Assembly: GCF_029633865.1 (NCBI RefSeq)
Contig: NC_079213.1
Coordinates: 106,828,740 to 106,892,739 of the forward strand
Source of the DNA: Lampris incognitus
Taxonomy: Eukaryota; Chordata; Actinopteri; Lampriformes; Lampridae
DNA length: 64,000 bases
Reading direction: 5' to 3'
Of the stretch, positions 1-64,000 are shown piece after piece. A model generated the notes under the pieces. The model was given only the letters and a program-made list of their open reading frames with translations. It did no database searches and was not told the DNA's origin. The translations under genes and the position numbers were made by a program. Position 1 is the first letter of the stretch; each line of letters opens with the position of its first letter.

Positions 1-600
1 TACTTATGAAGTACTCATTGAAATGCAACTGGACTCGGTATAATACCAAGTCCAGTTGCACTTGATTCAATTCCTTTGGATAACCATGACCTGGATGAAT
101 GAGAACATTCACAGACATACTCGTTGAAATAATTTGCAATTTCTTGGGGCTTGGTGATGAAGCCATCACCTGATTCAATAAATGATGGCGTTCTGCCCAT
201 TTTATTTTTACCCATGATTTGATTGAGAGTGCTCCAAAGTTTTTTACCGTCATGTTTAATTTCTTCAATTCTAGACTGGTAGTATAGTCTTCTTTCTTTT
301 TTTTATTTAATTTGGTCACTTTGTTTCTTAAAGAGCGATATGGTAGCCGGTCCTCTGAGTTCCCTGAATCTACAGCAATTCTTTTCAGTTGGTCTCTTTC
401 TTTCATGTAGCTTCTCAGGTCAGAGTCAAGCCAAGCTGCTTTAACAGATCTGACAGTGAGTTTTTTTATGGGCACATGTTTGTCACAGACAGAGGAAAAT
501 AGTTTCATAAATTCATGTAGGGCAGCTTCAGTGTGAGTAGACTCAAATACACTGTCCCACTGTATTACTGTGATATGAGATGAGGAGGATCTGTGTTGCA
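1..600 (-). pseudogene. LINE remnant: region between endonuclease and reverse transcriptase
   Basis: Read on the minus strand from about 600 down to 1, the translation resembles the linker that follows the endonuclease in teleost L2/jockey-like non-LTR retrotransposons. Recognisable stretches are VKAAWLDSDLRSYMKERDQL, then SLRNKVTKLNKKKK, then (after a one-base frame change near 290) GKKLWSTLNQIMGKNKMGR and ITKPQEIANYFNEY. The frame change and the runs of T (297-306, 457-463) show decay. The reading NYFNEYF continues into bases 1-24 only if the foldback insertion at 25-117 is removed, so the LINE ran past the left edge of the window. No catalytic motif lies inside the window. Family assignment rests on remembered conserved patterns. 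Confidence 0.75.
25..117 (+). mobile_element. Small foldback element inserted in the LINE, with 13-bp target duplication
   Basis: Bases 12-24 and 118-130 are the same 13-mer with one mismatch (tactcattgaaat / tactcgttgaaat), so 25-117 is a 93-bp insertion. Its left part is a short inverted repeat (ggactcggtat / ataccaagtcc) and its right part (about 64-117) is nearly identical to 61385-61439. It is an internally deleted relative of the foldback element at 61096-61439. The long target duplication points to retroposition rather than cut-and-paste transposition. Confidence 0.75.
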
Positions 601-956
601 GCACTGCAGCAAGCATGTTGATGGCAGGACCTCTTGTCATGGCAGGAGAAAGGTTGATTTTTTTTGTTTTTTTGTTGAGTGGATCTAAAATCATCCATCC
701 TGTTCATCTAAGCGTATACTAGTCCAGTCTTGCACAAACAGACTTCAAATGCACCAGTGCTAAGCCGAGCACGCACAAAGCAAAGGGAGTGAGATATTTT
801 TTCCCCTCCTCTGTCTCCCTGAATGTTATCTTCATAGCCAGGGTGACTTGAGCCGACAGACGTGATCGGCAGCTTGACAGGTGTCACTCATCGGTCTCAT
901 CGGCCCTGCGGAGCCTGCATCACTGCATACATCAATATGTGCACACGTGCAGAGAT

Positions 957-958
<2 letters not shown>
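601..958. other. No gene seen; edge of LINE remnant, then unassigned sequence
   Basis: The first part contains T-rich runs (656-676) at the edge of the LINE remnant. From about 690 onward I see no open frame, repeat family or motif I can name. Confidence 0.4.

Positions 959-999
<41 letters not shown>
959..999. repeat. (GT)n microsatellite
   Basis: About 20 uninterrupted GT units. The 77-codon reading frame across it is a by-product of the repeat. Confidence 0.95.
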
Positions 1000-1000
<1 letters not shown>

Positions 1001-1116
1001 ATGCAAGTGAGTGTCCTTGTCTTCCATTTGCTCTACATAACTCTAAATTAATCTTTTCATCACTCATTCACTTTCAGATTTCTCCCTCCTTTTAGTTGCA
1101 GCCCTCCACTTAAGCT

Positions 1117-1306
1117 GTAGTCTCTCTCTCGCTCTCTGTCTCTCATACACTGTCTCTCTACCCCTCTCTCTGTCACTCTCCCTTGCTCTGTTTCTGTCTG
1201 TCGTTCTTTCTGTATATTTTTGAAATGAATTAGGGAGGTACCTAAGCCAAAGCAGGCTGGTAATTGCATCCCTGATGGACAGAGAGAGAGGGAGAGAGAG
1301 AGAGAG
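1117..1306. repeat. CT-rich and GA-rich low-complexity sequence
   Basis: Degenerate CT/TCTC repeats at 1117-1205 and a GAGA run at 1277-1307, partly complementary to each other. No gene is evident from here to 1753. Confidence 0.8.
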
Positions 1307-1753
1307 CGGTAGATGGAATGAATGTGGTTTGGGTTAGAAAGAAGGCAATGATGAGTTTATATGGGGAGGGAAGGGAAAGGGACAGGTTGAGAGACAGTCA
1401 AAGGGGGTGGGGGAGATAAGAGGAGAATTTTGGTTCACAGGCAGCCAGTGTGTAACACGGTGGTGTCCATCAAAGCTGTTAGCGTACCATTAATGTAGCG
1501 GTGGTAGAATTAGCTCGGAGGATCCCTCTGGTCTCCACATGTCTGGCCAGGTTTGGACTTTCCTACCTGAGAAGAAAGTTAATGCATGTGTGAATTCAAA
1601 TTACCCACTATAAATCTGAAAACTGCGAAGGGAGGAAGATTAAACTTTATTAAATTAGCAGTGGTTTTGGAAAATAAAAGATAAATATCCATACATCTGC
1701 TATTTAATAATATAAGGAATGATGACATCTTGTTGGAAAAGAAAGATACTCTC

Positions 1754-2014
1754 ATGAGGTGTGTATGTATATATATATAAAATCCAGTGAGTCAAGTAAA
1801 TTCTTTATGAGACAGTATAAGCCTGTTTCATGCCATAATGTTTCATGCTGATGATTGGTTATGGCATGAAACAGGCTTGTACTGTCTCATAAAGAATTTA
1901 CTTGACTGACAGGATTATATATATATATCAACACAGATACAGGAAAAAGAGGCCTATACTGCAATGTATTAAAACTTTTTTTTCCTGTATCTGTGTTGAT
2001 ATTCCACACCTCAT
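1754..2014. repeat. Three-stem foldback (two hairpins inside an outer stem)
   Basis: Three nested inverted repeats are visible. The outer stem is atgaggtgtg at 1754-1763 with its complement at 2005-2014. Hairpin 1 has 58-nt arms (1781-1838 and 1859-1916) with only about three mismatches and a 20-nt loop. Hairpin 2 has 22-nt arms (1927-1948 and 1979-2000). TA repeats separate the parts (1768-1779, 1916-1928). There is no coding capacity. It is likely a non-autonomous foldback element; I cannot name its family. Confidence 0.8.
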
Positions 2015-2123
2015 TGAGCACTTATAACACCATTGACGGTTTCAGAAAAAAAACGCTATATATATAGTGTAGCGTGCACGAATAAGTAGACACGCTGGCC
2101 CTTGGCTAACGGGTCGGACCCTT

Positions 2124-2177
2124 TAGTCGACTGGTTAACGTTGTCGCCCGCGGTGCGGGAGATACGGGTTCGCATCC
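2124..2177 (+). promoter_or_regulatory. tRNA-like RNA polymerase III A and B boxes inside the TRIM LTR
   Basis: An A-box-like TAGTCGACTGG lies at 2124-2134 and a B box GGTTCGCATCC at 2167-2177, 32 nt apart, which is normal tRNA spacing. The B box sits in a potential T-arm (cggg ttcgcat cccg). In the copy at 60376-60512 the A box reads TAGTCGAGCAG. The boxes are seen in the sequence; that they drive transcription is inference. Confidence 0.6.
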
Positions 2178-2221
2178 CGGCTGTGGCGCGGTTCCCGGGC
2201 TGCCCCCCTAATTCGCTGCAT

Positions 2222-2239
2222 TGGTGTCAGAAGTGGGAT
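2222..2239 (+). other. Primer-binding site matching tRNA-Leu 3' end
   Basis: TGGTGTCAGAAGTGGGAT is the exact complement of the 3' end plus CCA of vertebrate tRNA-Leu(CAG type), as I remember that tRNA. It lies one base after the LTR end, where reverse-transcription primers normally bind. The copy at 60357-60374 has one mismatch. Confidence 0.8.
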
Positions 2240-2322
2240 GGTGAGACCGTGAGGTCATTGGAAGCGCGTGCGCCCAGAGGCGTAAGGGAGCTGATATGCT
2301 GAAGCATGGGGACACACTTCCC

Positions 2323-2337
2323 GAAGGAGGGGGGTAG
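2323..2337 (+). other. Polypurine tract of the TRIM
   Basis: gaaggaggggggtag lies immediately before the 3' LTR start at 2338. The equivalent tract in copy D (60279-60297, minus strand) is also purine-rich and abuts its LTR. Confidence 0.75.
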
Positions 2338-2424
2338 TGTAACGTGCACGGATAAGTACACACGTTAGCACTTGGCTAACGAGTCGGACCCTTTAGTCGC
2401 CAGCGGTGTGGGAGATACGGATTC

Positions 2425-2458
2425 TGCCACTATATATAAATATATATATATAGTGGCA
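2425..2458. repeat. TA-rich hairpin at the TRIM 3' junction
   Basis: tgccactatatata and its complement form a near-perfect hairpin through a TA-rich centre. It begins exactly where the 3' LTR breaks off. Confidence 0.7.
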
Positions 2459-3087
2459 AGCCAATGTATAATTTGGGTCATTAAAGAGAGACTGACATGT
2501 CCTTTCTGAACACATTTATTAACATTGGGAGTTTGAATCATAACCGAAAATAGGTGTGGTTTTATGAATTCAAAGCTATTGGCTACTGTCTTCCTGGGTG
2601 GTCGTTTGGGTGTGGCTCGGTGTTCGCGTGGGTGGGGCTCAGTACCGTTCGTCACTTGCCATCGGAAAAAAAAAGAGAAATTCAGTAGCGAGGATTTGAA
2701 TCACTGAGCTAACTAGCTAGCTAGCTAACTGGCTTATTTGCAAGGCATAGCTAGCAGTAGCTAGTGGTAGCTACTGTACAGAGACACTTGTAATGAACTT
2801 GTCATGTTCTCAAACGAGTCCCGTTTGAAGTGGAGGCTGTACACTTTTGCGTTTTTTGGAGAGATCCGCTTCTCGTAACCCAATGGCTTCACGCCACTGT
2901 CTCAGCGTTTCGGGATCTGTCGGAAGGGAGAAAAGGCTAACGCCGGGGCTGGTGCCGGTGCTTGGGCATCTAGGGACCACGCCTTTCACATGCGACCACG
3001 GCATAGTGGTAGGCCTACGGCGCAGCAGTGCAATACAACTTGGCGAATAATATGTTCGATGATACAAATAGCTGTTAGATAGATATT
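2459..3087. other. No gene seen
   Basis: The only structure is a run of CTAGCTAG units at 2711-2728. Reading frames here have no recognisable domain. Confidence 0.4.

Positions 3088-3138
<51 letters not shown>
3088..3138. repeat. (GATA)n microsatellite
   Basis: About 12 GATA units, preceded by degenerate units from 3076. Confidence 0.95.
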
Positions 3139-3953
3139 CAATACGTCGTAGCAAGATCGATAATAAAGTCTCAGCAAAATGGTACAAAGTCGAGCGAAAG
3201 AACGGCTTCTTCGTGGTTTCATAGCGTCTCGCTACGGACGCACCCTACATGCAAATTGACTGGTGTCTGCAGATCCACCGGCACAGTTTGTCATTAGACA
3301 CCATCTACAGTCAATCACAGATCTCTCTCGAACGGCCGCAGACGTGCTGTTTTGCCCACTGAATTCCACTGTGGTCACATTCCAACTCGGAACACAGCCT
3401 ATCAACAGGAATTTCCAGATTTTGATGTCAGTATCACTTTAAGCATTATAGTTTATAGTTTGAATAACTAACTGGCTTTGCTTTCCATGTGTGTTAATGA
3501 CCAGCAGCAGAGGGTTTGCCTGGCTGTTTAGGTCTGGGTTATACTTATGATGGGTCGAGACAGTCGAAATCTCAATGACTTTAATTCCCCAAACAAAACG
3601 TACCTGCAAAAAAATGCCTTCACACACTTTGCCCAAGCACTTAGCAGGACCTCACACTTGAGACACACACACTCTGTTTCAGTGTTTACACTGTTTCAGG
3701 ATATACTCTTACATCCGGTATCGTCCTCATTCTTGAGGAAAAATAAATGGAACGTCCAAAATCAACTGAGCTCCTGCGACACACGCCAAAGTAACACAGA
3801 GGCGACACATGCCAAAGTAACAAAAGCTGAAAGTGCCTATATCACAAAGATGCTCTTTGTTATTACTGATGTTTTGTTATTGACAACGGTGGTTTCACAT
3901 TGCATCGCGCACGTGTTGTAACATTGGGCTGGTGTGTGTGTGTGTGTCTCCAG
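3139..3953. other. No gene seen upstream of the candidate exon
   Basis: Single-copy-looking sequence. It contains a GT run (3931-3947) just before the candidate splice acceptor. A 124-codon plus-strand frame (3547-3921) has no recognisable domain. Confidence 0.4.
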
Positions 3954-4037
3954 GTGGGTCAGCTGGAAGACCTATTGTATGTAGAGGAGCGTAGATTCCT
4001 TAAGAGAAAACGGCGCAGACTGGGGGATGTGGACAAG
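3954..4037 (+). CDS. Candidate internal coding exon (28 codons), host gene unknown
   Basis: An 84-bp stretch is open and bounded by good splice signals: tctccag before 3954 and G|gtaatg after 4037. Both ends fall between codons (phase 0-0). It encodes 28 residues starting VGQLEDLLYVEERRFLKRKR and ending GDVDK: an acidic amphipathic start followed by a cluster of basic residues. That is the composition of a real linker or helix exon and not of any repeat seen in this window. I do not recognise the gene. No partner exon is identifiable here, so if real it belongs to a gene with introns of tens of kilobases, and much of the window could be intronic. A chance open frame of 84 bp is quite possible. 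Confidence 0.4.
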
Positions 4038-5071
4038 GTAATGACGTGTGTACAGTCTGGTCATCATAAAAGTGATGGAAATGAACGGGAGTCTCATAGC
4101 AGAAGCGTTATGTCGTAAAGCTATAACATGCTTAATGATGTGCAGCCTGTGGACAAGTAGGGCACCTTTTTACCCGGATTAGTCCAAAAAAATATAAAAA
4201 CAAAATCCAAACTGCAAGTTGTCTAATGCTTTATCAGCTTGCTCGCATCAGTCGCCAACGTTAGTTTGTCACATCGGGCCCGCAAAGGTCAGCAGCGATG
4301 TCGGGGAAAATGCATGAGGAAGAGTCACCGGGGTTTCTAAAGCTCTGGGAACCTTGGTAGTTTTGTTTGTAGTTGGAGATGGATGACTGCATGCACCTAA
4401 CTCCAGGATATTTAAAAACACCAATGAATATTTATAGTTTTCTCCATCTTCATGATGCATATTTATGATCAGCCTGTTTTGCTCTGACAATTGAGTTGAC
4501 AGAAAAGCAGTGCAGAGCCCGTGCCGACCTGTACACCCACCCTAATGTATGAATATTTATGGAAGTCCATCGGAGCAAGGAGACTTATTACAAGAGCACG
4601 CAGGACGCAGATTTCTATTTTCCACACCTGTGGCTTTCACAGATAATACTTCCACTCTTCTTTTGTTTGGATTTTTGCTGCCGTGCCCTTTTTCTCTAAT
4701 TGGAAGGACGAAGTCAGACAGCGCGGTAATGGCCACCGCCCACGGGATGTCACTCCAGCGCCAACTGACAAGCAGGAGACAGCCAATAGTGTCTCATCTT
4801 TCACCGGCCGCTTGCTTCCCATTGGAAGGCAGCCGTCAGAGAGCCCACCCACTGAAAACGCGGAATACGCCCCACCGATACAGACCCCGCCCACCATGGG
4901 GCCTGTAACGTTTCGGCTAACAGGACTAGCGGCTGCTAACCCCAAAATGAGATGGAAATCACTGCTCTGCAGAGGTTCGGTTGCAGAATGAGACACATTT
5001 GTTAACGGTGTTGTCTGGAATTTGTTAGGAAGTTGTACAGATTTAAGAAATGCATTGTGTAATTTTTAGTA
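4038..5071. other. No gene seen; possible non-coding conserved and promoter-like stretches
   Basis: 4380-4500 is AT-rich with several homeodomain-like ATTTA/ATTTAT words. 4700-4960 is GC- and CpG-richer, with CCAAT-type words (near 4782, 4818) but no TATA box or start I can support. Overlapping frames on both strands (4549-4996) are explained by base composition. Confidence 0.3.
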
Positions 5072-5258
5072 GTCTAAGGCAGTGGTTCTCAACCTTTTTG
5101 GGGTCCTGGACTCCCTGCGTATTTTTGATCTACCCTGAGGACCCCTCCACCTGATCTTGGGGGAGGGGGGTTGCAGTTTGATAGAAACAGTAGAAACTGC
5201 ATTTTAAATTGCATTATAGCATTTATTCACTCTTTGGGGCAAAAATAAGAGCTTTCAG

Positions 5259-5477
5259 TTGTAACTTAGATATGGTTAACAAAACAGAATTCTTATGCAG
5301 TAACTTTCAGATATATGTAACAAAACAGAATATGTATTCAGTAACTTTCAGATATATGTAACAAAACAGAATATGTATTCAGTAACTTTCAGATATATGT
5401 AACAAAACAGAATATGTATTCAGTAACTTTCAGATATATGTAACAAAACAGAATATGTATTCAGTAACTTTCAGATA
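5259..5477. repeat. 41-bp tandem repeat inside the hAT element
   Basis: The words gtaactttca recur at 5300, 5341, 5382, 5423 and 5464, a strict 41-bp period. A diverged unit precedes them from about 5259. The last unit is interrupted by the Tc1 insertion and resumes at 6702-6741. Confidence 0.95.
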
Positions 5478-6701
5478 TACACTCACCGGCCACTTTATTA
5501 GGCACACCTGTCCAACTGCTCGTTAACGCAAATTTCTAATCAGCCAATCACATGGCAGCAACTCAATGCATTTAGGCATGTAGACATGGTCAAGACGATC
5601 TGCTGCAGTTCAAACCGAGCATCAGAATGGGGAAGAAAGGTGATTTAAGTGACTTTGAACGTGGCATGGTTGTTGGTGCCAGACGGGCTGGTCTGAGTAT
5701 GTAAGAAACTGCTGATCTACTGGGATTTTCGCGCACAACCATCTCTAGGGTTTACAGAGAATGGTCCGAAAAAGAGAAAATATCCAGTGAGCGGCAGTTC
5801 TGTGGGCAAAAATGCCTTGTTGATGCCAGAGGTCAGAGGAGAATGGCCAGACTGGTTCGAGCTGATAGAAAGGCAACAGTAACTCAAATAACCACTCATT
5901 ACAACCGAGGTATGCAGAAGAGCATCTCTGAACGCACAACACGTCGAACCTTGAGGCAGATGGGCTACAGCAGCAGAAGACCACACCGGGTGCCACTCCT
6001 GTCAGCTAAGAACAGGAAACTGAGGCTACAATTCGCACAGGCTCACCAAAATTGGACGATAGAAGATTGGAAAAACGTTGCCTGGTCTGATGAGTCTCGA
6101 TTTCTGCTGCGACATTCGGATGGTAGGGTCAGAATTTGGCGTCAACAACATGAAAGCATGGATCCATCCTGCGTTGTATCAACGGTTCAGGCTGGTGGTG
6201 GTGGTGTAATGGTGTGGGGGATATTTTCTTGGCACACTTTGGGCCCCTTAGTACCAATTGAGCATCGTGTCAACGCCACAGCCTACCTGAGTATTGTTGC
6301 TGACCATGTCCATCCCTTTATGACCACAGTGTTCCCATCTTCTGATGGCTACTTCCAGCAGGATAACGCGCCATGTCATAAAGCTCGAATCATCTCAGAC
6401 TGGTTTCTTGAACATGACAATGAGTTCACTGTACTCAAATGGCCTCCACAGTCACCAGATCTCAATCCAATAGAGCTTCTTTGGGATGTGGTGGACCGGG
6501 AGATTCGCATCATGGATGTGCAGCCGACAAATCTGCAGCAACTGCGTGATGCTATCATGTCAATATGGACCAAACTCTCTGAGGAATGTTTCCAGTACCT
6601 TGTTGAATCTATGCCATGACGGATTAAGGCAGTTCTGAAGGCAAAAGGGGGTCCAACCCGGTACTAGCAAGGTGTACCTAATAAAGTGGCCAGTGAGTGT
6701 A
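5478..6701 (+). mobile_element. Tc1-like transposon, DD36E type, flanked by TA duplication
   Basis: The element runs 5480-6699 with terminal inverted repeats: CACTCACCGGCCACTTTATT at the left end, and the right end complementary to it with one mismatch over that stretch. TA dinucleotides at 5478-5479 and 6700-6701 are the target duplication. Deleting the element and one TA restores cagatatatgtaac, exactly the sequence of the neighbouring 41-bp units. The element is about 1.22 kb and near full length. Confidence 0.97.
5627..6667 (+). pseudogene. Tc1-like transposase, two nonsense mutations
   Basis: The frame starts at ATG 5627 (MGKKGDLSDFERG) and would give 346 residues, the usual length for Tc1 transposases. 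It is broken by TAA at 5702-5704 (codon 26) and TGA at 6617-6619, where a CGA Arg codon is expected. The last 16 codons to the TAG at 6665-6667 stay in frame. The N-terminal part holds the helix-turn-helix DNA-binding region (for example SRTTISRVYREW). The catalytic domain has WSDESRF (D155), QDNAPCH (D246) and SPDLNPIE (E283). There are 36 residues between the second D and the E, instead of the 34 of Tc1 and Sleeping Beauty. That matches the DD36E ('Incomer') group described in animals. No frameshifts are present, so decay is recent. The intact stretch 5843-6619 (258 codons) could not make an active enzyme because it lacks the DNA-binding domain. Confidence 0.95.
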
Positions 6702-7253
6702 TGTAACAAAACAGAATTTTTATGCAGTAACTTTTAACAATGCAAACGGGAGCGAGATCTCTTATTAAAATACAATAAATTACACTTGTGAAACAGATGT
6801 AATTAGAGAAAAAAGTCCTGTTACCCTTTATAGTTTAGGCAGATAAAGGTCTCAGTCACATTTGAGTAAAATAATCTTATTTCTATAAATGTCATAGGAA
6901 TTTTTTTTTTAAGATATTTTATTTTCACGGACCCCTTGCAATTACACCACGGACCACTAGGGGTCCGCGGACCCCCGGTTGAGAAACACTGGTCTAAGGG
7001 AATAGATTGCTTTTTACAGTATTATAATTTCAAGAAAGATAGTAAATGATCAGTGTTGCGCAGACGTGTGTTGCGATATTACATTTATTTATTATAAACT
7101 TCTAACAAGTTGCAATCCATTGTGTATTTGTGCTGCAGCGACACTGTGCAAATGCTTAAGAATTTAATTCAAGTCATCAAATTAAAGGCTCCGGGAATCT
7201 TTCTGTCTGAGAAACAAATGGGGGGTGGGGAGTCACAGTGGAATATATATTTT

Positions 7254-7477
7254 TAGTGCTGTCAATCTCCCCCCCCCCTTCTTGTTTCTCCCCAGTTGTA
7301 CTTGACTCCACTCTTCCGGGTCGTCCCAGTAGCTGCCCCACCCCCTCTGTCGATCCGGGGAGGGCTGCAGACTACCACATGCCTCCTCCGTTACACGTGG
7401 AGTCGCCAACCGCTTGGCTATGTTGGTAGGCAACGGAACAGACCGCTACGCTACCCGGACGCCCCTAGTGCTGTCAA
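7254..7477 (-). mobile_element. tRNA-derived SINE family 1, internally deleted copy
   Basis: The SINE spans 7266-7465 in minus orientation and is flanked by the exact 12-bp duplication tagtgctgtcaa (7254-7265 and 7466-7477). It keeps the G/C-rich tail half and the tRNA head but lacks about 230 bp between them, including the B box. Confidence 0.9.
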
Positions 7478-8695
7478 AACTAACACGCTAATTTTGCGAT
7501 TAAGTTGAAATATTTAATGCCTTACAAAAAAAGAACGCAATTAATATAGCTGCGTTTTGTAGCGTAGCATAATGGAGCTGCCAGGGAGGAGGAGAAGAGG
7601 AAGGCCACAGAGGAGGTTTATGGATGCGGTGAGGGAGGACATGCAGGTGGCTGGTGTGACAGAGGAAGATGCAGAGGGCAGGAAGAGATGGAAACGGATG
7701 AGCCGCTGTGGCGCCCCCTAACGGGAGCAGCCGAAAGTAGTAGTAGTAGTAGTAGTAGTAGAAGAATGTAGCTGCGTTTTGTTTACTTCCTGTGGCGGCC
7801 GTGCGAGCCCGTTTCCCAGAGGCGTATCGGGGGACCCGGCTAACACCCGACGTTGCAGCAGCGTCACCATTAAGTGTTTAACGCAGCAACGTTTTTAAGC
7901 GGATGTGGCCGTTTGGTCGCATGGATGACGTCACGACATCGCACCTTGGTGGGTTGCAGACGTCGTTTTGGCACCGTGGATAAGGTTGCTGTTGTGCGCT
8001 CTCCCTCCTGCTTGTTGGCACGCGGAGAGCTCCTTTTCTCCTACTGCCTGCTCCTCGCTGGACTGTGTGTAACCTTGGTCTCTGCGTTCTCACAGCAGGC
8101 GGCTTTATTTGTACCCAGCCCTCATCCCCTCATGGAGAACATTAGGTATTCTGCTATGCTGTGCCACCGGGGCGCATATGGGCTGTGCGATGCGCCATCA
8201 TGAACACGTAATGAACGTTGTGAATTCATGACCCATTAAATTCAACTGGCACTTGAACACAGAACACTTTTTTTTGTTAATTATCATTTATATTAATGCA
8301 TACAAGAAATTATTGCCTTTTAAGCTGCTATCTAATTTTAATGGCCTTGGTGGTTTTGAAATTCAACTGACACTTTTAACGCACAGGCCTGGGTTTTGTT
8401 ATTATTCCCGTTAGTGCACATAAGAAATATGCCTTTCAAGCCGACAGTCAATTTTGACAGCCATGATGGTTTTATTGGAAATCTGTGGTTCACAGGAGAG
8501 GATTTTTGTGCAAAGTTAAAAAGATGCTACTAAATAATAGTATTTGAATTTAAACACACTTCCTTTGTGTTGACTCTACATTATTTTACATTTAAATATC
8601 TATTATTACAAGCTTCAGGCTTAAGAAAAATAGCAATTTGTTGCGATTAACTGCAGCGAATGGGCGATTAAATTTTTTAAAAAAATGTTACCTAT
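7478..8695. other. Possible old DNA transposon with ATTAA/GCGATTAA-rich ends, containing an RTE tail
   Basis: 7490-7555 and 8640-8675 share gcgattaa words typical of a common fish repeat with 'aatcgcgattaatcgc' ends. Between them lie the RTE tail (7572-7766) and a CpG-rich stretch (7790-8090). I see no transposase. The boundaries are not proven. Confidence 0.3.
7572..7766 (+). pseudogene. 3' end of an RTE-type LINE, with (TAG)n tail
   Basis: The translation RRRRGRPQRRFMDAVREDMQ, then VAGVTEEDAEGRKRWKRMSRCGAP, followed by 'taacgggagcagccgaaag' and (TAG)n at 7738-7760, is the characteristic C-terminus and 3' end of RTE retrotransposons in fishes. Only the last ~50 codons are present, as expected of a 5'-truncated copy. 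Confidence 0.8.
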
Positions 8696-8734
8696 CGACA
8701 AACCTGTTTCTCCTGTGAGAGAAATTCAGTGTTG

Positions 8735-9545
8735 CGCAGTGAAACATTTTTGTTTACCAATTCTTGCCTCCCTTCATTGGCTTCCTATCCATGTTAGATC
8801 CGACTTCAAGGTGCTTCTGCTGACTTATAAAATCCTAAATGGGCTCGCCCCATCTTACCCATCTGATCTCCTTAAAGCGTACAGGGCTCCTGTGTGTACC
8901 CAAAGTTAAAAAGAAGCCAGCAGGTGGCAGGGCCTTTTCCTATGGGGCTCCGTTCTTGTGGAATAACCTGCCTGCTGCCGTCAGACAATCAGAGTCTGTT
9001 GAGTCTCAGCTTATACGCTATAAACTCGTCGGCAGAACAGTGGTTGGTAAATTTGCTGTTATCTTCTTTCACGTCTTTTCTCTCTCTCTCTCTCTGAATG
9101 ATGTCTTCTTTCTCTTGTGTGTGTGAATGGTGTCATGTGAGTCTCCCTTGTGTCCATGGTAGTCTGTCAGGTCTCCTCCTGTCAGGTCTCCATGGTGATG
9201 GTGATCACGTGGCTCGGGTCCTGGGCTGTTCTGGTGGCGTCTGGATCCTGCTCATCATATTCTTCCTATATCTTATATTTCCATTATAATTCTGTTATCC
9301 TCTTTCAATGTTGTATTGTGTAAGTTGTGTAAACACAACATCCATTGCACGTTGTCCGTCTTGGGAGAGAGATCCCTCCTCTGTTGCTCTCCCTGAGGTT
9401 TCTTCTATTTTTTTTTTTTGAGGGGGGGGGGTTGTTCCTTATCCGATGCGAGGGTCTGAGGACAGGATGTTGTATTGCTGTAAAGCCCACTGAGGCACAT
9501 TTGTAATAATGGGTTACACAAATAAAACTGACTTGATAACTTGAT
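8735..9545 (+). pseudogene. L2/Maui-type LINE, C-terminal end plus 3' UTR
   Basis: 8757-8910 encodes LPILASLHWLPIHVRSDFKV and LLTYKILNGLAPSYPSDLL. After a stop and a shift, 8925-9005 encodes GGRAFSYGAPFLWNNLPAAV. This is the C-terminal tail after the L2 reverse transcriptase. 9300-9545 is the matching 3' UTR (bggttgtt... words then 'cccactgaggcaca', ending ataaaactgacttgataac). The same UTR occurs in reverse at 35403-35790. A CT run (9078-9094) and a G run (9422-9430) have expanded inside it. Confidence 0.8.
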
Positions 9546-10084
9546 TTTACTACTGCAGTGTGACTGTTGAAAATCCATCTGAAGAATGGCTATCTTATTT
9601 TTTTCTTAAAGATTTTTTTTTTTTTTTTTTTTGGCAACTCATCCTCATGGAGCGACAATTTCATCATCTGTCAACTGAGGTTTTAAGACTTGTATTAAAA
9701 CCTCTTTAAAATTGCTATCGTTTGGCTTTTGAATTGATAAATACCCTTAATGTTTATAGTACGAATTACAAAAAGATGCATTTCCCAACCACATCATTCT
9801 TGTGTGTGGACATACGCCGTTGTTTTGTGTGCTGCATTGTTATCTACTGAACGTTTAAGGCAGTACATCTGCAAGTAATGTGAATGGGGACTGGTGGATC
9901 AAGGCTTATATTTACTAAGCCAAAGCACCTTTTCCGTTCAAATAATTTTTATTGTTATAAACTCTAAATTTGCTGTATGTCAGAGCTTAAAACACACACA
10001 TAAAGAAACTTAAGGGGCGCAGAAACGTTTTTCAGTGAAAAATAATTTGTAAAACAGAAAACAAATGCAGAATATCTCGGAGCC
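9546..10084. other. No gene seen
   Basis: AT-rich sequence with a 23-base T run (9610-9632). Nothing recognised. Confidence 0.4.
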
Positions 10085-10715
10085 AAGAAGGAATCACCTC
10101 CTCATCAGATGGTCATAACATCAAATCTGTCGCGGAATTCATTTACTCGGGAAGCAACATCGAATCCACCGAAAGAGATGTGCAGCTTCGAATTGGAAAG
10201 GCTTAGGGTGCCATTGAGGGACGTAACGTCATCTGGAAGTCCACGTTACCAGACAAACTGAAGCGGGAGTTTTTTCGAGCAACAGTTGAGTCCGTTCTCA
10301 CTTATGGATCATTTTCTTGGAGCCTCACACTAAACAGCTTGAATCCAAACTTAATGGGGCTTTCACCAGAATGCTGCGTGCTGCACTAAACGTATCCTGG
10401 AAGAAGCACCCTACAAGGAAGTGTTTCTATGGCGATATACCCGCCATCTGAAACACTATTTGAGAACGAGGGATTTGATTTGCTGGTCATTGCTGGAGGA
10501 GCAAGGAAGAAGTTGCAAGCGATACTCTGCTTTGGTCACCCAAACGTGGAAAGACATGTATGGGAAGGCCTGCAAGAAATGACATCAATTGACTTGTCGA
10601 CGACACAGGATTTCCATCTGAGGATCTTCCAGCTGCTATGCAGGATACAGACGGGTGGCGTGAGGGTCAGAGCCATCCGAGGATGCCCAACCTGACGGTG
10701 ATGATGATGATCTCA
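10085..10715 (+). pseudogene. LINE C-terminal remnant (RTE/CR1-like)
   Basis: Frame 1 reads KSVAEFIYSGSNIESTERDV, a stop, then LPDKLKREFFRATVESVLTY and GSFSWSLT, matching the conserved 'FKYLGS...ATVESVLLYGSETW' stretch after the reverse transcriptase. After frameshifts, LLCW... WKDMYGKACKK-like and VDDTGFPSEDLPAAMQ-like fragments follow, and the copy ends in a GATGAT repeat (10697-10712). At least three stops or shifts make it non-functional. Confidence 0.65.
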
Positions 10716-12136
10716 GAGCCAGCTAGGTTTTCACACTATAGCTCTTTTTCAAGACCTTCTGAAAACATAAAGGGTTTACATACAAACTAAACACGGCACC
10801 ATCTAATTACCGTTCCCCTGTCTGGATGCAGGTGTTGTAAACCAGTGAAATCTGCTGGTGTCGTGACGGGTTGGAGAGAAAACCATATGTACATACGATC
10901 GAGCGTCACTGGTGTGTGTGACGTTCAATGCAGCTGATGTGTCAGTGGACATTAGCTAGTCATTGGAATGCGTGGTGGGCCATTTGAGGGATCAGGGATC
11001 GATGTGTAGCGGGGGGAGGGGGTGAAAGAAAACAGTGGGAGGAGGTCCCCACTGCCACTCCAGCACACAGACACACACACACACTCTCCATATGGTTCCT
11101 GCAGAAAACATCGACCGACTGAACCACCGGCGGCTACTCAGCAAGCGGCGTCTCCTCTGGGAGAGCCAATCAAACACAAGGACTTGGCAGTATCGACAAG
11201 CGTCGCCATCTCTTCTCTCGTCTCTCCCGCTCTCCGGCCTGTATATCCGTCTCTTCCTGTGTGGCACTGTCACACCATTCCGAGGTACGACCTATGACCT
11301 GTGCTGCTCCTATTCCCTCGCTCTCATCCTCTCATGCTTCCCCCTCTTATTTTCTTTGTGCGCTCCGGTACTCCAAACATCAATGCACCGCTGTGTTATT
11401 GTGTCTCACAGTTCCGCCTAACCTTTTGAGGAGGGCGAAATCATCATTTCTATTTGTTTTCTTATCCTCCTTCGAGGCTGTCATCCTCACCCAACTCTCC
11501 CCATCAGTTTGCCTCTGCTGTTAACAACACCCCCCTCCTCCCACCGTGGTGGTGTGGGATACTGTTGACATCTTAGTAGATGTGCGCAATGTTGCGATCA
11601 GCAGTACGGCCCGCATTCATTTCACCACCGAATAAATTAGTGGCATTTTATTGAGTGGCGCGACACGGCGGCATGGTTACTGTATTGGCATTTTAATAAG
11701 ATTAATTGTGCCCAAGGTGGTTTCCAATTGGTAAACAGTTATAATAATCCTGCAAGCCTCATGTATAATAAATGAACGTATTAAAAGGCTGATGCAAGGC
11801 GTCCGATAACTTGGCCGGGTCATGGACCGCTGCAACGCAGCCCCGATGTGGACTTGTGCAGAGCCGTTTCACATCCAAATCAATTCAAACTGCTCTTTTC
11901 AAAGTCGGCCGTCGGGTTTTTATACACTGAGAGAGCAACATAAAAAGGAGCCAAGGCAATAAAAATCATAAAAACAATAAAAGATCACATAAAAATGAAC
12001 TAATATGAGGACATAGAACAAACAGCTAAATAAAATACACTATAACAAAAAAGTAATTATGCTGTATAATGGGGATATTTACGTACACCGTCGAGTGTGT
12101 GCCTGTGCTGTTGAATTAGACCATTTGTCTCACTGA
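10716..12136. other. No gene seen; candidate conserved non-coding stretch
   Basis: 10716-11530 contains a short CA run (11070-11085) and pyrimidine-rich sequence with no recognisable protein. 11625-11800 is AT-rich but complex, with many ATTAAT/TTAAT homeodomain-like words, the look of a developmental enhancer. Nothing can be proven without other genomes. Confidence 0.3.
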
Positions 12137-12368
12137 CAAATCCCCAAGGCTCAGCGTTTTCGGTTTTTATTTTTCAAAGCCATCCAGCATGCCGAATTTC
12201 GCCACAATAGGACACTGTTACATAACCTCACACGAACAGGAACAACTGTTCTCGTGGAAACAAAATCCGGGTGAAAATCAGTTTAAACCGATCTGCTCCT
12301 TTTAAAAAATCTGGGTATTTTTCGGTGAAAATCGGTAAAAGCCGAAAACGCTGAGCCTTGCAAATACC
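12137..12368. mobile_element. MITE with 25-bp inverted ends and 8-bp target duplication (hAT-like)
   Basis: The ends at 12145-12169 and 12336-12360 are inverted repeats starting CAAGGCTCAGCGTTTTCGG. The flanks caaatccc (12137-12144) and caaatacc (12361-12368) differ at one base, giving an 8-bp duplication typical of hAT. The 216-bp body has no coding capacity. Confidence 0.8.
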
Positions 12369-13127
12369 ATATCAAGAAAACATAGAATCAACGTACTTCA
12401 ATCTTCTTAGAAGTTGTTGCTAACCCCATCCTTGAATCGTTGCCCCATATTTCTTCCCACTCTTGACTGATTTTGTGGCGGACATCTCATACCTCGGCAC
12501 ACCCACATGTGTAAAATCCCTTAGCAAAGTACCAAGCAGCTACCCGTAATGTAGGTTTGATTCTTAACTTCAACTGGAAAAAAATTTCACAAATTCCAGC
12601 ACATTTCATTCCTTACAGCAGGCACATGCACAGACAGGTCCCGGTTGGTGCTCAAGCACCTACCCTTTTGGCCTCTGACTAGATAAGAGCCCTTTTTGCA
12701 AGACAGCCAAAAGTAGTAGTAGTTTTTAAATTTGACCCATGGTGTTTAAGTGCTAATTCTGCGAGACTGCACAAGTCCCTGCCCCTCCCTCTTCGACTTC
12801 CCTTGTCCCAGCCACCGCAGTAAATGCAGGCAAATCGAGCAGCATCCACGTCTCCCTGACCGGCCTTCATTGGCGACAGCCAGGTAACAATAGTGTTTGC
12901 CCTAAGCCTCGGCATCATTTGTCACTGTTGTGACATTAAACCACTATCAAAACAGCTCATTACAGCCAGCCTAACTTAGGCAACAACCCGCAATTAAGCT
13001 TAACAACAAGCAAGCTAGTCTGGTGTAAAATAGCATTGTCAATGCAAACGAGTGAAATCCGGTAGGCTAGTTCCTGTTCCTAACTGAAACAAATGAATAT
13101 GCATTATGTGGTTAATAGTCTATAGGG
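12369..13127. other. No gene seen
   Basis: Unassigned sequence. The minus-strand 79-codon frame (12679-12918) has no recognisable domain. Confidence 0.4.
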
Positions 13128-13295
13128 TAAGTGGTTGTGTCAGGAAGGGCACCCGACGTAACATTTTTCCAAATCATTATGCGGGTTGACAAGACCGTCA
13201 TCGGTGCTGTACCCTCAAAGGGTACCGATGGAAACTATCAAATCAGCTGTGGCGACCCCTGGGAGACAGGGAACAAGCCAGCAGAAGAAGAATAT
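13128..13295 (+). mobile_element. RTE-type LINE 3' UTR end
   Basis: gtcaggaagggcacccgac at 13140, then 'ctgtggcgacccctgggaga' at 13247 and an AGAAGAAG tail, is the 3' terminal sequence shared by fish RTE elements. There is no coding part. Confidence 0.65.
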
Positions 13296-13548
13296 GTGGT
13301 TAATAGTCTATGCAATCATATCTGGATATCAAACGTTAGCCAATCTGTCACTCGTCACAAGAAAATTTGCAAATATATCGTCAATGCTTATAATGATTAG
13401 CAAGAACTTTAAGATATAGCCTCGTAAGTTATCAATTCTCACTCCTGTGACAAAAAGTTTAATTGTAGTTGTAGGCAAGCCAACTGATTGCCATTTCTAT
13501 ACAATAGTCTAGGGCCTTCACAAGCTCAGAGCTGAAAGTTTAAAGTAC
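13296..13548. other. No gene seen
   Basis: Short unassigned AT-rich spacer. Confidence 0.4.
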
Positions 13549-13642
13549 CATCAGGGTCGCGGGGATGCTGGAGCCTATCCCAGCAGTTACAGGGTGTCTG
13601 ACAGGCGGGGAGACACCCTGGACAGGCCGCCAGGTCATCACA
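13549..13642 (-). repeat. Dispersed 'gatggcctgg..tccagggtgtctccccgcc' fish repeat
   Basis: It matches, in reverse, the plus-strand copies at 14363-14491, 30120-30246 and 55591-55696. Shared words are tccagggtgtctccccgcc, ggctccagcatcc and ggataagcgg. It is probably the tail of a LINE or SINE. Confidence 0.8.
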
Positions 13643-14362
13643 GAGCTGACACACACACACACAGAGACAGTTTAGTATGGCTGATTTAAAGTACCCCTCC
13701 ACTCAAAAACATGTTTTTTCTTATGTTTGTGTCCCCTTAAATGGATGGCCTTGACTATACTGACTTGTCACTAGAGCGGTGTTTTCAGTTTCTGAAGTTT
13801 CAGTTCTGAAGTTTCAGTTTCTGAATTAGAGACACATACACATGCACTCACACACAGGTGATAATGTTAATATGGCAACAAGGTTAAGGAACTCCTGGTT
13901 AACTCCAAGGTCCTTCGTCAAGCAGAGGAGCCGATGAAGTCGTATGCAGCGCCACTCCCCCCAGCACCTCGGACAGTTCCCCCCCCCCTCTCATGCGCAA
14001 TAGCAAGCAGCCTCAGGCCCCCTCCGAAGCCAGCCAGAGGCCCCAAAACCTGAGCAAGCCCCCCCCCCCCCATGTCCTATGCCAGTGCCCTACGCGTCCC
14101 GCCCAAGCCTCGAGCTGTTCGGCCTGAACAGGTTAAAAAGAACAGCGACCCACTGTCCCTCTTACAAGAGCTGAGTATTAGACATTCAAATGGTATCAAT
14201 GGATATTATTCTTACTTCAAATGAGTGTCACCTCCCCAAAGTAAGTAATGAATGATGATGACGTAAAAGAAAAAGCAAAACTTTCACTAAAATCAGGGAA
14301 AAAACATGAAGTGCTTTTACAAATTGTTTCTATCTATTGTTTTTTTTTTGTTTTTTTTCCCT
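13643..14362. other. No gene seen; between two inverted repeat copies
   Basis: It contains a CA run (13648-13662) and poly-C runs at 13980-13988 and 14060-14071. No coding signal. Confidence 0.4.
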
Positions 14363-14491
14363 GTGATGGCCTGGTGGTCTGTCCAGGGTGTCTCCCCGCC
14401 TGCCAGACACCCTGTGACTGCTGGAATAGGCTCCAGCATCCCCGCGACTCTGAGAGCAGGATAAGCGGTTTGGGTAATGGATGGATGGATG
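14363..14491 (+). repeat. Dispersed 'gatggcctgg..ggataagcgg' repeat with (ATGG)n tail
   Basis: It ends in atggatggatgga. It is in inverted orientation to the copy about 720 bp upstream. Confidence 0.85.
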
Positions 14492-14963
14492 ACAACAAGG
14501 TTTAAGTTAGTAATTTTAAAAACAGATATAAACCGTAACAGGGTTGTAGTACCTATTTGTCAAGGAGAAAAAACAGTCGGTGATTTGTGTTCCCAGGTGG
14601 TAAAATTAGGAGCAGTCATAATGAACAGAAAAAAGATGCGTTTTCAGCTTGGATTTGAAAGTATGTGCAGAGCTTGTCTCCTGGATGTGCAGTGGTAGAT
14701 CATTCCAGAGAAATGGAGCTCAGTGAGCAAAGGCTGTACCATCAGAAGAATTCTTATTAAATCGAGGAGTAGTTAAGTAACTGGCATCAAGGAAACGTAG
14801 AGGACGTGCTGAAATATATGGAGTAGCCAGGCTGGAGATTTATATGGGGGAGCCAGATCATTTAAAGCCTTGTAGGTAAGAAGGAGGATTTTGAAATCAG
14901 ATCTTGTGTGAACCGATAACCAATGCAGACACATCAGTACTGGTGTTATATGATCCAACTTCT

Positions 14964-15249
14964 TAGTTAAATGGTAAATGGACTGCATTTTATATAGCAC
15001 TTTTCTAGTCTACCGACCACTCATAGCGCTTTACAATGCATGCCTCACATTCACTCATTCACACACACGTTCATACACTGATGGCAGAGGCTGCCATGCA
15101 AGGGGCCAACCTACTCATCAGGAGCAGTTAAGGGTTCGGTGTCTTGCTCAGTGACACTTTGACACACTCCACAGGAGCCGGGGACCAAACCAGCGACCTT
15201 CCAATTACTAGATGACCTGCTCTACTTCCTGAGCCATGCCGCCCTAGTT
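14964..15249 (-). mobile_element. tRNA-derived SINE family 2, nested in L2
   Basis: The element spans 14969-15244 and is flanked by tagtt on both sides (14964-14968, 15245-15249). Its head carries the tRNA-like part (minus strand, 'ggcggcatggctcaggaag') and its tail is the 'aatgcagtccatttacc'-like end. A plus-strand copy lies at 33396-33665. Confidence 0.85.
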
Positions 15250-15496
15250 CTTGTGAGGACTCTAGCAGCTGCGTTCTGGACCAGTTGGAGACCTTTTGTT
15301 GCTGCCTTCGGTAGGCCAGAAAAAAAGTCCATTACAATGATCTATTCTAGAAGTTATGAAGGCACGTAAGAGGATTTCGGCATCTGAATTTGATAAAATG
15401 GGGTATATTTGCCAATGCTATTTTACCAAGGTGGGAGGCAGATCGCATTATATACTTGCTGTGTGGCTCAAATGTAAAAGAAGGATCGAATGTTAG

Positions 15497-15908
15497 TCCC
15501 AGATTCTCCCCCCCTCCTCCCCCCCTTTTGTATCTTGCCAATTACCCCACTCTTCTGAGCCATCCCAGTCATTGCTCCACTCCTCTGCTGATCCAGGGAG
15601 GGCTGCAGACTACCACATGCCTCCTCCAACACATATCGAGTCGCCAGCCACGAGTTTCACCAGGGGAACGTAGCGTGCGGGAGGATCACGCTATTCCCCC
15701 AGTTCCCCCGACCAACCAGAGGAGGCGCTAGTGCAGCAACCAGGACACATACTCCAGTTGGCTCCCCACCCACAGACACAGCCAATTTTGTCTGTAGGGA
15801 CACCCAACCAAGACGGCGGTAACACAGGGATTCAAACCGGCGATCCCCATGTTGGTAGGCAACGGAATAGACCGCTACGCTACCCAGATGCCCTGTTCCC
15901 AGATTCTC
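15497..15908 (-). mobile_element. tRNA-derived SINE family 1, nested in L2
   Basis: The element spans 15509-15896. The exact 12-bp duplication tcccagattctc is at 15497-15508 and 15897-15908. The B-box region lies at about 15835 (minus strand, with one change), and the 5' end 'gggcatctgggtagc' at the right. Removing it rejoins the L2 reading. Confidence 0.93.
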
Positions 15909-16390
15909 AACTGTACGAGTCTGAGAAATTGTGCAGCCATCAAGACTGATAGAAAAATTAAAGTAAATCTAGTTGGACCAACAAGCAACATTTCGGTCTT
16001 GTGTGCATTTAGATGCAGGAAATTATTGCACGTCCAGTGATGGACTTCTGGTAGGCACAACTGTAATTTAACCAGCTGGGAGGAGTCATTGACTGTTACA
16101 TGAAGATAGATTTGTGTATCGTCAGCATAGCAGTGATACATTGTCTTTTTTTTTTTGTGAAAATCTGACCCAAGGGCAGCAAGTAAGCACAAAACTAGGG
16201 TGGCAAGTACTGACCTGTGGAACACCGTATTTGACCTTAAAGCAAAAAGACATGGCATTATTGTATGCAACGCTTTGTGTTCTATTACTCAGGTATGAAC
16301 GGAACCAAGAACATGCCAGCTCCTTGAGACCAATAAAGTTCTCAAGACATTGTAGGAGGATGTCGTGGTCCACAAGGCACTGTGGAGGAA

Positions 16391-18540
16391 TGCTCTTGCT
16401 CCCTCCACCTCAGTGTATAGAACACACTTAGCCTAATTGTTGCAACTGAACATAGGCCTACTTTGTAGTATGGAGGGTAGATTGGTTGATTTATTATTTT
16501 ATTTATTCGGAGAACAGCCTTTTGCAATTTTATGTAAAGATTTGCTGATTTTGAATGGTTATTCGTTTTATAGACCACTAAAGCATGGACAATGTGGCCT
16601 GTTCTTTTCATAAATGTAGAACTATTGATGTTTAAAACCATCGTCTCTGTGTGAATTGAAAATTTTGTAGAAGTCTGTTGAGTATTAAACATCTGCATGA
16701 GTGTATAGGTATTGAAATAAATAAATATGTAAGGAAAAGGTGTGCTACTGTATGTAACTTTATTTTTTATAAATAAGTATGAGAGTGGTGCCCTTTTTTG
16801 TTCGCTTGAGCACCTGCCCCCAAAACGTCTGCACGGCCCTCCCTTACAGCCTTTATGTTACATCAGCCTTTGATTGGCTGCGCTAATTAATGTTGAAAGA
16901 GGAGCTGGCTCACTCTGGAAGGCTTAAGAAGACAGGAAAATTGGCCCTGTCACCACTTTGAATCAATCCTAAATGTAAGAGTACTAAATTAAGACCTAGG
17001 CATTGTACAGGAGATGAATAGGAGATGTTTGGGGCAAGAAAAAGAAAAAGCCAAGGAAAATTCTGCCCCTACACATCTGAAATACAAATGTCATTCTGCT
17101 TTGGGGGGTAGATGATGAGAAAATGAGTAAAAAAATAAATGAGAATGGCAAGAAAGAAAGAATTGTGTGTGTGATAGGGCTGAAAAATACATGGATAACT
17201 ATATCAGAAACTATTCTTGTGTAGTATATAGCACCATGGTGGTGGATGGAGTGAACCCAGCCAAAACAACAAAATCTGTGGTATTGTATGGGGGAAATGC
17301 CTAACATGCTTTGTCATGCACTGCTTTGACAACATCCACTTTTCTTTTTTGCATTGTTTCATTATGGTTAATTGCAGTCATAAGTGCTGATCTCTAAATC
17401 TGTAACCATGCCTACATTTTCTTATCTGCACCTGTTGCAGCATTTCCATTCTAGAAGAGGGATCCCTCTAATGCTACACGTGAGGCTTCTCCCATTTTTT
17501 CTTCCCTCTTTCCTCCCTTCATTCTTGCAAATGTAGGTACGTTACACAATGATCTAGCATTTTTTGGATGTCAATAAGAATTGTAAAAAAATTATAGGAC
17601 TGTTAAAAAGAATATGCTTTGCTTCAACAAGAGTGTCACGTGATTGATTAAAATGAATCACAGTTGTACAAAATAAGCAAGCCAGCAACAGAGCTGCCAT
17701 TTGCGCAGAGGCCCTTTCACTTCAGCTTTGAGGCTAAAAATTAATCTGAATGTCTATTGAAGCACATTTGAACAACCAACTTTAATCATTTCATTTTGTG
17801 ATGCCCTTGATTAATATTTTAATAATTTTTCTGAGAAACAAAAACGACAACTCAAAATGAATCACAAACAGTGTGTTAGAGATGGTGTGTCCAAAGCTCA
17901 ACTCACTCATATACTAGCATTCAGTGTACATGTGATTTTTTTTTCACCATGGCTATCTTATGAGGAATGCATATGTTGGAAAAATATGGACTGATTTTGC
18001 CATACTGAGATAATATCCGAATAAATTGTGTTACTTGCCTTGTATCTTCAGGCACATCCTGTCTCTTTCTCCATCGGTCTTACTTTCGCTTTCATTCCCT
18101 CATACCGTTATTTTTGTGTCTCTTTCAGCATTATAATGTGTCTTCACTCAGTCCGTCTTTAATCTCCATGCCTGTCATAAACGTTAGCGGAAGCTGGCAA
18201 ATCTATCTTTCAGCCTGACGGCAGGTGGAGTGAATTCCTGAGGATTACCTACAGCACTCAAATACGCCTTTAGCAAAATGAAATAAGCACACAAATACAT
18301 AGAATCACACACACACAGAAATACCCTCCAGTGGTGAGGGAAGGACCGATGGCATACTTTAACACAGGGCGCTGGTACGGCTGCACCAGACCCAGTCATT
18401 TTTGTATCTAATGTCATTTTTTTCAAGCAAAGAAACATCAGCTGTCCTGGTGAAGATGAAGAATAAGCTGGACTGCTGTGAACTGTGATTTTGAAAATGC
18501 AGAAAAAAAGAGTAGTCTTCAAATTGGGGCTTATTATTAG
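16391..18540. other. No gene seen
   Basis: About 2 kb of single-copy-looking AT-rich sequence. 16855-16990 and 17600-17860 are complex, with many TTAAT/ATTAA words, and could be conserved non-coding DNA. The minus-strand 145-codon frame at 18184-18621 overlaps the L2 start on the other strand and has no recognisable domain. Confidence 0.35.
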
Positions 18541-18543
18541 AGA

Positions 18544-19996
18544 GTGGACCCAAACCAGTCTGGGTTCAGGGTGGGTCACTCGACAGAGACGACCCTCCTT
18601 GCAGTGACAGAATTGCTGCACTCTGCAAGAGCAAACTCTCTCTCCTCTGTCCTGATACTCCTGGACCTGTCAGCTGCGTTCGACACAGTGAACCACCAGA
18701 TCCTCCTCTCTACCCTCGAAGGGCTGGGTGTCACAGGCTCTGCACTCTCAATGTTTGCAACCTACCTGACGGGTCGCTCCTACCAGGTGACATGGAGGGG
18801 ATCTGTGTCGGAGCCTCACAGACTGACAACAGGCGTTCCACAGGGTTCGGTTCTGGGTCCTCTCCTTTTCTCCTTGTACACGACATCCCTGGGTTCTATT
18901 ATTCGCTCGCATGGCTTCTCTTACCATTGTTATGCCGATGACACCCAGCTGATCTTGTCCTTTCCTCCCTCTGACACACAAGTAGAGACACGCATTGCTG
19001 CGTGCTTGACTGACATCTCGAAGTGGATGGTGACACACCACCTGAAGCTCAATCTGGACAAGACAGAGCTGATGTTCCTCCTAGGGAAAGGTTGCCCGCA
19101 CCGAGACCTGGCCATCACTATTGACAACACCGTGGTGACGCCAACTCGGACTGTGAGGAATCTGGGTGTGATCCTGGATGACCAACTGTCATTTGCTGAA
19201 AATATTGCATCGGTTGCTCACTCCTGCAGATTTCTCCTCTATAACATCAGGGGGATTCACCCATTCCTCACCGACGAGATTGGCACAGGTGCTCATCCAG
19301 GCTCTGGTCATCTCCCGGCTGGACTACGGCAACTCCCTCCTTGCTGGCGCACCGGCGTCGGCCATCAGGCCTCTGGAGCTTGTTCAGAAAGCTGCAGCTC
19401 ATCTGGTGTTCAACCGCCCTAAGTTCTCCCACACAACTCCCCTTCTCATGTCCATACACTGGCTCCCAGTAGCTGCTCGCATCCAGTTTAAGACTCTGGT
19501 GCTAGCCTACAGGGCAGTGAAAGGAACAGCTCCTTCCTATCTCCAGGCCATGGTCCAGCCCTACACCCCTGCCTGACCACTTCACTTTGCTGCCTTGAGA
19601 CGGCCTGGTTGACCCGTCGCTCAGAGGCCCTTGCTGCCGATCGACCCGGTCACGGCTCTTTTCTTTCCTGGCCCCACAGTGGTGGAATGAACTCCCCACT
19701 GATGTCAGGACAGCGGAGTCGCTGCCCATCTTTCAGTGCAGGTTGAAAACTCACCTCTTTAAGAACTACTACCCTGTTACTTGTTCTTAGCACTTATTGT
19801 ATTCACTCATTTAAAAAAAAAATCTTTCTTGCACTTTTACTTTAGTGCTGGTTTTGCTCTTAGATGCTTGTTTGTTTAGATGCACTTATGACCTCTGATG
19901 ACTAGTAGTTCTCCTGATTTCCTACGTTAAATGATGCACTTACTGTAAGTCGCTTTGGATAAAAGCGTCGGCTAAATGACTGTAATGTAATGTAAT
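18544..19996 (+). pseudogene. L2-type LINE: reverse transcriptase, C-terminus and 3' tail
   Basis: This is the best-preserved retrotransposon coding region in the window. The first frame (18544-19422) begins inside the RT domain (DPNQSGFRVGHSTET). It carries LLDLSAAFDTV (first catalytic Asp, residues 40-49), GVPQGSVLGPLLFS (97-110), YHCYADDTQL with the catalytic YADD (residues 130-133), and LNLDKTELMFL. Near 19283 one base change shifts the frame, and the reading continues at RLAQVLIQALVISRLDYGNS (to 19576) and then WNELPTDVRTAES, LPIFQCRLKTHLFKNYY and a stop at about 19790. The 3' end (19945-19996) has the conserved 'taagtcgctttggataaaag' and a (TGTAA)n tail, the L2 recognition end. The endonuclease is missing (5' truncation). 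Confidence 0.92.
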
Positions 19997-20074
19997 TAGG
20001 GGGACAGACTGCACTGACAGCTCCAATGACATTAAAGTGGTCCTCCTTGTTCTGTTATAACAGGTGTCTAAAAT

Positions 20075-20175
20075 TCAGATTTGACCATAAATGTAAAGCG
20101 CTCATAGTGGCTGTTGCAGCTAGAAAAGCACTATATAAAATGCAACTTGATTGGTTGATTGATTTGATTGATTAA
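20075..20175 (+). repeat. LINE-like 3' tail with (TTGA)n end
   Basis: 'taaagcgctcatagtgg', 'aaagcactatataaaatgcaa' and (GATT)n match the tail layout of fish LINEs and SINEs. Short and diverged. Confidence 0.5.
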
Positions 20176-20255
20176 TCCTTAATTTCTTTGGTTTTGGTGG
20201 ATTTGGCACCATCTGGTGGTCAAAAGAGTTCATTTTCGCATCATACATCTTATAT

Positions 20256-20707
20256 TTCAGACCTCTTTTTTCCCTCTTTTCTCCCCAATTGTATCCGGCC
20301 AATTACCCCACTCTTCCGAGCCGTCCCGGTCGCTGCTCCACCCACTCTGCCGATCCAGGGAGGGCTGCAGACTACCACATGCCTCCTCCGATACATGTGG
20401 AGTCACCAGCTGCTTCTTTTTACCTGACAGTGAGGAGTTTCACTGGGGGGACGTAGCACATGGGAGGATCACGCTATTCCTCCCAGTTCCCCCTCCCCCC
20501 CCGAACAAGTGCCCCGACCAACCAGAGGAGGCGCTAGTGCAGTGACCAGCACACATACCCACATCCGGCTTCCCACCCGCAGACACGGCCAATTGTGTTC
20601 GTAAAGACGCCCGACCAAGCCGGAGATAACACAGGGATTCGAACCGGCGATCCCAGTGTTGGTAGGCAATGGAATAGACTGCTATACCCAGACGCCCTTC
20701 AGACCTC
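20256..20707 (-). mobile_element. tRNA-derived SINE family 1, near full length
   Basis: The element spans 20266-20697 and is flanked by ttcagacctc (20256-20265, 20698-20707). In minus orientation it reads tRNA head (B box ggttcgaatcc at about 20638-20648), a conserved body with 'gtgtctgcgggtgggaag'-like sequence, and a tail ending 'acaattggggagaaaagagg'. Confidence 0.93.
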
Positions 20708-22107
20708 ATTTTGTGAGAAATATGAGGTAATAGATTCTTGTTAACATTAATGTTGACATTGAAACTATATTTCATGATACGGCAATATCTGAATTTCATT
20801 CCAATACAATAATACCATTGAAGAAGATAATATTATTAAATAACTGCCCAAAATCCAGTTCCATTCGAAATGGACGTGATCCTCAACATGAAAAGAGTTT
20901 CACACGCACATCACAATTTTCGACAGTCGCACACTTTGGTGTAACACCGGTGAAATAGTCCGGTGGTAGCATGCATGTGGTAGTGCATGCTTGTGGTAGC
21001 ATGCATGTTTTGGAGAAAGAAGGCTGATCAGCGAGGTTATCTGGCGCGGTATAATAATGATGAGCAACATATCAAGTTATACCAAACATTAAGTTAAACT
21101 TATTACATTTGGATAATGTTTAGCTTTGTATTTTAGCACACATCGCTTGCTCTTTTGGATTCAACATGCAAGTTCCTTCCCCTCCTTCTTTTCCTTTTAT
21201 GGGAGACTTGACATATTCCCTATGTGTGCGCCATTACAATCGTGGGAATGGCGGGCCCCGCCTGTACCAATGAAAAATAGCATATAGAGGAGCGATGACA
21301 GAATGCTAATACACTGAAGGGCTGGTGCTATGAAAAATGACGGACCACATCTTTAACACCGGCTGCACATTGCCTTGTATCATATAATAGCTGTTAATAG
21401 AATAGCCTGGCATGCACATGTACTGTAACAGCCAAAATAAAGGGGGGGGAAAAAACTTGAGTAAACAAGAAATATGACTCATATTGAAAGCTGGTCCCTC
21501 CACATCTGCCTATTCCCTCAGGTAATTGCGCAAAACGTTGCAAAAAGCATTCGGCAGATTGGACGTCAATTGCCTCTGTTATGTCCAATGGCAGACTTTT
21601 ATGTCCAAAAAACAAAAGAAAACAAAAAACAGCAAATTTTTTTTTTAAATGTCAATTCTGCATATGAAATTCAGCTCTCTGGTGAGTGACTCTGTGCCCC
21701 GTCATCTTGAGATCTCCGGGTTCAGACGGAGATTGCAGAGAGCAGAGGAGCGTGGCCGGTGGGCCGTCCTTTGACTGTCTCCCTTTCCAGACTGGCCAAC
21801 CGCCGCCCAGTCATGTTAGCAAAGCTGTCACTTACTGCACTGATAGTAGTTCAAGTCCAGCCAGAGAGGTTAGTGTACTTGGGTTGCCGCTGCCTTGAGG
21901 GACTTAACATCATTCCTATTATTTATTTATTTTAAGTTGTAAGGGGTGCGGTGGGCAATTATTAATATTTCTCTGATTACTTTTTTGATTACTGGATTAA
22001 TAGTTTAGTCTAAGATATTGCCAAAAATGATGGCAAAAGCCCGTGAAAAGATCCCAGAGCCCAAAGCGATGTCAGTTAACGAAAGTGACCTCAGCCAGAA
22101 AACGTAG
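20708..22107. other. No gene seen
   Basis: Unassigned sequence. 20965-21010 contains an imperfect duplicate of 'gtggtagcatgcatg'. No open frame has a recognisable domain. Confidence 0.35.
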
Positions 22108-22249
22108 CGTAACGTGCACGGGTAAGTAGACCCGTGAGCCAAGGTCGGACCCTTTAGTCGACTGGTTAACGTTGTCGCCTGCGGTGCGGGAGATACGGGT
22201 TCGCGTCCCGACTGCGACGGTTCCCGGACTGCCCCCTGAATTCGCTACA
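22108..22249 (+). mobile_element. Solo LTR of the TRIM family (copy B)
   Basis: It is 142 bp, starting CGTAACGTGCACGG (first base changed from T) and ending TTCGCTACA, with the same tRNA-like core: TAGTCGACTGG at about 22157 and GGTTCGCGTCC at about 22198. There is no PBS after it, so it is a solo LTR. No exact target duplication is seen. Confidence 0.85.
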
Positions 22250-22643
22250 GTATTAACCCTATAATGACGTCAACTGGAGAAAGACAAACAAACCTTTGCT
22301 GTACCCAGCGGCTGTTTGGTACTTTCAGTTGACACACGGCACATGACTAATTGATGACTGATATGAAATTCGACTGGCCTTCTGTCAGTCGAGTCACCGG
22401 CTAATGGCTTCCGCACTGATCAGTACCCACGCGTGCACACAGAGGAAGGCATCGCTTCGCAGGGGCACGCGGTAAAGACCTCCCTCACCTTTCCATTTTC
22501 ATTTCACGTCTCGTGCGGCTGCTTCTCGCAGCAGCGCTCTGCTGGCGTGTCAAAGCCACGCCAAGCCCCTTTTATTTATAGTGCACTTAAAAAACACAAA
22601 GGCAGATTGTTCCAAAGTGCTTTACAAAACAGGAGAGATACAA

Positions 22644-22648
<5 letters not shown>
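22250..22648. other. No gene seen; possible conserved non-coding DNA and a LINE-tail-like repeat
   Basis: 22255-22420 has a complex, balanced composition. 22570-22640 resembles the 'tttatttatagtgc...aaagtgctttacaa' LINE tail also seen at 32500. Confidence 0.3.

Positions 22649-22711
<63 letters not shown>
22649..22711. repeat. (GA)n microsatellite
   Basis: About 31 perfect GA units. Confidence 0.95.
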
Positions 22712-22713
<2 letters not shown>

Positions 22714-23080
22714 TTAAAAGCCCAAAATAAAAGCAACAGAGCATACACAACATATCAGACTGTGGAGGGCCAATATGTCAGAGAGTGATGAAGAGACCAC
22801 GGAAGTATGAAGAATCCTATGAGTAACAGGGAGCGCGTGTGCGTGTGTGTGCGTGCACACCTGTCAAATGTCAGACAGCCCAAAATAAAAACGAGGTAAA
22901 ATTATACCTTCTAATCATTCCCGTGCAGAAGTTAACCGCTTGTAAGTTTTTGTGTCTTGCGGTGTCTAATGCGAGTCTGGAGAGCGCCTCCGCCCGGGTA
23001 CGTCTGTCATGTCAGTCACAACCCGACTCCACATCTCGGGGCTGGAGAAAGTCAACCTTCTTTCCTCCGCTTTGTTCACC

Positions 23081-23206
23081 TGGGAGAGAGAGAGAGGGAG
23101 GGAGAGAGGGAGGGAGGGAGAGGGAGAGAGGGGGAGGGAGAGAGAGGGAGAGACAGGGAGGGAGAGAGGGAGAGAGAGGGAGAGACAGGGAGGGAGGGAG
23201 AGAGAG
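23081..23206. repeat. GAGAGGGA purine-rich minisatellite
   Basis: Degenerate units of gagagagggagggagaga type. It creates long false frames on both strands. Confidence 0.9.
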
Positions 23207-23509
23207 GCACCGACGGGAAGGTGACGAGGGCAACCTGGGCTGTCTCGCGCCGTGCACACACAGCGGAGCTCCACTACTGGGGACAAAAGAGGGACCATAC
23301 ATGTGCTAGAGCTAAAAAACTTTTTAAAAATAAAATAAAATAAAAAACTTCCCCGGTCTCTCAAAAGCATGTGTACATGTAGGCCAATAGTTAATGACGT
23401 CTACTGAAGATTTCACCGCAAATCATCTTCCTGCTGTCTCCCAGCATGAGTCAACCTGTATGATGGCTTTTGGTGATATCTGCAAGGCAAGTTGGTGTTG
23501 AACAGCTAG

Positions 23510-23958
<449 letters not shown>

Positions 23959-24293
23959 TTGGTTCAGAAGCTGAAGTGAATTCTCTTCAGTATAAACAAA
24001 GCGTGCATGGGGAAACAGGTGAAGTGACCATGTGAGCAGTGAAGGGTGTTAAGGTGTACATGGAGACGGTAACAGGTACATGATGCTACTGGATGTTTTG
24101 TGTATGGGGTACTCCAGCTAGTAATCAGCATGTGTGAAAACGACACAGATTCTATCAGGGAATGGACCTCAGGAGTGTTACCACGCTCTCTACTACAGTT
24201 CTTTAACAAACACAAGTCTTTCATTCCTCGCACATGAAAGAATAGTGAAGGTCTATTTACTTACTTGGATTTCTTTAATCATGTTTCTGCTGC

Positions 24294-24660
24294 TGGGGCG
24301 TCCAGGTAGCGTAGCGGCCTATTCTGTTGTCTACCGACACGGGGATCGCCAGATCGAATCCCCGTGTTGCCTCCGGCTTGGTCGGGCGTCCCTACAGACA
24401 CAATGGGCCGTGTCTGCGGGTGGGAAGCCGGATGTGGGTGTGTGTCCTGGTCGCTGCACTAGCGCCTCCTCTGGTCGGTCAGGTCGCCTGTTGGGGGGGG
24501 GGATAGCATAATCACTGTCAGGTGAAAAGAAGCGGCTGGTGACTCCACATGTATGGGAGGAGGCATGTGGTAGTGTGCAGCCCTCCCCGGATCGGCAGAG
24601 GGGGGGTGGAGCAGCGACCGGGGCGGCTCGGAAGAGCGGGGTAATTGGCCGGATACAAAG
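24294..24660 (+). mobile_element. tRNA-derived SINE family 1
   Basis: Plus-strand copy from ggggcgtccaggtagcgtag (A box TAGCGTAGCGG at about 24308) to 'ggccggataca'. The B box is mutated (gatcgaatcc). The tail is cut short, and no target duplication is visible. Confidence 0.88.
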
Positions 24661-25994
24661 GAAGGCGTTTGATAAACGGTGTGAATAGATGGCGTTCTCC
24701 TGCCCCACGCTACGTCAGTGTGTCTTCCCTCCACATGACCACGAGCATCACTGGGTTCATCGGGATCACGCTGCAGCTTTAAATGCAACCTATCGCACGA
24801 AGCATCCACTCATTAGTCGAATCGCACTAATCAACCTGCCGCTGTAAAAGCAGAGGAGGGGGAGTGGAGGTTCGCCCGGCGCAAATATATTTTAATTTTG
24901 CTGACTGCACTAAGGGACCCCTCAGCCTAGTACAGGAGGATGGGAGGGGAGTATAACTAACTCGATTACTTCACGTCTTGCTAAAAGTACGCAGTTCTGG
25001 TTCAACTACTTCTTTGTACTCCAGACTCACTCTCTATTTTCTTGCCTCCATTATCGCTGTATCCTTCGCCCCCCCCCCTCCCCCTCCCCCTCTTTATCGC
25101 TTTCTTTATTCTGTCCTCTATCGCTTTCTCTTCTCTCTTTCTCTCTCTCCCTTTTTCCTCCCCTCCCATCGCCTCTCCTCCTCTCATCCGGTCCCCAAAA
25201 GCACCTCCTTATCACCTCCCACTGAATGAATACGCTCCGAGCTCATTTGTGAACAATCAGTGTCGTCGGTGCACAAAAGAGCGCACAAAGCTGCTCCATT
25301 TCACTGCGGAAACTTTTCGGAAGAGGCAATTACTGAAGAGACTGGAGTGGTGCCAACACAGATGTGAGGCCAATATGAAATATGAGGGAAGGGAGTGGGT
25401 TCAGTGTATGGAGGGGGGTGAGAGAGAGAGCGAGAGAGAGCGAGGGAGCAGGGAAGTGGTAGAGAGAGAGAGGGATGACAGACACGAAGAGAAAAAATGG
25501 TAGAAATTTTAAAAAAAAAGCATTGTGTGTGTGTATGATTTTTTTTGTCTCCGTATGTGTGTGTGTATGAGTGTTTATGTTTGTGTATGTGTGTGTGTGT
25601 GTGTATGAGTGTTTATGTTTGTGTATGTGTGTGTGTGTTTAAGTGGGGAGTTAACAGTTGATCCACTTATCTGGATGTCACGAAAAAATTTTCTCCCGAC
25701 AACAAGAGGAAATGAAAACATTCATGGCTCAGGTGGGGATACTTGTGTTGTAATTCTATTGTTGCCTGTAATCACTTCACTGAAAGCTTTCATCTAGACA
25801 AACAAACCACCACAGTCATTATGGTCGTTCCCTGTTTATATAAATATCACATTGTCCTGCGACTGCGGCTCTTGACGACAACAGCTGCTCTAGTGCCTAC
25901 TGCCATTCCTGTGTGGGGTGAATCCGAGAGCGCTGCAGACCTGGTGAGCTTTTCCACAGGGGCATCGCTCAACCTGGAAGCCTGATGGGGGCTG
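24661..25994. other. No gene seen; low-complexity tracts
   Basis: It contains a C/T-rich tract (25066-25170), GA-rich sequence (25419-25475) and a GT-rich 36-bp duplicated unit (tatgagtgtttatgtttgtg at 25566 and 25602). Long frames here are composition artefacts. Confidence 0.4.
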
Positions 25995-26300
25995 TTTACA
26001 CCTGGCATTAACATGTGTCTTAGGTGATCTGATCACAAGTGGACAGCTCTAAGTACAGGTGTGAGTACACCCAATACGTCCTCAATGAGTCTGGAGATCC
26101 GATGGCTCAGGCCACATTCGGAGGTGGCCTGGGACACATTTGTCCACATCGCGTTTGAAGTGTTCATCCTTGGCTCTTTTCGTAAGGAACTCATGTTCTT
26201 CACACCACTCGGGGTTGTATCCTGTTTCCGTTTCGGCATTTTGACTGACTTGTACCGTCAGGGTTTACACGTTAATATGAGCGTTTACACACTGAACCAG
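25995..26300. repeat. Probable dispersed fish repeat (DNA-transposon-like)
   Basis: The phrases gtttacacctggcattaac, 'gatcacaagtggacagctct' and 'tttacacactgaaccagtg' at the two ends look like a repeat family common in fish. I cannot demonstrate its ends or duplication. Confidence 0.3.
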
Positions 26301-26889
26301 TGAAACACAAGATCGTTGATTTGACGGGCATGTCAGCCAATAACCTGCGGAATAACAATACTGATGCCGAAACTAACCGGGGTCGTAAATACGCACTTCC
26401 GGAGCGCCCGCTTCCACCATTAGCCAATGAAAACGCAGACTTCTTTCAAAGTAGTCAATAGGACACCGTGTAACAAAGCGCGCTCTAGCGCTCCGAGGGT
26501 GAATTCACGAGCGTGCTCGAGTTTTATTCCAGACCATCGAAAGGAGACAAACAGGTCTCAGTCCAGACCTGCACCGGACGAAGACCTGACAAACCGGACT
26601 GTCTGTCCAAAGGCCGGACATATGACCGTGTAGGACGCACAATATCCAACAGTTAGGGAAGACTTCGCCTGCTTTAGCCTACAGTACCCACCGCCCCCGG
26701 TCATCATCATCAGAATAATAACGTTTATTTACGCCGCACTTTTTAAAAACCTGATGCACTTCATAACAAAGTGGAATGGAAATAAAAGAAAAGAAGAGCA
26801 GCTGGGATGTGGGATGAATTTTTTTTTTCTTTAAGAGCACTTCAAATTTTGCATGACAAAATAATTTTACAGTAATAACTTACAGATGT

Positions 26890-27311
26890 GGGGGCGTCCG
26901 GGTAGCATAGCGGTCTGTTCCGTTGCCTACCAACATGGGGATCGCCGGTTCGAATCCCCGTGTTACCTCCGGCTTGGCTGGGCGCCCCTACAGACACAAC
27001 TGGCCGTGGGTATGCGTCCTGGTCGCTGCACCAGCGCCTCCTCTGGTCGGTCGAGGGTGCCTGTTGGGGGGGGGGCGGCAGCGTGATCCTCCCACGCGCT
27101 ACACCCCCCTGGTGAAACTCCTCACTGTCAGGTGAAAAGAAGCGGCTGGCTACTCCACATGTATCGGAGGAGGCATGTGGTAGTCTGCAGCCCTCCCCGG
27201 ATCAGCAGAGGGGGTGGAGCAGCGACCGGGATGGCTCGGAAGAGAGGGGTAATTGGCCGGATACAATTGGGGCGAAAAAGAGGGAACCCTGCCCCCCCCC
27301 CCCAAAAAAAA
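26890..27311 (+). mobile_element. tRNA-derived SINE family 1, full length
   Basis: It has a perfect A box TAGCATAGCGG (26903-26913) and B box GGTTCGAATCC (26947-26957), 33 nt apart. The body runs to 'acaattggggcgaaaaag' and a C-run/A-run tail (27292-27310). It is the best copy for showing the family's tRNA ancestry. Confidence 0.93.
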
Positions 27312-27725
27312 GGCTGTAAAGTCCGCACGGCTCGACCGCACATAAACTCCAAACAGGAGTGTAAGTCTTACGACAATGAAATCAGTGACCATTAGTTGTT
27401 ATACTGTATCAGGTGAAAATGCATATGTATGATTGTATTATATACAGTGAAAAAGTTCTCAAAACTTTACATAATAGTGGATAACTGCATATTGTTGAAA
27501 AGAGTCCTGCCGTTTCCCAAATTTATGACTGAATTTGGGTAATCTACTTTATAATTTCACGCTACATACCATGCAATTCAACAAGTCAAATTCCCGGTAA
27601 ACACAAACTTGGCTAAAAACTGATTTGCTTCAACATGACTCGTTACTATAGATCCATATTCAACAGAGGGCCTTGCTGAGAGCTGTGTAACGAAAGGCTT
27701 TGTGTTAGCAAACCCCGTTACCTTA
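27312..27725. other. No gene seen
   Basis: AT-rich, unassigned. Confidence 0.4.
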
Positions 27726-27915
27726 AGTATTCTCTGGGTCCGCGGTGGTGTAGCGGTCTAAGCATCGGCTTTGTGTCGATGCAGTTGCCCACTGAGGACC
27801 GGGGTTCGCGTCCCGGTCTCGTCAGATCCGACTATGGCCGGACTCGATGAAGCAGCAATAATTGGCAACGCTGTCTTCGGGAGGGGGGCGGAGTCGGCTT
27901 GTGTTCGTCACATGA

Positions 27916-27970
<55 letters not shown>

Positions 27971-28155
27971 GAAAAGCAGTGGTTCGGTCTGGAGGTGGCG
28001 AGTCTGCTTCGAGACTGCCGGCCAGAGAGACGCAGTTGGCGAACGCATGTGGTACGAGGGTGGGTGTTAAACTAGAATAGGGAGCGATTGGCCACTAACT
28101 TGGGAGAAAAGGGGGGAAAATCTGAAATAAATAATAATTTTAAAAAAGCATTCTC
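27726..28155 (+). mobile_element. tRNA-derived SINE family 3, containing a (GT)n microsatellite
   Basis: The element spans 27735-28146 and is flanked by agtattctc and agcattctc (one mismatch). The head has tgtagcggtctaagc (A box region) and GGTTCGCGTCC (B box, 27803-27813), with a Leu/Ser-tRNA look. A (GT)n run sits at 27914-27967 in the body, and the tail is A-rich. It is a different family from SINE 1, although both tail regions contain 'gggagaaaaggggg'-like words. Confidence 0.8.
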
Positions 28156-29000
28156 ACCACCTTAGAAAAGCACATCGATGTTTAGAATAGCGGCCAAAGA
28201 CACTTTGCCATGAACTTTGGGGGGGGGGGGGGTCATCACAGTTTAAAGTTTGATTTTTTTGTTGGCTCTCAACGCTTCCTGCACTTCTATTCTTTAGCGG
28301 CATCTGAAGTGAAATGATAATTATAAGCGACTGCTCGGCTTCGCAGCAAATCCACGCAAGCACGGAAGACCGAGAGCACAGTGCGCGCAGGTTTTCTTCG
28401 CAGCCAAACTCCAGCCGGTCTTAATAATGGCGTCGCCTCTCTTTGGGTGAATAGGTGCACTCTAGAGCGCGCCAATCAACCCCAGAGGTCTCTCGGAACC
28501 CGTCGCTCGCAGGCGGGAGTGTAAACATGACTCGGTCTTGTTTGGAGTGGGCAAGATTGGAGCTCTTGCAGTGTTCTGCTACCGCGCTGTCGGACGCTGA
28601 GGCAAACAGGATTACCAGCGAGCCTATCCTACTGTGGTTTAGGGCTGTACCATTGAAATGTGACTTGCTCTGACCTCACGTGCAAAAAAATAAAAAATGA
28701 AGGAACAGAGTTGGGGCATATGAGTTGTCATTTGTGTGCATTTCACCATCATTATATAACATGGCAGCCCTGAGACAAACCCAAGTTTGGATTCAAAATG
28801 TCACTCACCGCTTGGTCTAGAAAGCAAGATAATATACTATGACTACAATGTTTCGGTCACTTTTCTATGTTTACCACTTGTCTCTCCTAGCAAACGATCT
28901 CTGGATTTTCATTCAATGGTCAGATATTTTTTTTGGGGGTAATTATAGCTCACTGAAAGTTCACGTGAGCACTGTAATTTAAAGCAATCAAGGCAATGAA
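28156..29000. other. No gene seen; CpG-rich stretch
   Basis: 28290-28630 has clustered CpGs and could be a small CpG island. The only ATG in a start-like context (28428) has an 8-codon frame. 28219-28232 is a G run. Confidence 0.3.
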
Positions 29001-29453
29001 AGGTTTCTGTCTCCTTTTTTGGGGGGGGGGGGATTTTCCCTTTTTTTCTCCCCAGTTGTACTTGGCCAGTTACCCCACTCTTCAGAGCCGTCCCGGTCGC
29101 TGCTCCACCCCCTCTGCCGATCCGGGGAGGGCTGCAGACTACCACATGCCTCCTCCCATACATGTGGAGTCACCAGCCGCTTCTTTTCACCTGACAGTGA
29201 GAAGCTTCGCCAGAGGCACGTAGCGCGTGGGAGGATCACCCCATTCTCCCTCCCCCGACCGACCAGAGGAGGCGCTACTGCGGCGACCAGGACAAACACC
29301 CATATCTGGCTTTCCACTCGCAGACACGGCCAATTGTGTCTGTCGGGATGCCCGACCGAGCTGGAGGTAACACGGGGATTCGAACCGGCGATCCCCGTGT
29401 TGGTAGGCAATGGAATAGACTGCCACGTTACCCGGATGCCTAGGTTTCTGTCT
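29001..29453 (-). mobile_element. tRNA-derived SINE family 1, full length
   Basis: The element spans 29013-29441 with exact 12-bp duplications aggtttctgtct (29001-29012, 29442-29453). The B box ggttcgaatcc lies at about 29379-29389 on the minus strand. The tail includes a G-run (29021-29032). Confidence 0.95.
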
Positions 29454-30119
29454 TCTTTAGGTGTTTTGGCATACAACTCTATCCAATGGAACATGAGCTG
29501 CATGTGGCAGAGCCTCAGGCCAACATTTCATTCCACAAAACAATAGAGAGAAAAAATGCAACGTCCAATTTTCAGGGGTTGAGAAATAGGAGTTGTGGTG
29601 TGACCACAGTCCCATGACTAGTGCGAGAAGGTTGCAGACCCTGGTTAAGGTCGCCAGTCGATTCTTGTCACAGAGCGTTTGTTTTGTAGTACTGTTGCAG
29701 GCATGCGGGGGGGAAAGGTCACCAACAAAGTCAGATCTACCAGAGTATGTTAAACTGAAGGTCCCTGAGTCAGATCTGTCACACATGACTTGCATCCATC
29801 CAAAGCTGCCCGGGGCTCTAGCACCAGTACAGCTTGTATTTGTATGAAGGGTACTTTATACAAATAGGATACAAGTCCGAGTATGTGCAATGTCAGTATG
29901 TGAAATGTTAAAAACGGAGCGTATGCTCACTAAACAATCATAACAGTCCCATAGTCCACTGTGCTTTTGTTGTTTCCATGGAGACAACTGGCTAGGGTAG
30001 AACCGTCTGAAGGAATATGGCTGAAAAGTTTTTTTTTTTTAGCAATTTATGATAAAATGTGTTTTTAGCACAAATAAAGAGAAAAGGTTCGACCAAATGA
30101 ATGAAATACGGAATGCCTT
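29454..30119. other. No gene seen
   Basis: Unassigned sequence with frames on both strands that lack any recognised domain. Confidence 0.35.
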
Positions 30120-30246
30120 GTGATGGCCTGGCGGCCTGTGCAGGGTGTCTCCCCGCCTGCCACCCAATGACTGCTGGGATAGGCTCCAGCATCCCTGCGA
30201 CCCTGACAGCAGGATAAGCGGTTTAGATAATGGATGGACGGATGGG
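30120..30246 (+). repeat. Dispersed 'gatggcctgg..ggataagcgg' repeat
   Basis: Same family as 14363-14491. It ends in the atggatgg tail. Confidence 0.85.
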
Positions 30247-30589
30247 TTTGACCAAAACAAACAAAAGAGACAAATTTCTTCTTCTGGTGTTACGAAGGAT
30301 CACTTCCGTGTGGTGTATACTGCTTTCTACGTACTGAACAATATGCCCCAGTAGTATACAGTATGTACTATGTATTTCAAGTATGTAGTATGTACTAACG
30401 ATATGGACACTGCTGGAGATTGAGGTGGCTAATGGACAACACCTAACACCTTTGAGCCATCACACACATCTAAGATAAAATCCAAAATACTTTTTAGCCC
30501 TACAAAAAGCCAAGAGAGATTTCCCCCTTTCTTCCCATCACATAGTTTGCCTCTTTTGTTCCAAAAATGTACAAGGACTAAACTTAGTG

Positions 30590-30591
<2 letters not shown>

Positions 30592-30663
<72 letters not shown>

Positions 30664-30670
30664 TGTTTGT
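30592..30670. repeat. (GT)n microsatellite
   Basis: About 35 GT units next to the 5' break of the R4-like LINE fragment. Confidence 0.95.
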
Positions 30671-31625
30671 GGAAACTACAATGGCAAGAGATGGAGCAAG
30701 GCCAATGCCAAAGGCAAGAGAGGACTCATGGTGAAGAGGTTCAGAGAGGCTGCAGAAGAAGACCGCCACATAAAAGCGGTAGGGCTCGCCTGCCAGGGAC
30801 AGTTGATGTAGTGGGACCAGGCACTCGAATGATCATTGTCCTGGAAGGAATTCTGGGGTACCAACTAGGGCAAGTCGACCTTCCTCCTGCGTGCTGTGGC
30901 TCACCTCCTGCAAATTCTAAACAATCTAAAGATCTGCAGCAAGCAAGATCCTGCAAGTAGTGTGGAGCAGCCCTTTGCACCCTGAATCACATCTTGACTG
31001 GATGTCCCAAAGCACTTGGACAAGGCCAATACAGGTGGAGGCACAACAAGATCGTTACAGAAATTGCCAAATGGATAGACCTGCAGAGGGTCAAAGCCAA
31101 TAAACACCAGGTACTACCACCTGCGGTTGTCAATTTCCAAAGAAAAGCAGATAAAGCTCCTTGGGCAAGAACAACTGCCAAGAACCCGTTCTCCATTTTG
31201 CACTGAGATTCTGACTGGGAGACACAAGTGGACCTGAAAAAGAGATTTGTCTTTCCAGAAGAGGTACGAGTAACCTCACTCTGATCAGACATAGACCAAG
31301 TGCACACAAAAACATTTTGGCAGCCAGACTCACAGGCCTTGGGAGGACAGGCTAGCCATCTCTCACCAACAGAAAAAAAAAAAGCCAAGTACCAGGATTT
31401 GATCAACGAGGCTCTTGTCAAAGTATGGCACGCAACCTTATTTCCCATCCAAGTCAGTTGCTAGAGTTTCCCAGCAACATCAGTGTGCCACTTCCTACAG
31501 AAGATGGGTTTGGAACCTAAACAACTGAAAAAAGCCACTGGGGAGATAGCCATGGCACCTGAGCTCAGCTCAAGATGGTTGTGGTTCACGAGAGCCCGCA
31601 GTTGGAACTCTTCTGCAGGTAAAGG
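30671..31625 (+). pseudogene. C-terminus of an R4-like (site-specific type) LINE
   Basis: The translation gives FREAAEEDRHIKAVGLACQG, a stop, LSWKEFWG, then a Cys-His stretch (CGAALCTLNHILTGC) followed by PKALGQGQYRWRHNKIV, ATTAKNPFSILH, a stop, DSDWETQVDLKKRFVFPEEV, KAKYQDLINEAL, and near the end LSSRWLWFTRARSW. This order (zinc-knuckle-like CC..H..C, then a restriction-like endonuclease region) is that of LINEs with a restriction-enzyme-like nuclease, such as R2/R4/Dong relatives. At least six stops or shifts mean it is dead. N-terminal and middle parts of the same kind of element lie at 46126-47725. Confidence 0.65.
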
Positions 31626-31849
31626 CTAATTTGGTTTTCACTGCACCACTCAGGTGAGGCGTAGAGGCTAAGGGGGCAAAATGCTTGTGACCCTGAGATA
31701 CCTGCTAAAGATGCAGAAGGGTTCCCAACAATGTGGATGCTCTGACCACCCTGCCACCAAGGAATACCACCAAGAGGAGTAACTTGCCACACCATATCTT
31801 AAGCAGCAAATCATCTCTTATTTTTATTTCACTTCCCAATGGGGAACAA

Positions 31850-32096
31850 ATTTCCCCATAAGGATAGAAAAACCAGAAACCACCTACCTTGTGGGGAGAT
31901 TTTATGGGTCCCTGTGAGGAACAGGGTCTATTTTAGGGCTAGAACTCGGATTTAGGGTTAAGGTTAGAATTAGGATTAGGTTATGGTAAGAGTTAAGGTT
32001 AGGCATGTAGTTATGATGGTTAAGGGTAGGGTTAAAGGCCAGGGAGGGGTCCCCAAAAGTATAGAGAACCAAACGTGTGTGTGTGTGTGGGGGGGG
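31850..32096. repeat. Degenerate TTAGGG-like interspersed repeat ending in a GT/G run
   Basis: 'aaatttccccataaggatag' and 'cttgtggggagattttatgg' are followed by about 110 bp of loose ggttag/gttaagg units (31930-32040), then 'gtccccaaaagtatagag' and a GT/G run. Similar blocks occur widely in fish genomes. It is not a true telomere array. Confidence 0.65.
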
Positions 32097-32484
32097 GGTT
32101 GTGTGTGTCTTGCTATGCTGGCATACACTTCAACACTATTGCATGTTACATACCCAGGATGTGCAGTCCTTTCCTTCTCCCACACACTTTCAGACGAAGT
32201 AAACTCCACATTAAGTTGATACAGCGCACATCACTTCCAGTGTTGCTTACATTATTTCTCACTCCTGTCTCACACCTGAAGGCAACGTGAAGATAAGTAT
32301 TCACATCTCTCTAAACTTTGAACATTTCACTCACATGCATGAGTACGTTTGCTCATCAAACAGCTATGACACATCACGAGATTATTTACCTGGTTTAACT
32401 CTACATGAGGTTGGACCACCTCTGCCACTTAAAGGGAAAAGGGTAGAAAATATGTTGCAATCTTTACCATCTCCTGATTATTTA

Positions 32485-32710
32485 AAGGATAATAATAATA
32501 ATAATAGTTTTATTTATATAGCACTTTTCTAAACAATGTTACAAAGTGCTTTACCAAGAAATAAAACCAGACAAGACAAAAATAAGAATAAGACCAAATA
32601 AATGAGTACAAATAAAAACAGTATGAATAAATAACAAAAAATATCAAACATTTGTAAAAGCTTTCACAAAAAGAAAGGTTTTAAGATGAGATTTAAAAGG
32701 ATGAGTTTCT
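32485..32710 (-). repeat. LINE 3' tail-like repeat with (AAT)n
   Basis: (AAT)n at 32489-32505, then 'ttttatttatatagcac', 'acaaagtgctttac' and 'aggttttaagatgagattt': the reversed tail of a fish LINE/SINE family. Confidence 0.6.
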
Positions 32711-33395
32711 TACTGTGTAGTGGTGTACTGTTCCACTGTGCTTCATATAGAGAATGGTCAAATGACCATATTTGTGCAATAAAGCAATTTTTTTTTGTCT
32801 CAGACATGTGAAGGACCTCAACTCATCGCAGATGTTTTTCAATCAGATATGTTTGACAGGTTTAAGATGCCCAAGTTAAACACAAAGCACACTTTGAGAA
32901 TCGATCCCAATGCCACAAGGTGAAGATGAGATCTGGAAACAGCTTCAGAAATGTCCTCCTGTCCCAACTCCTAACTACATCAAGGTTAAGCTTTCACTTT
33001 TTCCCTCTGTCTCCCTCATCCCCCTGTGCTGAGGCGTAAATCTTCAATGGACCCCTCCAGGATTACATCATCAATACAACATTAGCATCTTTATGTTTTA
33101 TCATCAGATGCAGACGCACTCAGGCATTCTGATGGGGGACATTTGCACGGCTTTTTAATGGTAAGCTTCAGAAAATGACCGGAAAACATCGTTATTAACA
33201 TAACACCCTTCCACTCCAAATTAATTAATATTTGAAGGAAGAGTGGACTTTCACAGCTAATTAGGGAGAGAGAGGGATTTTTTTAGTTTTTTTTAAAATT
33301 ATTATTATTGTATGATATGGTGAACAGGGGACATATGACATTGACTTTGCTTTGTTTTAGTTAACACACATTTTATCAGTCTCAAGAATGTCTCC
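32711..33395. other. No gene seen
   Basis: Unassigned sequence. Confidence 0.35.
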
Positions 33396-33665
33396 TGGCA
33401 TGGCTCGGGAGGAAGAGCAGGTCATCTGGTAATCAGAAGGTTCCTGGTTCAATCCCCTGCTCCTCCAGAGAGTGTATCCAAGTGTCCTTAAGCAAGACTC
33501 CGTACCCCTAACTGCTGATGAGCAAGTTGGCGCCTTGCATGGCAGCCTCCGCCATCAGTGTATGAATGTGTGTGGGAATGAGTGAATGTGAGGCATAAAT
33601 AGTAAAGCACCTTGAGTGGTCAGTAGACTAGAATAGAGCAATACAAATGCAGTCCATTTACCATT
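33396..33665 (+). mobile_element. tRNA-derived SINE family 2
   Basis: A-box region tggctcgggaggaagagcag and B box ggttcaatccc (33446-33456) are followed by 'agagtgtatccaagtgtcct' and the tail 'aatgcagtccatttacc'. It matches the reverse copy at 14969-15244. Confidence 0.88.
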
Positions 33666-33694
33666 CCTTGATGTGCCACGTCACTCCTGCTGCA

Positions 33695-33990
33695 ATTCAA
33701 TTCAACAGCACAGTGTCTGTGGTGGAAACCTACAGATTTCTGGGTTTCACAATCTCCCAGGACCTAAGGTGGGCATCCAACATAGACACAATCATCAAAA
33801 AGGCCAAGCAGAGGATGTACTTTCTCTGCCAGCTGAGGACGTTCAACCTGCCTCAGGAACTGCTGATTCAGTTCTACTGTGCAATAATCCAGTCTGTCCT
33901 CTACACATCAATCACTGTCTGGTTTGGATCGGCCACCAAACAGAACAGGGACAGACTACAATGGACAGTTAAGTCTGCAGAGAAGAGGTC
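33695..33990 (+). pseudogene. Rex1-like LINE fragment after the RT active site
   Basis: It encodes RFLGFTISQDLRWASNIDTI, IKKAKQRMYFLCQLRTFNLP, QSVLYTSITVWFGSATKQNR and DRLQWTVKSAEK. The same stretch at 45190-45440 is about 90% identical in DNA. No stop lies within the fragment, suggesting a fairly young insertion. It is truncated on both sides. Confidence 0.8.
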
Positions 33991-34089
33991 ACGTCACGTG
34001 ATGCAGCGAAGCTCAATAGATGCTAGCCCAGGGGCTATCCAAACAAATTCATTTTTAAACCTTTATAAACATCCAAACCCACTTCTAAT

Positions 34090-35232
34090 TTGTCAGACAG
34101 CTGCAGTGTGCCCTTGAGACCCAGGAACAAACACCTAAAGTCAGCTAGTGAGCAAATCCTGACATCTGCAGGGAAAACTATTACCAGGACTGGTGACCAA
34201 GAAGCTCGCATATTGGCATTGGCGCAGGAACACTTGAGCGGAGGAGACTCGTTTATTCTTCAAGAGATAAGAAACGGTAATCAAGCCCTCTCCAGTAAAT
34301 TCAACTCTAAAACCGCAGAAATTAATCAGTCTATCTCTGGACTGAAAACTATGCTGGATAAGCTGAGCTCCCGCGTAACCGGGGCGGAGGAGCATTTTGG
34401 CACAGCGGAGGACCAGTTGGTGGAGCTGGACTCGCGTGTTATCAAGTTGAGTAAGGAAAATTTCTTTTTAATGGAGAAAGTTGACCAACTGGAAAACTAC
34501 AGCCGACGCAACAATATAGTACATGTCGTTAATCTTCGGGAAGCCTGCGAGGGAAATGACCCTGTAAACTTTTATGCTAGCTGGATCCCAGCCACCCTGG
34601 GACAACAGCATTTCACTGAGCCTGATAGTGGAGCAGGCACATCGGGCTTCTGCACTCCATCCACTTGCAGACCAGAGACCAAGACATTAAATTACAGTCA
34701 TTTAGCCGACGCTTTTATCCAAAGCGACTTACAATAAGTGCATTTAATGTAGGAAATCAGGAGAACTACTAGCCATCAGAGGTCATAAGTGCATCTAAAC
34801 AAGCATCTAAGAGCAAAACCAGTGCTAAAGCAAAAGAGCAAGAAAGAGTTTTTTTTTTTAATGAGTGAATACAATAAGTGCTAAGAACAAGTAACAGGGT
34901 AGTAGGGTAGTAGACCTGTCCTGACGCGCCTGCTCAAATATCAAGATCGGGACAAAATCCTATGTATCATGACACGGAGGTCCAGAGAGAATAAGGGTCC
35001 CATCATGTATGATGATAAGCCTGTGCTGTTTTTTCCTGACCTGAGCGCCAGCTTAATGAAACGCAGGAAGGAGTACGACCAAGTTAAGAGGGAGCGTCGA
35101 TCTAAGGATATTCCGTTTGCCCTACTCCATCCCGCAACACTGAGGATCACGCCCCCCAATGGAAGGAGAAGATTCTTCAAAACACCTAGGGAAGCGGCGG
35201 CATTCCTACGCGACACTCCAGGAGAAACATAA
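34090..35232 (+). pseudogene. L1 ORF1 (RNA-binding protein), interrupted by an L2 tail
   Basis: The N-terminal part has a coiled coil with LDKLSSRVTGAEEHFGTAED and KVDQLENYSRRNNI, the hallmark of fish L1 ORF1, then PVNFYASWIPATLGQQHFTE. After one frameshift the region is cut by an insertion at 34686-34911 and resumes as PVLTRLLKYQDRDKILC-like, VLFFPDLSASLMKRRKEYDQ and ITPPNGRRRFFKTPREAAAF before a stop at 35232. The resumed part is the RRM and C-terminal domain. ORF1 normally packages L1 RNA. This one is dead through the insertion and shift. ORF2 pieces follow from 36160. Confidence 0.85.
34682..34915 (-). mobile_element. L2-type 3' tail inserted in L1 ORF1
   Basis: The insert at 34686-34911 is the reverse of the L2 3' end seen at 19770-19996 (shared 'cttttatccaaagcgactta' and 'taagtgcatctaaacaagca'). 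It is flanked by agac (34682-34685, 34912-34915). Removing it rejoins the ORF1 reading. Confidence 0.85.
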
Positions 35233-35402
35233 TGGACGAAAACAGGTGGATGAAAACCAGACAGGCAGCTGTAGTTCTTACAAGCTGCCTTGTCTTTATG
35301 CTTAAAACTGTCACCACTCTTGTTATATTAAAGACGTTCTAGATAATGTAAGTGATGACAGCACACTCAATTTACATTTGATAGATTGGTTTCAGCTTAA
35401 GC

Positions 35403-35795
35403 CATCAGATTAATCAAATCAAATCAATTTTATTTGTATAGCCCAATATCACAAATTACAAATTTGCCTCAGTGGGCTTAACAGCAACACAACATCCTGT
35501 CCTTAGACCCTCTCATCGGATAAGGAAAAACTCCCTAAAAAACCCCTTTAACAGGGAGAAAAAATAGGAAGAAACCTCAGGGAGAGCAACAGAGGAGGGA
35601 TCTCTCTCCCAAGACGGACAGCGTGCAATGGATGTTGTGTTCACGCAATTTACATAATACAACATTGAAAGAGGATAACAGAATTATAATGCACATAAAA
35701 TTTATGAAGAACATGATGCACAGGATGCTAAGCAGTGTCCACATGCCAACGGAGCAGTCCAGGACCCAAGCCACGTGACCAGCATCATCATTAAT
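35403..35795 (-). mobile_element. L2/Maui 3' UTR fragment inserted between L1 ORF1 and ORF2
   Basis: It is the reverse match of 9230-9545: 'tttatttgtatagcccaata', 'ttgcctcagtgggctt', 'gagagggatctctctccc'-like, 'caacattgaaagaggataac'. There is no coding part. Confidence 0.85.
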
Positions 35796-36159
35796 CATTC
35801 ACTGAGCTCATCGTTAATCTGTGTAGTAACAATTTTTGAAATGTGGGTTTTCAGTATTTGTAATGATTTCCTGTTTCACTGAAAACTGGATCATTTTGTG
35901 TGGTAATTCTTTCCGACAGAGCCCTGGCCTGGACAAGATGTTTATGAATCAGCCAGACATGTCATGCTTGATAAGTGCAAAGTGCACATCCCAGTTTAGT
36001 AGGGTAGATGGTGCCGCCGAATATTGAGGATCTGCATTTTTGTTGTTGTTGTTTTTGCTATTTTGCAACAGGAGACACCTTTTCACTCGCAAAGGGACTT
36101 CACAAAAGGTCATAACACTTTGATAGATGTATACACTTATTGTTGATGAATAGGGTAGT

Positions 36160-37345
36160 GAAATTTGTTAGCTTTAATGTAATGGGCTAAACGGACCGGT
36201 TAAAAGGAATAGAGTCTTGACAAACCTGGAAAAACTGCAAATTGATATTGTTTTTATACAAGAAATTAATAATATTAATTATATTAATATTAATATCCAT
36301 GACTTCTGTTTTTCCCACATTGATTTTGTATCCTGAATAATATCCAAATTGCGAAATACGTTTCTTTAGGTGTGGTATTGTTGTTGTGGTTCTGATTTGC
36401 CTGTCGCTTTCTAAATAAACACAAGCAGAAGGACTTCTAGCAGTCCTAACCAATGAGAGATTCAGCCAGCTAACCCTTTCTCTGCCAAGAGACAACAACA
36501 AAAAACAACTGATTGGATAACTGATTTTCATTGTTTCAGGACAGTAACCCTTTCATTGCTGAAGCAAACTTGAAAGAAACTAGGGCTAAAATTAGAATTA
36601 GAAGAGAGAATTATTATTAAATAAAAGATTTTAAATATAGCATTAAAATGCTGATATGTTGGGCCTTCCCTGAAGTCCTAGAAGTCCCTAAGGGTTCCCC
36701 TCTGGTGAGATGTTGTATTGGTTTTGAAATGAACAAAGCTGTTTAAGTATCAGGTTCCGCAGGAGCTCTGAAAAAGACATCTTACTCCATATCTTGCTCA
36801 CTAGCGCCCCCGGGAGTGGCTATTTTGATAAATAAAAACACTCCGGTGATGATTGGAGAAACTATTATTGGTCCATCAGGCCGATATGTATTAGTTAATT
36901 GTCAGATTTACTCAGAACCCTGGACACATTTAAATTTATATACACGCAACTATGATGATGAATACTTTATTCAGGATATCTTCCTCAAGGTATCAGGGGG
37001 ATGACAAAATATACTCATAGGGGGCGACTTTAATTTTTGCTTGGATCCTATTCTGGATAATTCAACCCTGACAATATCCAAAACAAAAGCGGCCAAAACT
37101 GTCTCGGCTTTTATGAAAGATCGCAATTTGATGGATGTGTGGAGACAAATGCACCCCCAAACCAGGGACTACTCCTTCTATTCCTGCCCCCACAACTCTC
37201 GTAATAGGATTGACCTTTTTCTGTTATCAATGCAGCTAATGTATAGAATAGAACCCGAATACTTACCTAGAACTCTGTCAGATCATTCACCTTTGACCCT
37301 GTCTATCTTGATGCCAGAAAAACCAACTAATTCATATGGTGTTTG
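36160..37345 (+). pseudogene. L1 ORF2 endonuclease domain, split by an inverted insertion
   Basis: 36166-36264 reads VSFNVMG, a stop, NGPVKRNRVLTNLEKLQIDI and VFIQE, the N-terminus of L1 ORF2. Unrelated or inverted sequence at 36265-36730 follows. The frame then resumes as PPGVAILINKNTPVMIGETI, LVNCQIYSEPWTHLNLYTRN, a stop, GGDFNFCLDPILDNS (catalytic GDFN), and ends with RIDLFLLS and LSDHSPLTLSILMP (catalytic SDHSP). The apurinic-type endonuclease motifs survive but the protein is broken by stops and the insertion. Confidence 0.88.
36265..36730 (-). pseudogene. Inverted fragment containing L1 ORF2 palm-region sequence
   Basis: On the minus strand (about 36390-36285) it encodes TIPHLKKRISQFGYYSGYKI followed by NVGKTEVMDIN, the region just after the YADD motif in L1 ORF2. 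It sits inside the endonuclease of a plus-strand L1. Only about 110 bp is recognisable; the rest (36395-36730) is unassigned. Confidence 0.6.
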
Positions 37346-38640
37346 AACCCTACCCTTCTTCAGCTGTTCTGTGAGACAAACTGTGCCTCTTGTCCCAATA
37401 GTTTTATATTATGGGACACGCTAAAAGCTTATTTAAGGGGACAAATAATCCTCTATACAAAAGGTATTGAAAATAAATAAATAAATGGCAGATATAGAAG
37501 TACTGAAAGCAGAAATTTTGAAATTGGAAAGGGAGTTCCAACAGCCTGGGTCCAAGGAATTATACCAATCACTGGTAAACAAAAAGCTCAAATAAAATAC
37601 ATTACATACTTGTAGAATTGAGAAAGCAATTTTAAGAACTAAACAAAGATATTATAAATTGGGAGAGAATGCACGCAAAGGAAAGCTCAAAGACAATTAA
37701 TCTAATTCAAACTGAAACGGGTTCAGTCTCGTATAATCCAATAGAAATTAATAACACAGTTTTTTACAAATTTATATACGTCGGAATCTCAAGAAGACCT
37801 GACTAAAATTGGTGAATTTCTGTCCACCACTGAATTGCCCAAACTTGGCCAAGAAGACCAAATGAATCTTGATCTTCCCTTCACACAGAAAGAAATTGAA
37901 AAGGCCCTGGGCTCATTACAATCTAATAAATCACCAGGGGAAGACGGTTTCCCCCCTGAATTTTACAGAGAATTTAAGGATCTACTCATCCCTCTCATCA
38001 TCGATGTAATTAACTTAGCACCTAAAACTCAAACTCTCCCCAAATCATTCTCTACTGCCATAATCACTATGCGATTCACAAAAAATAGAGGCCTATTAAT
38101 GTGCTCTTCATTTCGGCCTATTTCATTATTAAATTCAGACTATAAATTGATCCTCTAAGGCCTTAGCTAACAGGCTTGGCCAATATTTGCCACAATTAAT
38201 AAATCCAGACCAGAGTGCCTTTATTTTGAAGCGCTTGTCAGCTAACGTAGGCTCTTTAATATTATCCACAAAATCTAAAACTGAGCCTAGAATAGCTGTA
38301 GCTCTAGATGCTGAAAAGGCCTTCGATAGACTGGAGTGGTCGTGTGTATTTAAAGTCTTGGCCAAATTTGGGTTTGGCCAGTTGTTTATTAATTGGGTAA
38401 AAACCCTTTATTATGAACCCCGGGCCAAAATTACCACTAACGGAAGATCTCAACAGTTTCCCTTGAGTAGATCGAGTCGACAGAGTTGCCCTTTGTCTCC
38501 AGGACTCTTTGTCTTGGCTATTGAGCCTCTAGCCAAAGCAATTAGACAAGATCCGGCCATTTGTTTAATAACTGACTCCAGTGCAAGAAGATATCTTGTG
38601 GAAATTTTGCTTCTTTTGAATATGTGGCTCTTCAGTTGAA
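37346..38640 (+). pseudogene. L1 ORF2 linker and reverse transcriptase, truncated
   Basis: 37470-37740 gives linker remnants (LKAEILKLEREFQQPGSKEL). 37835-38158 gives LPFTQKEIEKALGSLQSNKS, PGEDGFPPEFYREF and SSFRPISLLNSDYKLI. After a shift, 38160-38600 gives LANRLGQYLPQLINPDQSAF, VALDAEKAFDRLEW (first catalytic Asp) and PLSPGLFVLAIEPLA. The expected GTRQGCPLSP reads SSRQSCPLSP, and the YADD segment is missing because the copy ends at about 38600. It cannot be active. Confidence 0.88.
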
Positions 38641-38664
38641 TTCCTGTTCTCAAGTCATATTTCT

Positions 38665-38686
38665 AAATATATATATATATATATAC
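38665..38686. repeat. (AT)n microsatellite
   Basis: About 11 AT units at the break point of the L1. Confidence 0.9.
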
Positions 38687-38756
38687 AAGCCATTTAAATA
38701 CAATGCAAACATTTTTGATGACTTAACTGAACTGCTGTCTATAATCTGTATTGACT

Positions 38757-38929
38757 CTGTGTAGTTATTGCTGATGATTTAAACATTCATGTTGACAACC
38801 CCCAGGACAGAGGAACTGAAGAACTGTCTTGTGTTCTTGATAACTATGGACTGACTCAGCACGTGACAGCACCCACACAAAACAAGGGGCACACTCTGGA
38901 CTTAATTATCACTAGGCTGTCCAAGTTGT
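38757..38929 (+). pseudogene. L2-type endonuclease fragment
   Basis: It encodes VIADDLNIHVDNPQDRGTEE, LSCVLDNYGLTQHVTAPTQN and KGHTLDLIIT. In intact elements the first motif reads GDFNIH; here it is ADDLNIH, a loss of the catalytic pattern. It ends abruptly at about 38929. Confidence 0.75.
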
Positions 38930-39256
38930 GAGCTTCAAAGCGGGCATTAAAGTTGTTAAGCTCATCTGGGAAAGAGGCAGAGGTGTTGATAGCCACATTG
39001 TGTTTAGAGTTATAGTCCATTATCTCCTGCAGCCCCCTCCACATGCGCCACGAGTCACAGCCAATGTAGTAATTTTCCAGTTTGTCCCTATGTTGTGTTT
39101 TGGTGGCTTTGGTGGCTCTCCTTACGTCATACCTGGATTTTTTGTAGCGTTCCTTGTCCCCTGATTTAAAAGTAGTGGTAGGCTCCCTTAACTTTAGGTG
39201 AACATTGCTGTTAATCCAGGGCTTCCGGTTGGGATAGGAGCAAATAGACTACAATG
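38930..39256 (-). pseudogene. LINE linker fragment (Rex1/CR1-like)
   Basis: On the minus strand it encodes NRKPWINSNVHLKLREPTTT, KSGDKERYKKSRYDVRRATK, MWRGLQEIMDYNSKHNVAIN and FPDELNNFNARFEAHN. This is the segment between endonuclease and RT in common fish LINEs. It is uninterrupted over about 105 codons, and abuts an oppositely oriented endonuclease fragment. Confidence 0.75.
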
Positions 39257-39366
39257 AAATAAAGTTATCCACACAGAATCTAACATAGCCAGTGACCGAT
39301 TCAGCATACTCATCCAAACTCCCGGCTGAATCATTAAAGATCGACCAGTTTGTTGATTCAAAACAT

Positions 39367-39530
39367 CACCTGACCTACATGTCTTTGGACTGTGGGAGAA
39401 AACCGGAGCACCCGAAGGAAACCCACACAGACACGGGGAGAACATGCAAACTCCACACAGAGGACGACCCGGGGACGATCCCCAAGGTTGGATTACCCCT
39501 GGGTTCGAACTCAGGACCTTCTTATTATTG
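39367..39530 (-). mobile_element. tRNA-derived SINE (vertebrate 'ctgtgggaggaaaccggag' type)
   Basis: 'ctacatgtctttggactgtg', 'ccggagcacccgaaggaaac', 'gggagaacatgcaaactcc' and a minus-strand B box ggttcgaact-like (39500-39515). The tRNA 5' part is truncated at 39530. Confidence 0.7.
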
Positions 39531-39597
39531 TATTAATTAAATGTTAGTTAATTCTTATTACTCTATTAATGAATTCTCATAGCATTACTTGATAGAA

Positions 39598-39633
39598 TAA
39601 TAAGCATTAACTGGTACCAGTTAATGCTTATTA
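39598..39633. repeat. 36-bp perfect palindrome
   Basis: Two 18-bp arms meet without a loop at 39615/39616 (centre ctggtaccag). Confidence 0.9.
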
Positions 39634-39659
39634 CTGTCAATAAATGTACCCTTATTGTA

Positions 39660-39875
39660 AAGGGTTACCTCCATCTCTTTGTATTTTAGTTAGAATTTAT
39701 TTTCTGTGAAGCACTTTGTGATTGTTTCTAAAAAGTGTTATACAAATAAAGTTGTATTATTAATTTAATTCTAATTATCTCAGTTGAAGCGGTTACATCC
39801 TGTTCCCTTATATATTATCTGTTGTTCACAAGTGTAGGAGGGTTGGTATTTACTAACACATACCCTGTTTGTTAC
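39660..39875 (+). repeat. LINE-type 3' tail plus flank, duplicated in inverted orientation at 42599-42735
   Basis: 'gtgaagcactttgtgattgt' and 'ttatacaaataaagttgtat' form a LINE-like 3' end. The following ~100 bp (aattctaattatctcagttg ... taccctgtttgtta) is repeated in reverse at 42599-42735. Confidence 0.7.
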
Positions 39876-42598
39876 AGGGCACACCAGCTAATGACTTCAT
39901 AAACATAATACCTCTGTTCATCCTTTCATGTCATATGACAGGTAAAGGGAGTTGGACATGGTGGGGTTCATGACATACTGCAATAACTACAGTACACAGT
40001 TATGCAGTTATACTGCATTGAACTGCATCAAACTGCAGTAATGCTGCAACAATACCTACATTTTTGTAAGAGCTAGCTGTGAGCTACCTTCATCATCATC
40101 ATCTACTGCTGCATGTTGCATCGTGCATGTAAAATGCGTAGTGTGAGTGGCATCCCGTGTCAAACTCTGTCATACATCTTTCATGCAGCCCATTAATAGT
40201 AAACAAATGGTAATGTGCAACACCTACTCATTATATCAATTTTTCACACACAGTCTGGAGGAGATGCGTTGACTACAGAGGAGAGGGTTGACTCCATCGG
40301 TTCCCAAGAGAGTAGTGTTTGATGTGTGGCTTCACAGAGAGACAATGCCAGGGGCCAGGACCTATCGATCCCCCAAAACAATGGAAAACAGAGGTGATAC
40401 CTGCAGATCCAGAGTGTAAACGCTGCCGCCCCACCCCAAAGTTTGGCATCAGCAATCAGTATACTGGCTTGAGACCCAACATGCTGTGACAGCTGACACA
40501 TCTTCCTCAATTAAAGTCCCTGCAATACTGTAACTTGCCACAATAAATAACCTAATCGTTACATCACACCTTCCCCAAGGCCAAATATAAAGCAAACATT
40601 GTTGAACCTCGGTTTTAGACATAAATGTTTTAGTACCTGTTGATAAAAGTCCTTTCCTAGCTGGTTCTGACATACTGTACATCTGTTTGCTAAGCACGAC
40701 ATTCATCTTTACCTGCTTTCTTCTACCACAGTTGGAAATAAGTGAAGTACTACCCATTGGTAGTACTTTATGACATGCAGTATGACGTGCAACTGCAAAA
40801 GCATTCATGATTTTGAATATTTTTGGATTATATGCATTAAATATGTCAAAATGTGAACTATTAAAAAAAATCACATTTGTTTGCAGATAAACCTTCATTT
40901 CCTAGCCTTGTCTGATAGTGACAACAATCAGACAAGGGTATTTACTCCAATACCAACTCACTGCCAGACTGACAGTTCTAGTAGTTTTTTTTTTTTGCCA
41001 GCATTCCCACTTCCAATTTATGCATTTTCCCCCGTACACAAATTAACAGCATGGTGTTTCTCCTACTACTGAACTGCCCTGAACTGAACACTCTTTGCCA
41101 AAAAAATTCAACTCAACTGACTGTTTCTATCGAGATGTTTGGAACCACGTTGCGCTGCCTCGGGCTCTTATTACTATGGCGGGAAAAAGAAAACCGGGCT
41201 GTGAAGAGGGGGGAAAATAGAAAACATAAAGAAGGAAACAACGCAGCGAACAGTAAGGCGAGGAGCGGTTTAAAGCCCGTCTTGGAGCTGAAGGACTGAG
41301 CTATTGACAGGTCAATTCATCTGCTTCTTCTCTGCTTTCATCATCAGCCGCTCTGGCTTCCTGAGAGCTCTGACCTTATCTCATATCTCATCCAGTGCTG
41401 AAAAGTGGAAGTGTGTCGGAGAGAGAGAGAGAGAGCGAGTTTGTGTGTGCGTCGTGTGGCCATGTGAGGAAGAAAAGGCATATTGAAAGCAAATAATTGA
41501 GTCCCTGCTGATGGAGAGAGGTGTATATATGAGTGTGTGTGTGGATAGCTGGGGTGATGACATAGTACTTATGCATGTGCTGAACAAGTGCTTGTATGTA
41601 ATTGTATTTGTATGTGCAAGCATGTGTCATTAACAAGTGAAATAGGGCCAGAGGCAGTGTGTGTATGTGTGTGTTTGTGCCTGTGAATACTATACAATGA
41701 ATACTCATGAGTGACTAATCATGTAAGCAAACACATACCGGACCCAGAGACGCAATCACTTCCTAGCTGACAACACAAACACATCACATGTATGCATTAT
41801 GAAAATATATTCACAGACAAATACACACACCACCATAACACTTTCTCACTGTCACACTATAAATCACATGCCCCCCCCCCCTCTCTAACGTAGACTTGGA
41901 TCGGTGTACACTTGATCAGGTTGACGGCATTGGCTTCAGATGTTGAAGTCTGCCTCTTGCGTCAGCCTGGTGCTTTCAGCAAGAACGAAGCCTGGGAGGA
42001 AGAAGTGCATTCTGGGAGGGGGTGGGGTGGTGAAGGCTTTGACCTTGGAGAAAACTCCAGAAGTAAACTTGCTCCTGAGTTTGGAGGAGCCTTCTTTGAA
42101 CTTTCACATCCGTTTTTCCGGTACCGAGTTTCACACAGGCGCAGAGATCACGTTTCTGTCTATGGCACATATGTTCTAATGGCCGCCTCCTCATTAACAA
42201 GACCAGCCGTTATTTCGTAACAGCTGGACTGAAGAGTGCAAAGTGGTCATGTGGCAATAAGGAGGGCTGTGTATTATGGTGGAGAATACCATATTTGCTA
42301 ACTTGATGGGACTGCTGGCAAAGTAAAATCAATTTTCCAGTGAATGCAACAAGCTGTACCACAACTAGTCAGTCTGCTGCCGTAGAACTCCTCATTGACA
42401 TAAGACATACCGCCACTCATGAAACACCACATTTCCGTGAATGTAAATGTCAGTTACAGATAAATCTACAGAGGCTATATGACGTTTAACCACCTTTTTT
42501 TGCACTTGTACATAGCTGGGAGGTGTTCCGTTTTCTGGCTGTCAGGCTCTTTCATAACCAAATGCATGACTTTGAGCATGAACTTGATGGCATGCTCT
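39876..42598. other. No gene seen in 2.7 kb
   Basis: Unassigned, mostly AT-rich sequence with short GA/GT runs (41422-41437, 41532-41542, 41660-41676) and a C run at 41871-41880. Frames at 40449-40898 and 41912-42220 show no domain. 40250-40480 is less AT-rich but unrecognised. Confidence 0.35.
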
Positions 42599-42735
42599 GC
42601 AACAAACAGGGTATGTGTTGGTATTACAACCCCTCCTACACTTGTGAACAATACATTAAGGGCACAGGACATAACAGCTTCAACTGAGATAATTAGAATT
42701 AAAATAATAAAGCTTTATTTGTATAACGCTTTTTA
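42599..42735 (-). repeat. Inverted copy of 39731-39875
   Basis: Its reverse complement shares 'acaaataaag', 'aattctaattatctcagttg', 'tgttcacaagtgtaggagg' and 'aacacataccctgtttgtt' with 39731-39875, over about 140 bp at roughly 85% identity by eye. Confidence 0.8.
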
Positions 42736-43182
42736 GAGCTGCACCAGGTAACAGGTTATCAGCATTGTCTTGTATGTTACTGTCGCAAACACAACAAAGG
42801 GGCTCTTTCCCCCTCTTCCTCTTCATAGTGGAGCATATTTTTACAAGCTGTAGCTCAAAACACTATCGCAGAAGAAGAGGAGCTATGTTCGCAGACGAGG
42901 TAAAGTAAAATTGCTATGCTTTAATGTGTGCTATAAAACAATCTCTATATTTCCCAGGGGGTTCGGTGCCCGGTGAAAGACAAAATGCATCGAGAAAACA
43001 AGATTTCTGGAGGGAACTGATCTGAACGGCAATGGTGTCATTCTCCCATAGCCATCACCCTATGCAAACAAAATGGATTTAATGATGTGTTAAAGATAGA
43101 ACGAGTAGGATTTTCCTAAAACTCAGTGTATACACTCATACAAAAATAATCCCTCTCAGTCACCACTTATGAGACACTAGAT

Positions 43183-43554
43183 GTGTGGCGGTGTCTGTAT
43201 CTGCAGAGACCCTGTCCTCTGCCTGTATTCTCTTATTTCTCTTATTTTGCTGTGTACCGGATGTTTCTGGGCGTTAACCTTTGGACAGCGACCAGGTGCC
43301 AGATCGAGATCGTAAGCCGTATCCAAGAGGAAGCTACGACAGTGGCAGACACAGCACCGAAAAGATGCAAATATAGCGAGGCGAAACGCCAAGTGGACAA
43401 ATCTCGTTCCAAAACAAGAGTGAATCTGGGGTTGAGTTTCACCTGCTGGCGAGCACTGAAGGAGGGGATGAGAATGAAGAGCGAAGTGGAGCTGGCCTGT
43501 ACACTGGGATGTGTTCTGGCAACTGTGGAGAAGGGGTGCACAAGTCATGAATGA
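43183..43554 (+). other. Unassigned ORF with KTRVNLGLSF..WRAL..GM..KSEVELA motif
   Basis: A 123-codon frame whose second half reads YSEAKRQVDKSRSKTRVNLG, LSFTCWRALKEGMRMKSEVE and LACTLG. The pattern basic stretch, KTRVNLG, aromatic, WRxL and KxxxEVA resembles an N-terminal segment I associate with repetitive uncharacterised fish proteins linked to DNA transposons, though I am not certain. The first 50 residues look like unrelated sequence, so the real unit is perhaps 43320-43510. There is no known catalytic motif, and the opposite-strand frame (131 codons) is judged a shadow. It could be a transposon fragment or a decayed gene. Confidence 0.35.
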
Positions 43555-44394
43555 ATCATTCGAAACGAACAACTCTTTTTACTGATTCGGGAGTGACAAC
43601 TCCTCGTCTCCATTAACTTGTTCACTTACTTGCCCCTCCTGCTAGCTAATGCGAACTGTGAAGACGAGGTGAGACAGCGTGTTACGATTTTGCAACTCTT
43701 TTTTTAACTATATTTGTGGAAATGTATCAAGGTAATTGCTGTATTAACCTAGCCCTGTGAGAAAAGACACCGCTTCGGTGCTTGTTTGAACTCAGTACTC
43801 GCTCTCTCAGCCCAGAGCTGAACTTGGCCTGCACTAATCACTCACCCACAAGTTCCATGCCAGCCAGTAACTTCCCATGAATTTTAATTCGTCCCTTTTT
43901 AGCAGTTTACTACTACTCGATTCTCATAGTTCAGTCATGAAATTCAACAGTGTAATTTCTCATTAGCATACTGGGTTGTTATAGATACTGTTCTGAGAGG
44001 GACTGACTGCCGTTTATGTCTTTTAAGCAGTGACGGACCTTTTTTTAAACGGAAAACAATCATTTTAAATCAATACGATTATTTCAGTTATTTCTTTATT
44101 ACCAATATTTGTATAAGAGTTATTGCCTTTGCCTTAGAGTTGATTTAAGATGTTTAACGCTGCAGTGTGTGTTGGTCAGCTGGTCTCGTTTGTTACTGGT
44201 GGAGTTCTCTGCTCCGCTCATCTCAGTGATGGTGTAGAAAGTATTCACAATATACTTCATGTTCATCTCACGAAGGTAATCAAATACTTGCAACCACTGC
44301 CTTTTTTGAAGATGAACTTAAACTCTTAACAGGTGCACGCTAGACTGTCTGTGTGCTGCGCTCCTCACAGTTGAGCATTTTTCCCACACACAAT
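43555..44394. other. No gene seen
   Basis: Unassigned AT-rich sequence. Confidence 0.35.
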
Positions 44395-46125
44395 CATTGA
44401 AAAAGGACATACCTGTGGAGGCATGGAGGTGTTTAGGAGAGATGGCAGTGGAGTTTTTAACTAGATTGTTTAACACAATCTTGGAAAGTGAGAGGATGCC
44501 TGAGGAGTGGAGAAGAAGCATAGTGGAACCGATTTTCAAGAATAAGGGTGATGTGCAGAGCTGTAGTAACTATAGAGGTATAAAGTTGCTCAGCCACAGC
44601 ATGAAGTTATGGGAAAGAGCAGTGGAGGTTGGGTTAAGAGAAGATGTAATGATTAGTGAGCAGCAGTATGGTTTCATGCCATGAAAGTAAACTACAGATG
44701 TGATGTTTGCTTTGAGAATGTTGATGTAGAAGTATAGAGAAGGTCAGAAGATCAGATAGGTAGAAGGTCGGATATCCTCCACTCCAAACTCACCTGGCTC
44801 ACTGTACCAGCCCCCATCTTCCAGTGGATTAAAAACTTCTTAACAGACAGGAGGCAGCTGGTGAGGCTGGGGAAAATCACATCCAGCACCCGGACAATCA
44901 GCACTGGTGACCCCCATGGATGTGTGCTCTCCCCTCTACACAAATGACTGCACCTCAGGTGACTCATCTGTTAAACTCCTGAAGTTTATGGATGACACAA
45001 CCATGACACAACCATCACTGGCCTTATCTGGGATGGTAATGAGTCTACATATACAGGTTGATCAGCTGGCTCTCTGATGTGGCCATAACAATCTGGAGCT
45101 GAACACGCTCAAAACAGTGGAGATGACAGTGGACTTCAGGAGCAGTCCTCCAACACTGCCCCCCCCTCACCATACTCAACTTCTGAGTTCCACAATCTCC
45201 CAGGACCTAAGGTGGGCATCCGACATAGACACAATCATCAAAAAGGCCCAGCAGAGGATGCACTTTCTCTGTCAGCTAAAGAAATTCAACCTGCCTCAGG
45301 AAATGTTGAATTAGTTCTACACTGCAATAATCCAGTCTGTCCTCTGCACGTCCATCACCATCTGGTTTGGTTCAGCCACCAAACAGGAAATGGACAGACT
45401 ACAATGGACAGTTAGGTCCACAGAGAAAATCACTGGTGCCAACCTGCCCTCCATTCAGGACTTATACACCTCCAGACTCAGGAAATGGTCAGGCAACATC
45501 ACTGCAGATCCATCACACCCTGATCACAACCTGTTCCAACTCCTCCCCTCTGGCAGGTGCTACAGAGCACTGTACCCCAAAACAACCAGATATAAAAACA
45601 GTTTCCTTCTGCAGGCTGTTATTCAAATGAACGTGTAACACTGTCAAATAAATCCAACCACTGTGTATATAGTATACTGTACATTGTATCTATACTGGTA
45701 CGCGCTGTCATTTCCATTTACCTCAGGCATGTATGTAAGTAATCTGCTATTTCAGCATCTCTGATATATGTATTCTCTGCACCATTGCACTTTATCACCT
45801 CTTATTTCGCCTGTATAAGTCAATTCTTGTGTATATATCTGAAGATTGTTGTGTTGTCGTGTTGTTATTCTATGTTAAGTACACTGACAAAGCCATGAAA
45901 CTGGAGTCAAATTCCATGTATGTGTAAACCTACACGGCCAATAAACATGATTCTGATTCTGACTCTGAGAAGAAGTTACATATTGTCTTTGTGGATTTAT
46001 AGAAAGCATATGATAGGGTGCTGAGAGAGGAAGTGTGGTATTGTACGAGGAAATCAGGAGTGGCAAAGTATGTAAGAATGGTGCAGGATATGTATGAGGG
46101 CAGTGTGACAGTGGTGAGGTGCCGA
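44395..46125 (+). pseudogene. RTE-type LINE reverse transcriptase, split by a Rex1-like insertion
   Basis: The left part (44395-44752) encodes KKDIPVEAWRCLGEMAVEFL, ESERMPEEWRRSIVEPIFKN and GDVQSCSNYRGIKLLSHSMK, then stops and TTDVMFALRMLM. The right part (45961-46125) continues with LHIVFVDL, a stop, KAYDRVLREEVWYC (catalytic Asp region) and MVQDMYEGSVTVVRC. The two halves join logically (FALRVLMEKYREGQK...LHCVFVDLEKAYDRV in relatives) once 44753-45960 is removed. The copy is 5'-truncated and dead. Confidence 0.85.
44753..45960 (+). mobile_element. Rex1-like LINE, 3' half, nested in the RTE copy
   Basis: It encodes fragments of RT (KLTWLTVPAPIFQWIKNFLT, RRQLVRLGKIT), a KFMDD-like remnant, STISQDLRWASDIDTIIKKA, QRMHFLCQLKKFNLPQ, SGNITADPSHPDHNLFQLLP, SGRCYRALYPKTTRYKNSFL and a stop at 45636, then a UTR ending ccaataaacatgattctgat with a short GATTCT tail, the typical Rex1 end. 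Stops interrupt the RT part. The flanks share agaag-like words but no exact duplication is provable. Confidence 0.85.
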
Positions 46126-46800
46126 TAGCTTCTTCAACCAGTAGGCGTGAATCATGTCAGGGCCTGGTGCAGTCCAGCGCTTCATGTTTGAGACTCATCG
46201 TTGGATGTCGGCCAATGTGATGATAATTCGTTCTTGTTCTGGGATATTGCTGTGGTCTGCTCTTAGGCCCACCAGACACTGGGCATTGGTATTGTATGAT
46301 GCCTCCTTTTCCCATATATCCTTCCAGTATCACTCAGTATCTGCTCTGGGTGGGTCTGATGTTTTTCCCTTTTTACTCTGCAGGCTGGGAGCACACTTTG
46401 GATGGTTCTTTTAAGAACAGGCCATTTACTCTTTTGGCTTCTACTTCTTTAGTGGATCTCTTCAGCCTGGTGGCTAGAGCTGTGAGCCTTTGTTTGGCAG
46501 TTTCCAGGGCCTCACTTATGGACAGCTTGCTGTACTTCTTAAACCAGGGCATGTCTTTCATCACACCTTTCGGTACCTCTGTTAGCTGGCTACCATCTCT
46601 CTATGCTGCTTCGATCTTGGCTTCTAGCCTTCTCTTCCGTGGAGGGTACTGTTGGTGACCTGTGTTCTTAATCTTGTACCCAAGTATCTCCAGGATTATG
46701 GTTGCAGTGGCATATACAAGCTCATTGGTCTCCGTTATGGTGTCAGTTGAGATGTTGCGTAAGGCTGTGTTCACATCCACAAGCAGGGTACTCTGCACCA
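46126..46800 (-). pseudogene. R4-like LINE, segment before and at the start of the RT
   Basis: From right to left it encodes VDVNTALRNISTDTITETNE, LVYATATIILEILGYKIKNT, YPPRKRRLEAKIEAA, KYSKLSISEALETAKQRLTA, LATRLKRSTKEVEAKRVNGL, then after shifts ERIIITLADIQR and MKRWTAPGPDMIHAYWLKK. The last motif (WTAPGPDxIHxYW) marks the start of the RT in site-specific-type LINEs. The N-terminal part of the same element lies at 47263-47725. Confidence 0.75.
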
Positions 46801-47262
46801 GGTTTAAAGTCTCCTCATCTCCATCTTTTTATACGCATGTGAAACTTGGACACTCAATATTCAAAGAAGAATAAGTACAATGGAGATGAGCTGCTACAGA
46901 AAGATTCTAGGCATCTCATACAGAGACCATATTACAAATGAAGAGGTGAGATGAAGGATTACACAAGCCATTGGAACACATGAAAACTTGTTGACAATCG
47001 TCAAGAAGAGAAAACTGAAATGGTATGTTCACATCTCGAGAAGTTCCAGCCTTGCCAAGACCATCCTGCAAGGCACAGTGAGGGGTGGGCGAAGACGAGG
47101 AAGACAGAAGAAGCGATGGCTATGTAACATCAGAGATTGGACAGGCCGTGACTTTGCCAGCTTACAGAGGGCAGTTGAGGACAGACAGAGACGGCGAGGA
47201 CTGGTTACGGAATCAACAGCGGTGCCCAAACGACCTATCAAGTGGTTACGGGATAGGTGAGG
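46801..47262 (+). pseudogene. RTE/BovB-like LINE C-terminus, lying within the R4-like copy
   Basis: It encodes FLYACETWTLNIQRRISTME, MSCYRKILGISYRDHITNEE, a stop, KLKWYVHISRSSSLAKTILQ, GTVRGGRRRGRQKKRWLCNI and LQRAVEDRQRRRGLV. This is the conserved post-RT region 'YACETWTL...RRGRP'. It is only about 150 codons and is oriented opposite to the surrounding R4-like pieces, so it probably inserted into them. Confidence 0.8.
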
Positions 47263-47725
47263 TGAGGAGGAGCATCAGCTATCGTGGCTGGTTGGATTGT
47301 TTCAGCTGGTTGGGGTCTGTCCTCATTTATCTCTTGCCTATTGGGCGGCCAGGGTGCTGAACTGTATATAGTCACCCCGTTAGAGCCTCTCCATCTCAAG
47401 TCATGAAAGTAGCTTCCTTCTATTAATGTTTGAGCATTGCGCCACTAGCAGCTGCTGAGTCAGTGTGGAAGTAGGTCTCCTTCTGGTCCACAGTTCCCAC
47501 ATTCACTTCATACAGCCCCTCTCCGGGGGTCTGCTGTTACAGTAGCATTCCATCAATTCCAGGTTCTCAGCCCTTGTCCATGAATGTCTTGTTCCAGTAG
47601 CCCATTTCTCATCAGGTTGCCCTGGTTCCCCAACACCTGAGGCGGACCTTATTAACCCGCGCAGCGTAAGATCCGCGATGACTCTATTCATGTTACTCTC
47701 ACTCATATCTGAGGTAGCTGGCTTG
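47263..47725 (-). pseudogene. R4-like LINE N-terminal region (Myb-like SRAENLELMECY segment)
   Basis: The minus strand encodes ESNMNRVIADLTLRGLIRSA and SWTRAENLELMECYCNSRPP ERG-type sequence, then after a stop LVAQCSNINRRKLLS. The WxRAExLxLMECY stretch is, by memory, a conserved N-terminal DNA-binding-like segment of a fish LINE family whose middle is seen at 46126-46800. The two pieces are in the right order and orientation on the minus strand. Confidence 0.6.
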
Positions 47726-47732
47726 TGTATAG

Positions 47733-47857
47733 CATTAGGCGTCTAAGCCACAAACTCTTACTGGATACTTGTCCCAACCAGGGTTTGAACCCCCAATCTC
47801 CAGCATGGAAAGCCGACTCTTACCAACTGAGCTCTCCAGCTGTGCTACATATAGATA
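47733..47857 (-). mobile_element. tRNA-like sequence, SINE family 4 head
   Basis: On the minus strand, gagctcagttggtaagag (A-box arm) and GGTTCAAACCC (B box, about 47782-47792) have tRNA-like spacing, followed by 'ggttgggacaagtatcc'. It looks like a tRNA-Ala/Lys-derived SINE head. A GATA run follows at 47849-47883. It has no intact acceptor stem that I can pair, so it is not called a functional tRNA. Confidence 0.6.
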
Positions 47858-47883
47858 TAGATAGGTAGATAGATAGAGAGATA

Positions 47884-50831
47884 AATATCTTGTAAAATTC
47901 CCCATGATTAATGTGATAATATTTTCCATATCACTCAGCACCACCAAATAGACAGGTATAGACAGATATAATTGGTAAGAAGTGTTCAGTCAGAGAAATC
48001 AATAACTTAAAAAAGGAAAAACAATCACAGCAAATAAAGTAGAGAACATACTAGACGCCCCAAGACAGAGCACTTTGTTCTGGAATATGACTTAAGGCTA
48101 TGGACAGTCCTGAGAAGTTGGGATTGGTGCCACCCAGGGCTAAACATCTATTTGTTTGTTCCTTTTTAAATGCAGCACAACAAGAGTTGTTAATATGTTT
48201 GTTTAACTGAGTTTTAAACTGGGGTTGACACTCTGAATTAGGCTTGAGGGAAATACTCTAAAGTGAAAACTACACATTGCTGGAGCCTGCTGTTACATAC
48301 TTGTGCTTGAAATGAACACAATCATAGTACATTTTGACCTTCTAGTAATAACTGTTTCAGGTACTTTATTACATTGCCCCCTCTCCAAGAAAATACTTTC
48401 TATCCTTGAAGCAACGTTTACTGGCCAATAGTTGCATTGACAGCAAATTCGTCATTAATTTGTCACCACGGATAGTTGTCCAAGTTAGTACAAAGGTTCA
48501 TCTCTAATGCTGCAGTTTTTTTTAATTTAACAATAAGTGTTTATTTCAATTTAATTGCTATTGTTAGTGCAAAATACTGTGTTTTGAGAAGTGCGACTTA
48601 AATACAAAGTGCCAGTGCCATTGCAATTAACTTAACCCTCATAAGTCATAGCTCTCTTTTTCTTGAATCAGAAATCTCCCCACAAAGTTTAGTCCTTTTC
48701 TGGAGAAGGACGCTCATTGAATTCTACACAATGAGCCGCTTAAGGTCCTGTAACCTACAGTAAACACCCAGCCAGCATTCAGGCTTTAGCAGCATGAGGT
48801 TTATTCACTCCGCACAGCAGGCTTATGTAAATAGACATCTGGTTAGCTCTGTGTTCAACACTGTATAACTCCTCAAGGGGAAAAACACATTCCCTCGCCC
48901 TCCATTTGTCATCTGTCCCTCCAATTTATTCCTTCCTCCGACAGGCGTTGGTATGGTCATGCTTCACAAATTTATGTCACATACATGAAGTAGCGGGACG
49001 GTTCACGGTGCACTGCAGGGCTGTGCATTTCAGGGTCGAGATAAAAGGAGAACTTCTTTTCAAAACAGCCGCATTTGCATTCTATATGTAATTAATGTGG
49101 CCCTCTGTTTGAAGCCAACTTAAAAGAGTGATACACTGATGAACCAAGAGCAAAAGCGTAGCGTTTCGCCATCTCCCTGAGCACATGGGTTATCACAAGA
49201 AACACACAAGAATGGCGGTGTGGAATACACACAGACACACAAACACATGAATGTGGACGAGCCGAGAATTGGGTATGGAACAGAATACCTTAGTCATATC
49301 ATTACTATGGTAAAACATGTAAATAAGCTCGGCTTCTCTCTGCCTTTGATGTCTTCTGCTGTAGGTAAACACTCAGCTTAGTGAGGAATCAATCGTATTT
49401 CTCACCTGATAGGGGCCCTTAAGTACCAGGAAGCCCCGCCATCACACAGCCATTTCTCTTCATTTGAGACATCGATCCAAACCCATGAGTTAACATCTCT
49501 CTCCCTCTCTATCTGTTTTCTTTGCCTCGCTCTGTCCTCTTTCTGTGCTCTCCGTCTCTGAAGGTCCAGCGGTTGACTCTGTGTCCATTTTCCTCAGCTT
49601 GTCTCTGAATATTGCTTATTCCCTACAAACTGATGATGAAACCAAAGCGAGCCACAGCGACAGAGAGAGGAAGACTATGAGACAGCGGAAGGAAGAAAGA
49701 AAAAGTGAGAAAAAAGTGACAGAGAGGGAGAGAGAGAGAGAAGTGGGAGTGTGTCCTAATTAAATTGTCATTCATGCTAATTCATCTGGGTCTCATTAGA
49801 GGGACATGGACAGAAAAAAACCTCCCTGGAGAAACCTGGCATCTGCTACCACAAGAGATCCATTAATTGATTTTGGAGGGACACTGTTCTGAAAATGTTT
49901 CAGCATTTGAAAAGAATTTACTTTACAAATGCCACACAGTCCATTCAACACGAATGTTGAGTGCATTCCAGTACATTATTGTACTGAAACAGCGATAAGA
50001 CAAAAACCATCAACAAGAGATGAAAAGCCAAAACTACCCAGGGATTTGGTGGCTGCCTGTGTTTGCTGTGCTCAGTACAATACAGACTCAGTTTGGTAGA
50101 AACTACAAGCGTTTAATAACTGGGCCGACTGCTGAGGACCACAGAGGCAGATTAAAGGCTTCGCCCTGTCACAGGAGGGTCTAAAACAAGCACTGGTGGG
50201 CTCAAACCATCTCTACAGTGTTGACCAACAGTAACACGGGGATGTTTGCAACAGCAAGCTGTTAATGAAAACTGCCATTCGTGAACTTAAGGACTAGGGT
50301 CCTCTACCTAGCAAGAGCTCCATTATCTGACAAAGGCCCCACCAGTTCCTACCACCCCCTGAAAAAGTGTTCCATAAATCAATCTTGAAGAGCTCATTTA
50401 TTTTCAAATCTAGGCAATTTTACATAAATCCTGAGAGTATATTCAACATGTACAGGATTTTTAAGCATTTTTAATGAAATACTGCTGCAAGTTTTTCAGT
50501 ACCTCTGATTTACAAGCCATTTTGGTTCGAGTTCCGCCCAGGCATTGTCTTATTCATACATCCCTCTGGAGCTTACATATTCAACTCAGAGTCCAACCCC
50601 AAATGGCGGGAGGGAGAAGAGGGATCAAGATATTTTAGAACGGTAAGCTGACATTGTGTTATAGGCAGTGATAGTTATAAGTGACGAGTTATTCGACGGT
50701 ATCAACTAATATAGTGAAGACATTCTTGTTACCTCCCTAGTTCGTCAATCTTGCATCTCTAAATCTTAATCCACACTACGTTGAGAAGCTCTGTAGAAGT
50801 GCTGACCTTGAACCAGGTGTCCTTTAATCAA
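47884..50831. other. No gene seen in 2.9 kb; longest repeat-poor stretch
   Basis: No repeat family is recognised. 48640-48900, 49370-49500 and 49755-49870 are complex, with words such as attaaattgtcattcatgc and 'gggtctcattagaggga', suggestive of conserved non-coding DNA. A GA/AG-rich tract lies at 49655-49740. Confidence 0.35.
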
Positions 50832-51321
50832 TTGTGCATAACTGTAGTCCACTGACCTCCGGTTTCTACTGCAGCGGTCATACCAGTTTCCTGTTTGTTG
50901 GCGTGTGCTATTGACAATGGCATATTTTTCGCGATGCCTGCAAGATTTACCATGGATAAATGTCAACGACATGCACAGAATTGTCGACAAACTTTCAGCT
51001 GCACCTACCAGCAAACGGGTGAAAAATGTCAAGTTGTGCATATCAAGTTACGTCCACAACTACAAAGATGAGCGGACGGACGGACAGAGAGAATTGTGGA
51101 CATAACTTGGTATGTACAACTTGAAACTTTTCACCCGTTTGCTGGTAGGTGCAGCTGAAAGTTTGTCGACAATTCTGTGCATGTCATTGACATTTATCCA
51201 TGGTAAATCTTGCAGGCATCATGAAAAATATGCCATCGTCAATAGCACATGCCAACAAACAGGAAACTGGTATGACCGCTGCAGTAGAAACTGGAAGTCA
51301 GTGGACTACAGCTATGCACAG
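50832..51321. repeat. Large palindrome: 228-bp arms, 34-nt spacer
   Basis: The left arm 50832-51059 and right arm 51094-51321 are inverted repeats with fewer than about 10% mismatches by eye. Both arms read outward-in the same protein-like frame: minus strand 51041-50766 and plus strand 51112-51345 share FTRLLVGAAESLSTILCMSL, TFIHGKSCRH, EKYAIVNST and QQTGNWYDRCSRN. The opposite frame of the left arm (50905-51105) gives PWINVNDMHRIVDKLSAAPT. I do not recognise either product. It is likely a foldback element or an inverted duplication. Confidence 0.9.
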
Positions 51322-51803
51322 AATCTATTGACAGATAAATTGTAAATCTATATAGATAACCTAATTACATTATTTCACATGCAACGCAACATATCTGTTC
51401 ATTCTCAACCAGTCTGTTATGTCAAATGATGAAAAAAACATTCAAAACAACTTGGAACAGGGGGGAAAAAAAAGACGCCCAACTTGTAAAAAAAACATAC
51501 GGAGGTTTCCTTAAACACAGAATTACAAGTCAGAAGCTCGGAGTGATAACATAGCTCCGACTTATCCGACTTTAGCGTTGGTGACATCTTAGCAAGGCAA
51601 GAAAAAGCACAATAAAAAAAACTGCATAAATTTGCTAAATAATCATCCAGATATACATCCTACTTCTATAAAGTAATGCTTTAGAAGAAACATGTTTACC
51701 ATAAATTTAATTCAATATTAAAGCTTTCACTATGGGCGTCCATGTTTTGCTTTAATCTTTCACAGAGTAAACAGCATGAACATATGACATCAGAAGATGG
51801 AAA

Positions 51804-51826
51804 TTATATATATATATATATATACA
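51804..51826. repeat. (AT)n microsatellite
   Basis: About 11 AT units. Confidence 0.9.
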
Positions 51827-51954
51827 TACACTCCTTTTCTGAAAGGCAATTTCCCAACAAATTCTGTTTGGTACTGTCTGTTATTTTCAAAGCAGTCATC
51901 GGAGAAATGCGCTGAACAGATGCTGTCAGGAACTTCAGTGCTGAAAGTTATGGC

Positions 51955-53570
51955 AGGCCGTTTTATCATGTAATCATTTTAAGGCACTAGTCACTAAATA
52001 TTAGACACTAGTACATGCTTTCTTAATACTAGTCACTATTCTGACTGTCACTAGTCACTACTGTAAAGTCCCTAGTTGCTAAAGGTTACATACTAGTTCT
52101 GTTAGACTAAGCAGTAGCTGCTAATTTGATGACTAGTCACTTTTCTCTTTTACTAGTAACATTTCAAGGTCACTTAGATGGTCACCAGAGGTCACAGAAG
52201 AACTGATTCAACTTTCTGGGATTTCCTTACCTGGACTATTGAGCATGCATAAAGACATTGTCACAATGACATTGTTATTAGTTGCTGCTCAGGGTTGACA
52301 AGTAGCTTTTTCAATGAGATCTAGTTTCTATTCCAAATAAAGATACCAGCTATGGCAGGCCATTCTATGCTTTAATCATTTAAAGATGCTAGTCACTAAA
52401 AATTACACACTAGTACTTGTATTCTTTAAACACTAGTCGCTATTGTGAAGTCACTAGTCGGTATTGAATTTTCATGCAATAAATTGATGAGCAGCCAGTG
52501 AAATATTACTACGCTGTATTCAAAAGCAACTAGTCACAGTGGCACATTCACTAGTAATCACTGGAATAGCAACTGGCATTAATAAATACTAGGTACTAGT
52601 GACTAATATACTATAACTAGTAGTAGAACTGTTATAGAGACAATTAAAAATGTATTTTTAGACCCAGTATCTATTTTTAGCAACTAGTAGCATTACAATA
52701 ATAACAAGTGACAGTCAGAATAGCGAATAGTAACTGAGGAAAATAAGTACTTGTGTTTAATCTTTAGTGACTAGTGCCTAATCACCTCAGCCATCTTTTT
52801 TTATGATAGGTTACATTTAGTTCACAGGCTATGGGCTGTTTGGGCACTAGTCGCTAAAAATTACACGCATACTTCTTTTTTTTTTCTCCCTCCACTTTTC
52901 CACCCCAATTGTACTTGGCCAATTACCTCACTCTTCTGAGCTGTCCCGGTCGCTGCTGTACACCCCCCCCCCGCCACCAATCCGGGGAGGGCTGCAGACT
53001 ACCACATGCCTCCTCCAATACATGTGGAGTCACCAGCCGCTTCTTCTCACCTGACAGTGAGGAGTTTCGCCAGGGAAGCGTAGCACATGGGAGGATCATG
53101 CAATCCCCCCCCCATTCCCCGTTCCCCCTAAACAGGCGCCCCAACTGACCAGAGGAGGCGCTAGTGCAGCGACCAGGACACACACCCACATTCGGCTTCC
53201 CACCCGCAGACACGGCCAATTGTGTCTGTAGGGATGCCCGACCAAGCCGGAGGTAACACGCGGATTCGATCCAGCGATCCCGGAATAGACTGCCACACCA
53301 CCCGGACACCCTATGTAATTATTTTCTTAAAGAACTCATCGTTATTGTGAAGTTACCAGTTGCTAAAAAAAGGATACTATTATTAGAATAAAGACTAGTA
53401 CCTTTATATTAGATACTAGTAACTAAAATTAAAGAACGAGCGTTTATTGAATTGATACTAGTAAAAGAGAAAAGTGACCGGTCGTAATCAAATAAGTAAA
53501 TAGTGCCCATTCTAATATAACTAGTATCCAATTTTACAACAACTAGGGACTTTTTGTAAAAGCAATTCTC
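51955..53570. repeat. ACTAGT-rich repeat block, split by a SINE
   Basis: Over 51955-52871 and again 53313-53570, the words ctagtcacta, actagt and ttgctaaa recur every 20-60 bp in both orientations. The left part (from 51983) and the reverse of the right part (to 52775) align loosely (ggcactagtcactaaatatt / ggcactagtcactaaagatt on the complement), so the block is a diverged inverted repeat. There is no coding capacity. The SINE at 52872-53312 interrupts it. Confidence 0.8.
52872..53312 (-). mobile_element. tRNA-derived SINE family 1, inside the ACTAGT block
   Basis: Minus-orientation copy with tail 'caccccaattgtacttggcc' at the left and 'tccgggtggtgtggcagtc' head at the right. The head lacks about 15 bp between the A and B boxes, and the B box is changed. 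No clear target duplication. Confidence 0.88.
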
Positions 53571-55489
53571 TCCAGCTCTCTAAAGCTTCCATTGTTGTCT
53601 TCCTGCAACAACTCCTTGCATGGTGGATCACAGCGTGCTTCCGCTTACAAAAGAATTTACACCTATCTTCCCATTATTGATGGCTAATGCCCGTTAGACT
53701 CATCCCATAACATTGAGAGCTCATTTGTGCCAAAAAAAGAGCCCTTTTAGTGGCTGTAACTCGGTCAAACCCCATTGCCCTGAAGAATAACGCTGAGGTT
53801 TGGTGCCCAGCAGTGGGCCAATGTGAGCTTGCTCAGTACTGAATCAATTTGAAAGATTCTACTACTCATCACTTGGTTTCACTCCTAATAAGGCTTTAGG
53901 TAAAAAAATAAAATACAGGCTTTTCCCTTAAGCAGTGGGGTTTTTGGTCTCAAAGACCTTCCTAGGACAGAAAAGTCCCAATGGTGCATAGTCTCCTGTA
54001 CACTAATGGTTTATGGTTATTTATTTCCATCTCTAATAAACTCAAACTGTCTCTGATAAGTTGAGTTACATTTACAGGGGATCTACAACAGTGACTTTGC
54101 TGTTCAACGAAGGTCTACACGACTGGCATCACAGGAAACCAGGAATGAACTTAACTGCTTCTGCAAGTCACATAGCAGGTTTCTCTTCATTGTGGCCTTT
54201 GGTGAGTTTGTATTGTGCAGCACAACTCGCATTGAATTTCAAATGTATAGTAGCTAAATTAACTTAAAGAGTAGGTGAGAAGGGGTAGGAAAAAATAAGT
54301 GTAGACCTCCTACTACTCTTTTTCCAACATGTGACAAATAATCTGATGCATACGGAGATTTGTTCACTGAGTTTGGTGTGTGGATTTGTTGATCACTTCA
54401 GATTATTGGTAATAGCTTATCTGTATGTAATATTCTGCTTATTTACATGTTTGGAATAAATCATCATCATCATCATCATCACATACCTGTGCTTTACACT
54501 GGTTAGGTGCACAAAGGCAGTTTCAACGTCCATACATTATTGTTAACAGCAAAATTCTGCCCAGTAAAGTTAGCTACTTTGCCACAATTCATTTCTGTGT
54601 GTTTGTTATTTCCACCACAAGTGATTATTTTGTTGCTCTTCTGAGCTTTCTTGTTATATTATTTTGGAAGCCAATTCTCCTTCATGTTCTCCCTCAGATT
54701 TATGTAAAACCTTTAAAGAAAGAAAAAAAAGAAAAGCTGCACCCTCCTGGCGTTTTTAGTCAAGGCGAGCGGACGTTCTTGCAAGTCTCCGTCTGTCCTC
54801 TGGAGGTTTGTAAATGACCGATGACGGCCGAGTGCGGATGAAAGAGAGGCTCATTGAGCCAATTAAGGGAGTAATTGGTTGTGAAGGGAGATAGTAAGAA
54901 AAGTGATGGAAAGTAGATGAGAATTTGTCAATAGCCACCAGGGCCCCTGGTCTCTGTGGAGTGCTATTGATCATCTGAAGGTCAACAGTGGCTGTAAACA
55001 CACACACACACACACACACACACGCAAGCATGCATGCACATATACAAGTTCACACAGACGTGTAACACACACAGTCCACATTTTTGAAAATTTCTGTAGA
55101 CCTTCAGAGCTACACACAAAAGCTTTTACACCGATATAAACACACTTGTTGGAACCCGGGCCGGATAATAATTCAATGCCATTGTCTTTTGTCTTTCAGT
55201 GGTACTGATTCAGGATGAAACTTGGATATGGTGATGCCACGATACATAATTTTGCCATCGAAATAAATGAAATACAAGAAATATTAATGATGAAAATCTA
55301 TCACCAGAAATTTCTCACAAAATGGGGTCTGAAATATTTAAGAGAGTATTACCTGAAAACCTACCTGATTACCTGATGATGTGACACAGTTGAACAATTA
55401 ATTTAATCAATTTACAATTAAACACTATATTGTAAATTAACTTATTAATCTCTTTTCTAACCTCTTCACACATTTCATTTTTTTCACTG
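53571..55489. other. No gene seen
   Basis: It contains (CAT)n at 54461-54482 and (CA)n at 54998-55024. 54820-54980 is complex and could be conserved non-coding DNA. 55378-55437 is partly repeated at 55527-55582. Confidence 0.35.
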
Positions 55490-55556
55490 AATAAAATTAT
55501 TTGTTCGACTGTGTGACGACCAGATAATGTCACACAGTCGAACAATTAATTTTATT
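55490..55556. repeat. 28-bp-arm hairpin
   Basis: Arms 55490-55517 and 55529-55556 are complementary with one mismatch around an 11-nt loop. The right arm sequence is also found, diverged, at 55378-55410. Confidence 0.85.
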
Positions 55557-55590
55557 TACAATTAATTTATATCGTAAATGTATTCATGTC

Positions 55591-55696
55591 TGCGATGGAC
55601 TGGCGACCTGTCCAGGGTGTTTCCCCGCCTTCCACCCAACGAGCACTGGGATAGGCTCCAGCACCCTGTGACCTTCATCAGGATAAGCGGCTTGGA
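55591..55696 (+). repeat. Dispersed 'gatggactgg..ggataagcgg' repeat
   Basis: Diverged copy of the family at 14363 and 30120. It lacks the ATGG tail. Confidence 0.75.
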
Positions 55697-58049
55697 AAAC
55701 TATTTTCGGTTTATATTATACTTCACATTACTTAATCTGATGTGGCGAACCTCGGGCGGATTCCTAAACATGTAGCTTTTGCATATGTAAGCAGAGAGCA
55801 TGATGTATTTAGATATCTTATAAAATTCCATATGATTATAAGGAATTTTCAATAATATTTTCCATATCGGCCAGCACTAGTTGAAACCTGCTTGACTGGG
55901 GCGTGTGGGAAGGTTCAAGCATATTACCAGAAGTGCAGACTGGGAGTTCTGGTTCAACATCTGGGTGCCAGGGCTGCTCATGTTCATGTTGAGGTGAACA
56001 AATCTCAGTCATTTTCAGGGCGCCCAGAGCTCAAAAATCAATCGACATCAGTTTAAACATTCAATATCCCGAGTTTGAATCCAGAAATCACATCACACAC
56101 AGTCCAGCAGTGTGGCATATAGTAACCCAATGCTTTGTCCCTGCCTGCTGAAACACACAAACATATGAACACAAAGAGGGGGCTCCTCATTAACAGTTGT
56201 TTCTCATTGCTCAGATTAGCCACTTAAATCCCTCTGCCGCCGAACCAGATGCCCACACCAGGTCACACCTGCCGGGGGCAGGTTTCAAAACATGCAGCTG
56301 ATTTGCAAGGGGCGCAAAGTCCAAATTCCAGTCGTAATGTTACAACCAGTGCCATTTGTGAAGTGTTAATCTGATCTGCCAATCTGAATCTGCCTGCTGC
56401 ACATAAAAGAAAACAGTGGACGGATTCTCGGTAGTGCATTAACCACTCAGACGAAATTACATTCTGACAATTTGTCAATTAAAATGAAACATATTTTATA
56501 ACAACCTCATCGCCGCTGTGTTTTTTTTGTGTGTGTGTGTCAATGACCTGCACCATTTCAACAGCAGCAGCCCCCCCCCCCCTTACCTTGTCTGTCTCTC
56601 ACTTCAACTCTGAATGACCGGCCAGAGCCACTTTGAAGCGAAAGGCAAAGTCAGATATGAAAAGGGTCTGTGTCCTCCATGAAGAGGTGCCTTTTCATTG
56701 TGGGTATTCCCTTGTCTCCCCTCGCCTCAGGCCTGCATGGCATTCCTCTGCCAGTCCTAGACGGGACTTCCTTTCTTTATCCAGCAGACAGATAGAAAGA
56801 GACAGAGAGAGATCATCCTCCGGTCCTTTGTAGCGCCTGCATGTGATGAGGTGTACCTCCATTCACAGCCAGCTGCCACGACACAAATACCAATGCGCTT
56901 CAAATTAAAGGCACACTGTTCACAACACACCTTGCCGCTGTTTGAGTAAGTCATCTATTGCTGGGACAGCCAATGTGATTATAGTTAAACTGAGGGCAAA
57001 AGGACTTTCAGGTGAGATCCACCTGTGCACATAGAGGACCTGATTCGCTTAGAGCCCAAGTAAAATGGGCCAAATTGCTCTTGCAGGCTTTTTTTTGTTG
57101 TTGTGAATGATTATAAGTGCAAACAACCACATTTATAAATGTGGGTTTTGTGTGTTCAGAGTATTTTCAGGCTGCGGAGAGAACGTAAAATGCTATTTAC
57201 CCACTGAAGGTTTGAAATATCAGCGGAAAGGAGCAAGTAAACATATTTTGCCAACAGTAAATGAATAATAATATAATAGCGTGGGAAACAGTTAACAAGA
57301 AAGTCAGTGTGCAAGGGAAAACAAAAAAAGAGGACGAGATTAAATCAAATGGTTGTTAAGATATAAGTTATTGACCTAGATAGCTCCTTTTTATCCATTG
57401 CATTCTTGCCATAACAGCTGGCATCTCTAAGTACATCGATGTCTGGTTAATACCCACTCCCTGCATATTACACAGTCAACTCGCTGTCCTGCACTTTCTC
57501 TCAGCCTTACCAAATAACCTAGATGAACAATTTAATTCATTTGCATTTTGTGTACTCTACATTTCCATTTCATCCACCTGGAAGCAGTGAACATTGCATA
57601 TTAATCCAAAACAAACCAAAAATGGACTGGACTGATATTCTGGTTGCATGAGAGACGGTCCCCTTGTGAGACAGTTTGCAGACAATTTCAAATGCACCTG
57701 TACACATGAAAACATTAAATGTATTGGGCCCTCAGTGTATTGAGGGGAAAAAAAAGTTAAACGTAGGTAGTACCCCTTTGTATAATCCATAAAACAGTGC
57801 CCGTTTCCAACACAATATGGCATCAATGGATTTGCTGGCAAACAAACCTGTAAACAGACGGGTGAGGGAGGACAAGGCAGTGAAACCAGTTGGGTGTGCC
57901 GGGTTGGAATGAAAACTATATTTTAGAGCTGCTACCGAGAAGGTGTCTTGCCGCTTTATGTGTGAAAGTCAGTCTGTGGTTTCAATTCTGTACACAAACC
58001 ACTCTACTCCGACTTCTGCAAGCCATGCTGTTGAAACGGCACTTGCCTC
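55697..58049. other. No gene seen
   Basis: Unassigned sequence with a short GT run (56530-56540) and a C run (56572-56582). 56840-57020 is complex and may be conserved non-coding DNA. Confidence 0.35.
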
Positions 58050-58411
58050 ATATACTGTCGGTAAGCTAGCTAGCTTGATGTCAAAGCTAACTAGCTTGAT
58101 GTCAAAGCTAATGTAACCGGTTATTTTCTTGCCCGGTGCGGGATTTGATACGGGGTGTACTGCACCACAAGGCGACGTCACTAACCGCTCGGCTAAAGGG
58201 TCAGACCCGTTAGCTAGGGGCTAACGTGTCTTATTAGTAGTTTACACTAACTAGCTTGATGTGGAAGCTAGCTAGCGGTGTACTGCACCACAAGGCGACG
58301 TCACTAACCGCTCGGCTAAAGGGTCAGACCCGTTAGTTAGGGGCTAACGTGTCTTATTAGTAGTTTACACTAACTAGCTTGATGTGGAAGCTAGCTAGCT
58401 TGATGCGGACG
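58050..58411. repeat. Tandem CTAGCTTGATGT units and a 123-bp duplication containing tRNA-like LTR sequence
   Basis: gctaactagcttgatgt-type units recur at 58066, 58090, 58249, 58373 and 58395. The block starting ggtgtactgc at 58154 is repeated at 58277, a period of 123 bp, with one or two differences. The duplication copied most of the LTR-like sequence of 58112-58246. Confidence 0.85.
58112..58246 (-). mobile_element. Diverged tRNA-like LTR relative of the TRIM family (copy C)
   Basis: On the minus strand the 135-bp unit begins TGTAAACTACT (at 58246) and ends CCGGTTACA (at 58112), again TG..CA. Its core (gacacgttagcccctagcta, then gaccctttagccgagcggtt) aligns with the TRIM LTR. The A box TAGCCGAGCGG is perfect, and the B-box region is changed (gtatcaaatcc). 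A partial second copy follows at 58277-58369. There is no PBS beside it. Confidence 0.7.
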
Positions 58412-58916
58412 CTAGCTAGCGAAGAGACACGTAGAGACACACTTGACTGCACACACCACGAAAATGTTAAAGCCTCGCAACAACAGTCCCACTCTTTCTT
58501 TTGTTTTGTTTTTTTAGTTTTTGTTTTCCTTCGTTAGTGGTCAGTCTAAGAGTTGATGCTGCGTTAGTCGGCCTTTCATGACTTTTCCTACCTCGTTTCC
58601 ACCAGAACGGTGCCGGCGCGGAGCCAGTTCTGCCTTGGCGCCTAAACTGAGGTCCGAATTTCGACGCGGGTTTAGGGTCGAGGTCGGCTAATCAGAGGCA
58701 GAGGAGGGGCGGGTCAGAATCCTCGCGCCTGGATAGAGGGGGGGGGGGTCCACAATAGCGCCATTTCGACGGGCTCGCGAATGCTGCGTAGCGGAAGTTG
58801 GCGTAATTTCCGCTGGGGGGAAAAAAATCATAGCAGACAGAACGCATTTGCTTGGCTTGCTTTTCATAAAGTTATTTTTAAAGTCACTTTTTTCCCCCCT
58901 CAAATATATTTTTATT
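58412..58916. other. No gene seen; CpG-rich part may be an old repeat
   Basis: 58560-58810 is CpG-rich with phrases (cctcgtttccaccagaacgg, ggagccagttctgccttgg) that look like a common fish repeat. The ends are not defined. Confidence 0.3.
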
Positions 58917-59253
58917 GGGGGCGTCCGGGTAGCATAGCGGTCTATTCCGTTGCCTACCAACACGGGGATCGCCAGTTCGAATCCCCGCGTTACCTCCGGA
59001 TTGGTCGGGCGCCCCTGCAGACGCAGGCGAAAAGCCTGATGTGTCCTGGTCGCTGCACTAGCGCCTCCTCTGGTCGGTCGGGGCGCCTGTTCAGGGGGGA
59101 CTGGGGGGGAATAGCGTGATCCTCCCACGCGCTACGCCCCCCTGGCGAAACTCCTCATTGTCAGGTGAGAAGAAGCGGCTGGCGACTCCACATGTATGGG
59201 AGGAGACATGTGGTAGTCCGCAGCCCTCCCCGGATCGGCAGAGGGGGTGGAGC
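58917..59253 (+). mobile_element. tRNA-derived SINE family 1, 3'-truncated
   Basis: Plus-strand copy with A box TAGCATAGCGG (58929-58939) and gttcgaatcc B box (58976-58985). It ends at 'gggggtggagcag' (59253), where relatives continue for about 60 bp. Confidence 0.9.
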
Positions 59254-60126
59254 AGTTCCGTCCCCTCTCCAACCTCAGCCTCAGAAAGCTCTGTGCTTCT
59301 AAGTCTGTAATGGAGAACAAGTCCATGCTGTGGGACCGAGACGTGGCGCATGTGCATATGATATGGAAAGGCCTCCTGATGTTTTAGATTGGGTTGGGAG
59401 CTGGGGTGGTTGAATAAATGTGTCGTCTGTTTGGGAAAACTTTTCCCTGAACTATTTCCACTGCCCCCCCCCTTTTTTTTGTTCTCAAATAAATGTTAAC
59501 TGTTGATTGTCCTGTAAAAAAATTTTATAATACACCTGTCAGCTGTCACCCCAAAGAAATTTGCTATTGTAATGGATGCGATTCCTAAAAGTGTGATTGT
59601 GTTGTTTAAGGGTAACACTGAACCACATATTTCCCCTTGTCAGTTAACTCTAAATGACACCGTGAATGGCACTATTGTAGGGGGAAAACATTTTTATCCA
59701 GCCCCTCAACCCGGAACAGAAGGACCAGATCCCTCTCTCAGAAAGACATTGTCACTGTTCCATGTGTTATTTATTGCTGGAGAAGATTGTTCCCAATATC
59801 CGCTGGGGAAAAGTTTGGATCTTGTCTTTGAGTTACTTGACCGCAAACAAACCTTGAGGTGTCTGTTTCAAACTTCTCTATCGATGCTATTCAACAAAAC
59901 ATTATTTTCAAAAAAGAAACATTACATTGACGTTAGTTGCACTTTCTGTGGACTTGTTAGTGGAACGACCATACACTTGTTTTGGAAGTGTCCTTATCCT
60001 GTGATTTTTTTTTTTGGAAAGATTTTGGTCAATATATTCGTAAAAACATTCTGTCCAGTATTCATTACTCTACGAGGATGTGCTGTTTGGTTTCTATGAT
60101 GTATGCAGTTCAGAACAAAAACATAA

Positions 60127-60512
60127 CGTAGTAAATTCGGGGGGCAATCACAGGAACTGCCGCGGCCGAGACGCGAACCCGTACCGCCCGCACCGCAGGA
60201 GACGTCGCTATCCGCTCGACTAAAGGGTCAGACTCGTTAACCGGCGGCCAACATGTCTACTTATCCATGCACGTTACAATACTCCCTTCCTTCGGGGAGC
60301 ATCAGATCCTTCACGCCTCTGGGCGCATACGCTTCCGATGGCCTTACGGTCTCACCATCCCACTTTTGACACCAATGTAGCGAACTGAGGGGGCAACCAC
60401 AGGAACTGCCGCGGCCGAGACGCGAACCCGTATCGCCCGCACCGCAGGAGACATCGCTAACTGCTCGACTAAAGGGTCAGACTCGTCAGCCAGCGGCCAA
60501 CGTGTCTTGTTA
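60127..60512 (-). mobile_element. TRIM, second full-structure copy (copy D)
   Basis: Reading the minus strand: 5' LTR 60512-60376 (its first ~15 bp lost), PBS at 60374-60357 (TGGTGTCAAAAGTGGGAT, one mismatch to tRNA-Leu), interior 60375-60279 (97 bp), purine-rich tract at 60297-60279, and 3' LTR 60278-60127 (152 bp, TGTAACG ... ). Interior phrases ggatggtgagaccgtaaggc and 'gcccagaggcgtgaaggat' match copy A. Each LTR has the tRNA-like core with A and B boxes. Confidence 0.88.
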
Positions 60513-60661
60513 TCACCGGATAACTAGACGCGTTGGTCCTTGACCAATTAGTCGGACACTTTAGTCGAACGGTTAACGTTGTCGCTTGAGAAGTGAGAGA
60601 TACGGGTTCTCGGACTCCCCCTGGGACGGCTCTCGGACTCCCCCCCCCCCAATTCGCTGCA
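60513..60661 (+). mobile_element. TRIM LTR fragment (copy E), head-to-head with copy D
   Basis: ggataactagacgcgttgg ... TTCGCTGCA in plus orientation, with TAGTCGAACGG at about 60562 and ggttctcggactcc instead of a normal B box. It meets the truncated 5' LTR of copy D at a small palindrome (gttatcaccggataac, 60509-60524). Confidence 0.8.
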
Positions 60662-61079
60662 ATATTTTAGAAATCGTTTCATTATTTTAGCAAAATTTCC
60701 CATTCACAAAAGTAAAATTTCTAACAGAAAACCTTTATTCAAAAATTTTATAAACGAAGTGCAACAATACATGTATACCATCTACTCAGCACTCTACAAA
60801 CCCCAAAGCCTTGAAAGCTCTTGATTATCTGAACTGTTGAGCTTCTCTATTTCATTTTCCATCCAAGGAAAAAAATATTGGCCGCCCGCCTAGTGGCGTT
60901 ACAGCAACACGCCCCCCTTCAGGCGAACCAAGCGAGTTTCGATAGATTCTTTCTTGATGCCCGAAAACAATTTCCGCATTCTCTGGAAACTGATTTACTT
61001 CATTGAACACTGGAAGCGTTTGGCTGGTTTGATTCACTTGGAAATTCAAAGTTTCCGTTTTGACAAAACGTGGAAATCT

Positions 61080-61455
61080 AGATGTAGGGGTTATGCAAAG
61101 GAGTTGAATCAAGTGCCACTGGACTTGGTATAGATCCGTGAAGACGTTTCGCCTCTCATCCAAGAAGCTTCATCAGCTCGTGCCTTTCTGACTAGACCAA
61201 GCTAGTCATCACCAGCCAGTCAGACTGGACCAAGCTAGTCATCACCAGCCAGTCAGACTAGACCAAGCTAGTCATCACCAGCCAGTCAGACTAGCTTGGT
61301 CTCGTCAGAAAGGCACGAGCTGAGGAAGCCTCTTGGATGAGAGGCGAAACGTCTTCACGGATCTATACCAAGTCCAGTGGCACTTGATTCAGTTCCTTTG
61401 GATAACCATGACCTGGATGAATGAGAACATTCACAGACAAGATGTAGGGGTTGTG
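61080..61455 (-). mobile_element. Foldback element with hammerhead-like core and 16-bp target duplication
   Basis: 61096-61439 is flanked by agatgtaggggttatg and agatgtaggggttgtg (61080-61095, 61440-61455; one mismatch). Its arms (about 61097-61194 and 61294-61399) are long inverted repeats. Between them are three 33-bp units (61195, 61228, 61261). Read on the minus strand, the left arm contains CTGATGA (61176-61170), a hairpin gcttc..gaggc, then GAAAC and GTC (61150-61143), the order of conserved hammerhead ribozyme parts, with one extra A after CTGATGA. A deleted relative is at 25-117. Confidence 0.75.
61195..61293. repeat. Three 33-bp tandem units in the foldback loop
   Basis: gaccaagctagtcatcacc starts at 61195, 61228 and 61261. 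The copies differ at one or two bases. Confidence 0.95.
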
Positions 61456-63368
61456 TAAATTCCTTGCTAGCAGATAAATAAAAAAAAATAAAAACAATCT
61501 AGTTTTTTCCACTTACAAAAATAAAAATTGAAATTAAGAGAAAATGAATGAATTTCATAAGAATTTTATTAAAATGAAAAAAATTTTCATTTATATTAAA
61601 GTGACAATTACACTCAATCCCAGTTGTAATAGAATGAAAATGCTCATTTGCCTTTTTTGTTTTTGTCGTGCCGGCAGACTCTTGGCAGAGTACAGGTGGG
61701 GAAACAAGCTTGATTCTCTGTAAATGTTTAAGTGCACTTGACAGGGATACGAAACAGGAGGACGTTCTACCCCAAGGACAAAGTAAAAACATACCACAAA
61801 GTGAAAACAGACATAAATAGAAACAGCAAGAATAAAAAGTAAAACAGATTACATAGTTTATTTCACACACAAAAAAAGGAAAAAAGTTTGCTGCAGCATC
61901 CCTTTTTGGTCAGGACAATAAAAGAAACACAAACACAACACAAAGACATGAAAAGATCTTTTTATAAAACGACATGGACAGACATGGGGGAAGGGGAAAG
62001 GTTACGCCTGTCTGCATTCTTCTGATTCTGATTTCCTAAAGGGGAGGGAGGTCCAGCTGAAACACTGAAGGAGCTCTATGAATAAAATCCAGTTTCAACA
62101 CTGAAGAAGCTTTATAAAAGCTGAAAGCTTGCAGTTTACCTGAACAAAGAAAACACTTTCATCGATTAATTAAAATTTATATTAGCTGATATTAGGTCTT
62201 ATTCCGTTACAGTAAAACTACTCAAAATGTCAGTGTATACATACGTCTCACTTGTTATACTACAGTCAGTTTAAACATCCACATTCTAAAAGTTAGGTAA
62301 GAAACCCCCCTTCAAACTAAAAAAAATACAAACCAAGATATTCCTTTAACAAATGTACAAATAGAGCATCCTTCATTTAGTGTAGATGAGGCCTGACCCC
62401 TTCGTTTTGTCAAACAGCACCCCAACATTTTGCAGTACCATTGCAGAGGACTTGCCAGCTACGGATGCAGACAGTGGCGTCAGTTCAAGCAGCGTGCATG
62501 GCTGGGACATGCTCCAGATCGCCTGGTGAAGTCAGAGAGGACGGCACCATCTATTTCAAACCAGCAAGCAGCAGGGACGGCTGGATAGGTCATGTGCTGG
62601 AGTTTGACTTGACGCATGATTATCCTGTAGGGCCGATACTACACAGCTTCAGTTTTTAACGGGAAACACTTCCACTCAAGGAAGTAGGTTCTGATCTGGC
62701 TAAATATCAGCTTTACACACGTGGCTGGCCTCAATGTATGACTCTAATATGACCAAATAACTGTTTGGCATATCATGTGCATGTGGCTAAAATGATTACA
62801 CTGATGTGATTAGCGTCGTTATTTTAATTTCATGCAGGTGCCATCACATCCTGCAGGCTAATGCAGTCCATGCAAAAATGGCATGTGTGCACATGGGTTG
62901 AGCCGTGGTGCCGTGGACCTGGCTCCAGTCAACAGTGGGGAAGAGGGCCGGGTCAGAACAGATGGGTTGTGGATCTGCTGAACGTGTGGTACTTCCGCTC
63001 AAACATGGAATGCAGATTCACCATAGAGGGTGAATGGTGGGCCTGGAAAGAGAAGGAAACAAAACAAATGAGACAAAGGATGGAAGGAGAGACCAAAGGC
63101 AAGGATTATGGCAAGGATAATAAATGGACGAAGAAAAAAGAAAACACCACAAAAAACCCCCTTCTAAATAATTGTGTGACGGACCATCTATGACCCACAC
63201 CAGAATAAGTGAGGACGAGGTGTTACTGTGAAAAACAAGAAGATCCAGTGTGTGGTTGTTTACTCAGCCATTCAACAAAGCCCTGTGCCAGCATTGTAAA
63301 GACCTCTTTAAAGGTGAACTTTAAAAGCCTGCACAACAGGGATCGTCACGTGGGCTCTCTAGCAGATA

Positions 63369-63369
<1 letters not shown>
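61456..63369. other. No gene recognised
   Basis: 61470-62400 is AT-rich and unassigned. Two plus-strand frames (62441-62659, 72 codons; 62861-63193, 110 codons) have no repeat signature. Both are unrecognised, and the second has biased Lys/Glu/Trp content. They could be UTR or exon sequence of a neighbouring gene, but nothing supports a call. Confidence 0.3.

Positions 63370-63404
<35 letters not shown>
63370..63404. repeat. (GT)n microsatellite
   Basis: About 17 GT units. Confidence 0.95.
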
Positions 63405-63407
<3 letters not shown>

Positions 63408-63559
63408 GGAAAAAAGGTTTTGTGTGCTCCCCACATTTTAATTGCTAAACACACACCCACACAGTCCAGTGCGCCCATGCCTTTATTTCAACGCCAGACT
63501 CGGGTATAATTTGCTATAACAATTAACCTTCAGCAGCTTGTCTACCCGGCCTTTACATA

Positions 63560-64000
63560 CGGGTACATTTTTTTGCCGTCCTTCAGCTGAAGCGGGCCTC
63601 TCCTGCCTCCTCGCCTCCTCTTGTTTTAGCGGATGACAACTACCGAGTTGAGCTGAGGCTTTGAATATGTACATTACAGCCGATAGTGCGGAGCAACTGA
63701 AGGAGGAGATGAAGCAGGCTTCGCTCAAACGGGAAGGGGGAGGCGGGTTCAAGGGCAACGTTGGCTGAAATGCAAACACACCCGACCCTCGTTACACACC
63801 TGCCACAACAAAGCCTGCCTGCTAACCAAACAGTTGTTGTTTGCATGTGACGTTTGCTCGCCTCCGTTTCCGATTTACAGCAACCGCACGCACTCAAACA
63901 GACACGAGAGAGAGACGCCCGCGGTCCGATGTTCTCTCGTTTGCGGTGATTTATTGCGGGCCGGCCGGCCGGTGTCCTGCGAGGGAATTCTCTCAACACT
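63560..64000. promoter_or_regulatory. CpG-rich right edge, possible CpG island
   Basis: CpG density rises over the last 440 bases (for example gcgggccggccggccggtg at 63956-63974). A minus-strand frame runs off the edge from 63640, but its composition is that of GC-rich non-coding DNA. A promoter or first exon of the next gene could lie here; weak. Confidence 0.25.

What the first reader, a model, noticed from the sequence alone, without database searches (positions are those of the whole stretch)
2068..2425. Fish TRIM element whose LTR carries a tRNA-like pol III promoter
Sequence: 153-bp LTR with TG..CA ends, PBS exactly complementary to tRNA-Leu 3' end plus CCA, 117-bp non-coding interior, purine tract, second LTR. 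The LTR contains A and B boxes at tRNA spacing. Knowledge: TRIMs are mostly described from plants and a few animals, and Cassandra in plants carries 5S rRNA promoter sequence in its LTR. Inference: this is an animal element combining SINE-type pol III promotion with LTR-type replication, with an RT supplied in trans. Solo LTR copies such as 22108-22249 would easily be mistaken for ordinary SINEs.
Basis: partly seen in the sequence, partly recalled or inferred. Interest (0 to 1): 0.88.

Follow-up and report, generated by a model that had tools for sequence, protein, structure and literature searches.

The report
Fish mini-retrotransposon with tRNA-like ends
This is a tiny, protein-free LTR retrotransposon whose ends carry a tRNA-like promoter; it is real and very abundant in this fish-like genome, but the same kind of element (Helenus) was described in 2024.

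Summary
Window 2068-2424 holds a 153-bp LTR, an exact 18-nt tRNA-Leu primer-binding site (PBS), a 117-bp non-coding interior, a purine tract and a 3' LTR. That 3' LTR is only an 87-bp fragment without its A box, so no target duplication can be tested at this copy.

The idea is not new. Kojima 2024 (PMC10886601) named such elements Helenus, with fish families, tRNA-Leu use, 4-bp duplications and tandem arrays. This is a member of that kind.

What I did not see there: a strong RTAY target preference, shared in a few copies by two protein-coding Gypsy families with the same PBS; two copies with 29 and 35 nt of tRNA-Leu complement beside the LTR; interiors of only 47-54 bp. Pol III transcription and the helper element remain unproven.

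The parts
2068..2220 (+). 5' LTR of copy A, 153 bp, TG..CA
   Evidence: genome copies align to it, many end to end
2124..2134 (+). A box TAGTCGACTGG (1 mismatch to TRGYNNARNGG, consensus recalled)
   Evidence: mean major-base fraction 0.96 over the box in 26 genome LTRs, 0.90 in the rest of the LTR
2167..2177 (+). B box GGTTCGCATCC (1 mismatch to GGTTCGANNCC, consensus recalled)
   Evidence: mean major-base fraction 0.96
2222..2239 (+). primer-binding site, complementary to a tRNA-Leu 3' end plus CCA, 18 of 18
   Evidence: exact in 5 of 8 fetched own-genome tRNA-Leu-like genes
2221..2337 (+). non-coding interior, 117 bp
2323..2337 (+). purine tract with TAG before the 3' LTR
   Evidence: 19 of 22 LTR starts preceded by a G-run in L001-L070 have GTAG just before them
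2338..2424 (+). partial 3' LTR (A-box region deleted, 3' end missing)
22108..22249 (+). copy B, plausible solo LTR, flanks GTAG/GTAT (3 of 4)
60128..60516 (-). copy D: 5'-truncated LTR, interior with PBS (1 mismatch) and PPT, 3' LTR
60517..60661 (+). LTR in inverted head-to-head orientation abutting copy D
58112..58250 (-). copy C: related LTR-like repeat (TGTAAAC..CCGGTTACA) sharing about bases 3-81 of the main LTR
   Evidence: outer extent read by eye
58277..58399 (-). 99% tandem duplicate of 58154-58276, part of copy C

Best explanation
It is a Helenus-type TRIM (TRIMp3): a protein-free LTR retrotransposon, 408-427 bp in 13 measured elements. Shown: paired LTRs, an exact tRNA-Leu PBS, a G-rich PPT and 4-bp RTAY target duplications. 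Inferred: Pol III starts in the 5' LTR upstream of the A box (around 2105-2112) and reads through the interior and the 3' LTR to a T-run in the 3' flank. tRNA-Leu primes minus-strand DNA, and the strong-stop DNA transfers to the 3' LTR, so no terminator is needed inside the LTR. The PPT primes the plus strand. RT and an RTAY-preferring integrase come in trans from a Gypsy element that uses the same PBS. Later LTR-LTR recombination and self-insertion make solo LTRs, tandem arrays and inverted LTR pairs.
For: 6,214 LTR-PBS-interior junctions at up to 3 mismatches, reversed-pattern control 0. In 36 of 40 loci an interior has a same-strand LTR piece within 40 bp on both sides; in 20 of 40 both LTRs are near complete. 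15 of 19 chains with both outer ends preserved have exact 4-bp TSDs against 94 of 342 mispaired flanks, and all 15 are RTAY. RTAY precedes 26 of 40 LTR starts that have no G-run before them and follows 23 of 34 LTR ends without a PBS, against 1.4% of window positions. The PBS matches 18 of 18 in 5 of 8 fetched own tRNA-Leu-like genes. Two Helenus LTR ends are followed by 29 nt (L081) and 35 nt (L095) of exact tRNA-Leu complement, as if the primer tRNA had been copied beyond its usual stop. In L050 an inverted LTR sits inside another copy's interior, flanked by ATAT on both sides. A/B boxes occur in 18 of 26 genome LTRs on the forward strand and 0 of 26 on the reverse. 10 of 13 elements have no TTTT inside, and 9 of 13 have one within 200 bp downstream. 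Kojima 2024 describes the same anatomy.
Against: No transcript data. 8 of 26 LTRs fail the box test. 3 of 13 elements have an internal TTTT (L005, L017, L020) and 4 of 13 have none within 200 bp downstream (L012, L019, L023, L029); TTTT content is weak evidence at this length. 4 of 19 chains lack an exact TSD (L029 and L039 match 3 of 4, both L004 chains 1 of 4), and the two single-LTR rows of the same script match 0 and 1 of 4. The 40 loci are the best scored of 6,144 candidates for a query that spans LTR and interior, so they favour intact copies. No autonomous helper was identified: the LTRs of the two Gypsy families compared by BLAST (G72, G73) share no significant stretch with the TRIM LTR.
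Confidence: 0.9

Rival explanations
1. An ordinary tRNA-derived SINE copied by a LINE, with the paired LTR/PBS/PPT layout a coincidence of tandem copies.
For: The tRNA-like A and B boxes and high copy number resemble a SINE; tRNA-headed SINE-like repeats lie in the same window.
Against: Exact 4-bp TSDs at LTR boundaries (15 of 19), PBS matching own tRNA-Leu-like genes 18 of 18 in 5 of 8, 6,214 LTR-PBS junctions. SINEs normally have longer, variable TSDs and a LINE-type tail (recalled).
Confidence: 0.02
2. A TRIM transcribed by Pol II as in canonical TRIMs, whose A/B-box region is a relic of a SINE insertion with no present role.
For: No transcript evidence either way; 8 of 26 LTRs fail the box test; Kojima states that a functional Pol III promoter is not validated for Helenus.
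Against: Box positions are more conserved than the rest of the LTR (0.96 against 0.90), though the 10-nt blocks just before the A box and near the 3' end are about as high (0.95-0.97). Kojima reports box conservation across Helenus families. Both are modest evidence.
Confidence: 0.15
3. Most present copies come from segmental or satellite-like amplification of arrays rather than retrotransposition.
For: Tandem arrays in L003, L009, L011, L018, L031 and L037, and two near-identical arrangements 31 kb apart (L034, L035); one 10-unit array of partial LTRs in L044.
Against: Dispersed copies with their own TSDs on many contigs, and nested self-insertion with a TSD.
Confidence: 0.05

Closest known systems
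Helenus TRIMs, fish LTR-11_DR group (Kojima 2024, PMC10886601; parts 1-4 of 6 of the text, tables and legends, and passages read)
   Same: tRNA-like A/B boxes in the LTR, TRIM size, PBS and PPT, 4-bp TSDs in animals, tRNA-Leu among vertebrate primers, Gypsy proposed as helper, tandem arrays, thousands of copies in zebrafish
   Different: The consensus could not be compared (no supplement look-ups here). RTAY target preference, tRNA read-through copies, inverted LTR pairs and 47-54 bp interiors were not in the parts read; the shortest interior I saw stated there is 85 bp.
Cassandra (plant TRIM with 5S rRNA promoter; known here through Kojima's text)
   Same: Pol III promoter inside the LTR of a TRIM
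   Different: 5S rRNA instead of tRNA; no 5S match in this window
Canonical TRIM and SMART elements (through Kojima's text)
   Same: short, non-coding, LTR-PBS-PPT-LTR
   Different: no small-RNA promoter in the LTR
tRNA-derived SINEs
   Same: A/B boxes, dispersed, non-coding
   Different: mobilised by LINEs, no LTRs, PBS or integrase-type TSD

Membership tests
Helenus | TRIM: two LTRs, short, non-coding | tested here: met
   408-427 bp in 13 elements; both LTRs near complete in 20 of 40 loci; no listed ORF of 120 aa or more over 2068-2424
Helenus | tRNA-derived sequence with A and B boxes in the LTR | tested here: met
   boxes; 18 of 26 genome LTRs pass. Descent from a tRNA was not tested by alignment; ARAGORN and Rfam do not call it a tRNA, in line with Kojima's view that most are not functional tRNAs
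Helenus | PBS near the 5' end of the interior; vertebrate families use tRNA-His, -Leu or -Lys | tested here: met
   18 of 18 in 5 of 8 fetched own tRNA-Leu-like genes; the others: 1 mismatch (L104), 2 mismatches (L102), no 3' end found in the stretch (L105)
Helenus | PPT before the 3' LTR | tested here: met
Helenus | 4-bp TSD in animals | tested here: met
   15 of 19 exact
Helenus | sequence relation to the published LTR-11_DR consensus | not testable with these tools
   supplement look-ups capped at 0; no Repbase
Helenus | Pol III transcription | not testable with these tools
   no RNA data; Kojima also calls it unvalidated
SINE | no LTRs; LINE-type tail and variable longer TSDs (recalled) | tested here: not met
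   paired LTRs and 4-bp TSDs
Cassandra | 5S rRNA sequence in the LTR | tested here: not met
   no 5S family hit in the window or in 2041-2460 at E up to 10

The most novel reading that the evidence does not exclude
This Helenus family is mobilised in trans by a particular Gypsy lineage in the same genome: one that uses the same 18-nt tRNA-Leu PBS, whose LTRs end CGCGACA, and whose integrase inserts at RTAY sites. Pol III TRIMs and Pol II Gypsy elements would then share one RT/integrase although their LTRs are unrelated, so the target-site preference would act as a fingerprint of the helper.
Probability: 0.3. Interest if true: 0.5.

Novelty: new member of a known kind. Interest (0 to 1): 0.3.

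Why it matters
It supports, from copies across one genome, that TRIMs with a tRNA-like promoter replicate as LTR elements, and gives a tractable case for their open question, which helper moves them. The shared PBS and RTAY target give a testable link to Gypsy families in the same genome. Solo LTRs of this kind could be mistaken for SINEs in annotation.

Tried and rejected
Scans of IMG/VR and of prokaryote contigs for LTR, A-box or PBS words found 0 stretches. ARAGORN and Rfam did not call the LTR a tRNA. A search for an element with a CGACA-ending LTR, two spacer bases, the PBS and then a base other than A gave 3 places, not followed. G72 (L071/L072: gag, RT, RNase H and integrase domains over the two copies) has LTR ends like the TRIM's (TGTAGCG..TTCGCCACA) and a similar PPT, but its one readable TSD is ATAA, not RTAY, so it is a weaker helper candidate on that test. 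The LTR word count that would give the LTR:interior ratio did not complete, nor the search with locus C. The species was not identified. Literature searches. Besides Kojima 2024 I read two passages of a meeting report that cites it (PMC12859917). PMC3276498 on Drosophila target preferences and PMC3532108 on an ant TRIM were seen only in the listing.

Full report
OBSERVATION. The window copy has a 153-bp LTR (2068-2220), a 1-nt spacer, an exact 18-nt PBS (2222-2239), a 117-bp interior ending in a G-rich tract plus TAG, and a partial second LTR (2338-2424). The second LTR lacks the A-box region and its 3' end, so this copy is damaged and has no testable duplication. BLAST of 2068-2424 against the window finds further copies at 22109-22249, 60134-60661 and 58171-58372. 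The A and B boxes have one mismatch each to the consensus I recalled and lie 43 nt apart; 10 of 5000 dinucleotide shuffles have such a pair.

GENOME. The window lies at C3:106828740-106892739 of a 1.48-Gb, 537-contig genome that is held unnamed. A DNA search with 2068-2340 gave 85 matches; only 40 of 6,144 candidates were scored. I took 30 loci from that call and the other 10 places by region, and mapped LTR and interior in these 40. In 36 of 40 an interior has a same-strand LTR piece within 40 bp on both sides (not L024, L030, L033, L038); in 20 of 40 both LTRs are near complete. A pattern spanning the LTR end, PBS and interior start occurs 6,214 times (3,149 + 3,065) at up to 3 mismatches; the reversed control gave 0. 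This count includes array units.

REPLICATION MODE. In the 40 loci a script found 19 chains with an interior and both outer LTR ends preserved (some have inner LTR deletions, two are arrays); 15 have identical 4-bp flanks and all 15 are RTAY (ATAT 8, ATAC 4, GTAT 2, GTAC 1). L029 and L039 match 3 of 4, and the two chains of L004 match 1 of 4; mispaired flanks match in 94 of 342 because of the shared preference. The same script listed 2 single-LTR rows, left out of the 19, which match 0 and 1 of 4. Over LTR starts in L001-L070 without a G-run before them, 26 of 40 have RTAY; 10 of the other 14 have GTAG or ATAG, some of which may be PPT ends that the rule missed. Of 34 LTR ends without a PBS, 23 are followed by RTAY. 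Background in the window is 1.4%. LTR pairs differ by K 0.034-0.166 in 13 elements that I picked from 30 loci, so these copies are not very recent. Mean major-base fraction is 0.86-0.99 per 10-nt block of the interior, about 0.90 for the LTR outside the boxes and 0.96 for the two boxes.

PRIMER. A pattern for the 5' end of tRNA-Leu listed 18 places; I fetched 8. Five (L103, L106-L109) have the PBS complement exactly; L104 has 1 mismatch and L102 has 2 in the encoded 15 nt; in L105 no 3' end was found in the stretch. ARAGORN names L109 tRNA-Leu (CAG), calls L103 tRNA-Val (it has an intron-like insert), and found none in the other six. Of 1,082 places with the PBS followed by a base other than G, I read 50, all on contig C1 (30, 20). 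Two with Helenus LTR ends carry longer exact tRNA-Leu complement: L081 (18+11 nt) and L095 (18+17 nt). Two more (L056, L091) match for over 40 nt with up to 3 mismatches but show no Helenus LTR beside the PBS (L056; L091 by eye). I read L081 and L095 as copies in which the primer tRNA itself was copied; that is inference.

HELPER. Among the 50 places, 8 of the first 30 and 4 of the next 20 look like one Gypsy-like family, G73 (LTR 605 bp TGTAGTG..CGCGACA). Its copy L073 has an 821-aa reading frame with a weak Retrotrans_gag match (below Pfam's cut-off) and a WD40 match, and no RT hit. The 5' flanks of 8 copies are RTAY in 6 and NTAY in 8; L073 has GTAT on both sides. A second family (L084, L085, L089, L090; element L098 at the place of L085) has the same LTR end CGCGACA, a GTAT duplication in L098, and protease and RT domains. 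A third, G72, has gag, RT, RNase H and integrase domains in open stretches and resembles the TRIM in LTR ends and PPT, but its one readable TSD is ATAA. G72 and G73 LTRs share no significant stretch with the TRIM LTR; L098's LTR was not compared. The helper is therefore a candidate lineage, not an identified element.

REARRANGEMENTS. Arrays of LTR-interior repeats occur in L003, L009, L011, L018, L031 and L037; head-to-head or tail-to-tail LTR pairs in L004, L010, L011, L034, L035 and L036, as in window copy D. In L050 an inverted LTR sits in another copy's interior between two ATAT. Four of the 50 PBS places (L045, L065, L092, L093) have interiors of 47-54 bp.

LITERATURE. Kojima 2024 (PMC10886601; parts 1-4 of 6 of the text, tables and legends, and passages) defines Helenus by these features, lists fish families, and counts 5,575 LTRs and 2,618 interiors of LTR-11_DR in zebrafish, with tandem arrays, and 4-bp TSDs for animal families. 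In the text I read I saw no target motif, no tRNA read-through and no inverted pairs; 'palindrom' has 0 occurrences. Fish families are given for Ostariophysi, Acipenseriformes and coelacanth. Which fish this is, or that it is a fish, I did not establish; the UnaL2 hits and the general look of the repeats suggest it.

MECHANISM. Shown: LTR-type integration with TSDs, PBS and PPT, abundance. Inferred: Pol III start, read-through to flank T-runs (10 of 13 elements have no TTTT inside; 9 of 13 have one within 200 bp downstream), strand transfer in the 3' LTR, and helper in trans.

Noticed in passing
58112-58399: A related but different LTR-like repeat (TGTAAAC..CCGGTTACA, A box TAGCCGAGCGG) with a 99% tandem duplicate of 123 bp; it shares about bases 3-81 with the main LTR, perhaps a second tRNA-like LTR family.
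   Followed up: partly
1801-1896 and 1925-2002: Two hairpins side by side (38-nt arms 97%, 24-nt arms 100% complementary), just upstream of the element.
   Followed up: no
5705-6619: Tc1-like transposase reading frame (HTH_Tnp_Tc3_2 and DDE_3).
   Followed up: no
19932-19985 (+) and 34692-34745 (-): Two UnaL2-type LINE 3' tails.
   Followed up: no
15522, 20268, 24297, 26892, 29034, 52882, 58916 (starts): Several copies of one SINE-like repeat of about 300-430 bp, 72-88% alike, some with A and B boxes.
   Followed up: no
27741-27870: Another tRNA-like repeat with A and B boxes 57 nt apart.
   Followed up: no
L073:1951-4416: Gypsy-like family with tRNA-Leu PBS whose 821-aa reading frame has a weak gag match plus a WD40 match and no RT hit: perhaps a captured host domain.
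   Followed up: partly
L044:91-1498: Satellite-like array of ten partial Helenus LTR matches.
   Followed up: no
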